Shown here piece by piece: positions 1 to 38,926 of a stretch of 38,926 nucleotides of DNA. The DNA lies in contig JAENZQ010000015.1 in the NCBI GenBank assembly GCA_016841185.1, positions 39,397 to 78,322 of the forward strand, written 5' to 3'. The notes beneath the pieces are model-generated. The model searched no databases and was not told the DNA's origin. It was given only the letters and a program-made list of their open reading frames with translations. The translations under genes were made by a program, and so were the position numbers. Every line of letters begins with the position of its first letter. Position 1 is the stretch's first letter. The DNA comes from Anaerovorax odorimutans. GTDB lineage: Bacteria; Bacillota; Clostridia; Peptostreptococcales; JAAYPU01.

Positions 1-60
1 TGTAAGTGTAAGTGTAAGTGTAAGTGTAAGTGTAAGTGTAAGTGTAAGTGTAAGTGTAAG
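1..60. repeat. Hexamer tandem repeat (TGTAAG)10
   Basis: Ten perfect copies of TGTAAG run from the window edge, so the array may be longer than what is seen. It leads into a TGTAGG-type hairpin at about 74-100. The same GTGTAAG/GTGTGAG text sits next to the hairpin repeats at 12811-12890 and 28134-28207, so the array looks like an expanded part of that repeat family. No coding function is apparent. Confidence 0.95.
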
Positions 61-73
61 TTTGAGTATGATT

Positions 74-100
74 TGTAGGAACAGCCCTTGCGGCTGCGGA
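74..100 (+). repeat. TGTAGG-hairpin repeat, copy 1
   Basis: TGTAGGAACAG is followed by a short inverted repeat, CAGCC-CTTGC-GGCTG. The layout matches the hairpin at 28033-28058 read on the minus strand (TGTAGGGACAG, then arms around CTTGT) although the arm bases differ. This points to one dispersed family with compensated arms. The match is by eye. Confidence 0.5.
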
Positions 101-101
101 T

Positions 102-129
102 TTTGCAGTGTTCACTGCAAATTTTTTTT
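102..129 (+). terminator. Rho-independent terminator
   Basis: The arms TTTGCAGT and ACTGCAAA enclose the loop GTTC and are followed directly by eight T. It would end transcription entering from upstream of the window, before the sugar cluster. Confidence 0.7.
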
Positions 130-134
130 ATGGC

Positions 135-160
135 AGAAATTATGATTAATCATAATTTCT
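135..160. repeat. Perfect 26-bp palindrome
   Basis: Two 13-bp arms (AGAAATTATGATT and its complement) meet with no spacer, just after the terminator and about 125 bp before rfbF. It could be an operator for a dimeric regulator or a cruciform; the sequence does not decide which. Confidence 0.6.
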
Positions 161-285
161 ACCCATCATTGTCATTATTCATTTTAATTTGTTAACTTCG
201 AAAGAGCTTTCTTTGTCACATCCTAAAATTTTATGGAATAGAATGGTAAGGAAAAAGAATATGCATATACAAAGGAAGTGTAATT

Positions 286-1068
286 TTGGACGTTATAATT
301 TTGTGTGGCGGAAAAGGACTGCGGATGAGCCAAATTACTTCAACCATTCCAAAACCATTAGCGATTGTAAAAGGGCGTCCTATCATCTGGCATATTATGA
401 AGCATTATAGTAGTTATGGTTATAATGATTTCATATTACCTTTGGGTTATAAAGGAGAGATTATAAAAAAGTATTTTAGTGATAGGAATGTATTTGCTGC
501 TTCATTTGATAATGTCGGCGAGCATTATGAAACTGAAAAAGGCAGAGAAAGAAAAAGGTATAATGACCAATGGAATATCACCTTTGTAGATACAGGTGAA
601 GAGACCATGACCGGTGCAAGGGTAAAAATGATGGAAGAATATATTAAGGGCGAACAATTTTTACTCACTTATGGAGACGGGTTAGCAGATGTTAATATAA
701 AAGATTTAGTTGATTATCATGAAGCCATGGGGAAAATGGTTACGGTGACGGGTGTGGATTATAAAAGCAATTATGGCATCCTGAAAGTAAAAAATGGTGT
801 CGCCGTTTCATTTGAAGAAAAGCCTAAACTAAATCATATCATTAATGGAGGTTTTTTTGTATGTAACAGAGAAGCATTCTCATATTTAACAAAAGATACG
901 GGATGTATCCTTGAAAATACTTTGTTGGTGGAAATGGCCAACAAAGGCGAACTTGCTGTATATAAGCATAATGGATATTGGATTGGAATTGACACATGTA
1001 AGGATCTTGAAGAGGCAAATATGCTGCTGCAAAATATGGAAAACAAGCCGGATGAGACTGCTATTTGA
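286..1068 (+). CDS. rfbF: Glucose-1-phosphate cytidylyltransferase
   Basis: This enzyme makes CDP-glucose from CTP and glucose-1-phosphate, the first step towards CDP-6-deoxysugars for surface polysaccharide. The 260 residues match the family length. The N-terminus VIILCGGKGLRM is the nucleotidyltransferase loop, followed by IPKPLAIVKGRPIIWHIMK. YGDGLADV and the C-terminal GYWIGIDTCKDLEEAN fit the cytidylyltransferase subgroup. The start is TTG at 286, supported by AGGAAG at 274-279 and by the beta-strand that begins right after it; no ATG fits. It is separated from the next gene by a hairpin but belongs to the same CDP-glucose pathway as rfbG at 4465. Confidence 0.9.
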   Translation: MDVIILCGGKGLRMSQITSTIPKPLAIVKGRPIIWHIMKHYSSYGYNDFILPLGYKGEIIKKYFSDRNVFAASFDNVGEHYETEKGRERKRYNDQWNITFVDTGEETMTGARVKMMEEYIKGEQFLLTYGDGLADVNIKDLVDYHEAMGKMVTVTGVDYKSNYGILKVKNGVAVSFEEKPKLNHIINGGFFVCNREAFSYLTKDTGCILENTLLVEMANKGELAVYKHNGYWIGIDTCKDLEEANMLLQNMENKPDETAI

Positions 1069-1106
1069 TATGTGATGATTCATCCGTATTGTAGAATTGA
1101 TATAAT

Positions 1107-1135
1107 GGCTTGGCTTTTAAGCCGAGCCTGTTTTA
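1107..1135 (+). terminator. Hairpin between rfbF and the glycosyltransferase gene
   Basis: GGCTTGGCT and AGCCGAGCC (one G-T pair) enclose TTTA and are followed by TGTTTTAAC. The T run is short, so this may be a partial terminator that lowers expression of the genes after rfbF. A TATAAT at 1101-1106 sits directly before it. Confidence 0.5.
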
Positions 1136-1179
1136 ACATATAACGATATTTAAATCTGTAAAAAAAGGAGCGGATGTCC

Positions 1180-3492
1180 ATGTTTAAACATTATGCCATA
1201 AAGATAAAAGAGAAAATGTCGGTATTAATAAAGAAGATGAGAGAACGCCTGATCCAATATAAGCAGCAGACTTTACGATACATAAAAAAAATTGTCGTTG
1301 CTCTCTATGCGTTTATTCAGAAGTACTATGAAAAGATAAAAAACATATTCAGCAGTGGTTTCGACATAAAATGGGATAAAAGAAAGAAAAACAAATTGAG
1401 AGGGAGCGCTAATGAATCTAAAGATATTTCCGGAGTCATGGATGATTTGATTCAGGAAGTAACCATTAGCGAAAAGGTGATAGGCGATAAGCTGATGGTT
1501 CAAAAGATCATTATGGAAAATAATGATCTTCAGGAGATCGTAAAACAAATGCAATATGAAAAGAGACAATATTTTTGCACCATCGTGGGAACCAAGTATT
1601 TAATAAAAGTGCTGACGCTTTACCATTCACTTGAAAGATGCTCTGCTGATTTTAATTTGTTTATTTGTTGTATTGATGATTTTATATATCATGTATTAAA
1701 TAATATGAAATTGAAGAATGGTATTTTAATTGATGCCAGAAGCTTTGAAACAGAAGAACTAAAAAAAGCAAAAAATTCCAGAACAGTCAGCGAGTATTGC
1801 TGGACATTAAAGTCTTGGCTGGTTTCATATCTTCTTGATCATTATAAAATTGATTCGATTATATATTGCGATTCGGACATATATTTTTTTTCTGATACAA
1901 AAAGGATCTATAAGGATTGGGGAGATGCCTCACTTTATCTTTGCCCCCAAAGGGATTTGGATTGGGTGGAAAGAAAATATGGGACTTATCAGGCTGGGTT
2001 GATCGGGTTTAAAAATAATTCAACAGGAAAAAAGGCGGCAGCCTGGTGGAAAGGAAAATGCTTGGAGTGGTGCTATTCCAGGGATAACGATGAAAAAGGC
2101 AGATGGGGAGATCAAAAATACCTGGATCAGATGCCACGATTGTTTGCAGATGCCAAAATCTCCGGGCATTTGGGCATCAATGCAGCACCATGGAATACTG
2201 TTTACAATAATAACTATAAAATATCAAAAAAAGAAAAGGATGTATTTATTCAAGAATATCCTTTAGTGGCTTATCACTTTTCATGTATCGATATCTTCGA
2301 TAAAGATTATTTTGACTTATGGAATCTTGGCACCATTGAGGTTCCGAATGTTATAAAGAACAAGATTTATCTGCCTTATCTGGTAGAGCTGCGAAAATCC
2401 ATTGAAATAGTTGAAAAGGCTATTGGCAAAAAAATAAAAATGTGTTTCAGCGATAAGGAAATGAATAAGGCTAAAACTTTTTTGAAATACAGTGACTTTG
2501 ATTTAAAAGTATCCAGATGGGATCATATGTATTATTTCTGCTCAATTGCTACTGAAAAATATGTATTCAAAATTATTGCACTCCATCATTCATTAATTTC
2601 TAAATTGGAAAACTTCCATTTATGGATCTGCTGTGTCGATAAACATGGATATATGATCCTTGAAAAATTGAAACTGTCTAATGTATCACTTATTCCATTA
2701 GAGGTATTTGAAAACAAAGAGGTAAGAAAAATTAAAGAAACAAGGCAGCTGCATGAATTTTGCTGGTCCCTTAAACCGATTTTTTGTTCCTATTTGCTCA
2801 ATCATTACAATATTGAAAAGCTGCTGTATTGTGATGCGGATTTATATTTCTTTGCACACCCTGAGAAGATTTTTGAAGAATGGAAAGGGCATGCTACTTT
2901 TTTAACCAGACAGAATGCACCTGCAGAGATGGAGCAGCTTAATGGTAAATATCAGGCAGGGTTAATCGGTTTCAGTAAAAACCAATATTCATTAAGGGTT
3001 CTAAGCTGGTGGGAGGAACAGTGCCTGAATTGGTGTTATGACAAGCCGGAGCCTGAACTGAAAAGATGGGGTGATCAGAAATACCTGGATCAAGTGCCGT
3101 TATTATTCACTTTTATTAAAATCAATAATCATAAGGGTATTAATACAGCTCCATGGAATCTTATACTAAATACAAAAAATTTAAATGAGATTAAAGTATC
3201 GGAGAATAAAGTACTTGTTAACAAGGATACTCTTATTGCATATCATTTTGGAAGCCTTCTTATTTACAATGATAAAGAATTTGATCTATGGAAATGGGAA
3301 CATCTTAATATTGATTACAGAATAATGGATCATATTTATCTGCCTTATTTAAAAGAATTGCAAAAAGCGGTTTACATCGTAAAAAAACTAAATTTGGATG
3401 TCCAAAGGCTTTACAATAATGAATATCCGATAAAGGACAGTAAAAATTATATATGTTTAAATGGTGCGGATCATGAAGAGAAGGTGAAGTAA
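1180..3492 (+). CDS. Glycosyltransferase with two tandem GT-A domains
   Basis: The 770-residue protein has a basic, helix-rich N-terminal region (about 1-125) and then two copies of one domain. Repeat 1 starts at YFCTIVGTKY (about 131) and repeat 2 at YFCSIATEKY (about 452), exactly 321 residues apart. Each copy keeps a DxD metal/nucleotide-sugar motif (YCDSDIYFF, D231/D233; YCDADLYFF, D552/D554), then YQAGLIGF, RWGDQKYLDQ, GIN-APWN and AYHF. Both domains therefore look catalytically complete. AAGGAG at 1165-1170 is too close to the ATG at 1174 and well placed for the ATG at 1180, so I use 1180. The stop is 2 bp before the next gene. Likely role: adding sugars to a surface glycan. Donor and acceptor are unknown. 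Confidence 0.75.
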   Translation: MFKHYAIKIKEKMSVLIKKMRERLIQYKQQTLRYIKKIVVALYAFIQKYYEKIKNIFSSGFDIKWDKRKKNKLRGSANESKDISGVMDDLIQEVTISEKVIGDKLMVQKIIMENNDLQEIVKQMQYEKRQYFCTIVGTKYLIKVLTLYHSLERCSADFNLFICCIDDFIYHVLNNMKLKNGILIDARSFETEELKKAKNSRTVSEYCWTLKSWLVSYLLDHYKIDSIIYCDSDIYFFSDTKRIYKDWGDASLYLCPQRDLDWVERKYGTYQAGLIGFKNNSTGKKAAAWWKGKCLEWCYSRDNDEKGRWGDQKYLDQMPRLFADAKISGHLGINAAPWNTVYNNNYKISKKEKDVFIQEYPLVAYHFSCIDIFDKDYFDLWNLGTIEVPNVIKNKIYLPYLVELRKSIEIVEKAIGKKIKMCFSDKEMNKAKTFLKYSDFDLKVSRWDHMYYFCSIATEKYVFKIIALHHSLISKLENFHLWICCVDKHGYMILEKLKLSNVSLIPLEVFENKEVRKIKETRQLHEFCWSLKPIFCSYLLNHYNIEKLLYCDADLYFFAHPEKIFEEWKGHATFLTRQNAPAEMEQLNGKYQAGLIGFSKNQYSLRVLSWWEEQCLNWCYDKPEPELKRWGDQKYLDQVPLLFTFIKINNHKGINTAPWNLILNTKNLNEIKVSENKVLVNKDTLIAYHFGSLLIYNDKEFDLWKWEHLNIDYRIMDHIYLPYLKELQKAVYIVKKLNLDVQRLYNNEYPIKDSKNYICLNGADHEEKVK

Positions 3493-3494
3493 TA

Positions 3495-4439
3495 ATGCTT
3501 GAGGGAAAGCATATATTAGTAACCGGAGGAGGGGGGTTCATAGGCTCACATCTTGTAAAAAAGCTTATTGAGCTGAATGCAGATGTCAGTATAATATCCA
3601 GACATACCAAAAGCCTGTGGAGAATAAAAAGAGTTCTGCCTGCGATATATGTTCATGAGGCAGATATACAAGAGAGAGAAAGAGTCGATTATCTGATGTC
3701 TGTTATAAAACCTGAATACATTTTTCACCTATCGGCTTATGGTGTAAGCTCGGAAGACAGAGATATATATAAGGCTATTGATACAAATGTATATGGGACG
3801 ATCCATGTTCTGAATGCGGGAATTAAATACGGGTGCAGGAAGTTTATCAATATAGGAACCTGTGCGGAATATGGGAATAAAAAAGGTTTCATTACTGAGG
3901 ATCTTTGCCTGAATCCTGTAGATATTTATGGAAGCACAAAAGCAGCAGCAACGGTAATAGCACATCAGATTGCAGGGGAAAGTCATACAGATATTGTTAC
4001 TTTAAGGCTTTTCGGTGTTTTTGGAGAATATGAACCGCGTCATAAAATATTCTGCCATACCATACTGACGCTATTGGAAGAAAAAGATCTGGAATTGACC
4101 GCCTGTTCGCAGATTAGGGATTATTGTTATGTGAAGGATGTTATAGAAGCAATAATACTGGCTGCTGAAAATGAAAAGGCTGTAAATGAAGTGTTCAATG
4201 TGGGAAGCGGAAAGGCATATTCTCTTAGATACTATATTGAACTGATCCACAGTCTCATGAAGAGCAAAAGAAAATTATTATTTGGCGCTTTGGAAAATCG
4301 CCGCTTTGAGTTATGGCATCCGATTCCTGATATTCACAGAATAAAAGAGGTTTTGGGATGGCAGCCGAAGGAATGTCTGGAGGAGAGTATCCTTAAAACC
4401 ATATCATGGTATCAAAATAATCAAAACTACCTAAATTAA
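3495..4439 (+). CDS. NAD(P)-dependent SDR sugar-nucleotide epimerase/dehydratase/reductase
   Basis: This is an extended short-chain dehydrogenase of 314 residues. GGGGFIGSHL near residue 12 is the dinucleotide-binding loop, and Y145-GST-K149 is the catalytic YxxxK pair. RDYCYVKDVIEAIILA and VFNVGSGKAYSL are typical of sugar-nucleotide epimerases. It lies between the glycosyltransferase gene (2-bp gap) and rfbG, so a likely substrate is the CDP-4-keto-6-deoxyglucose made by RfbG, reduced or epimerised to a CDP-deoxysugar. That role is inferred from position; the exact reaction cannot be read from the sequence. An AGAAGGTGAAG SD precedes the ATG. Confidence 0.8.
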   Translation: MLEGKHILVTGGGGFIGSHLVKKLIELNADVSIISRHTKSLWRIKRVLPAIYVHEADIQERERVDYLMSVIKPEYIFHLSAYGVSSEDRDIYKAIDTNVYGTIHVLNAGIKYGCRKFINIGTCAEYGNKKGFITEDLCLNPVDIYGSTKAAATVIAHQIAGESHTDIVTLRLFGVFGEYEPRHKIFCHTILTLLEEKDLELTACSQIRDYCYVKDVIEAIILAAENEKAVNEVFNVGSGKAYSLRYYIELIHSLMKSKRKLLFGALENRRFELWHPIPDIHRIKEVLGWQPKECLEESILKTISWYQNNQNYLN

Positions 4440-4464
4440 TACTAAGTCTAAAAGGGGAGATTAG

Positions 4465-5574
4465 ATGAGAAAACTACTTAACGGGTTTTACAAGGGTAAA
4501 AATGTATTGATTACCGGACATACCGGTTTTAAAGGGAGTTGGCTTTCCATTTGGCTTCATGAATTAGGAGCCAATGTCATTGGCTATGCATTGGCTCCTT
4601 TGCATAAAAATGATATTTATAACTTATCTGACATGGATAAAAAAGTAACCAGTATTAATGGAGATGTCCGGTCTGTTTCGCATTTAAAGGAAGTATTCAA
4701 TAAATATAAACCGGAAATAGTTTTTCACCTTGCGGCACAGCCAATCGTTTTACAATCCTATGATCAACCTTACTACACTTATGAAGTGAATGTTATGGGG
4801 ACTATGAATGTATTGGAAAGGATTAAAGAAACGCCTGAAACAAAGTCGGCGATTATCATAACCAGTGACAAATGTTATAAAAATAAAGAATGGATTTATG
4901 GATACAGGGAAAATGATGAAATGGGTGGGGATGATTTGTATAGTTCAAGCAAAGGATGTGCAGAGTTATTGGTTGCCTCATACAGAGATTCGTTTTTTAG
5001 TAAAGTAAAAGACCATAATCATCGAAAAGTATTGGCCTCAGTAAGAGCCGGAAATGTAATAGGCGGAGGAGACTGGTCTCCTGACAGGATTGTACCGGAC
5101 TGTATCCGTGCTTTAGAAGAGGGAACAGCAGTCACGATACGTAATCCCAATGCCATAAGGCCATGGCAGCATGTATTAGAGCCGCTATACGGCTATTTAC
5201 TGTTGGCTTCAAAATGCTTTGAGGAAAATGCAGAAATATATTCCGATGCATGGAATTTTGGTCCGGATTTCGGTAGTGTGTTAACTGTAGAGGCTTTAGT
5301 AGAAAGGATCATCAATATATGGAATAATAAATATGTTATTATCAATAAGAATAACAAGAATAAAAAATACAGTAATGGCAGCAATGAGAACTACTTTTTA
5401 AATATTGATTCTACAAAATCAAAATACTATTTGAAGTGGCAGCCCGTATGGGATATTGACAGGACTATTGATAAAACCATAGAATGGTATAAGCAATATA
5501 AAAATACCGATGCTTATGGATTATGTGCCGGCCAGATTAAAGCATATTGTAAGGACATGGTGAAAAGATTATAA
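4465..5574 (+). CDS. rfbG: CDP-glucose 4,6-dehydratase
   Basis: It converts CDP-glucose to CDP-4-keto-6-deoxyglucose using bound NAD. The 369 residues match the family. The N-terminus has VLITGHTGFKGSWLS, the modified glycine loop typical of this dehydratase. The active-site pair is Y159-SSS-K163, preceded by TSDKCYKN, and RAGNVIGGGDW and RPWQHVLEPLYGYL are further family marks. It is 25 bp downstream of the SDR gene with AAGGGGAG before the ATG. With RfbF it forms a complete two-step pathway. No rfbH (CDP-4-keto-6-deoxyglucose 3-dehydrase) is in view, so the final sugar may keep its 3-hydroxyl or the rest may lie elsewhere. Confidence 0.92.
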   Translation: MRKLLNGFYKGKNVLITGHTGFKGSWLSIWLHELGANVIGYALAPLHKNDIYNLSDMDKKVTSINGDVRSVSHLKEVFNKYKPEIVFHLAAQPIVLQSYDQPYYTYEVNVMGTMNVLERIKETPETKSAIIITSDKCYKNKEWIYGYRENDEMGGDDLYSSSKGCAELLVASYRDSFFSKVKDHNHRKVLASVRAGNVIGGGDWSPDRIVPDCIRALEEGTAVTIRNPNAIRPWQHVLEPLYGYLLLASKCFEENAEIYSDAWNFGPDFGSVLTVEALVERIINIWNNKYVIINKNNKNKKYSNGSNENYFLNIDSTKSKYYLKWQPVWDIDRTIDKTIEWYKQYKNTDAYGLCAGQIKAYCKDMVKRL

Positions 5575-5580
5575 TAACTA

Positions 5581-5636
5581 AGAGAAAAGAGAAAAGAGAA
5601 AAGAGAAAAGAGAAAAGAGAAAAGAGAAAAGAGAAG
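5581..5636. repeat. Heptamer tandem repeat (AGAGAAA)7 at a ribosome binding site
   Basis: Seven perfect AGAGAAA units and a variant eighth (AGAGAAG) fill the gap between rfbG and the phosphoesterase gene and abut its ATG at 5637. The all-purine tract also serves as the SD region, since no other SD is present. Copy-number change by strand slippage would alter the leader without shifting the reading frame. Confidence 0.95.
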
Positions 5637-6497
5637 ATGAAATATAAAATCATATTGGGCATTATAATTGTATTGCTGATTATTGCAGGTATTTATATTG
5701 GAAGTAATCGAATCCAGACAACAGAAATACAAATATCTTTAGATAATCTGCCTGACTCGGTTTCACCTTTAAAAATAATACATATAAGTGATTTACATGG
5801 AAAAGATTTCGGAGATAAGATTATAAAAAGTGTTATCAGCCATAATCCGGACATGGTGATTTTCAGCGGAGACATGATCAATTCCCATGATGATGACGGA
5901 GAGGCTGTGATTGCTTTGCTTCATGGACTGAATAATCGGTACCCGGTATATTATGCTTACGGTAATCACGATCTGTTTTGCAGATTATATAACCCTGATG
6001 TTTTTAATACTTATAAGAAAAAGATCGAAAAAGCGGGATGTATTATTTTAGATGATAAAATGTCAATATATAACAAGAATGGAGAATCTATTACGGTTTA
6101 CGGGCTAAGCTCCATACCTTATAGGAAGAGCGTTCATGAAACACCTGTGGACAAGAACTCTTTTAGTGTATCATATATTGAAGGAAAGATAGGACAATCT
6201 TCAGATACACAAATAAACATGCTTATTGCACATGATCCTACATATTTTGATTTATATGCCCAATGGGGTGCGGATATGGTGTTCTCAGGTCATATGCATG
6301 GAGGTGCTGTCAGATTGCCGTTTATCGGTGGAATTTTTTCGCCTAATTTGGAACTACTGCCTCAATATGATGCGGGGCTATTTAAAAAAGGCAAAACATT
6401 CATGTATGTCAGCAGGGGTCTCGGGACTTCTGTAGAACGCATTCGAATTTTCAACCGCCCTGAGCTTGCCGTTATCACTTTAAAAAGTTTTGATTAA
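5637..6497 (+). CDS. Membrane-anchored calcineurin-like metallophosphoesterase (YkuE/YkoQ type)
   Basis: A single N-terminal membrane segment (about residues 5-23) anchors a metallophosphoesterase domain. The metal ligands are all present: D52-x-H54 in ISDLHG, G78-D79 in FSGDM, G109-N110-H111-D112, H in LIAHDP, and GH219-x-H221-GG. Length (286) and layout match the Bacillus YkuE/YkoQ group, which acts on the outer face of the membrane. The substrate is not readable; some relatives act on lipid-linked or nucleotide sugars. It is 62 bp downstream of rfbG and probably shares its transcript. Translation appears to depend on the purine tandem repeat just before the ATG. Confidence 0.85.
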   Translation: MKYKIILGIIIVLLIIAGIYIGSNRIQTTEIQISLDNLPDSVSPLKIIHISDLHGKDFGDKIIKSVISHNPDMVIFSGDMINSHDDDGEAVIALLHGLNNRYPVYYAYGNHDLFCRLYNPDVFNTYKKKIEKAGCIILDDKMSIYNKNGESITVYGLSSIPYRKSVHETPVDKNSFSVSYIEGKIGQSSDTQINMLIAHDPTYFDLYAQWGADMVFSGHMHGGAVRLPFIGGIFSPNLELLPQYDAGLFKKGKTFMYVSRGLGTSVERIRIFNRPELAVITLKSFD

Positions 6498-6594
6498 CAA
6501 AGATTCAATATTCTTTTTATTAAGACTTGTACTTACATTTATAATTAAATATAGTTAAAAATGGAACACAAATATATGAAGTATATTTTTATCA

Positions 6595-6603
6595 TGATAT
6601 AAT
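6595..6603 (+). promoter_or_regulatory. Probable extended -10 promoter
   Basis: TGATATAAT holds a perfect TATAAT at 6598-6603 with an upstream TG, about 23 bp before the 6626 start. No good -35 is seen, as is usual for extended -10 promoters. Confidence 0.5.
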
Positions 6604-6625
6604 ACAATATAAGAAGGTGAAGGTC

Positions 6626-6862
6626 ATGAATAAACATATGTTTATTACCATTATTATTACAATTATCATTGGAATTATGTGTATGGTTTATGGATTGTCT
6701 CTGCTTATGGCAACTTCGGCTTTCAGCAATACATACGGTTTTGGTTTTGTGATCATTATTATTGCCGCTATGGCTGGCGTCATATATGCAATTATTCATA
6801 ATATGAAAGAAAGACTGAGAGAAATCAAGGAGGAAGAAAAGGATGATCTTAGTAAATACTGA
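6626..6862 (+). CDS. Small two-helix membrane protein, function unknown
   Basis: The protein has 78 residues with two hydrophobic helices (about 5-28 and 39-58) joined by a short loop, and a charged C-terminal tail rich in Lys and Glu (MKERLREIKEEEKDD). I do not recognise a family. The ATG at 6626 is chosen because AAGGTGA ends 5 nt before it; a GTG at 6617 lies inside that SD. Its 3' end overlaps the next gene by 20 bp, so the two are co-translated. Confidence 0.65.
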   Translation: MNKHMFITIIITIIIGIMCMVYGLSLLMATSAFSNTYGFGFVIIIIAAMAGVIYAIIHNMKERLREIKEEEKDDLSKY

Positions 6863-7157
6863 TTACATTGAGGGAAAAAAATTCGAAATGTTAGGCATTG
6901 TAAAAGGTGCTACCGTACGAGCAAAACATCTGGGAACAGATATCATGGGCGGATTGAAAAATCTTGTTGGAGGAGAAATAACCGGTTATATGGAAATGCT
7001 GACTGAGGCAAGAGCCATTGCCACGAAGCGGATGGTGGAAGAAGCAGAGGTGCTTGGAGCGGATGCGGTCATAAACGTGAGGTATATGACCAGTTCATTG
7101 ATGCAGGGAGCATCGGAGATCATGGCATATGGAACGGCTGTAAAATTTATAGAATAA
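6843..7157 (+). CDS. YbjQ/DUF74 family protein
   Basis: The 104-residue protein matches the heavy-metal-binding-domain family (YbjQ, DUF74). The N-terminus has ILVNTDYIEGKKFEMLGIVKG, the middle GEITGYMEMLTEARAIATKRM, and the end AEVLGADAVINVRY with AYGTAVKF. Family structures are pentamers of a small alpha/beta fold; the cellular role is unsettled despite the metal-binding name. AAGGAGG at 6827-6833 precedes the ATG. It overlaps the membrane protein gene upstream, and a terminator follows its stop. Confidence 0.85.
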   Translation: MILVNTDYIEGKKFEMLGIVKGATVRAKHLGTDIMGGLKNLVGGEITGYMEMLTEARAIATKRMVEEAEVLGADAVINVRYMTSSLMQGASEIMAYGTAVKFIE

Positions 7158-7164
7158 TAGAAGC

Positions 7165-7199
7165 AAAGCAAGCGTTCTGCTTGCTTTATTATTTTGTCT
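7165..7199 (+). terminator. Rho-independent terminator
   Basis: AAAGCAAGC (7165-7173) pairs with GCTTGCTTT (7179-7187) around a 5-nt loop, followed by a T-rich stretch. It lies between convergent genes and closes the DUF74 unit; the minus-strand kinase gene may also end here. Confidence 0.75.
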
Positions 7200-7244
7200 T
7201 TTTAAACTTTCCGCTCAACCCTCTGTCTCCTAATTTTCAAGACC

Positions 7245-8510
7245 TTATGCAGAGCGCAAGATTATTGTAAAGGTACTGCCTTTTTGATATTCACTTTCAA
7301 CTTTAATTTGGCCATTGTGCTCTTCGACGATCCATTTAGCAATGCTTAGGCCTAAACCAAGACTTCCTTGTGCTCTGGAACGTGTTTTGTCGGCACGGTA
7401 AAAGCGTTCAAATATATGGATCTTATCTTCGTCGGATATCCCGATTCCCGAGTCTTTTATGGTCAATAAAACATCTGCCTTTTCTTTGGAAAGCGTTACA
7501 TGAACGGATCCGGACTCCGTATACTTAAGGGCGTTATCCAGCAGGATCATGATTAATTGCTTGATTTTTTGTTCATCGCCCATGATAAATATTTCTTCTT
7601 CACATATTTTTGTGCTAAGTTGGATTTTTTTCTCTTCATAAAGAGGCCTGATACTGTTAATTGTTTGTTTGAGCAATATGCCTAAATCAATGGTATTTTT
7701 AAAGATCTTTATTTGCCCGGAATCGATTTGTGACAGTTCTAATAATGAGCTTACAATATAACTCATATTATTTGTCTCTTCATAAGCATTTTTAATCCAT
7801 GTATAATGGTCGGCAATAGTGCCATTCTGTTCCTGTAAGGGGATTTCCAGATTGGCTTTCATAACGGTAAGTGGTGTTCTCAGTTCGTGAGAAGCATCGG
7901 CTATGAACCTTTTTTGCTGTTCCCAGGAAGTTTTGATAGGCTCGAGAGATTTACTGGCAAGGAGCCAACTGATACCTGCAAGGAAGGCGATACTTGTAAG
8001 GCCAAGCAGGAGCAAAGTTTTTAAAAGATTATTCAGAATATTTTTTTCCATTCTGATATTCTGACAGATTTGGATAACACCCCATTCACCGTTCTGAGCA
8101 TGAAAATAGGCTGTATATACCCTGTAAGGTTCGCCTTTTATAGTGATTTTTGAAAAAAGGTTGTCTTTTTTAGACTCAAACAATTTATTGATTTCTTTGG
8201 AGCTATCAAGCATAAAATGGCTGTCTTGTGTATTTGAAGAAGTAATATTCAAGGAAGCGTCCCGAAGCAGTATAATAAATAATTCAGGGTGTATATTCAG
8301 ATCATCAGCTTCATCGGGATGGAATGTTCTCTTTTCCGGAATGCGATGTAAAGTTTTAATTTGCCTGGAGAGGCCATGAATGGCTATTTCGGACGATCTT
8401 CTAAGCATATGTCCTGTTTGAAAATAGATGAAACTCGAAAAGATAATAAAAAATACCATCAAGATGATCAGGTTGAATGCAGTGAGCTTCAAATGAAGTT
8501 TTTTAAACAT
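7245..8510 (-). CDS. Sensor histidine kinase of the MacAB-like export operon
   Basis: The 421-residue membrane kinase has two membrane segments (about 10-30 and 163-186) around an extracytoplasmic sensor region of about 130 residues. Then come the dimerisation box with phospho-acceptor H208 (DASHELRTPLTV) and an HATPase domain with DNALKYTESGSV, KDSGIGISDED, ERFYR and GSLGLGLSIAKWI. No HAMP domain is obvious. It is the last gene of the operon, overlapping the response regulator by 8 bp with GGAGGAAG before its ATG, so it should phosphorylate that regulator. The gene order suggests it senses a substrate of the exporter or cell-envelope stress; the signal is unknown. Confidence 0.9.
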   Translation of the reverse strand: MFKKLHLKLTAFNLIILMVFFIIFSSFIYFQTGHMLRRSSEIAIHGLSRQIKTLHRIPEKRTFHPDEADDLNIHPELFIILLRDASLNITSSNTQDSHFMLDSSKEINKLFESKKDNLFSKITIKGEPYRVYTAYFHAQNGEWGVIQICQNIRMEKNILNNLLKTLLLLGLTSIAFLAGISWLLASKSLEPIKTSWEQQKRFIADASHELRTPLTVMKANLEIPLQEQNGTIADHYTWIKNAYEETNNMSYIVSSLLELSQIDSGQIKIFKNTIDLGILLKQTINSIRPLYEEKKIQLSTKICEEEIFIMGDEQKIKQLIMILLDNALKYTESGSVHVTLSKEKADVLLTIKDSGIGISDEDKIHIFERFYRADKTRSRAQGSLGLGLSIAKWIVEEHNGQIKVESEYQKGSTFTIILRSA

Positions 8511-9183
8511 TCGTGTCTTCCTCCAGTAAATATCCTACTCCCCGGATGGTTCTGATGGCAGTTCCGGAGTTTTTTCCCATTTTTTTTCTTAAAAAATAAA
8601 TACATATCTCAATATTATTTTCTGTAACTTCCGATTCGTACCCCCATACTTTATCCAGTATCTGTTCTCTGGTAAAGATTTGATTAGGCCTTCTCATAAA
8701 CATTTCCATAATATCAGATTCTTTTCTTGTAAGGGAAATCTGCTGTTCATTAATTATTAGTTTTTTTGTGTCTCCCAAAAAAACCATATTCCCAACAGTT
8801 AGTTTTTGGCCGTGAAATTCAGAAGGAATCCTTCTGGATAGTGCCCGTATCCTTGCAAATAACTCTTGAGTTGCGAAGGGCTTTGGAAGATAATCATCTG
8901 CACCAAGATCCAGTCCCTGTACTTTATCTTCTATGCTGTCTCTTGCCGTTAACAAAAGAATAGGAGTGGACATTTTTTTTCTCCGTAAATGCTTTAAGAT
9001 TTCGAGTCCGTTCATTTTAGGAAGCATGATATCCAAAATGATCACATCATAGGGAATGGTTTCAGCCATATATAGTCCTTCAGCTCCGTCAAATGTTACA
9101 TCCATATTAATTTTTTCTCTTTTGGCAATATGTTGCAATGCTTGGGAAAGTTTTACTTCATCTTCTACTAAAAGAACTCTCAT
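8503..9183 (-). CDS. OmpR-family response regulator
   Basis: The 226 residues comprise a receiver domain with acidic pair E7-D8, phospho-acceptor D51 (ILDIMLP) and the switch Lys in LPKPFA, then a winged-helix output domain (LTRKESDIMEMFMRRPNQIFTREQ ... IRTIRGVGYLL). It sits between the permease and kinase genes. A direct repeat with 11-bp period overlapping the likely operon promoter (13071-13086) is the expected type of OmpR-family binding site, so it probably controls its own operon. The near-identical spacing before the exporter gene at 19801 raises the chance of cross-control. Confidence 0.9.
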   Translation of the reverse strand: MRVLLVEDEVKLSQALQHIAKREKINMDVTFDGAEGLYMAETIPYDVIILDIMLPKMNGLEILKHLRRKKMSTPILLLTARDSIEDKVQGLDLGADDYLPKPFATQELFARIRALSRRIPSEFHGQKLTVGNMVFLGDTKKLIINEQQISLTRKESDIMEMFMRRPNQIFTREQILDKVWGYESEVTENNIEICIYFLRKKMGKNSGTAIRTIRGVGYLLEEDTNV

Positions 9184-9194
9184 GATCCGCCTCG

Positions 9195-10373
9195 CTATTC
9201 ATACCTGAGCGCATCTACAGGTTTTAATTTCGCAGCCTGATTTGCGGGGTATATTCCGAAAAAAATTCCTACCAGCAGTGAAAACCCGAAGGCAATCAAG
9301 ATAATATAAATGGGTGTTGCTGTAGGCATGCCCGTAAAAAGACCGGCAATATAGGAACCCCCGATTCCTATTATTACACCTATTATACCACCTGAACCGC
9401 TTACAACGGCAGATTCGATCAAAAATTGTTTTAAAATAGAACTTCGTTTTGCACCTATTGCTTTTCGGATGCCTATTTCTCGGGTTCTTTCGGTAACAGA
9501 CACCAACATAATGTTCATGATGCCTATCCCGCCGACGATCAAGGAAATAGCAGCAATCCCTCCTAACATCATAGCCATAGTACCGGTTACTTCGTTAATG
9601 GTTTCGAGCAGGCTGCTTTGATTAAAAATCATAAAGGCATCCTCTTCATTTTTAAAAACCTTCAAAAAATATTGCTCGAGCTGGTATTCTGCTACCCCTA
9701 CTGAGTCTGCATCAGCAGCTTGTATGTAGATTGTGGTAATATTTGATTGTTGCAGGAATCTTTGAGCTGTCTTAATGGGAACCATGATGATATCATCATT
9801 GCTGCCGCCCATGGTGGAACCGCTCTCTTCAAGAATGCCCACAACTTTAAATTTAGTGCCATTAAGAAGGATTTCTTCACCTAAGGGTGAGGCATCACTA
9901 AACAACTCTTCGACAACATCTGCTCCTAACAGGGCGATGTTATTTCTTCCTTCATTATCTAAGGGAACGATGAATCTTCCGCTGCTGACGGAATAGTTTC
10001 TGGTGTATATATAAGATGTATCAATTCCTTGAAGTGAAGTATCATAGGATGTGGTGCCGTATTTAGAAGTAACATTTCCGCTTAAAACAGGAGATGCGTA
10101 TTGAACAGATTCGTAATTCTCCAAATTTTTTATATCTTCATAGGACAGAGCGTTTGTACTGTTTACATAGCCGCTTCTTATGTTGACAGTCAATAAATTC
10201 GAACCCATGCTTTCAATACTGCTGGTGACATTGCTGGTTGCACCTTCTACAAGAGATACCATAATGATAACGGCGGATACACCGATAATGATGCCAAGCA
10301 TTGTAAGAAAGGTTCTCAGCTTGTTTCCCAAGATATCTTTAAAAGACATTTTAAGTGTCATATAAAAATTCAT
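9195..10373 (-). CDS. MacB-like ABC transporter permease
   Basis: The 392-residue permease has the MacB layout: one N-terminal membrane helix (about 18-40, KLRTFLTMLGIIIGVSAVIIM), a large extracytoplasmic domain (about 45-265), then three C-terminal helices of the FtsX type. The conserved SVTERTREIGIRKAIGAKRS loop and the end GIYPANQAAKLKPVDALRYE are typical. It couples to the ATPase encoded just upstream (stop and start overlap as TAATG) and to the adaptor protein. MacB systems export peptides, antibiotics or surface factors by mechanotransmission; the substrate is unknown here. GGAGGGA precedes the ATG. Confidence 0.92.
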   Translation of the reverse strand: MNFYMTLKMSFKDILGNKLRTFLTMLGIIIGVSAVIIMVSLVEGATSNVTSSIESMGSNLLTVNIRSGYVNSTNALSYEDIKNLENYESVQYASPVLSGNVTSKYGTTSYDTSLQGIDTSYIYTRNYSVSSGRFIVPLDNEGRNNIALLGADVVEELFSDASPLGEEILLNGTKFKVVGILEESGSTMGGSNDDIIMVPIKTAQRFLQQSNITTIYIQAADADSVGVAEYQLEQYFLKVFKNEEDAFMIFNQSSLLETINEVTGTMAMMLGGIAAISLIVGGIGIMNIMLVSVTERTREIGIRKAIGAKRSSILKQFLIESAVVSGSGGIIGVIIGIGGSYIAGLFTGMPTATPIYIILIAFGFSLLVGIFFGIYPANQAAKLKPVDALRYE

Positions 10374-11044
10374 TATACTCCCTCCTCTGAAATGATACCA
10401 TCTCTTATGGAGACGATACGGTTTGCCTGAGAAGCCATTTCATTATCATGAGTAATGAGAATGATGGTTTTTCCCTTCTCATGCATTTCTGACATGATTT
10501 TTATGACTTCGTTGCCCGACTTTGTGTCAAGATTTCCGGTAGGCTCATCAGCAAGTAAAATAGGGGGATTGCCGGCAAGAGATCTTGCAATGGCAACTCG
10601 TTGCTGCTGCCCGCCCGATAGTTCTGTGGGTTTGTGATGAAAACGGTCGCTTAATCCTACGTCTGTTAACAGTTGTTCGGTTCGGGCTTTTCTTTCAGCT
10701 GCAGGAATGCCCCTGTAAATCAGAGGTAGTTCCACATTTTCCAAAGCAGATAGTTTAGGCAGGAGATTAAATTTCTGAAAAATGAATCCTATTTTCTCAT
10801 TCCGTATTTCCGAAAGCTGGTCTTCTGAATAATCACTGATTTCTTTGCCATCCAGATAGTAGGAACCTGTTGTTGGAATATCCAAGCAGCCCAATATGTT
10901 CATTAAGGTCGATTTTCCGGATCCACTGGGACCAATAATCGAGACATACTCTCCTTGACGGACTTTTAGAGATACTTTATTCAATACTGTCAGGTCAATA
11001 CTTCCCATTCTATAAGTTTTCGTTACATTTTCAATTTTGATCAT
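10373..11044 (-). CDS. ABC transporter ATP-binding protein (MacB/LolD type)
   Basis: The 223-residue nucleotide-binding subunit has Walker [10 protein letters not shown] (38-46), the Q-loop, signature LSGGQQQR, Walker [13 protein letters not shown] and the switch ITHD. These features and the length match the LolD/MacB N-terminal domain group. I start it at the ATG at 11044 because AGAGGTGA lies just upstream; a GTG at 11053 falls inside that SD. It energises the permease whose start overlaps its stop. In MacB of Gram-negatives the ATPase and permease are fused; here they are separate, as is usual in Gram-positives. Confidence 0.93.
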
Positions 11045-11082
11045 ACTTATCACCTCTAAAAAGCTATTTGTATTGCCGGCTT

Positions 11083-12690
11083 CTATCTGGGTCCGCCGGA
11101 GTTTCGATTTCCGCCTCCCGGAGGACCTCCGGGCATCATCATCATTCCGCCTCTTTGGTTATCCTCGCTGGTTCCCAATTTAGCAGCGTATTTTACAATA
11201 TCGCCTTCGGATAAGCCATCAAGGATTTCGACATAAGTATCAGAAATTAAGCCTACTTTAAGCTGAACAGGTTCTTCGCTGTTTTGTTTCATAGCGATAT
11301 ATTCACCTCTCATTTGGCTGACTGCTTCCACAGGAAGGAGTAAGGAGTTCTTACTTGAATCGATTATAATGTCAGCGTTTACATTCATTCCTGGCTTCAG
11401 TCCTTCTGAAGTAAGAAGTGATAATGTAACGTCAAATGTACTGACACCGCTTGATGCAGTGCCTTCAAGACCTACTTTTATAACTTCTGCTTTAAATTCT
11501 GTGTCGGGATATGCCTGCGTTGTTACAACAGCAGTCTGCCCCTCGTATATATTCTGTATATCATATTCGTCTACAGGTACTACCACTTGAAGAATGTCAA
11601 TATCAGAAATGACGAAAGCAGTGTCATTACTTTCTATGCTGTCTCCTTCCTGGAAGTTTACACTCAATACAGTCCCGGAAATAGGAGATTGCAGTATTGA
11701 TTTTTCTAATTCCTGTGTGTATTGAAGTTGTTTTTGTGTTACAGCAATTTCCTGATTTTGTATTTGAGTTTCTAATGACTCGCTGGAAAACTCAGCAATT
11801 AAATCACCTTTTTTTACATAGTCGCCATCAGAAATATGCAGTTTATCCAATTGAGCGGATGTGTCGAAACGGATGGTACTTCCTGCTTTGCTGGATAATG
11901 AGGCTGTATCGATAGCTGTAAAATTTCCTTTACCGTTTTTTATCGTTATGGTGCCTGTGTCAGATTCTGTGAGTGCACCAGGGTTTTCTATTTCTACAGT
12001 GACTTCATAATATAACGCGCCTTCTGAATAAGGCTTTGCTGTAGTACCTACATCTGTAACAATACCCGGTATACTTTGGTAATAACCAGTCAGGAGTACC
12101 TGTGCCGCATCGCCAACAGAAATACTATTTATGACGGCAGGGTTAACAGGCGCCTTTATTTCCATTTTGTTTCCATTTGTGATTTCGGCAAAAGTCGAGT
12201 TGCTATTAAGGGTATCTCCAATTGAATCAAATGAGAGTTTTACATTGCCTGAAACAGGTGCATATACCTTTAAACTGGATTGAGTGTCTTTCAGATCTTG
12301 CAATTCATTAAGAGCAACTTTGTAATTAAGACGCTGGATCTCCAGATCCGTATCTTGTGTATCGCTTGAGAGCTCCATAAGGATATCATCTTTTTCAACT
12401 CTGTCACCTTCTGAGACTACTACTGTCTCAACTGTGGCATCACTTGCAACTTTGATTTCAGCCCGTTTGCTGGCTTCCAGTGTACCGCTGCTGTTTATAC
12501 TGACATTAATATCGCCTCTTATGACTTCTGTTTTCAGGTATGTAATAGAATCTTCAGTAGCGCTGCTTCTGGTTATTTTAAGTCCAATGCTTCCTATAAT
12601 AATCAGGGTACATACGGACAGCACAATGATTATTCTTTTCTTTCCTGCTTTTTCAATTTTTTTACGTATGTAGTGAAAATTTACTTTCAA
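11083..12690 (-). CDS. Adaptor (HlyD/MacA-like) protein with two barrel-sandwich units
   Basis: This is the membrane-anchored adaptor of the export complex, with one N-terminal helix (about 20-37). At 535 residues it is longer than typical MacA-like proteins because the biotinyl-lipoyl/hairpin unit appears twice: about 50-165 (ASKRAEIKVASDATVETV ... YAPVSGNVKLSF) and about 255-360 (FDTSAQLDKLHISDGDYV ... LQSPISGTVLSV). A beta-barrel/membrane-proximal part follows. The last 22 residues are a tail of Gly, Pro and four consecutive Met. The start is TTG at 12690 with AAAGGAG upstream. It is first in the operon, so its leader (about 350 nt from the likely promoter) belongs to the whole unit. Confidence 0.85.
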   Translation of the reverse strand: MKVNFHYIRKKIEKAGKKRIIIVLSVCTLIIIGSIGLKITRSSATEDSITYLKTEVIRGDINVSINSSGTLEASKRAEIKVASDATVETVVVSEGDRVEKDDILMELSSDTQDTDLEIQRLNYKVALNELQDLKDTQSSLKVYAPVSGNVKLSFDSIGDTLNSNSTFAEITNGNKMEIKAPVNPAVINSISVGDAAQVLLTGYYQSIPGIVTDVGTTAKPYSEGALYYEVTVEIENPGALTESDTGTITIKNGKGNFTAIDTASLSSKAGSTIRFDTSAQLDKLHISDGDYVKKGDLIAEFSSESLETQIQNQEIAVTQKQLQYTQELEKSILQSPISGTVLSVNFQEGDSIESNDTAFVISDIDILQVVVPVDEYDIQNIYEGQTAVVTTQAYPDTEFKAEVIKVGLEGTASSGVSTFDVTLSLLTSEGLKPGMNVNADIIIDSSKNSLLLPVEAVSQMRGEYIAMKQNSEEPVQLKVGLISDTYVEILDGLSEGDIVKYAAKLGTSEDNQRGGMMMMPGGPPGGGNRNSGGPR

Positions 12691-12734
12691 TTATTTCAAC
12701 TCCTTTAACTATCTTTATTATAAATTGTTTATAG

Positions 12735-12800
12735 ATTATGTTATGGATTATGGATTATAGATTATAGACTATGGAATATGGAGTATGGATTATAGGTTAA
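12735..12800. repeat. Degenerate TATGGAT/TATAGAT short repeats
   Basis: About ten loose 7-mer units of the type TATGGAT, TATAGAT and TATGGAA follow each other in the long leader of the export operon. Similar text (ATTATAGATTATAG) occurs near 27845, 28057-28095 and 32367-32380, always outside genes. It looks like decayed tandem repeat DNA. Confidence 0.6.
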
Positions 12801-12810
12801 GGCCTGTGAT

Positions 12811-12897
12811 CCGGTGTCCGGAGTCAGGAGTCTATAGAAAAAGTGTGAGTGTAAGTTGAGGGATGGGTCGCTGTGCCCATCCGCACTTTTCTATAAT
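12811..12897 (+). repeat. TGTAGG-hairpin repeat, copy 2 (long form)
   Basis: CCGGTGTCCG is followed by GAAAAAGTGTGAGTGTAAG and the inverted repeat GGATGGG-N8-CCCATCC (12861-12867 and 12876-12882), then GCACTTTT. An outer pair, TATAGAAAAAGTG with CACTTTTCTATA, encloses all of this. The minus strand of 28134-28207 carries the same text with few changes, lacking about 15 bp after the CCGGTGTCCG block. It lies inside the untranslated leader of the minus-strand export operon. Confidence 0.75.
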
Positions 12898-13054
12898 AGT
12901 TTGTATTTTGTTCTCTATCTCTAATAGTTGAAGTTTTGGAAAAAACCATCCATATCTGTTATATATTATCTTTTATCTTGTTCAACTCCGCTTCCTTCCC
13001 CAATTTCATAGATAGTTCCTTGTAGACCTTGAGATATTACTTCTGCCTGTGTTT

Positions 13055-13086
13055 ATTATAAGAATGGAATCTTAAAGTTTTCTTAA
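13055..13086 (-). promoter_or_regulatory. Probable promoter and response-regulator site of the MacAB-like operon
   Basis: On the minus strand, TTAA-N7-TTAA (11-bp period, plus-strand 13071-13086, full halves CTTAAGA and CTTTAAGA) is followed after 11 nt by TATAAT (13055-13060). The repeat covers the place of a -35 box, and no TTGACA is present, which fits an activator-dependent promoter bound by an OmpR-family dimer. The first start codon is about 360 nt downstream. Confidence 0.65.
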
Positions 13087-13105
13087 GAAAAAAGTAAAAA
13101 AATAA

Positions 13106-13126
13106 CCGTCATATGATATATGACGG
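13106..13126. repeat. Inverted repeat CCGTCATAT-N3-ATATGACGG
   Basis: Two perfect 9-bp arms enclose GAT, 20 bp upstream of the direct repeat of the minus-strand promoter. On the minus strand a T-rich tract follows, as in a terminator, but no gene is placed to use it. It may be an operator for either of the divergent operons. Confidence 0.55.
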
Positions 13127-13314
13127 AAAACGGCTAAAGGGGCGAAATATTTCTATTGAATTTAATTATAAAAAGAAAATGTTTTATACGTTGGTTGAAA
13201 AAGGTTGGATTTTGTCAAAAATTATTAAATACAGATTTCGTATAAAAATATAGTTTATTTTTTTACTGAATGGTTACAATTTTTAAGAGAAAATAGAAGA
13301 AAAGAGAAAAGGCT

Positions 13315-14208
13315 ATGTATGATAAAAAGGATATTGCAATTACGGTAAATGAAGATGAAAAGGCTGCCGTATCCCAAGGACTGGAGTTAATAAAAGCAGA
13401 TGAATTGATTCAGAATAGCTCAACAGTTATTATAGCGCCTAATTGGGTGAACTATAAAAAACCAAATCCGTCATCAGGGGTTACGGTGGGAACGGATACA
13501 TTCAGTTTTATATTGCAGTGGATAAAAAAGAAAGAACCTGTAAGAAAGATTGTTGGTTCAGGCTCGGGAAACGGAGATACATCCGGTGTTATGAAGGCTT
13601 TAGGATATGATCGGATTATAGAAAAAGAAGAATTTGAATTTGTGGATTTTAATACCGGACCTTATATTGACTTGAAATTGAACCATTTTAAACCTAATAA
13701 AATAAAAGTGAATCAGGTGATGAAAGAAGTGACTGTCTTTATTTCTTTTACACAGTTAAAGTTTCATGAAGAAGCTACAATGTCTGCGGCCATCAAGAAT
13801 ATGGCTCTGACCTGGCCTTCTGCTGAAGAACAGGGTGCACCGAAAAAGAATCTGGGAATTCATGAAGATCTGCATGGGTTTATTTGTGCCATGGCAGAAA
13901 AAGTGCCCATTCATTTGTCTATTGTCAGTGCCAACCCGGCTATGGTAGGATCAGGACCTACCAAAGGAATCCCAAAGCATACAGGTATCGTTGTATGCGG
14001 AAATAATCCGGTGGGAGTAGATGCCGTATGCGGCAGATTATTAGGGTTTAAACCACAGGGTATTCATTATCTGTATCTTCTTTCACAAAGGGGAATAGGA
14101 GAAAGCAATATACAACAACTAAATATAAAAGGATTGAGTATTCAGGAAGCTGAAAGGCTTTTTAGCCAAAAGGTTTATGGGGATTCTGTCATTGTTGATT
14201 CTGAGTAG
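13315..14208 (+). CDS. DUF362 family protein
   Basis: The 297-residue protein matches DUF362, seen in TVIIAPNWVNYKKPNPSSG, a GSGSGNGDT segment, the N-terminal half's KALGYD, ISFTQLKFHEEATMSAAIKNM and the C-terminal VCGNNPVGVDAVCGRLLGF. Many family members carry a ferredoxin domain; this one has no CxxCxxC cluster, so it is the short form. It leads a tight operon with two DUF2229-type proteins and an activator ATPase, so a role in redox or cofactor work with them is likely but unproven. SD is weak (GAGAAAAGG, 2 nt before the ATG). A regulatory region rich in AT precedes it. Confidence 0.8.
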   Translation: MYDKKDIAITVNEDEKAAVSQGLELIKADELIQNSSTVIIAPNWVNYKKPNPSSGVTVGTDTFSFILQWIKKKEPVRKIVGSGSGNGDTSGVMKALGYDRIIEKEEFEFVDFNTGPYIDLKLNHFKPNKIKVNQVMKEVTVFISFTQLKFHEEATMSAAIKNMALTWPSAEEQGAPKKNLGIHEDLHGFICAMAEKVPIHLSIVSANPAMVGSGPTKGIPKHTGIVVCGNNPVGVDAVCGRLLGFKPQGIHYLYLLSQRGIGESNIQQLNIKGLSIQEAERLFSQKVYGDSVIVDSE

Positions 14209-14280
14209 CCGGTATTTGTATGTTATAAAACGAGTTTTAAGGCAATAATAATTAAGAATATACAGATTGGAGATGATAAT

Positions 14281-15234
14281 ATAATAGTCGGCGTACCGAG
14301 AGGTCTTATGTATTACAGATATCATCCTTTCCTAAAAGCTTTTTTAAAAGAATTAGATGCTAAGATCATATTTTCTGAGAAAACAAATAAAAGAATACTT
14401 GATCTGGGAGTTAAATATTGTGTAGATGAAGCCTGCCTGCCAATTAAAATATTCCATGGACATGTTGCATCCATAAAAAATCAATGTGATTTAATAATTG
14501 TTCCCAGAATAATAAAAGAAAAAGGAGGTGAATTCATCTGCCCTAAATTCTGTGGCCTTCCGGAAATGATTATCAACAGTATTCCCCATTTGCCCGCTAT
14601 CACAAGGAAACCTATATCCATGGATCAAAAAAAGTCGCTTGATAGATGGGTCATAGGGCTTGGAAAATCTATTACAAATAATAAAGAAAAAATTATGAAG
14701 GCATATTCAAAGGCAATCAGAGTTCAAGAATCATATAACATTTCTATAAATGATAAGAATTACAGCTTTAAAATAGCTTTAGCCGGACACCCGTATTGCG
14801 TACATGATTCTTTTTTTAACATGAATATAATAAAAAAACTTAATAATATGGGAGTTGGTGTAGTAACAGAGGAAGCCGTCAAAAAGGATAGTTTTGAGAA
14901 TGAAATAAATAATTTGTACAAAAAACCTTTTTGGGAATTTACCAGGAATTCGTATGGTTTTTGCATGAATATACTTAAAACCCATAATGCAAATGGCATT
15001 ATTTATATATCATCTTTCGGATGTGGAATAGATTCAGTATCTATTGAGCTTATTAAAAATCAGGTCGGAGATTTTCCGTTTCTGATTTTAAAAATTGATG
15101 AACATACAGGAGAAGCAGGTGTCGATACAAGAATTGAAGCTTTTATCAATATGCTGGAAGAGAGGAGAGATTTGCTTGGTAATCACATTTCCCCATTTCG
15201 GGAGCACCTATATACCCATCAAGATTTTATTTGA
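14281..15234 (+). CDS. Small DUF2229 (dehydratase activase-related) protein with no canonical start
   Basis: About 317 residues of the acyl-CoA dehydratase activase-related family (DUF2229). Marks are the N-terminal VGVPRGLMYYRYHPF, VKYCVDEACLPIKIFHGHV, FICPKFCGLPEM, IALAGHPYCVHDSFFN, YISSFGCGIDS and the end DEHTGEAGVDTRIEAF. The first ATG in frame (14308) would cut off VGVPRGL, which is conserved in the family. Upstream in frame there is no ATG, GTG or TTG back to the stop of the DUF362 gene; an ATA at 14281 stands 8 nt after GGAG and is the best-placed start. Several conserved Cys could bind an Fe-S cluster. It overlaps the next gene by 59 bp. See the finding on its start. Confidence 0.7.
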   Translation: MIVGVPRGLMYYRYHPFLKAFLKELDAKIIFSEKTNKRILDLGVKYCVDEACLPIKIFHGHVASIKNQCDLIIVPRIIKEKGGEFICPKFCGLPEMIINSIPHLPAITRKPISMDQKKSLDRWVIGLGKSITNNKEKIMKAYSKAIRVQESYNISINDKNYSFKIALAGHPYCVHDSFFNMNIIKKLNNMGVGVVTEEAVKKDSFENEINNLYKKPFWEFTRNSYGFCMNILKTHNANGIIYISSFGCGIDSVSIELIKNQVGDFPFLILKIDEHTGEAGVDTRIEAFINMLEERRDLLGNHISPFREHLYTHQDFI

Positions 15235-16273
15235 TGAACTGGGAATTGAGTATATAGTACCGCCTTTGAACAGCAACGATACACTTGAAATAGGAACCTT
15301 ATATTCTCCCGAAGAGATGTGTCTGCCTTTTAAAATAATGATGGGCAACTATATACAGAGCATAGAAGAAGGAGCAGATACAATTGTATTGGTCGGCAGC
15401 AACGGTCCATGCAGATTTGGAGAATATTGCGAATTGCAAAAAAACATATTAGACAATTTAGGATATCATTTAGATTTTATTGTTCTGGAAAGCCCTCAGG
15501 TTATAGGTAAAGAAGAGTTCAAAAGCAAGGTTTATAAAATAGTCCGTCATAGCAGTAGAAGCAGTACGGATAGATGGAGAATTTTAGGAAAATCGATCAC
15601 GGTTGTCAGATTAATGGAGCAAGTTGAAAATAAGGTTCTATTAAGAAATGGATATGAGGTTAATAAGGGAGAGCATAAAAGAATTCTATATCAATGTAAA
15701 AACGAGCTTTTAAAAACCGGGAGTATTGACAAAGCTTTAAGTGTTTTAAAATATTATAATAAAAGAATTGAAAAAACTCCGGTAGATCTAAAAAAAAATC
15801 CAGTAAAGATTGCACTTTTAGGAGAAATATATACGATTATTGAGCCATTTTCAAATTTCAATATCGTGGATAAATTGATGGACTTCGGTGCAAGTGTTAA
15901 AAAAGGATTATCTGTGACCTGGTGGCTGACAGATGCATTTCTCAGACCTCTTAAGCTCAATTCCATTAATATAAGAAAAGCATCTATGGCGTATATGCCA
16001 TATTATATTGGCGGACATGGGAGAGAATGTGTGGGAGAAGCACTTCTTGCCAATAAGGAAAAGTTTGACGGTGCTATACAATTATTCCCTATGGGATGTA
16101 TGCCGGAAATTGTAGCTAAAGTGATACTGCAGAAAATATCAAAAGATAGAGACTTTCCAATAATGACTTTAATCCTTGACGAAATGACAGGAGAAGCAGG
16201 GTATAATACAAGAATTGAAGCTTTTTTTGATTTGCTTGAAAGGAGACAGGAAAATGTACTATTTAGGTGTTGA
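15176..16273 (+). CDS. Large DUF2229-type (dehydratase activase-related) protein
   Basis: The 365-residue protein contains VITFPHFGSTYIPIKILF, LYSPEEMCLPFKIMMGN, GSNGPCRFGEYCELQ, GEIYTIIEPFSNFNI, GGHGRECVGEALL, FPMGCMPEIVA and a closing DEMTGEAGYNTRIEAFFDLLER. These are shared with the C-terminal DUF2229 region of large activases, and the last is also shared with the preceding protein, so the two are paralogous partners. I start at TTG 15176 because AGGAG (15163-15167) is 8 nt upstream and the conserved domain begins immediately after; earlier ATGs read out-of-frame sequence of the upstream gene. Conserved Cys residues suggest an Fe-S cluster. It overlaps both neighbours. Confidence 0.8.
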   Translation: MVITFPHFGSTYIPIKILFDELGIEYIVPPLNSNDTLEIGTLYSPEEMCLPFKIMMGNYIQSIEEGADTIVLVGSNGPCRFGEYCELQKNILDNLGYHLDFIVLESPQVIGKEEFKSKVYKIVRHSSRSSTDRWRILGKSITVVRLMEQVENKVLLRNGYEVNKGEHKRILYQCKNELLKTGSIDKALSVLKYYNKRIEKTPVDLKKNPVKIALLGEIYTIIEPFSNFNIVDKLMDFGASVKKGLSVTWWLTDAFLRPLKLNSINIRKASMAYMPYYIGGHGRECVGEALLANKEKFDGAIQLFPMGCMPEIVAKVILQKISKDRDFPIMTLILDEMTGEAGYNTRIEAFFDLLERRQENVLFRC

Positions 16274-17261
16274 CGTAGGTTCGGTAAGTACTAATATCGT
16301 TGTTATGGACAATGAAATGAATGTTTTGGATAAGCTTTATCTCAGAACTAAGGGAAGGCCGATTAAAGTTATTCAGGAAGGATTAAAGAGATTGAGGACA
16401 AAATATGACGATAAAGATATATCTTCCGTTGGAACGACCGGGAGCGGAAGAGCAATTTCAGGATTTCTTCTTGGCGCTGATGTAATAAAAAATGAGATTA
16501 CAGCGCATGCGGTAGCTGCTGTTAATACAGATAAAAATGTTAGAACAGTTATAGAAATCGGTGGGCAGGATTCAAAAATTATATTAATTAATAACGGTAT
16601 TGCTATTGATTTTGCAATGAACACAGTATGTGCAGCAGGGACAGGTTCTTTTTTGGATCGGCAGGCTGAAAGGCTGGAAATACCGATTGAGGATTTTGGA
16701 CAGTATGCCTTAAGGTCAAAGACACCGGTTAGAATAGCAGGCAGATGCGCTGTGTTTGCCGAATCGGATATGATACATAAACAGCAGTTAGGTTACGACG
16801 TATCAGATATCATATGTGGGTTATGTCATGCTATGGTCAGAAATTACCTAAATAATGTTGCAAAGGGAAAAGAAATATTTCCAGATATTTTATTCCAGGG
16901 AGGTGTTGCGGCAAATGTAGGTATTAAAAAAGCTTTTGAGAAAGAACTTGGCAATGAATTGATTGTTCCGAAGCATTATGATGTGATGGGAGCTGTAGGG
17001 GCAGCGATGTTGGCTAAAAGAGCGATAAGCAAAAAAAATACGGGGACAAAGTTCAAGGGTTTTATGACAGCAGAAGCGAAAATAGAAACCAGGAGTTTTG
17101 AATGCAGTATGTGTTCTAATAAATGTGAAGTGGCTGCTTTGTTTGACGGGGAAAATCCAATCGGATGTTTCGGAGATAAATGCGGAAGATGGAACACACA
17201 AGAGATAAAATTGAATATCACCATGAATAAAAAATTCGAAAAATCTTTCCTTCATTCTTAA
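16254..17261 (+). CDS. ASKHA ATPase, acyl-CoA dehydratase activator type (BadF/BcrA/HgdC family)
   Basis: This is a 335-residue ATP-driven electron injector. It has the ASKHA phosphate loops GVDVGSVSTNIVV and IGGQDSKI and an adenosine motif, FQGGVAANVGIK. C126 (VCAAGTGSF) and C165 (GRCAVFAESD) match in place and spacing the two cysteines that bind the bridging [4Fe-4S] cluster of the HgdC dimer. A C-terminal extension adds C284, C287, C291, C305 and C310, which HgdC lacks, possibly a second metal site. ATG 16254 has AGGAGA upstream and overlaps the DUF2229 gene by 20 bp. It probably drives electrons into the two DUF2229 proteins, as HgdC does for its dehydratase. Confidence 0.88.
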   Translation: MYYLGVDVGSVSTNIVVMDNEMNVLDKLYLRTKGRPIKVIQEGLKRLRTKYDDKDISSVGTTGSGRAISGFLLGADVIKNEITAHAVAAVNTDKNVRTVIEIGGQDSKIILINNGIAIDFAMNTVCAAGTGSFLDRQAERLEIPIEDFGQYALRSKTPVRIAGRCAVFAESDMIHKQQLGYDVSDIICGLCHAMVRNYLNNVAKGKEIFPDILFQGGVAANVGIKKAFEKELGNELIVPKHYDVMGAVGAAMLAKRAISKKNTGTKFKGFMTAEAKIETRSFECSMCSNKCEVAALFDGENPIGCFGDKCGRWNTQEIKLNITMNKKFEKSFLHS

Positions 17262-17306
17262 ATGTCAAATCATACAATATATGAAGTTGAATTAATAAAA
17301 GAAAAT

Positions 17307-17362
17307 TTCTAATCAAATTCTAACAATTTTCATATCTTCAATTAATACACTTCTTATATACT
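17307..17362 (+). promoter_or_regulatory. Possible response-regulator site and promoter
   Basis: TTCTAA at 17307-17312 is repeated at 17318-17323 (11-bp period), a spacing typical of OmpR-family sites. A TATACT at 17357-17362 lies about 40 bp before the ATG at 17401. The -35 is poor. Confidence 0.35.
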
Positions 17363-17400
17363 ATAAATGATATATGTAAAAAAACGAGAGGTGTAGAAAA

Positions 17401-17895
17401 ATGAAAAATAAAAATGCAGCAGTTTTTCTTATTTTGGCTGGAACAGCCGGAATTATTTTCAATTATTTAGATTTACCTCAAAGAGTTATAGAAAATGCCT
17501 GGGTTTCAGTATTCTGGATTTTGGGATTTGCCTTTGAATTCGGTTATTTTCATGACCCGGCAAGCCGAAAAGCAGGTTTGTTGGTTCCGGGAGGAATATT
17601 TCTGACATTAGGCTTTATATTCAGCTTTTGCGCGGTATTTGGCTATAGGTGGATGGACATCCTCTGGCCGATGTTTATTCTGGCACCTGCAGTAGGTCTT
17701 TTGCAATTGTATTTGTTCGGCGAAAAGAAAAAAGGATTGTTGATTCCCGTTGGAATTTTAGGATTCATCAGCGGAATTTTTCTACTGATGAATCTCGGGG
17801 ATTTGCTGTTTTTTAATATATCTTTTCCTGCAGTTTTGATTGTTTCCGGTGTTTTGCTGATCATTACATCTAAAAAGAAAGAGGAAAAAGAATAG
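17401..17895 (+). CDS. Multi-helix membrane protein, function unknown
   Basis: The 164-residue protein has about five or six hydrophobic helices: 6-24, 33-48, 60-80, 87-105, 113-130 and 137-156. It ends in a KKKEEKE tail and starts with MKNKN, giving a cytoplasmic N-terminus. It loosely resembles the membrane part of LiaF-like or DUF5668 proteins that accompany two-component systems, but I cannot assign it firmly. GAGAGGTG precedes the ATG. It is 71 bp upstream of the response regulator gene, so a sensing or accessory role for that pair is plausible. Confidence 0.6.
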   Translation: MKNKNAAVFLILAGTAGIIFNYLDLPQRVIENAWVSVFWILGFAFEFGYFHDPASRKAGLLVPGGIFLTLGFIFSFCAVFGYRWMDILWPMFILAPAVGLLQLYLFGEKKKGLLIPVGILGFISGIFLLMNLGDLLFFNISFPAVLIVSGVLLIITSKKKEEKE

Positions 17896-17966
17896 TAAAA
17901 TATGTTAAATTATAATAGAATATAATTCTTAGAATAGGTTTTATGGTTTAAAAGAAGGTGAGAGTA

Positions 17967-18680
17967 GTGGAGGATGTTCGTATTCTTGTAGCGGATGATG
18001 AAAAGGAAATAAAATTCCTTTTAAAAAAATATCTTGAAAGAGAAGGGTATAAAGTAGATTGCGTCAATAATGGAAAAGAAGCTTTAAGTGCTGTCAGGAA
18101 TCATTCCTATGAACTTATTATTCTTGATATTATGATGCCGGAAATAGATGGTATAGAAGTATGCAGAATGATTCGAAATCAGACAACAGCTCCTATTTTT
18201 ATGGTCACTGCGAAGGATGATGAAATTGATAAGGTATTAGGATTAAGTATCGGTGCAGATGATTATATTACAAAACCCTTCAGCGTCAAAGAATTAGTTG
18301 CACGAGTAAAAGCACACCTGAGAAAAATATGTTTGTTAAATGATAGTAAGCAGGACATGAAAGAAAAAGATCTCATTGAGTTTCAAAATATTCAAATAGA
18401 TGTTAAAAAGTTTTTAGTCCGTAAAAACAACGTATATATTAATTTGACTGCAAAAGAATTTGAACTGCTTAAATTGTTTGTCAACCATCCGGGGCAAGTT
18501 TTCACAAAGTCACAGATTTTCAAGCAGGTTTGGGGGGATGAATATTTAAGTGACGATAATACGGTGATGGTACATATTAGAAGGCTGAGAAAGAAAATCG
18601 AAGATAAACCTGACAATCCAAAACTGATTCAGACCATATGGGGAATCGGTTATAAGTTTACAGGAGATGGTTTCATATGA
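17967..18680 (+). CDS. OmpR-family response regulator
   Basis: The 237-residue regulator has a receiver domain with D10-D11, phospho-acceptor D54 (LIILDIMMP) and switch Lys in TKPFSVKEL, and a winged-helix DNA-binding domain (LTAKEFELLKLF ... VHIRRLRKKIE ... QTIWGIGYKF). I use GTG 17967 because AAGAAGGTGA ends 5 nt before it; a GTG at 17958 is inside that SD. It overlaps its kinase by 4 bp (ATGA). The ABC exporter 108 bp after the kinase gene has a matching direct-repeat promoter, so this regulator most likely controls that exporter. Confidence 0.9.
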   Translation: MEDVRILVADDEKEIKFLLKKYLEREGYKVDCVNNGKEALSAVRNHSYELIILDIMMPEIDGIEVCRMIRNQTTAPIFMVTAKDDEIDKVLGLSIGADDYITKPFSVKELVARVKAHLRKICLLNDSKQDMKEKDLIEFQNIQIDVKKFLVRKNNVYINLTAKEFELLKLFVNHPGQVFTKSQIFKQVWGDEYLSDDNTVMVHIRRLRKKIEDKPDNPKLIQTIWGIGYKFTGDGFI

Positions 18681-19693
18681 AATCATTTTATTTTTCAATA
18701 AAGACCTTTTCTTTTATTGGATTTTTGTTATCTTTATTTAATCTTTCGGAAAGAATTATTCATAATACTATAAAAATAGTAGATTTTTCATTGCTTTCAG
18801 TTCTTGCTTTATTATTCCTGATCTTATATTTCAAAGAAAGAAAAAATCAGAAAATAGTAAATGAAATTTTAAAAAATGTTGAAAGGATACTTGAGGGAAA
18901 CCTTAACTCACGTGTTTTTGTTACCGGGAATAAAGATTTTTCAAGGTTAGCGCAATTAATAAATGAAATGGCAAAGACTTTCCAAAAAGTAGAAATAGAT
19001 TATAGGCATTCTGAAGAAAGCCGAAGAATCCTCCTTTCCAACATTTCTCACGATCTGAGAACACCCCTGACTTCAATAATAGGCTATCTGGAAGCCCTTC
19101 GGGACGATATAGCAGACAGCAGAGAAGAGCAGGAGGAATATACGGATATAATTTATTCTAAAGCGCTTCGGCTTAAACATCAGGTAGAGAATATTTTTTA
19201 TATGGCTAAATTGGATTCCGATGAAGTTCCTATGGACTTTGAAGTTTTGAATCTATGTGAAGTGGTTCATGAATCTGTAACAGAATTTTTACCGGAAATA
19301 CAAAAGGAAAATATTTATCTTGAGACAGATATCATAGAAGAAAATGCCAGGGTCTATGGAGACAGGCTGGGATTGTTGAGAATCATTAATAACCTTATTG
19401 GAAACAGCCTGATTCATGGAAAAGAGGGCGGTGTTTTGGGAGTAGAGCTGGTTTCACTGTCCGGAGAATATCGGTTGTGTGTCTGGGATAAAGGTCCGGG
19501 AATATCCAAGGAGCACATTGATAACATATTTAACAGACTGTACAGGGCAGACCATGTCAGGAAAAATAACTCGGGAAGCGGACTGGGTCTGGCTATTGCA
19601 AAAAAGCTTCTTGAGAAACATAAAGGAAGGATATGGGCGGAAAGTGAGCCTGATGAAAGGACAAGTTTTTATTTTACACTTCCAAAGCTGTAA
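18677..19693 (+). CDS. Sensor histidine kinase, small sensor domain
   Basis: The 338-residue kinase has two membrane helices close together (about 8-22 and 34-52) with almost no extracytoplasmic loop, a HAMP-like linker (NVERILEGNLNSRVFV), the dimerisation box with H125 (ISHDLRTPLTSI), and an HATPase domain (NNLIGNSLIHGKEGG, DKGPGISKEH, NRLYRADHVR, GSGLGLAIAKKLL). Small-sensor kinases next to bacitracin-type ABC exporters often respond to antimicrobial peptides by way of the transporter; that is family knowledge, and the signal here is not known. Its ATG overlaps the regulator's stop. Confidence 0.9.
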   Translation: MKSFYFSIKTFSFIGFLLSLFNLSERIIHNTIKIVDFSLLSVLALLFLILYFKERKNQKIVNEILKNVERILEGNLNSRVFVTGNKDFSRLAQLINEMAKTFQKVEIDYRHSEESRRILLSNISHDLRTPLTSIIGYLEALRDDIADSREEQEEYTDIIYSKALRLKHQVENIFYMAKLDSDEVPMDFEVLNLCEVVHESVTEFLPEIQKENIYLETDIIEENARVYGDRLGLLRIINNLIGNSLIHGKEGGVLGVELVSLSGEYRLCVWDKGPGISKEHIDNIFNRLYRADHVRKNNSGSGLGLAIAKKLLEKHKGRIWAESEPDERTSFYFTLPKL

Positions 19694-19744
19694 AGTTTCC
19701 CAAAATGGACCTTTGTTTATATTTAAGATTTTTGTAAGAAATGG

Positions 19745-19776
19745 TTAAACTGGATTTAAACAACGTGCTGTATAAT
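19745..19776 (+). promoter_or_regulatory. Probable promoter and response-regulator site of the BcrAB-like exporter
   Basis: TTAAAC at 19745-19750 is repeated at 19756-19761 (11-bp period). TATAAT at 19771-19776 follows the second TTAA after 11 nt. The spacing TTAA-N7-TTAA-N11-TATAAT is identical to that of the minus-strand promoter at 13055-13086. The repeat replaces a -35 box, as expected for an activated promoter. The ATG follows at 19801. Confidence 0.65.
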
Positions 19777-19800
19777 GAACCTATTATAAGGAGGTAAAAA

Positions 19801-20721
19801 ATGGAGACAGTTATTAAAACTTACGAATTATCGAAAATATATGGTAAACAGCACGCTGTCGGTCAAGTCAGTTTAAATGTTGAAAAGGGAGAAATATATG
19901 GGTTTCTGGGAAGGAATGGAGCAGGGAAGACTACTACCATCAGAATGCTCTTAGGCCTTGTAAAACCCACTCAGGGGAGAATTGAAATATTTGGGGAAGA
20001 ATTTTACCAAAACCGGTATAACATACTCAAACGAATTGGTTCTACCATTGAAACTCCCGGTTTTTATCCGGAACTTACTGCAATAGAAAACCTGAAGATC
20101 AATGCAATGCTAATAGGCATAAGTGATGCCGAGGCTATAGAAAAAGCTTTGGATACAGTAGGATTGCTGGACGAGAAGAACAAAATCGTCAAGAATTATT
20201 CCTTAGGGATGAAACAGAGGCTTGGGATTGCCAGAGCAATTCTTCACAGCCCGGAACTTCTTATCTTGGACGAACCAACCCATGGCCTTGACCCTGCCGG
20301 GATTAAAGAGATGAGAAGGCTGATAAAGGCATTGTCGGAAAAAAGGCATATTACCATATTTATGTCCAGCCATATTTTAAGTGAAGTTCAGCAATTGGCT
20401 ACTACCATCGGCGTTATTCATAAAGGAAAGCTTCTTGAAGCGATTTCCTTAGAGAATTTAAGAATGAGAAACCGAAAATATATAGAAATTCAGGTATCTG
20501 ATGACGGAAAAGCCGTCATTCTCTTAGAAAAGAAAATGCATCTGAACGATTATGAGGTCCATGAAGATCGTACTATACGCATATATTCCCATTTAGAAAA
20601 GATTGGAGAAATAAATCGTTTATTCGTTGAAAATGGAATTAACGTTACAAAACTGACATTAAGTGAAGATAATCTGGAAGATTATTTCTTGGATTTGACG
20701 GGAGGTGAAGCAATTGCTTAA
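19801..20721 (+). CDS. ABC transporter ATP-binding protein (BcrA type)
   Basis: The 306-residue ATPase has Walker A GRNGAGKTT (37-45), signature YSLGMKQRLGIARA, Walker B LLILDEPTHGLDP and the switch SSHILSE. A C-terminal extension of about 90 residues (from about 215) is typical of bacitracin and lantibiotic self-protection ATPases. It works with the permease encoded directly downstream, most likely exporting or displacing a membrane-active peptide. AAGGAGG precedes the ATG. The two-component genes directly upstream point to inducible resistance. Confidence 0.9.
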   Translation: METVIKTYELSKIYGKQHAVGQVSLNVEKGEIYGFLGRNGAGKTTTIRMLLGLVKPTQGRIEIFGEEFYQNRYNILKRIGSTIETPGFYPELTAIENLKINAMLIGISDAEAIEKALDTVGLLDEKNKIVKNYSLGMKQRLGIARAILHSPELLILDEPTHGLDPAGIKEMRRLIKALSEKRHITIFMSSHILSEVQQLATTIGVIHKGKLLEAISLENLRMRNRKYIEIQVSDDGKAVILLEKKMHLNDYEVHEDRTIRIYSHLEKIGEINRLFVENGINVTKLTLSEDNLEDYFLDLTGGEAIA

Positions 20722-21457
20722 CCTGTTGTATATAGAGATCCTCAAACTGAAGCGTTCTAAATTGTTTATGGTCAGCTTATTAGGTGCAATGGTGGTGCCT
20801 GTTATGATATTTTTTATGCTCACCAGCATGCGGGCACGAAATCCTCAAAGTATCATTACTTTTGAAAACTATTTCAGGCAAACAGACATGTTTATTCTTT
20901 TAATGATCGGAACACTGCTGTTTGGGCTGCTAACGACTTATGTATTTAACAGAGAATATCAGGAGGAGACTTTGAAAAATCTTCTTACAATTCCTGTTGG
21001 AAGAAAGAGTTTGATCATAAGTAAATTGTTGGTTGTTCTGATGGTTATTTTGGCTTTGATGCTTTTTTCTTTTTTATTGACATTGATTTTGGGGTTGATT
21101 GGACATTTTGAAGAACTGAGCGTAGAACTACTGATCAGATGGGGACAATTATATCTGTACTCAGGACTACTGCTGTTTCTGTTAACACCATCAGTTATTC
21201 TGATAACACTTCTTTTCAAAAACTATATTGCAGCCATAGGATTTACCATTGCCGTTTCTGTAGTAAGTATTATTGTTGCACAATCCGAGTATGTTTTGAT
21301 TTACCCGTGGACAGTACCTGGGGTAATAGCCTTGCCTGATTTATTCGTAGAAAACGAAAAGTTTACAATGATCCATAGTTGGGTTTCTTTAGGATTGACT
21401 TTTATTCTTCCTTTAACAGCCAGTATTATTTATTTTGAAAAAACAGACATTAATTAA
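20714..21457 (+). CDS. ABC-2 type permease (BcrB/lantibiotic immunity type)
   Basis: The 247-residue permease has about six membrane helices: near 17-35, 55-75, 100-130, 142-165, 170-195 and 220-240. The N-terminus LNLLYIEILKLKRSK is typical of this immunity-permease group. I place the start at TTG 20714, 5 nt after GGAGGTGA; a GTG at 20705 lies inside the SD. It overlaps the ATPase gene by 8 bp, so the two are made together. A fold-back element and a terminator follow. Confidence 0.85.
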   Translation: MLNLLYIEILKLKRSKLFMVSLLGAMVVPVMIFFMLTSMRARNPQSIITFENYFRQTDMFILLMIGTLLFGLLTTYVFNREYQEETLKNLLTIPVGRKSLIISKLLVVLMVILALMLFSFLLTLILGLIGHFEELSVELLIRWGQLYLYSGLLLFLLTPSVILITLLFKNYIAAIGFTIAVSVVSIIVAQSEYVLIYPWTVPGVIALPDLFVENEKFTMIHSWVSLGLTFILPLTASIIYFEKTDIN

Positions 21458-21459
21458 AT

Positions 21460-21612
21460 GAGATTGTTGAAAAGTTAATATATAATCTTTTGAATAAACC
21501 TGTATAAATAATCATCCGTATCGAATTTGGAGAAAAGGGAAAACCAAACTCTCAAAGTATTTATACAGGCTTATTCATTTTTAACTATGCAATGAGTTTT
21601 TCAACAGTCTGA
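21460..21612. repeat. MITE-like fold-back element, copy 1
   Basis: About 150 bp with partly inverted ends (GAGATTGTTGAAAA at 21460-21473; TTTTTCAACAGTC at 21597-21609) and a strong internal pair, AATAAACCTGTATAAATA (21493-21510) with its complement at 21558-21575, one mismatch. No ORF is inside. The ends match the element at 27002-27151. It sits directly after the permease stop. Confidence 0.6.
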
Positions 21613-21645
21613 AAATAACAGGATTTTATCCTGTTATTTTCTATT
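21612..21645 (+). terminator. Rho-independent terminator
   Basis: AAAATAACAGGA pairs with TCCTGTTATTTT around TTTTA (12-bp stem), followed by CTATTTTTT. It ends the BcrAB-like operon downstream of the fold-back element. Confidence 0.75.
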
Positions 21646-21712
21646 TTTTGGTAGCAAATGAAATAATAATCTGTTAAATTAGAATCAAGAAAAGTATTTT
21701 AAGGGGGACATT

Positions 21713-23353
21713 ATGAAAAAGGAAAAGTTTGATAAACTCTTTTTTAATGGAAATTTCTATTCTTCCGATGAAAAGGAAATAGAATATCTTGGGATTACCG
21801 ATGGAAAAATTGCGGCGTTGGGAAGATTAAAAGATACAGCACAAGTAGATGAATGCGCCGATGAAGTCATAGACCTTGAAGGCAGGAGTGTATATCCGGG
21901 TTTTACGGATGCACATATTCATCTGTTGGCATATGCTCAGAAAAAGCTGTATGAAGTATCTTTAAGTGGTTGTACTTCAAAAGAGGAAGTAAAACAAAGA
22001 ATAAGGGCACATATTGTTAAAAATGATATTAAGCCGGGAGAGTGGGTAATCGGAGCAGGCTGGAACCATGAATTATTTGAGGATAAAAGTTATCCGGACA
22101 GATATTTACTGGATGAAGTAACCGAAGAATGTCCTGTATTTCTGATAAGAACCTGTTATCATATTTGTGTTGTCAACAGTGAAGCCTTGAAAGTATGTGG
22201 GATTGATGAAAATACAATTTTTCCTGATGGCGGGAAAGCCGACAGGGACAAAGAAGGCAAACTTACCGGGGTGCTCAGAGAAAATGCTATGAGTATGATT
22301 CAATCACAGATTCCAAAGATCCGGTCCAAAGAAAAAATGAAGCATATTATTCTGGAAGGGTGCAATGACCTGGTTTCAAAAGGCATTACAACCGTACATG
22401 CGGACGATTTCTGTTTTGTTGAAGATAGAAAAATGCTATGGGAAGTCTATAAAGAGCTGGCTGAAAAAAATGAGCTCCCTTTGAGAGTGGTTCTCCAACT
22501 CAGAGTTGCATCCTTAGAGGATATTTCTGAATATAAAGAGTTGGGAATGAAATCATGGGTCGATGTAAATTATTTAAGGATAGGACCTGTGAAGATAATA
22601 GCAGATGGCTCTTTGGGATCAAGAACAGCTGCCTTAGAAGATTCTTATTCGGATGATCCGGGCAATAAGGGGATTATGCTAAGCACAGAGGCAGAATTTG
22701 ATATAATAATTTCCGAGTGTTTTAAAAATGAGTTTGATGTCTGTGTACATGCTATCGGGGACAGAACAATGAGAACCCTTCTTGATATTTTTGAAAAACA
22801 TGAGAAAATATACAGAGAAAAAGGTCTAAGACCTTCGATCATTCATTGTCAGATAGCATCGGAAGCTATATTGCACAAATTTAAAACATTGGATATTATT
22901 GCAAATATCCAGCCTGTGTTTGTCTGTTCGGATTGGAATCTTGCAGAAAGCAGGGTGGGAGCAGAAAGATTACAGTATAGTTATAGTTGGAGAAAAATGA
23001 TTGATAAAGGCATTAAGTGCGCCGGCAGTTCTGATGCACCGGTTGAAAGCTTTAATCCTCTTTATGGCATTTATGCGGCGGTGAACCGTCAGGACCTGTC
23101 CGGTATGCCCGAAGGTGGTTGGATGCCGGAAGAGAAATTGGATTTAAGTGAATCTATCTTTATTTTTACGGAAGGGGCAGCATATTTGTCCCATGAAGAG
23201 AATCAAAAAGGAAGTTTTAAAAAAGGAAACTACGCTGATTTTGTGATATTGTCCGATGATTTGTTTAAAATAAATCCATATCAGATCAAGGATGTTGAAG
23301 TAGAAGCTACCATAATTGGAGGACAATTAAAACCGGTTATGCAATTGATTTAG
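21713..23353 (+). CDS. YtcJ-like metal-dependent amidohydrolase
   Basis: The 546 residues match the YtcJ/Amidohydro_3 group. A metal-binding H68-x-H70 (PGFTDAHIHLL) follows the N-terminal beta part. Later come KIIADGSLGSRTAAL, CVHAIGD, IHCQIAS and the C-terminal GSSDAPVESFNPLYGIYAAVNR, ending in a beta-sandwich segment (GNYADFVILSDDLFKINP). Family members hydrolyse amide or amidine bonds, several unknown; the substrate here cannot be predicted. No signal peptide, so cytoplasmic. AAGGGGG precedes the ATG. The nitroreductase gene follows after 49 bp and may be co-transcribed. Confidence 0.88.
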   Translation: MKKEKFDKLFFNGNFYSSDEKEIEYLGITDGKIAALGRLKDTAQVDECADEVIDLEGRSVYPGFTDAHIHLLAYAQKKLYEVSLSGCTSKEEVKQRIRAHIVKNDIKPGEWVIGAGWNHELFEDKSYPDRYLLDEVTEECPVFLIRTCYHICVVNSEALKVCGIDENTIFPDGGKADRDKEGKLTGVLRENAMSMIQSQIPKIRSKEKMKHIILEGCNDLVSKGITTVHADDFCFVEDRKMLWEVYKELAEKNELPLRVVLQLRVASLEDISEYKELGMKSWVDVNYLRIGPVKIIADGSLGSRTAALEDSYSDDPGNKGIMLSTEAEFDIIISECFKNEFDVCVHAIGDRTMRTLLDIFEKHEKIYREKGLRPSIIHCQIASEAILHKFKTLDIIANIQPVFVCSDWNLAESRVGAERLQYSYSWRKMIDKGIKCAGSSDAPVESFNPLYGIYAAVNRQDLSGMPEGGWMPEEKLDLSESIFIFTEGAAYLSHEENQKGSFKKGNYADFVILSDDLFKINPYQIKDVEVEATIIGGQLKPVMQLI

Positions 23354-23402
23354 GTCTATGAGGTAAATGAGCGTGGAGGAAGAATGAAAGGAAGGATAGT
23401 AT

Positions 23403-23921
23403 ATGGATATTATTTATCAGAGAAGAAGCATCAGAAAATATTTGGATAAACCTGTTGAAAAAGAGAAATTAGTTGAGATTATACGGGCCGGCATGGCGGC
23501 ACCTTCTTCTGAGAATGAACAACCATGGTTTTTTATGGTTATAGATGACAAGGACATACTGCATAAAATACCCGAATTTACCTGGTCGGCTCCTGTTTTG
23601 AAAAAAAGCCCCTGTGCCATTTTAGTTTGTGCGGATGTTACCTATGCAAAGGACCCGGAGGACTTCTGGTGGGTACAGGATTGTGCGGCAGCAACACAGA
23701 ATATGCTTTTAGAAATAGAAGATCAGGGTCTGGGCGGTGTCTGGATCGGTATCCATCCTGAAAAGGATTTTGTGGATGGTGTGAAGCACCTTTTGAATTT
23801 ACCGGAACAGGTGGTGCCTTTTTCTCTCATTTCTTTAGGATACAAAGGAAAGATCAAAGAGCCTACTGATCGGTATTATGAAGAGCGTGTATATTATAAT
23901 AAGTGGGGAGAAGAATACTAA
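23403..23921 (+). CDS. Nitroreductase family FMN protein
   Basis: The 172-residue flavoprotein has the family's FMN-binding N-terminus RRSIRKYLDKPVEKEKL, the AAPSSENEQPWFF segment, DCAAATQNMLLE and GLGGVWIGI, ending SLGYKG. It reduces nitroaromatics, quinones or other small molecules with NAD(P)H; the true substrate is unknown. There are no Cys-rich clusters, so it is the plain form without a ferredoxin domain. GGAAGGA precedes the ATG. It follows the amidohydrolase gene and precedes a small membrane protein gene by 43 bp. Confidence 0.88.
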   Translation: MDIIYQRRSIRKYLDKPVEKEKLVEIIRAGMAAPSSENEQPWFFMVIDDKDILHKIPEFTWSAPVLKKSPCAILVCADVTYAKDPEDFWWVQDCAAATQNMLLEIEDQGLGGVWIGIHPEKDFVDGVKHLLNLPEQVVPFSLISLGYKGKIKEPTDRYYEERVYYNKWGEEY

Positions 23922-23964
23922 AACCTTTATTCATGAATTAACTAAAGTATATTGGAGGAATCAA

Positions 23965-24246
23965 TTGAAGGATAGAGAAGAATTCATAAAAAAATGGAAA
24001 ATACAAAGACGAAAGGGAAAGCCAAGGTATGTTCTGACTCATGCCGGATTAATAGGGGGTTATGGGCTAGCAGGCAGCATAATCGGAAGCATATTTTTAT
24101 ATAATTCTACCAGCGCATATTCCTTTGGTCATTATTTACCAACGTATATTATCGTGTTTTTGGGAGTATTATTAATTGCAGCACTAAAGTATATGTATGA
24201 ATGGGGTAAAAATGAAGAAAAGTTCAGTAAGTTATTGGATGAATAG
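23965..24246 (+). CDS. Small membrane protein, function unknown
   Basis: The 93-residue protein has a basic N-terminal stretch (KKWKIQRRKGKPRY) and two hydrophobic helices, about 28-46 and 56-76. I use TTG 23965 because GGAGG at 23954-23958 is 6 nt upstream; the ATG at 23878 lies inside the nitroreductase gene in another frame and has no SD. I do not recognise the family. Confidence 0.65.
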   Translation: MKDREEFIKKWKIQRRKGKPRYVLTHAGLIGGYGLAGSIIGSIFLYNSTSAYSFGHYLPTYIIVFLGVLLIAALKYMYEWGKNEEKFSKLLDE

Positions 24247-24299
24247 CAATATAATAAGGAATTTATGAAATAGATTGAAATTTATGTAAAGGAATTAAG

Positions 24300-24458
24300 A
24301 TATTCATTATAGAAAAAGTTTTTGCAAGGAGGGGAGCGTTTTAGAAGCCTGCAAAATGAAATATCTGTGCAAGTAAGTTTATAATTGAGCAATTTCATAA
24401 TATCATCCTAATAGCCATGATGGTCATGTTTGCAACATAAGATCACCATGGCTTTTTT
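24300..24458 (+). ncRNA. Possible structured leader RNA ending in a terminator
   Basis: Three successive hairpins can be drawn: TTTTGC(A)AGG with CCTGCAAAA (about 24318-24357), ATGAAAT with ATTTCAT (about 24356-24398), and the terminator at 24413-24458. The inner loop of the first holds AGGGGAGCG. The layout of a domain followed by a terminator before the beta-propeller gene is what a riboswitch or attenuator looks like, but I recognise no known class. Confidence 0.3.
24413..24458 (+). terminator. Rho-independent terminator (imperfect hairpin)
   Basis: AGCCATGATGGTCATGTT pairs with ACATAAGATCACCATGGCT with one mismatch, a G-T pair and a small bulge, followed by six T. It stands about 100 bp before the beta-propeller gene. 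Confidence 0.65.
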
Positions 24459-24557
24459 AATAAGCAAACAGGAACTTATAATGGTAAAAAAAGTCTAATC
24501 AATAAATTGATTTTCACATGTACGAATTAAATTATGTATGAAGGGGTTGAAAGACTA

Positions 24558-26945
24558 ATGAATGTTGAAAAAAAAGGTATGGCGATGGGGATATTTCTGA
24601 TAATACTTGTCTGTATTATGGCATTTCAGCTAATCAGTTACGGAGAGATTAATAAGGGATCTATGAAGGAACGGATTGAAAAGGCTGTGGTTATTTATGT
24701 CAATAGCAATTTTGCACTGGTAAGCAATGAAGAAAGAAAAATAGATGCGGATGACGGCATAACACCTGTTATAAAAGACGGCAGAGTGCTGGTGCCTGTA
24801 AGATTTGTTACAGAATCATTTGATGCCGATGTTTCATGGGATCAGGATTCTTCTACTGCTTCCATTCAAATACAGGACAAATCCATCGAAATAGCAGCCG
24901 GCTCAACGGAAATGATTGTGGATCATAAAAAGTATCATCTGGATGTGCATGCACTTCTGAGAAATAAACGGTTGTTTGTGCCCCTCAGGGCTGTCAGTGA
25001 AGCTTTGGATAAAGAAGTTTTCTATGACAGAGGGCTAATCATTATAAGTGATATTGAAAACATCTTTGATCCTGATACAGAGAAGAGTATTTTAGACAGG
25101 ATCATAGCCAAAGTCAATAAGCTTCCCGCTGTTGGAACTAAAGAGAAACTTACGGAGATTTTAGAGGGCATACAACAAACGATTCCTGTTATGAGAAAAG
25201 CCATGAATGTTGCAAGTATGGATTTTGCACAAGATGCTTCAGGATCGGCAGAGGAAAGTACGGAATATTCAAAAACCAATGTTCAGGTACAAAGAGTAGA
25301 CGAAGCGGATAAAGTAAAAACAGACGGGAGTTATATTTACCAGATAAGCGGTCAGAAGACCATCGTTTCAAAAGCTTATCCGGCAGAGGATATGGAAGTG
25401 GTAAAAGCAATAGAGTTTGAAGAAGATTCTTTTATTCCTCATGAATTGTATGTGGATGAAAGGCATTTGGTTGTGATCGGCTCTTATTATGAGGATTCTA
25501 TCGATACATATGAAAACAAAAAAACATTATACCCTACTTATCCGACTCATAAAGTCAGAGCTTATATTTATGACATTACAGATAAAACAGATATCACTGA
25601 AGAACGGGAAATTGAACTGGATGGGGAGTATGTTTCTTCACGGAAAATAGGGAGCTATCTTTACATAATATCAAATTATGGAATCAATTATCATATTATG
25701 GAAGAGGAGGCGCCTCTGAGACCTTTCTATAAAGATTCTGCAGTTAGCCAGGTGAGAATTCCTGTGGATTATGATGACATAAAATATATTCCGCCGGTTG
25801 AAAAACCTGCCTATCTGGTGGTTGGTGCACTGGATCTATGCAGTTCGGACGGAATGAAAGTTGAAACCTATCTGGGGACCGGTGACGAAATCTATGTGTC
25901 CGAAAACAACCTTTATATTACTGTTGATTCGTACGCGCCAAATATTTATAGGCTGCCGGAAAACGGCAGTATACCAGATTTTCCTGAATACAAAACTTTG
26001 ATATATAAATTTTCTTTAGATAACACCAGCATTACTTACCTGTCAAAAGGTGAAGTCCCGGGAAAAGTTCTGAATCAATTTTCCATGGACGAATATAACG
26101 GTAAATTCAGAATTGCTACTACTGAAAGGAATTATCAAAGCAGGAGAGAGACTTCCAATCATGTTTATGTATTGGATGAGAGTCTGAATATCACGGGGCG
26201 GCTCGAAGATATTGCACCGGGGGAAGAAATATACTCGGTACGCTTTATGGGAGAAAAAGCTTATTTGGTGACCTTTGAGAAAGTTGATCCTTTGTTTGTA
26301 TTGGACCTGAAAGATCCCTCTGAACCGAAAATTTTAGGGGCTTTGAAAATACCCGGGTATAGTGATTATCTGCATCCATTTGATGAAAATCATCTTGTTG
26401 GATTTGGTAAAGATACTATGGAGCTGTCTGTAAAGGATAAGAATGGCAATGTGGTGGGTACTAATGTCTATGAGATGGGTATAAAAATCGCTCTTTTCGA
26501 TGTTCGTGATGTATCACATCCCATAGAGAAATTCAAGGTGATAATCGGAGGCAGGGGAACAGATTCGGAACTTTTGAGGAATCATAAAGCGCTGCTGTTC
26601 GACAGGGAAAAAGAACTGTTTGCATTTCCTGTAACAGTCAGAGAGATACAAAGCAATGAACCAGATCATCGTATTGGAATACCTCAGTCCGGGGAAACTG
26701 CATTTCAGGGCGGTTATGTTTACCGGCTCACAAAGGATAACGGGTTTGAGCTCAAAGGCAGGATGTCCCATATGACCTCTGAAGACTATTTAAAGTCCGG
26801 ATATTATCATCTGGACAACAGCAGAGAAATAAAGAGACTTTTATATATCGGAGAGGTTTTGTATGCTGTTTCAGACAATATCATCAGTGCCCATGAAATC
26901 GACACGATTGATGAAATCAATAGAGTGGCATCAAATAAAGAATAA
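24558..26945 (+). CDS. Secreted beta-propeller domain protein with copper-amine-oxidase-N-like stalk
   Basis: The 795-residue surface protein starts with a hydrophobic signal or anchor (about 10-27). A copper amine oxidase N-terminal-like repeat domain follows (about 45-145; DGRVLVPVRFVTESFDADVSW and KRLFVPLRAVSEAL); this is a stalk domain, not an oxidase. From about residue 240 the family hallmark VQRVDEADKVKTDGSYIYQI opens the large beta-propeller domain, which runs to the C-terminus. Members are secreted proteins of clostridia and archaea of unknown function. I use ATG 24558 (AAGGGG upstream); an ATG at 24534 has no SD. A possible structured leader precedes it and a palindromic terminator follows. 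Confidence 0.82.
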   Translation: MNVEKKGMAMGIFLIILVCIMAFQLISYGEINKGSMKERIEKAVVIYVNSNFALVSNEERKIDADDGITPVIKDGRVLVPVRFVTESFDADVSWDQDSSTASIQIQDKSIEIAAGSTEMIVDHKKYHLDVHALLRNKRLFVPLRAVSEALDKEVFYDRGLIIISDIENIFDPDTEKSILDRIIAKVNKLPAVGTKEKLTEILEGIQQTIPVMRKAMNVASMDFAQDASGSAEESTEYSKTNVQVQRVDEADKVKTDGSYIYQISGQKTIVSKAYPAEDMEVVKAIEFEEDSFIPHELYVDERHLVVIGSYYEDSIDTYENKKTLYPTYPTHKVRAYIYDITDKTDITEEREIELDGEYVSSRKIGSYLYIISNYGINYHIMEEEAPLRPFYKDSAVSQVRIPVDYDDIKYIPPVEKPAYLVVGALDLCSSDGMKVETYLGTGDEIYVSENNLYITVDSYAPNIYRLPENGSIPDFPEYKTLIYKFSLDNTSITYLSKGEVPGKVLNQFSMDEYNGKFRIATTERNYQSRRETSNHVYVLDESLNITGRLEDIAPGEEIYSVRFMGEKAYLVTFEKVDPLFVLDLKDPSEPKILGALKIPGYSDYLHPFDENHLVGFGKDTMELSVKDKNGNVVGTNVYEMGIKIALFDVRDVSHPIEKFKVIIGGRGTDSELLRNHKALLFDREKELFAFPVTVREIQSNEPDHRIGIPQSGETAFQGGYVYRLTKDNGFELKGRMSHMTSEDYLKSGYYHLDNSREIKRLLYIGEVLYAVSDNIISAHEIDTIDEINRVASNKE

Positions 26946-26973
26946 AAAGGTTTGAAAAGAATAAAAGTTTAAA

Positions 26974-27001
26974 AAGAGATTTTGCATATGCAAAATCTCT
27001 T
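26974..27001. terminator. Palindromic terminator, copy 1 (minus-strand use likely)
   Basis: A perfect 28-bp palindrome centred on TTTTGCATATGCAAAA. Read on the minus strand it is followed by TTTTT, so it would end the flavin reductase transcript. The first 25 bp are repeated at 27152-27176. Confidence 0.65.
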
Positions 27002-27151
27002 GAGATTGTTGAAAAAGCTTACAATCTCCAGGCTTTTGAAAAATTCGAAGTTCAAGGCGCGCTGAGAGCGAGCAGCGGAGCTTACTTCAGGTAAGTGAGC
27101 ATGTTCGCTTGAAAGCAGCAACGCAGAAATTCGGAGATTTTCAACAGCCTG
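27002..27151. repeat. MITE-like fold-back element, copy 2
   Basis: About 150 bp starting GAGATTGTTGAAAAA and ending TTTTCAACAGCCTGA, the same ends as the element at 21460-21612. Inner parts also fold back: AGGCTTTTGAAAAATTCGAA near 27030 against the complement of the right end. It has no ORF. It is flanked by a 25-bp direct repeat that is itself a terminator palindrome. Confidence 0.6.
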
Positions 27152-27184
27152 AAGAGATTTTGCATATGCAAAATCTTCTTTTCG
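27152..27184 (+). terminator. Palindromic terminator, copy 2 (plus-strand use likely)
   Basis: This is the same core as copy 1 (TTTTGCATATGCAAAA with AAGAGA/TCT flanks) but followed by TCTTCTTTTCG, which suits termination of the beta-propeller transcript. Confidence 0.6.
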
Positions 27185-27209
27185 TACTCATACTCCTAAT
27201 TTATTGTGC

Positions 27210-27794
27210 TTACTCTTTTATATTCTTTGTTTTCTTTTTCATGACAGAATAGCCGAATTTACCCAAAGACTTTTTTAGTCCGAAATATTCTCCATGACTG
27301 TAGCAGATGGGTTTCGTCTGGTCTAATCGGAATTTGCCTTGATCATCTATAAACGATTCATCTGCATGTACCGCTACTACTTCCGCTATAAACATATCGT
27401 GGGAGCCTAATTCGATAATTTGTTTCACTTTGCATTCAATATTTATAGGAGATTCTTTTATCATAGGGGCTTTAATTTTTTCAGCCGGGATGGGCGTTAA
27501 TTTAAGAAAGTTAAATTTATTTACATCTCTTCCGGATTTAACACCGCAGTAATCCGTTGCAAAAGCCAGAGATTCTGTTGTCAGATTAATAACGAATTCT
27601 CCGGATTCTTTGATAATATCATAAGAATAACGTTCCTTTCGGACAGAAATATAGGCCATGGGAGGATCCGAGCAGATGGTGCCGGTCCAGGCAATGGTAA
27701 TAATATTATATTTTTCCTTTTCATTGCCGCAGGATACCATGACAGCAGGTACCGGATAGACCATTGTGCCCGGTTTCCAGGTTGTTTTACTCAT
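27210..27794 (-). CDS. Flavin reductase family protein (flavoredoxin-like)
   Basis: The 194-residue protein matches the flavin reductase-like FMN-binding family: MVYPVPAVMVSCGNEKEKYNIITIAWTG, CSDPPMAYISVRKERYSYDII, GEFVINLTT and the late SHDMFIAEVVAVHADESFID. Relatives such as flavoredoxin carry FMN and pass electrons in anaerobes, or reduce free flavin. The partner is unknown. AAAGGATG precedes the ATG by 9 nt. It is a single gene, transcribed towards the palindromic terminators. Confidence 0.88.
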   Translation of the reverse strand: MSKTTWKPGTMVYPVPAVMVSCGNEKEKYNIITIAWTGTICSDPPMAYISVRKERYSYDIIKESGEFVINLTTESLAFATDYCGVKSGRDVNKFNFLKLTPIPAEKIKAPMIKESPINIECKVKQIIELGSHDMFIAEVVAVHADESFIDDQGKFRLDQTKPICYSHGEYFGLKKSLGKFGYSVMKKKTKNIKE

Positions 27795-28030
27795 TTCTTA
27801 TCATCCTTTCATAAAAATAGTTTACTAAGTTACAGGCTTGGTTATAGATTATAGTATAGTTGTTGCAGGTATCTAATCTATTATATATTCATGTTTATTT
27901 TAACATTTTATTCAAAAACATTTGTAAAATTTCTCTATAAAGATTAAACTAACAGATGGACATTAAGATTTAAGGATGGTTTTGCCCAAAACCCTCTATC
28001 ACTAACCTAATCCTTAACCTTTAACCCTTT
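27795..28030. other. Gene-free stretch with degenerate repeats
   Basis: The first part of the 464-bp gap between the divergent flavin reductase and typA genes holds AT-rich sequence and short ATTATAG-type repeats (27840-27860) like those at 12735-12800. I see no RNA gene or clear promoter in it. Confidence 0.4.
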
Positions 28031-28032
28031 AA

Positions 28033-28058
28033 GGACAGGGACAAGCCCTGTCCCTACA
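28033..28058 (-). repeat. TGTAGG-hairpin repeat, copy 3
   Basis: On the minus strand, TGTAGGGACAGGG is followed by CTTGT and the complement arm CCCTGTCC (8-bp stem GGACAGGG/CCCTGTCC). It lies in the typA upstream region close to copy 4. Confidence 0.65.
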
Positions 28059-28133
28059 GAACTATAATCCATACTTTATACTCTATAAACTATAAGCTTG
28101 CCAAGAAACGAAGCGAACCACGAACTACTTTAA

Positions 28134-28207
28134 AAAAGTGCGGATGGGCACGGAGATCCATCCCTACAACTTACACTCACACTTTTTCTTCGGACACCGG
28201 ACTCCGG
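28134..28207 (-). repeat. TGTAGG-hairpin repeat, copy 4 (long form)
   Basis: On the minus strand it reads CCGGTGTCCG, then AAAAAGTGTGAGTGTAAG, TTGTAGG, the arms GGATGG and CCATCC, and GCACTTTT, closely matching 12811-12890 on the plus strand. The two copies are inverted relative to each other about 15 kb apart. Confidence 0.75.
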
Positions 28208-28258
28208 GCCGCAGACTATAACCAATAACCATACTCAGAATGAAAGAAGGTCATTTTT

Positions 28259-30058
28259 ATGGATACTCAGAAGATTATTAATATTGCGGTGATTGCACAT
28301 GTGGATGCGGGAAAATCTACTTTGGTGGATGCTTTTTTTGCGCAAAGCGGTGTTTTTAGAGAAAATCAGGAAATCATTGATTGTGTTATGGACAGCAACG
28401 ATATTGAACGAGAAAGAGGTATCACCATATATTCAAAGAACTGTTCTGTCATGTATAAGGATATAAAAATAAATATTGTGGATACACCTGGACATGCCGA
28501 CTTTTCATCAGAGGTGGAAAGGATCATAAAAACAGTGGATACAGTGATTCTACTGGTGGATTCCAGCGAAGGTCCTATGCCGCAGACCCGGTTTGTTTTG
28601 CAGAAATCTCTGGAACTGGGGCTACGTCCTATTTTGTTAATCAATAAAATAGACAAGAAAGACCAGCGTGCAGAGGAAGTGGTGGACATGGTCTTTGACT
28701 TGTTTCTTGAACTCAATGCGACAGATGAACAATTGGACTTTCCTATTCTTTATGGCATCGCAAAAGAAGGCATCATAAAAAGAGAAATGAATGACGACAG
28801 TAAAGACATTTCCCCTTTGTTTGAAACAATTCTTTCTCATGCTAATGTTTATCCGGATTTAAATAATCAGCCATTACAGATGCAGGTATCTACTCTTGCT
28901 TATGACGACTATATTGGGAGGTTGGGAATAGGTAGAATTTTCAGTGGAATCATCAAGGAAGGACAGATGATGACTGTTTGTAAGCGGAATGGTGATTTTG
29001 TCAATCAAAAAATATCACAAGTATTTGTTTACAAAGGATTAAAAAGAGTGCCGGTAAAAGAAGCCTGCAGCGGAGATATCGTTGTGGTTTCAGGAATAGA
29101 GGATATCTCTATTGGCGAGACCATTTGCAATGAAAACCAGCCTCAACCCATGGAGACTATCAAGATAGAAGAACCGACTTTATCAATGAATTTTTTAGTA
29201 AATAAATCTCCTTTTGCAGGAAAAACCGGTAAATACCTGACTTCGAGGCATCTAAAAGCTCGATTGGAGAAAGAATTGGAAGTCAATGTAGGACTGAAAG
29301 TAGAACCTTTAGATACAACCGACGGGTTTAAAGTATCAGGAAGAGGCGAACTGCATCTTTCGATTTTATTGGAAAATATGAGAAGGGAAGGCTATGAGAT
29401 TGCAGTATCCAAGCCGGAAGTCATTATGTATAGAGACAACGGGGTTCTTAAGGAACCTGTTGAAAGAGTCATTATCAGTATACCGGATGAGTATTCCGGG
29501 GGCGTTATTTCTAAACTGAATGTTCGTAAAGGCATAATGGCATCTATGTCCTCGGAGGAAGGGCGTACAAAGATGGAATATCTGGTACCCACAAGGGGGC
29601 TTTTGGGATACAGAAGTGAATTCATCAATGATACAAGAGGTGAAGGGACTTTGGTCAGAAGATTTGAAGCTTTTGAAGCATATAAAGGGGAGATTCCCCA
29701 AAGAACCAATGGCGTTTTAATATCTCAGGAAGAAGGGGAAGCTATGGCCTATTCTCTGGTTAATTTCAACGAGCGTGCAACATTGTTTATTTATCCGGGA
29801 ACTAAGGTATATGAAGGCATGATCATCGGCATGAACAGCAGGAGCGATGATATGACGGTAAACCCCTGTAAGAATAAAAAACTGACCAATATGAGAGCGG
29901 CCGGTTCCGATGATTCACTGAGATTGCCGCCTCCCAAGATACTTTCTCTGGAAGAAGCATTGGAATTTATAAATGACGATGAACTGGTAGAAGTTACGCC
30001 GGATGATATCAGGTTAAGAAAAAAATATCTTAAAGAGCTTGAAAGGAGAAGAAATTAG
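28259..30058 (+). CDS. typA: Translational GTPase TypA/BipA
   Basis: This is a ribosome-associated GTPase related to EF-G that helps 50S assembly and stress or cold growth. The 599 residues are near the usual 605-615. GTPase motifs are G1 AHVDAGKST (13-21), G2 ERERGITI, G3 D75TPGH79 and G4 N129KID132. The C-terminal part has the family's GRGELHLSILLENMRREGYE, VPTRGLLGYRSEF and MRAAGSDDSLRLPPP. AAGAAGG precedes the ATG. Its last 29 bp overlap the 3' end of the convergent LysM-VanY gene. The upstream gap holds two dispersed repeats. Confidence 0.96.
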   Translation: MDTQKIINIAVIAHVDAGKSTLVDAFFAQSGVFRENQEIIDCVMDSNDIERERGITIYSKNCSVMYKDIKINIVDTPGHADFSSEVERIIKTVDTVILLVDSSEGPMPQTRFVLQKSLELGLRPILLINKIDKKDQRAEEVVDMVFDLFLELNATDEQLDFPILYGIAKEGIIKREMNDDSKDISPLFETILSHANVYPDLNNQPLQMQVSTLAYDDYIGRLGIGRIFSGIIKEGQMMTVCKRNGDFVNQKISQVFVYKGLKRVPVKEACSGDIVVVSGIEDISIGETICNENQPQPMETIKIEEPTLSMNFLVNKSPFAGKTGKYLTSRHLKARLEKELEVNVGLKVEPLDTTDGFKVSGRGELHLSILLENMRREGYEIAVSKPEVIMYRDNGVLKEPVERVIISIPDEYSGGVISKLNVRKGIMASMSSEEGRTKMEYLVPTRGLLGYRSEFINDTRGEGTLVRRFEAFEAYKGEIPQRTNGVLISQEEGEAMAYSLVNFNERATLFIYPGTKVYEGMIIGMNSRSDDMTVNPCKNKKLTNMRAAGSDDSLRLPPPKILSLEEALEFINDDELVEVTPDDIRLRKKYLKELERRRN

Positions 30059-31358
30059 ATATATATTCTTCTAAAGCAATGTTTCTTTGAGCTATTTCTT
30101 TTGATGCTTCTATGCCCACATATCGAATATGCCAGGGTTCATACTGATAACCGGTTATAGATTCTTTTCCTTTTTGATAACGAATAATAAATCCAAAGTT
30201 TGGAGCATTTTCTTTCAGCCATTTACCTTCTTTAGTATCACCGAAGGCTTGGGAAAGCCCGTAATTTACTGAGGGGCTTGTTACATCTATGGCAAGACCT
30301 GTCTGATGTTCACTTTCTCCCGGTTTAGCACTAAATTGATTGGCTGCTTTCAGGCCTTTTTTTTGAACATTGGATGTAAAAATTGCATCCTGACGTTCGT
30401 AAGAACGATATCCAGATAATCCAAATAGTTTTATATCTTCCTGATCAGCTTTATTAAATAAGCGTTCTAATGCAGATGCTGCTTCTTTTCTTAGTAATTT
30501 TTTCTGATGGTATTCATTAAATGTAAAAGGGATGTTCGGTACTACCATATTAGGCGGAACATAATTTGAAGATAGAGAGTATTTTTTGTTTACCAGTACT
30601 AAAAAGCTTTTAGGATCTGAGACCATATAATGATCAGGAATATATAGAGTTTGTCCTGCATAAATCATGTCCCCAACGAGAAAATTAATGGTTTTAAGCG
30701 GAAGAATTTGAGTATCGTACATGAATGCGATTTTATATAAAGTATCTCCATATTTCACAACGTATATTTTTTGATGAGGGTCAATGACTTTTAACTGTTG
30801 ACCGGCATATATCATATTACCGGACAAGTTATTAAGCTGTTTGAGATGGGATATAGAGGTGCCGAATTTTTTGGAAATGGTATATAAGGTATCTCCGTAC
30901 TTAACGTTATATAATTGGTCAGAAACGACTTTTAATGATTGACCAACGTAAATCATATCACTATATAAATGATTCAATTTTTTAAGATGAGATACAGTCG
31001 TATCGAATTTTTGAGAAATGCTATATAAAGTATCGCCGCTTTTGACAGAATAGGAAGTATTCATTTGGCTCTGATGCAGGTTCATATCAGCCTGTGCATA
31101 TGAAGGCATTGCCTGGCCAAAGGAAAAAGAAGCAACTAACATGGAACCAAGCATAACCTTTGCTGCACCGATTTTCAAGTCTGGCAAGTTTTTTGATATA
31201 TATTCATATATACCATTTTCTAAACTGGTTCTTTTTTTATTTTTTTCCGATTCGTTTTTTCTTAGGAAATCCAGTGCAAATTCAGTCAATTGAGGTTCTA
31301 AATAAAGCACCAAGGTAGAATCTTCCTGTATTAATTTATGTCCTATAAACATGCTCAT
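30030..31358 (-). CDS. LysM-repeat D-alanyl-D-alanine carboxypeptidase (VanY/M15B)
   Basis: The 442-residue cell-wall enzyme has an N-terminal region of about 65 residues, a hydrophobic signal (about 68-86), three LysM repeats (about 102-146, 150-193, 198-241, each with KxGDTLYxI and MIYxGQ) for peptidoglycan binding, and a C-terminal VanY domain. The zinc and catalytic residues are present in SEHQTGLAIDVTS (about 347-359) and EPWHIRYVG (about 407-415). It trims the terminal D-Ala of peptidoglycan. ATG 31358 is chosen because GGTGGTGA ends 5 nt before it. The signal segment is unusually far from the N-terminus, so export may differ from the norm. Its 3' end overlaps typA. Confidence 0.9.
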   Translation of the reverse strand: MSMFIGHKLIQEDSTLVLYLEPQLTEFALDFLRKNESEKNKKRTSLENGIYEYISKNLPDLKIGAAKVMLGSMLVASFSFGQAMPSYAQADMNLHQSQMNTSYSVKSGDTLYSISQKFDTTVSHLKKLNHLYSDMIYVGQSLKVVSDQLYNVKYGDTLYTISKKFGTSISHLKQLNNLSGNMIYAGQQLKVIDPHQKIYVVKYGDTLYKIAFMYDTQILPLKTINFLVGDMIYAGQTLYIPDHYMVSDPKSFLVLVNKKYSLSSNYVPPNMVVPNIPFTFNEYHQKKLLRKEAASALERLFNKADQEDIKLFGLSGYRSYERQDAIFTSNVQKKGLKAANQFSAKPGESEHQTGLAIDVTSPSVNYGLSQAFGDTKEGKWLKENAPNFGFIIRYQKGKESITGYQYEPWHIRYVGIEASKEIAQRNIALEEYISNFFSFQAL

Positions 31359-31505
31359 ATGATTCACCACCGAATTTTATTATTCTCAAAAATGAAAATA
31401 TAATCCTAAAGGAGACGTATTTCCTGGAACTTCCCTTGATGGGATTCACTTCATGAACTGCTTATTTTCTATTTTTTAGGGTAATAATAATAAGAGGTGA
31501 TGGAT

Positions 31506-32372
31506 GTGAATTATAAAAATTTGATTAAAAACCGTAAATCTACAAGGGATTATAAACCGGATGCTGTTGATGATAGAAAGTTGCAGGCATTGATATCATA
31601 TTTTCATCAAGCTCCAAAACTGGTTCCGGGAATAAAAATGGAGATTTTTTTATTACAAAACGGAAATGAAGTTTTTGAACTCCTTGATGGAAAAGCAGGT
31701 TATAATGGCAGAATGATAAAAGCACCGGAATATATTATAATTACTTCTGAAGATAAAAACGGATATATGGAAAACACAGGTTTTGTGGGAGAACAAGTGG
31801 TTCTTAAAGCAGCGGATGAGGGGATTGATACCTGTTGGATAACTTATGAAAGCAGCAGCCTGATAAAGGATGCGTTGGAGCTGGATACAGATAAGGAAGT
31901 CACGGGTATTATAGCAGTTGGTTACGGAATAGATAAAAAGAAAGTCCTTCATACAATAGACATAGGTGACAATTATTCTAAAGCGGACATACAGATCATA
32001 GAGGATAATGCATCCTTCAGGTATTCGGTGGAAGATATCGTCTTTTTAACAGAATGGGGAAAGCCTGCAGATTACAGCATGCTGGAACAGCGTGGTATAG
32101 CAGAAGCTTTTACTTATCTGAGGCTTGCACCTTCCACACTGAATCATCAGCCATGGAAATTCATTATCGATGGCAGTGTCATGGTTCTGACTATAAAAGA
32201 TAATAAAGATACTAATATAAAAGAGGAAAGAATGGATGCAGGTATTGTGATGCTTTATTTTTATCTGTTGCTGTCTGAAACAATTTATACCCCTCACTGG
32301 TACTTGGGAAAAACGAAGAAAGATTATAAGATACCTGAAAACTATAGGATCGTAAGTTGGTGTGTATTATAG
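31506..32372 (+). CDS. Nitroreductase-like protein (two-lobed, TM-nitroreductase type)
   Basis: The 288-residue flavoprotein is nearly twice the length of the nitroreductase at 23403. The N-terminal lobe has the FMN-type start NRKSTRDYKPDAV, the second has LRLAPSTLNHQPWKFIIDG, a typical nitroreductase motif. This matches the two-lobed putative nitroreductase group. The substrate is unknown. The best start is GTG 31506, 5 nt after AGAGGTGA; an ATG at 31500 lies partly in the SD and is also possible. It is divergent from the LysM gene and ends before a strong terminator, so it is a single-gene unit. Confidence 0.8.
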   Translation: MNYKNLIKNRKSTRDYKPDAVDDRKLQALISYFHQAPKLVPGIKMEIFLLQNGNEVFELLDGKAGYNGRMIKAPEYIIITSEDKNGYMENTGFVGEQVVLKAADEGIDTCWITYESSSLIKDALELDTDKEVTGIIAVGYGIDKKKVLHTIDIGDNYSKADIQIIEDNASFRYSVEDIVFLTEWGKPADYSMLEQRGIAEAFTYLRLAPSTLNHQPWKFIIDGSVMVLTIKDNKDTNIKEERMDAGIVMLYFYLLLSETIYTPHWYLGKTKKDYKIPENYRIVSWCVL

Positions 32373-32396
32373 ATTATAGAGTTGAATATATTTAAG

Positions 32397-32420
32397 AAAG
32401 AGGCCTAAGGCCTCTTTTTT
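32397..32420 (+). terminator. Rho-independent terminator
   Basis: AAAGAGGCC pairs with GGCCTCTTT around TAA, followed by more T. It closes the two-lobed nitroreductase gene. Confidence 0.85.
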
Positions 32421-32525
32421 ATAAATGACTATTAGACACAATAGAACAATTTTTGCCATCCTATTGAAAAATACTGTTATTAGAATTAATATTAAATAAA
32501 AGCTAAAAATAGGGAGATAATGAAA

Positions 32526-34286
32526 ATGGTGAATGAAGTCAAGAAATTTACAGATATACACAGTAAAGAATCTCTGGAAATCTTTAAAGGTATTTTTAAA
32601 TATTCACCTAATGGTATCGTGGTTGCAGACAGTAATTTCAACATCATTCTTTTCAACAACATGGCAGAGAAATTGACTGAAAAGAAAAACGAATCTGTTA
32701 TCGGCAGCCGTGTTCAGGAAGTATTTCCACAATTATGCTTATATGAAAATAAAAATATTAAAGATTCCGATATGATTAACATTAACGGTAAAAAACTTCT
32801 GGTTAAGAACTTTACTATTAATGGGGAAAACGGCACTTCTGCAATTATACTGATTATTCAGGATCTTTCAGAGGTTTTTAAGTTAACCATGGAGCTTGAA
32901 AAAAGCCAGCATATTGTTGAGGAGCTGGAAGATATTCTTGAAGGCTCTTTTGATGGTGTGCTTGTGACTGACGGAGACGGCAAAGTTTTGATGGTTAATA
33001 AGTCTTATGAAAGGATAACAGATATTAAAAAAGAGGAGCTACTGGGCAAAAACATGAAAGAATTGATTAATCCCGTTTGGATGAAGAACTCAGTGGCCCT
33101 TTTAGTAGCAGAAGAGAAAAAACCCATATCTTTACATCATACGACCCGTCATGGCAAAAGCATCATTGTTACAGGGACACCGGTTTATGATAAAAAAGGC
33201 GAAATCAAAAAAGTTGTTATCAATGCCCGAGATATTTCTGAAATATATGAGCTTCGTGAAGAATTACAAAAAGCAAGGGAAATGGAAAAACTTTATTTTA
33301 AGAATCTTTCGGATGCTCATTATAAGAAAGGCGATAAGGGGAGCATTGTGGTGGTCAGTGAAGTGATGCAAGAAATCTTCATTTTAGCACACAAGGTCAG
33401 TAATTTTGATGCAACGGTTCTGATTACCGGAGAGTCGGGTGTCGGTAAAGAGGAAGTCGCTAAATTCATACACAATAACAGTTTAAGGAGAAATAACCCT
33501 TTTGTAGCTATTAATTGCGGTTCGATTCCTGAGCAGCTTTTGGAATCGGAACTATTTGGATATGAAAAGGGCGCATTTACAGGAGCTTCTAAAGAGGGAA
33601 AAACCGGGCTTTTTGAAGCAGCACAAGGTGGAACGCTTTTTCTGGACGAGATAGGAGAAATGTCTTTAAACCTTCAGGTTAAATTGCTGAGAGCTTTAGA
33701 AGGAAGGGAGATAAACCGTATCGGTTCTGTTAAACCTGTCAAATTGGATGTCAGGATCATTACAGCAACCAATAAGCATCTGGAACAAAAGGTGAAGGAG
33801 AAGGAATTTAGAGAGGATTTGTTTTATCGCCTCAATGTTATTCAGATCAAAATTCCGCCTCTCAGAGAAAGGACCGAAGATATTGCACCAATGGCTCTGC
33901 ATTTTTTGCAGCAATTTAATTTACAATATGGTCTGAGCAAGAAATTGACCTATGATGTTATCAAAGAATTAGAAACAAATGAATGGACAGGGAACATCCG
34001 GCAGTTAAAGAATATGATTGAAAATATGGTTATTGTCAGTAACAATGAGTACCTTCAGGTAAATGACCTGCCGTGGAATCGTAATAAACAGGTTGTAAAC
34101 AATGACGGGAAAAGGGAAATCCATCCTGTTGAAATAATGCCGCTGCAACAGGCAGTGGAACAGGTGGAAAGGGAAATATTAAAAAAGGCGAAAGAAAAAT
34201 ACAAGTCGTCCCGTAGAATTGCAAAGGCTATACAAGTTGATCAATCTACAGTTGTAAGAAAACTCAAAAAATATGGATTTACATAA
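32526..34286 (+). CDS. Sigma-54-dependent activator with two PAS domains
   Basis: The 586-residue enhancer-binding protein has PAS 1 (about 18-115), PAS 2 (about 130-240), an AAA+ domain with Walker A G302ESGVGK308, the sigma-54 contact loop G349AFTGA354 and Walker B LFLD374E375IGEM, the arginine-rich RLNVIQIKIPPLRERTEDI, and a C-terminal helix-turn-helix (SSRRIAKAIQVDQSTVVRKLKKYG). PAS domains suggest it senses a small molecule or redox state. The next two transcription units both have -24/-12 promoters, so it very likely controls them. ATG 32526 is 9 nt from GGGAG; the ATG at 32520 is too close. Confidence 0.93.
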   Translation: MVNEVKKFTDIHSKESLEIFKGIFKYSPNGIVVADSNFNIILFNNMAEKLTEKKNESVIGSRVQEVFPQLCLYENKNIKDSDMININGKKLLVKNFTINGENGTSAIILIIQDLSEVFKLTMELEKSQHIVEELEDILEGSFDGVLVTDGDGKVLMVNKSYERITDIKKEELLGKNMKELINPVWMKNSVALLVAEEKKPISLHHTTRHGKSIIVTGTPVYDKKGEIKKVVINARDISEIYELREELQKAREMEKLYFKNLSDAHYKKGDKGSIVVVSEVMQEIFILAHKVSNFDATVLITGESGVGKEEVAKFIHNNSLRRNNPFVAINCGSIPEQLLESELFGYEKGAFTGASKEGKTGLFEAAQGGTLFLDEIGEMSLNLQVKLLRALEGREINRIGSVKPVKLDVRIITATNKHLEQKVKEKEFREDLFYRLNVIQIKIPPLRERTEDIAPMALHFLQQFNLQYGLSKKLTYDVIKELETNEWTGNIRQLKNMIENMVIVSNNEYLQVNDLPWNRNKQVVNNDGKREIHPVEIMPLQQAVEQVEREILKKAKEKYKSSRRIAKAIQVDQSTVVRKLKKYGFT

Positions 34287-34305
34287 AAAAATGAATAGTT
34301 CTAAG

Positions 34306-34332
34306 AAAAAAAGCAGTCATACTGCTTTTTTT
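34306..34332 (+). terminator. Rho-independent terminator
   Basis: AAAAAAAGCAGT pairs with ACTGCTTTTTTT around CAT. It ends the activator gene 14 bp before the -24 element of the next promoter. Confidence 0.85.
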
Positions 34333-34345
34333 CTTTGGATAAAAA

Positions 34346-34360
34346 TGGCACATATTTTGC
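34346..34360 (+). promoter_or_regulatory. Sigma-54 promoter before the Old Yellow Enzyme family gene
   Basis: TGGCAC-N5-TTGC (34346-34351, 34357-34360) matches the -24/-12 consensus, with GG and GC in the required 10-bp spacing. The ATG is 44 bp downstream. Confidence 0.85.
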
Positions 34361-34403
34361 TCAATATATAAATGCATTAAAAAAATATTAAAGGAGAGAT
34401 ATC

Positions 34404-35405
34404 ATGTCTTATTTACTTAAGCAGTTAAAAACAGAAACGTTAGAACTGCATAACCGTTTGGTTTTCCCTCCAATGGCTACTGAAACAGCTGATAAGGATG
34501 GAAAAGCAAAAGATTCAATTATAAATTACTACAAGGAGAAAGCAAAAGGCGGTTATATCGGGCTTGTTATCATTGAACACAGCTATGTGAGTCCGAGCGG
34601 TAAAGCCAGTCATAATCAATTGTCGGTATGTGACAACAGTACCATTGATGGGCTGAAAAAAATAGCGGGTGTCATTCAAAAAAATGGTACAAAGGCGATT
34701 ATGCAGCTGAATCATGCAGGGAGTGCAACAACAAGTGAAGTTGCGGGAAATGTTCCGGTGGCACCGTCGCCAATAAAGAATCCTCGTAAAGGCGATATGC
34801 CGAGAGAACTTTCTCTGCAGGAAATAAATGATATTATAACAGCTTTTCATGATGCCGCTTTAAGAGTAAAAAAATCTGGTTTTGATGGCGTGGAAATACA
34901 TTCGGCACATGGATATCTTCTGAATCAGTTTTATTCTCCTTTAACGAATAAAAGAAAGGATGAATATGGCGGAAGTTTGCATAATCGCATCAGATTACAT
35001 CTTCAGATCATTGAATCTGTTCGAGATGCTGTAGGTAAGAATTTTCCAATACTTCTAAGACTGGGAGCATCTGATTTCATTGAAGGAGGAACGACTCTTG
35101 ACGATAGCATCACGGCAGCAATAGAATTTGAAAAGGCTGGTGTGAATGTCCTTGATATTTCAGGAGGTTTTTGCGGATACATTATACCGGGGCTTTCCGG
35201 GAAAGCGTATTTTTCACCCCTTTCTATGGCTGTCAGAAAGGTTGTATCCATTCCGGTATTACTTACCGGGGGTATTACAGATGTAGATATGGCTGAGAAC
35301 CTCCTTTCAAAGGGTGCAGCAGATTTAATAGGTGTGGGCAGAGCGATTTATAAAGACTCTGAATGGGCGGAGCATGCAATTAAAAAATCAAAAGCTCTTT
35401 TATAG
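34404..35405 (+). CDS. NADH:flavin oxidoreductase, Old Yellow Enzyme family
   Basis: This is a 333-residue FMN TIM barrel. Motifs include HNRLVFPPMATETA at the N-terminus, MQLNHAGSATTS, FDGVEIHSAHGYLLNQFYSPLTNKR (shown here as motif pieces FDGVEIHSAHGYL and NQFYSPLTNKR), RLGASDF and LLTGGITDVDMAENLL with GVGRAIYKD. The HSAHGYL segment carries the substrate-binding His. There is no C-terminal Fe-S/FAD half, so it is the short YqjM-like form, not a full 2-enoate reductase. It probably reduces an activated C=C bond. A sigma-54 promoter precedes it, placing it in the same regulon as the dehydratase operon. Confidence 0.9.
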   Translation: MSYLLKQLKTETLELHNRLVFPPMATETADKDGKAKDSIINYYKEKAKGGYIGLVIIEHSYVSPSGKASHNQLSVCDNSTIDGLKKIAGVIQKNGTKAIMQLNHAGSATTSEVAGNVPVAPSPIKNPRKGDMPRELSLQEINDIITAFHDAALRVKKSGFDGVEIHSAHGYLLNQFYSPLTNKRKDEYGGSLHNRIRLHLQIIESVRDAVGKNFPILLRLGASDFIEGGTTLDDSITAAIEFEKAGVNVLDISGGFCGYIIPGLSGKAYFSPLSMAVRKVVSIPVLLTGGITDVDMAENLLSKGAADLIGVGRAIYKDSEWAEHAIKKSKALL

Positions 35406-35409
35406 ATGG

Positions 35410-35453
35410 TTTAGATGCACAAATACATCAATTGATGGAAATGTGCATCTAAA
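35410..35453. promoter_or_regulatory. Nested palindrome, possible enhancer site
   Basis: TTTAGATGCACA (35410-35421) and its complement (35442-35453) enclose the palindrome CATCAATTGATG (35426-35437). It starts 5 bp after the stop of the preceding gene and is about 135 bp upstream of the -24 element at 35589. There is no T run on the plus strand, so an activator binding site is as likely as a terminator. Confidence 0.45.
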
Positions 35454-35588
35454 AATTCTAATAACCGGTTCTTTAACTCTTAAGAAAATCCATTGATAAT
35501 TTAACTATTTTTAAAAGAAGTGCTGAGAAACCTTCGATTTATAGCTTCTCATATCGAAACTAAATAATTTTTTATACTTTTTTATTTT

Positions 35589-35603
35589 TGGCACACATAT
35601 TGC
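35589..35603 (+). promoter_or_regulatory. Sigma-54 promoter of the 2-hydroxyacyl-CoA dehydratase operon
   Basis: TGGCAC-N5-TTGC (35589-35594, 35600-35603) again matches the -24/-12 consensus with correct spacing. The operon's first start codon is at 35661. Confidence 0.85.
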
Positions 35604-35660
35604 GTTTATATAAACCGAAGCAATCCGATAGGCTGCGGCTTGAAATAGGAGGTTAACGTT

Positions 35661-36887
35661 TTGAAAGAAAGCAAGACATCTAAGCAACTATTGCAGGAAT
35701 TACTGAATCAACATTATGAAGAAGCCTTAGAAGCAAAAAAATCAGGAGAACTCGTGGCTTGGTCTACCTCTATTGCACCACAGGAGTTTCTGGAAACCAT
35801 GGATATAAAAGTTGTTTATCCGGAAAATCATGCAGCAGCTATAGGTGCAAGAAAATGTGCTCAGGAATTTATTGACAATTCCGAAGCCCGCGGGTATTCT
35901 ATAGATTTATGTTCTTATGCAAGAGTCAATATAGGATATATGGATATTAAAGAGAGTGTTGCAGGAAATATTCCCATGCCGGATTTTATATTTTGCTGTA
36001 ACAACATCTGTAATACGGTAATCAAGTGGTATGAAAATATTGCTAAGGAACTGCATATTCCCATGATTCTATTTGACTTACCCTTTAATCATACTTATGA
36101 AGTGCCGGATCACAGTGTGAAATATATACGGGGGCAGTTTGAAAATGCAATTGTTCAATTAGAGGAAATTTCAGGGAAAAAATTTGATTATGACCGATTC
36201 AAAGAAGTAATGAAAATTTCTTCCGAAACAGCAAAATGGTGGAAACAGGCTTCGAATGAAGCAGCTGCAAGACCCTCCCCCTTGAATGGGTTTGATTTAT
36301 TTAACTATATGGCGACGATTGTTTGTATGAGAGGGAAAAAGGAAGGGCTTAATCTTTTTAAACTATGGGCTGAGGAGCTGCACGATAAAGCGAAGCGGAA
36401 GGAAGGGCCATGGAAAGATGCAGAGGAAAAATATCGTGTGATGTGGGATGGCATCGCTTGCTGGCCATACTTATCAGACACTTATAAGGTGTTGAAGAAG
36501 AATGGTATCAACATGGTAACTTCTACTTACCCTGATTCATGGAGTATCATATATGACAGTAATGACTTGGATGGTATGGCCAGAGCTTACAGTTCAAATT
36601 ATGCCAATCGTAATCTTGAATTTGGAGCGGATAATATTGTTAAACTGGTTGAAGATTTTTCATTAGACGGAATTATATTTCATTCAAACAGAAGCTGCAA
36701 ACTTATGGATTTTAGGCAATATGAAGTTCAGCGTAAAGTGAGTCGGCGGACAGGAATACCATCGGTTATTTTTGACGGAGATCAGACAGATCCAAGAGCT
36801 TTTTCCCTTGCTCAATATGAAACGAGGATTCAGGCTCTCGTAGAAATGATGGAACAGAAAAAAAAAGAAAGGGCGAATAGAGAATGA
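35661..36887 (+). CDS. 2-hydroxyacyl-CoA dehydratase, alpha-type subunit
   Basis: One half of the Fe-S enzyme that removes water from (R)-2-hydroxyacyl-CoA by a ketyl radical mechanism in amino acid fermentation. The 408 residues fit HgdA/FldB/LcdA-type subunits. Marks are the N-terminal AWSTSIAPQEFLETMDIKVV, DLCSYARVNIGYMD, FCCNNICNTVIKWYE, DLPFNH and the C-terminal FHSNRSCKLMDFRQYE; Cys in DLCS, CCNN and RSCK are the usual cluster ligands. The start is TTG 35661, 7 nt after AGGAGG. It overlaps the next gene by 4 bp. The substrate (lactoyl, phenyllactyl, 2-hydroxyisocaproyl or other) cannot be read. Confidence 0.9.
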   Translation: MKESKTSKQLLQELLNQHYEEALEAKKSGELVAWSTSIAPQEFLETMDIKVVYPENHAAAIGARKCAQEFIDNSEARGYSIDLCSYARVNIGYMDIKESVAGNIPMPDFIFCCNNICNTVIKWYENIAKELHIPMILFDLPFNHTYEVPDHSVKYIRGQFENAIVQLEEISGKKFDYDRFKEVMKISSETAKWWKQASNEAAARPSPLNGFDLFNYMATIVCMRGKKEGLNLFKLWAEELHDKAKRKEGPWKDAEEKYRVMWDGIACWPYLSDTYKVLKKNGINMVTSTYPDSWSIIYDSNDLDGMARAYSSNYANRNLEFGADNIVKLVEDFSLDGIIFHSNRSCKLMDFRQYEVQRKVSRRTGIPSVIFDGDQTDPRAFSLAQYETRIQALVEMMEQKKKERANRE

Positions 36888-38017
36888 ATCGTATAGAAGA
36901 AATCATCGCCATAATGGAAGATGTATCAAGATATCCGGCCAAAGCCATAAGAGAATCTATGGAAGAAACAGGGAAGGAAGTTATTGGCTGTTTTCCTCTA
37001 TATACGCCTGAAGAAATCGTGTATGCAGCAGGAATGATTCCTGTGGGGCTATGGGGCGGCCAAAAAGAAATAAAGAAAGCAGATAAATATTTGCAAAGCT
37101 TCTGCTGTTCCATTATGAAAGAGAATATGGAGCACGGAATGGAAGGCAGTTATGAGTTTCTTTCAGCCATAATTATTCCTGCATATTGCGATACTCTTAA
37201 ATGTGTTTGTGAGAACTGGAAAGCAGCGGTTCCGGATATTCCGTTAATTGCAATGGTATATCCGCAGAACCGGAAAATAACTGCCGGAGTAGAGTACCTG
37301 GTAAATGAATATAAAAGAGTAAAAGATGAACTTGAGAAAATTTCAGGCAAGAAAATCACTGAAAAAGAATTAGAAGAAAGCATTGATCTTTATGAAGAAT
37401 ACAGAAAGACTATGTCACAGTTTGTGGCAATTGCAAGTAAATACCCCCGAACGATTGATGCAAAAAAAAGACATTCGATTATCAAGGCGGCATATTTTAC
37501 AGACAAGAAATGGTATATCCCACTGATTAAAGAACTTACTACAGAATTGAACATGCTTCCTGAAGAAGCTTTTAACGGCATTAAGGTTATTGCAACAGGG
37601 ATATTAGCGGAACCGGAAGTGCTTTTAGATACTTTGGTCCAGAATAATATTACTTTTGCAGCAGATGACTTGGCACATGAGTCAAGACAGTTCAGAACCG
37701 GTGTGTCAAATTCGGGAACACCTCTTGAACGGTTAGCGCTTCGGATAGCCGGCAATCAGAAATGCGCTTTATTATATGACGAAGAGAAAACAAGAGGACA
37801 GCTTTTATTGGATTTGGTAAAAGAATACAAAGCAGATGGTGTTGTGGTATTTATGATGAAGTTCTGCGATCCTGAAGAATTTGATTATCCCATTTATAAA
37901 AAAGAACTGGAAGCTGCAAAGATACCGATGCTTTATCTGGAAATCGAACAAAAAATGGATTCAGTTGAACAAATTCGAACAAGAATACAAAGCTTTAAAG
38001 AAATGTTAACTGTTTAA
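36884..38017 (+). CDS. 2-hydroxyacyl-CoA dehydratase, beta-type subunit
   Basis: This is the partner subunit, 377 residues, resembling HgdB/LcdB. Motifs are TGKEVIGCFPLYTPEEIVYAAG, FCCSIMKENME, AYCDTLKCVCENWK, IATGILAEPEVLLD, DDLAHESRQFRTG and MMKFCDPEEFDYPIYKKEL. The Cys in FCCS, YCDTLKC and KFCD can hold its Fe-S cluster. Its ATG overlaps the alpha stop (ATGA), so the two are made in equal amounts. The activator gene follows after 27 bp. Confidence 0.9.
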   Translation: MNRIEEIIAIMEDVSRYPAKAIRESMEETGKEVIGCFPLYTPEEIVYAAGMIPVGLWGGQKEIKKADKYLQSFCCSIMKENMEHGMEGSYEFLSAIIIPAYCDTLKCVCENWKAAVPDIPLIAMVYPQNRKITAGVEYLVNEYKRVKDELEKISGKKITEKELEESIDLYEEYRKTMSQFVAIASKYPRTIDAKKRHSIIKAAYFTDKKWYIPLIKELTTELNMLPEEAFNGIKVIATGILAEPEVLLDTLVQNNITFAADDLAHESRQFRTGVSNSGTPLERLALRIAGNQKCALLYDEEKTRGQLLLDLVKEYKADGVVVFMMKFCDPEEFDYPIYKKELEAAKIPMLYLEIEQKMDSVEQIRTRIQSFKEMLTV

Positions 38018-38044
38018 AGTTTATGATATGAAAGGCTGATAAGA

Positions 38045-38818
38045 ATGTTTTTAGGAGTAGATATAGGATCAACTACATCAAAAGCAGTTATTCTGGACTC
38101 AAAGTTGAATATTCTCTCCGCATCGGTGATTAATACCGGTACGGGTACTCTGGGGCCTGAGAAGACTGTGAAAGCGGTATTAAGTAAAGCCGGACTTAAT
38201 GAAAAAGAAATTCAATATTCTGTAGTTACAGGTTATGGAAGAATGACATACCAAAAAGCAGATAAACAGATTACTGAAATCAGTTGTCATGCCAGGGGGA
38301 CCTTCTTTTTAAAGCCTAATGCAAGAACTATTATCGATATTGGAGGCCAGGATGCAAAAGTCATTCGATTAGATGAAGACGGCCGGGTGAAGAATTTTGC
38401 CATGAATGATAAGTGCGCAGCCGGTACAGGAAGATTTTTAGAGGTTATGGCAAGAATACTGGATTGCCGTATCAACAGATTATCAGTCTTATCTCAAAAG
38501 GCTACGGAAGAAATAAACATCAGTAATACCTGTACGGTATTTGCTGAATCTGAAGTGATTTCTCAACTTGCAGCAGGGGTTAAAAGGGAAAATGTTGCAA
38601 AAGGTGCACATAAAGCAGTTGCTAAAAGAGTAGCCGGTTTAGCCGGAAGAATCGGTGTAGAGCCTGATGTGGTCATGACAGGTGGAGTGGCATTAAATAA
38701 AAGCGTTGTAGATGCACTTGAGCAAGAGATCAAAGAAAAAGTCACCGTGTTGAAAAAACCACAAATAGTCGGTGCTCTCGGCGCTGCTCTGTATGCATTT
38801 GAAATGATAGATATGTAA
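38045..38818 (+). CDS. 2-hydroxyacyl-CoA dehydratase activator (HgdC-like)
   Basis: The 257-residue ASKHA ATPase injects one high-energy electron into the dehydratase per activation, at the cost of ATP. Motifs are GVDIGSTTSKAVIL, IGGQDAKVI, C124 in KCAAGTGRFLEVM and C163 in NTCTVFAESEVI, the two ligands of the [4Fe-4S] cluster shared by the homodimer, and MTGGVALNKSVVDAL. The length matches HgdC/FldI (about 260). It is short, without the Cys-rich tail of the paralogue at 16254. It shares the sigma-54-controlled operon with both dehydratase subunits. Confidence 0.93.
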   Translation: MFLGVDIGSTTSKAVILDSKLNILSASVINTGTGTLGPEKTVKAVLSKAGLNEKEIQYSVVTGYGRMTYQKADKQITEISCHARGTFFLKPNARTIIDIGGQDAKVIRLDEDGRVKNFAMNDKCAAGTGRFLEVMARILDCRINRLSVLSQKATEEINISNTCTVFAESEVISQLAAGVKRENVAKGAHKAVAKRVAGLAGRIGVEPDVVMTGGVALNKSVVDALEQEIKEKVTVLKKPQIVGALGAALYAFEMIDM

Positions 38819-38856
38819 TATAATAAATATTTTAACTTAAAGAAAGGAGAAACAAG

Positions 38857-38926
38857 ATGAGCGACATAAAAAAAGTGGCCATGGTAGGTGCCGGGACAAT
38901 GGGAAATCAGATCGCCATGCAGGTGG
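38857..38926 (+). CDS. 3-hydroxyacyl-CoA dehydrogenase, N-terminal part (cut by window edge)
   Basis: Only 23 residues are visible: KKVAMVGAGTMGNQIAMQV follows MSDI. VGAGTMG is the NAD-binding glycine motif and the following residues match 3-hydroxybutyryl-CoA dehydrogenase-type enzymes (FadB/Hbd). AAAGGAGA precedes the ATG. It is 38 bp after the activator gene and probably in the same operon, so the enoyl-CoA product of the dehydratase may be hydrated and oxidised next. Confidence 0.75.
   Translation, partial: MSDIKKVAMVGAGTMGNQIAMQV

Follow-up and report, generated by a model that had tools for sequence, protein, structure and literature searches.

Related regulators and exporters

In activation by response regulators of the OmpR/PhoB family, an 11-bp direct repeat occupies the position of the -35 box. 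The CiaR box of streptococci is presented, in the available portion of one report (PMC3091779), as NTTAAG-N5-TTTAAG with an important G and a distance of 10 bp to the -10 hexamer. The sites bound by WalR/VicR are given in an excerpt of another report (PMC4168254) as TGTWAH-N5-TGTWAH, and the SaeR site appears in a partial source text as GTTAAN6GTTAA. Lantibiotic transporters of the CprABC/LanFEG type are associated with a two-component system and, in the section of the source at hand (PMC5786555), combine one ATPase with two different permeases.

Literature searches returned no report joining TTTAAGG, a response regulator, Clostridi and an ABC transporter. A search for a TGTAAG direct repeat together with a response regulator and an ABC transporter returned the VicR paper only, and the phrase 'four direct repeats' was absent from the best literature matches listed. 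The promoters described below are probably real and of a known kind, and what is new is the presence of a CiaR-like box in this bacterial order and of an array of four half-sites before an ABC transporter gene.

Two exporter operons with a common promoter layout

The window, which is the whole stretch of 38,926 nucleotides analyzed here, carries the sequence TTAA-N7-TTAA-N11-TATAAT without mismatch at positions 13086-13055 on the minus strand (site 1) and 19745-19776 on the plus strand (site 2). The two sites are 6.7 kb apart and their spacers are unrelated, as originally predicted, and Pfam matches and gene positions confirm that each copy precedes ABC exporter genes linked to an OmpR-family system. 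The two response regulators, here called RR1 and RR2, belong to the OmpR/PhoB family, each having a receiver domain and, after it, a Trans_reg_C winged helix, with scores above the curated cutoffs for PF00072 and PF00486. Both sites probably act as real promoters, yet they differ in kind, with a box of two half-sites at site 1 and an array of four at site 2. The explanation we favor, and consider likely on the strength of the sequence comparisons, is that the two promoters are activated separately and that each belongs to one of the two-component exporter systems. Their equal spacing would then arise because OmpR/PhoB-family activators have a common geometry with an 11-letter rhythm, and so a matching promoter layout need not imply a common regulator.

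The original prediction had treated the pattern as a possible mark of one joint response, recognizable by a genome scan and by an excess over chance. Sites 1 and 2 are the only exact copies in the 3.56-Mb genome. Two copies within one window are unusual because a first-order Markov model of the window predicts only 0.007 per window and 0.6 per genome, and with A+T-rich intergenic composition 0.05 are expected per 38.9 kb. With up to two mismatches, the window holds eight places compared with a shuffle mean of 3.27, and eight were reached by one of 100 shuffles. On a wider scale, tolerating up to one mismatch yields 20 places in the genome (both sites counted) versus 24 for a reversed-pattern control, and 60 genomes, this one among them, have 86 exact matches versus 68. 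Given these counts, the bare pattern is no genome-wide regulon signature, and a shared regulon defined by such a scan is rejected. The meaning of the pattern must therefore rest on conservation. Three of the 84 matches outside this genome share a strand with RR1 homologue genes and lie 31, 63 and 97 bases upstream of them (in genomes G051, G036 and G004, respectively).

Half-site pairs of both types also fall below their controls across the genome, with 13 matches versus 31 for TTAAG-N6-TTAAG and 16 versus 32 for TTAAG-N5-TGTAAG-N6-TTAA with up to two mismatches. This lack of enrichment counts against the explanation we favor. A TATAAT follows the first type at the right distance only at site 1 (among the 13 matches less L299, on a short contig), and the second type occurs exactly only in the site 2 array.

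Site 1 and operon 1

Site 1 reads CTTAAG-AAAAC-TTTAAG-ATTCCATTCT-TATAAT on the minus strand. The half-sites occupy 13082..13087 and, 11 bp further on, 13071..13076, and the -10 hexamer (13055..13060) begins 10 bp past the second. As far as the available portion of the CiaR report defines that promoter type, site 1 fits it in full, with both G nucleotides present and 10 bp to TATAAT, whereas the pair next to the -10 hexamer of site 2, GTTAAA-N5-TTTAAA, carries neither G and falls outside the type.

The genes that follow are closely packed on the minus strand. They code for an HlyD/MacA-like adaptor (11083..12690; Pfam HlyD_D23, HlyD_3), an ABC ATPase (10373..11053; ABC_tran), a MacB/FtsX-type permease (9195..10373; MacB_PCD, FtsX), RR1 (8503..9183; Response_reg, Trans_reg_C) and the histidine kinase HK1 (7245..8510; HisKA, HATPase_c). 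Operon 1 thus shares with MacAB-type exporters an HlyD-type adaptor, an ABC ATPase and a MacB-type permease, but its ATPase and permease are encoded separately, and the regulator and kinase genes come next on the same strand.

The -10 hexamer is separated from the adaptor start (12690) by 364 bases in the window and by 54 in G001, a genome from another genus of the same family. Dispersed intergenic repeats form a mosaic that makes up most of the leader (12716..13050, minus strand). The leader matches at least 41 places in its own genome (itself included) and at least 39 in G001; these are lower bounds, as 40 candidates were scored of 150 and of 110, respectively. A riboswitch or other known RNA in this long leader was rejected as a candidate, since searching 12600-13320 against Rfam up to E = 1 returned nothing. 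From site 1 to the adaptor gene, the minus strand showed no terminator-like sequence. A second promoter-like match (12744-12717) lies nearer to the adaptor gene within the leader, which is a point against our explanation; such matches are no commoner than in shuffles. Directly upstream of site 1, at 13106-13126 on the minus strand, there is a hairpin resembling a terminator (CCGTCATATATCATATGACGG) and followed by a T-rich tail, which may shield the promoter from read-through.

Site 1 is conserved in G001, whose adaptor is 75% identical to that of operon 1. Both half-sites, the 5-bp spacer between them and TATAAT are identical, and 5 of the 10 bases before TATAAT agree in the alignment. The ABC ATPase, permease and RR1 genes of operon 1 are absent from this locus (L100; contig C71, 13773-16612), where the adaptor gene fuses into HK1 at about codon 8, and RR1 had no match at E<=1e-50 in a search of the G001 genome. 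The retention of a regulator's site without the regulator detected at this threshold argues against our explanation. Either these genes were lost recently by deletion, or the locus is misassembled.

Boxes like site 1 recur upstream of RR1 homologues. A search of the order at E<=1e-50, with at most 11 candidates scored per genome (on which absences also rest), gave 82 matches. We counted 81 after dropping L113, where a contig end shifts the coordinates; L274 took the place of L255, which is too short, and the set includes the RR1 of the window, whose upstream region is coding DNA. Within the 300 bases upstream, 15 of the 81 genes have NTTAAG-N5-NTTAAG on their own strand (shuffle mean 0.145), and 14 have it with a -10 hexamer at 9-11 bp (shuffle mean 0.015). 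Boxes on the strand opposite the regulator gene were found in 21 of 81 regions, 10 having boxes on both strands, which suggests divergent target genes. With either strand accepted, 25 of the 81 genes have a strict box with a -10 hexamer at 9-11 bp within 300 bp, and its absence from the 300 bp before the other 56 also counts against our explanation. A frequent form is TTTAAGG-N4-TTTAAGG. In a loose search that required only TTAA-N7-TTAA and a -10 hexamer, 58 pairs were retrieved, and the sixth base was G in 36 of their first half-sites and in 45 of their second ones.

Site 2 and operon 2

Operon 2 lies on the plus strand downstream of genes for RR2 (17958..18680; Response_reg, Trans_reg_C) and the histidine kinase HK2 (18677..19693; HisKA, HATPase_c). 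It codes for an ABC ATPase (19801..20721; ABC_tran) and an ABC-2 type permease (20705..21457; ABC2_membrane_4). From position 19722, the promoter region reads TTTAAG-ATTTT-TGTAAG-AAATG-GTTAAA-CTGGA-TTTAAA-CAACGTGCTG-TATAAT. The four half-sites (19722..19727, 19733..19738, 19744..19749 and 19755..19760) follow one another in 11-bp steps, and the -10 hexamer (19771..19776) begins 10 bp past the last of them and ends 24 bases before the ATPase start. The two TTAA cores of the original prediction are those of half-sites 3 and 4 and form the downstream part of the array. Overlooked at that time were the two further half-sites at 19722 and 19733 and the sixth base of the compared half-sites, which is G at site 1 and A at site 2.

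The repeat of hexamers every 11 bp is also the arrangement given for WalR/VicR, and half-site 2 is TGTAAG. However, site 2 has four half-sites, mostly TTTAAG or TGTAAG, and judged by the consensus in the excerpted WalR/VicR report, only TGTAAG begins with TGT and it ends in a G that TGTWAH disallows. The SaeR site, in the form given by its partial source, is likewise an 11-bp direct repeat of TTAA cores.

The array is conserved across four families. Searching 247 genomes of the order for orthologues of the operon 2 ATPase (E<=1e-100, at most 9 candidates scored per genome) identified the gene in 14 genomes, including that of the window. The first half-site pair of the array is present upstream of all 14 (300 shuffles gave a mean of 0.2 and a highest count of 2). 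Judged by eye, the window, L141 (where the array is placed at -272), L142, L143, L152 and L153 clearly have the half-sites of steps 22 and 33 as well as a -10-like hexamer at a distance of 10 or 11 bp. The third half-site is displaced by one base in L145 and L147-L150, which have a poor TATCCT at 10 bp and, in some cases, a better hexamer at 15 bp; in L146, both the third and fourth half-sites are off by one base; and L144 and L151 have a weak fourth (TAAAAT) and a weak third half-site (ATACAG), respectively. Thus, an 11-bp direct repeat in place of the -35 box, as in OmpR/PhoB-type activation, is supported by conservation at each site separately.

With a matrix built from the arrays of the 13 other genomes (one duplicate merged), the array is the top match in the window at 25.5, with the runner-up at 11.3. 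Under a matrix of half-sites 3 and 4 alone, the pair from the window ranks 135th, so the array is at its least typical in the pair matched by the original prediction. This poor agreement with the orthologues also weighs against our explanation. The conserved array nevertheless offers a handle for finding the second system in other genomes.

No array was found in the 350 bases before RR2 in the window, and a loose pattern applied to 14 RR2-like genes in 14 genomes gave only A+T-rich matches in four (L337, L338, L340 and L345), none taken as an array. Because of these absences, RR2 seems not to control itself through such an array.

Operon 2 resembles the CprABC/LanFEG-type transporters in having an ABC ATPase and an ABC-2 permease beside a regulator-kinase pair. 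However, there is one identified permease gene (20705-21457) rather than the two different ones mentioned in the section of the source at hand; the next plus-strand ORF of at least 80 amino acids, at 21713, is a 546-amino-acid ORF. The best NCBIfam match of the ATPase is the lantibiotic-protection ATPase TIGR03740, with a score of 239.9 that is below the cutoff of 309.75, and the permease scores 33.6 against TIGR03733, for which the cutoff is 117.2. A scan of genome contigs with the permease found no relative.

The region 17896-21712 contains RR2, HK2, the ABC ATPase and the permease, and its flanking genes at 17401 and 21713 are adjacent in G001 (the match to the latter judged by eye). This adjacency indicates that the second system was gained or lost as one block.

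Regulators and their sites

Co-occurrence suggests a tie between RR2 and the array. An RR2 homologue (48-62% identity) is present in all 13 of the other genomes that have the ABC gene, at 1.0-1.4 kb from it in ten and at 20-40 kb on the same contig in three. A kinase gene lies between the two in all three genomes that were read (G034, G012 and G051). The recognition helix common to the 13 RR2 homologues has the general form N(T/N)(V/I)MV(H/Y)(I/V)(R/S)RLR, and that of RR1 is NNIEICIYFLRKKM, with RR1 homologues mostly having N(N/H)(V/I)EVYISFLRKKL. RR2 also gives strong matches to the YycF and VanR models that remain below the cutoffs. RR1 is 39.6% identical to CiaR and 36.0% identical to RR2, and RR2 is 30.9% identical to CiaR. 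A quick tree places CiaR on the RR1 side of the RR1/RR2 split (support 0.93) but outside the RR1 homologues, and its recognition helix differs from that of RR1. At best, RR1 may resemble CiaR in its working mode.

Each arrangement also appears to occur without the other system. G001 keeps site 1 while operon 2 is absent (no match for the permease, and none for the ATPase at 1e-100), and in 12 of the 13 other array genomes, with up to 11 candidates scored in each, RR1 went unmatched at E<=1e-50. On these two grounds the arrangements appear to be independent.

We therefore favor two separately activated promoters, in a model that builds on the observed sequences, conservation and co-occurrence and takes binding, phosphorylation, activation, dimer number and the pairing of regulators with sites from what is known of the family. 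Phosphorylated RR1 would bind CTTAAG-N5-TTTAAG head to tail, replacing the -35 box 10 bp before TATAAT, and recruit RNA polymerase for transcription of the adaptor, ABC ATPase, permease, RR1 and HK1 genes. Because the RR1 gene is within this operon, RR1 would thereby raise its own level. Phosphorylated RR2 would bind the four half-sites as two dimers in 11-bp steps, the last of them 10 bp before TATAAT, and drive the ABC ATPase and permease genes; RR2 and HK2 themselves would be expressed from another promoter without such an array. If so, likely binding sites can be read from the sequence for two uncharacterized two-component exporter systems, and the promoter pair would be suited to studying how sister regulators avoid or allow cross-binding.

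A matrix of RR1-type boxes (52 training sites with any sixth base, a broader selection than in the strict counts) bears on such cross-binding. Site 1 scores 12.6 and ranks only fourth in the window, a further point against our explanation; the places above it include its own opposite strand and one inside the adaptor gene. The GTTAAA/TTTAAA pair of site 2 scores 4.1 (rank 45), compared with 11.7 for the pair upstream of it (TTTAAGA-N4-TGTAAGA). Given the closeness of 11.7 to 12.6, cross-binding at the upstream pair is predicted to be possible, and this is the form in which the idea of a shared regulator survives. An extended reading holds that the array is a conserved promoter code for the ABC exporter across several families and that phosphorylated RR1 also loads it, priming the second exporter. 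Such loading is conceivable because the upstream pair is close to the RR1 box, and we regard this reading as tentative and rather unlikely. If true, two neighboring systems would be linked through the half of site 2 that had been overlooked.

We also consider it unlikely that RR1 or RR2 alone binds and activates both promoters and joins the exporters in one response. The common geometry of sites only 6.7 kb apart and the RR1-type score of the upstream pair are in its favor, as is the rank of site 1, third in the window, under a matrix of the first RR2-type pair. However, each arrangement is kept in genomes without the other system, the recognition helices differ, RR1 and RR2 both have sites at their own exporters, and the repeats compared by the original prediction are not equivalent. 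Neither one regulator for both sites nor a common half-site recognized at both, the two options it offered, is thus supported.

Quite unlikely, in our estimate, is a third OmpR/PhoB-family regulator, such as a WalR-like or another CiaR-like protein, acting at one or both sites. Several regulators do have similar half-sites (TGTWAH for WalR and NTTAAG for CiaR, as given in the partial sources), the nearest RR2 homologue is 20-40 kb from the ABC gene in three genomes, and site 1 persists in G001 with RR1 undetected. Against this stand the RR2 homologues in all 13 other genomes with the ABC gene, adjoining it in ten, and the boxes of the site 1 type that precede genes of RR1 homologues. A coincidental resemblance in A+T-rich intergenic DNA, with no function at one or both sites, would agree with the control-level pattern counts, but is highly improbable because site 1 is conserved in G001 and the array before all 14 orthologues, irrespective of how the pattern was chosen.

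Other repeats before adaptor genes

Adaptor homologues in two other genomes (L023 and L028, in G007 and G052) are preceded by other tandem 11-bp repeats. Judged by eye, these lie before -10-like hexamers about 50-180 bases upstream of the adaptor genes and consist of ATCACAAAACT occurring twice and of TTCACA-N5-TTCACA.
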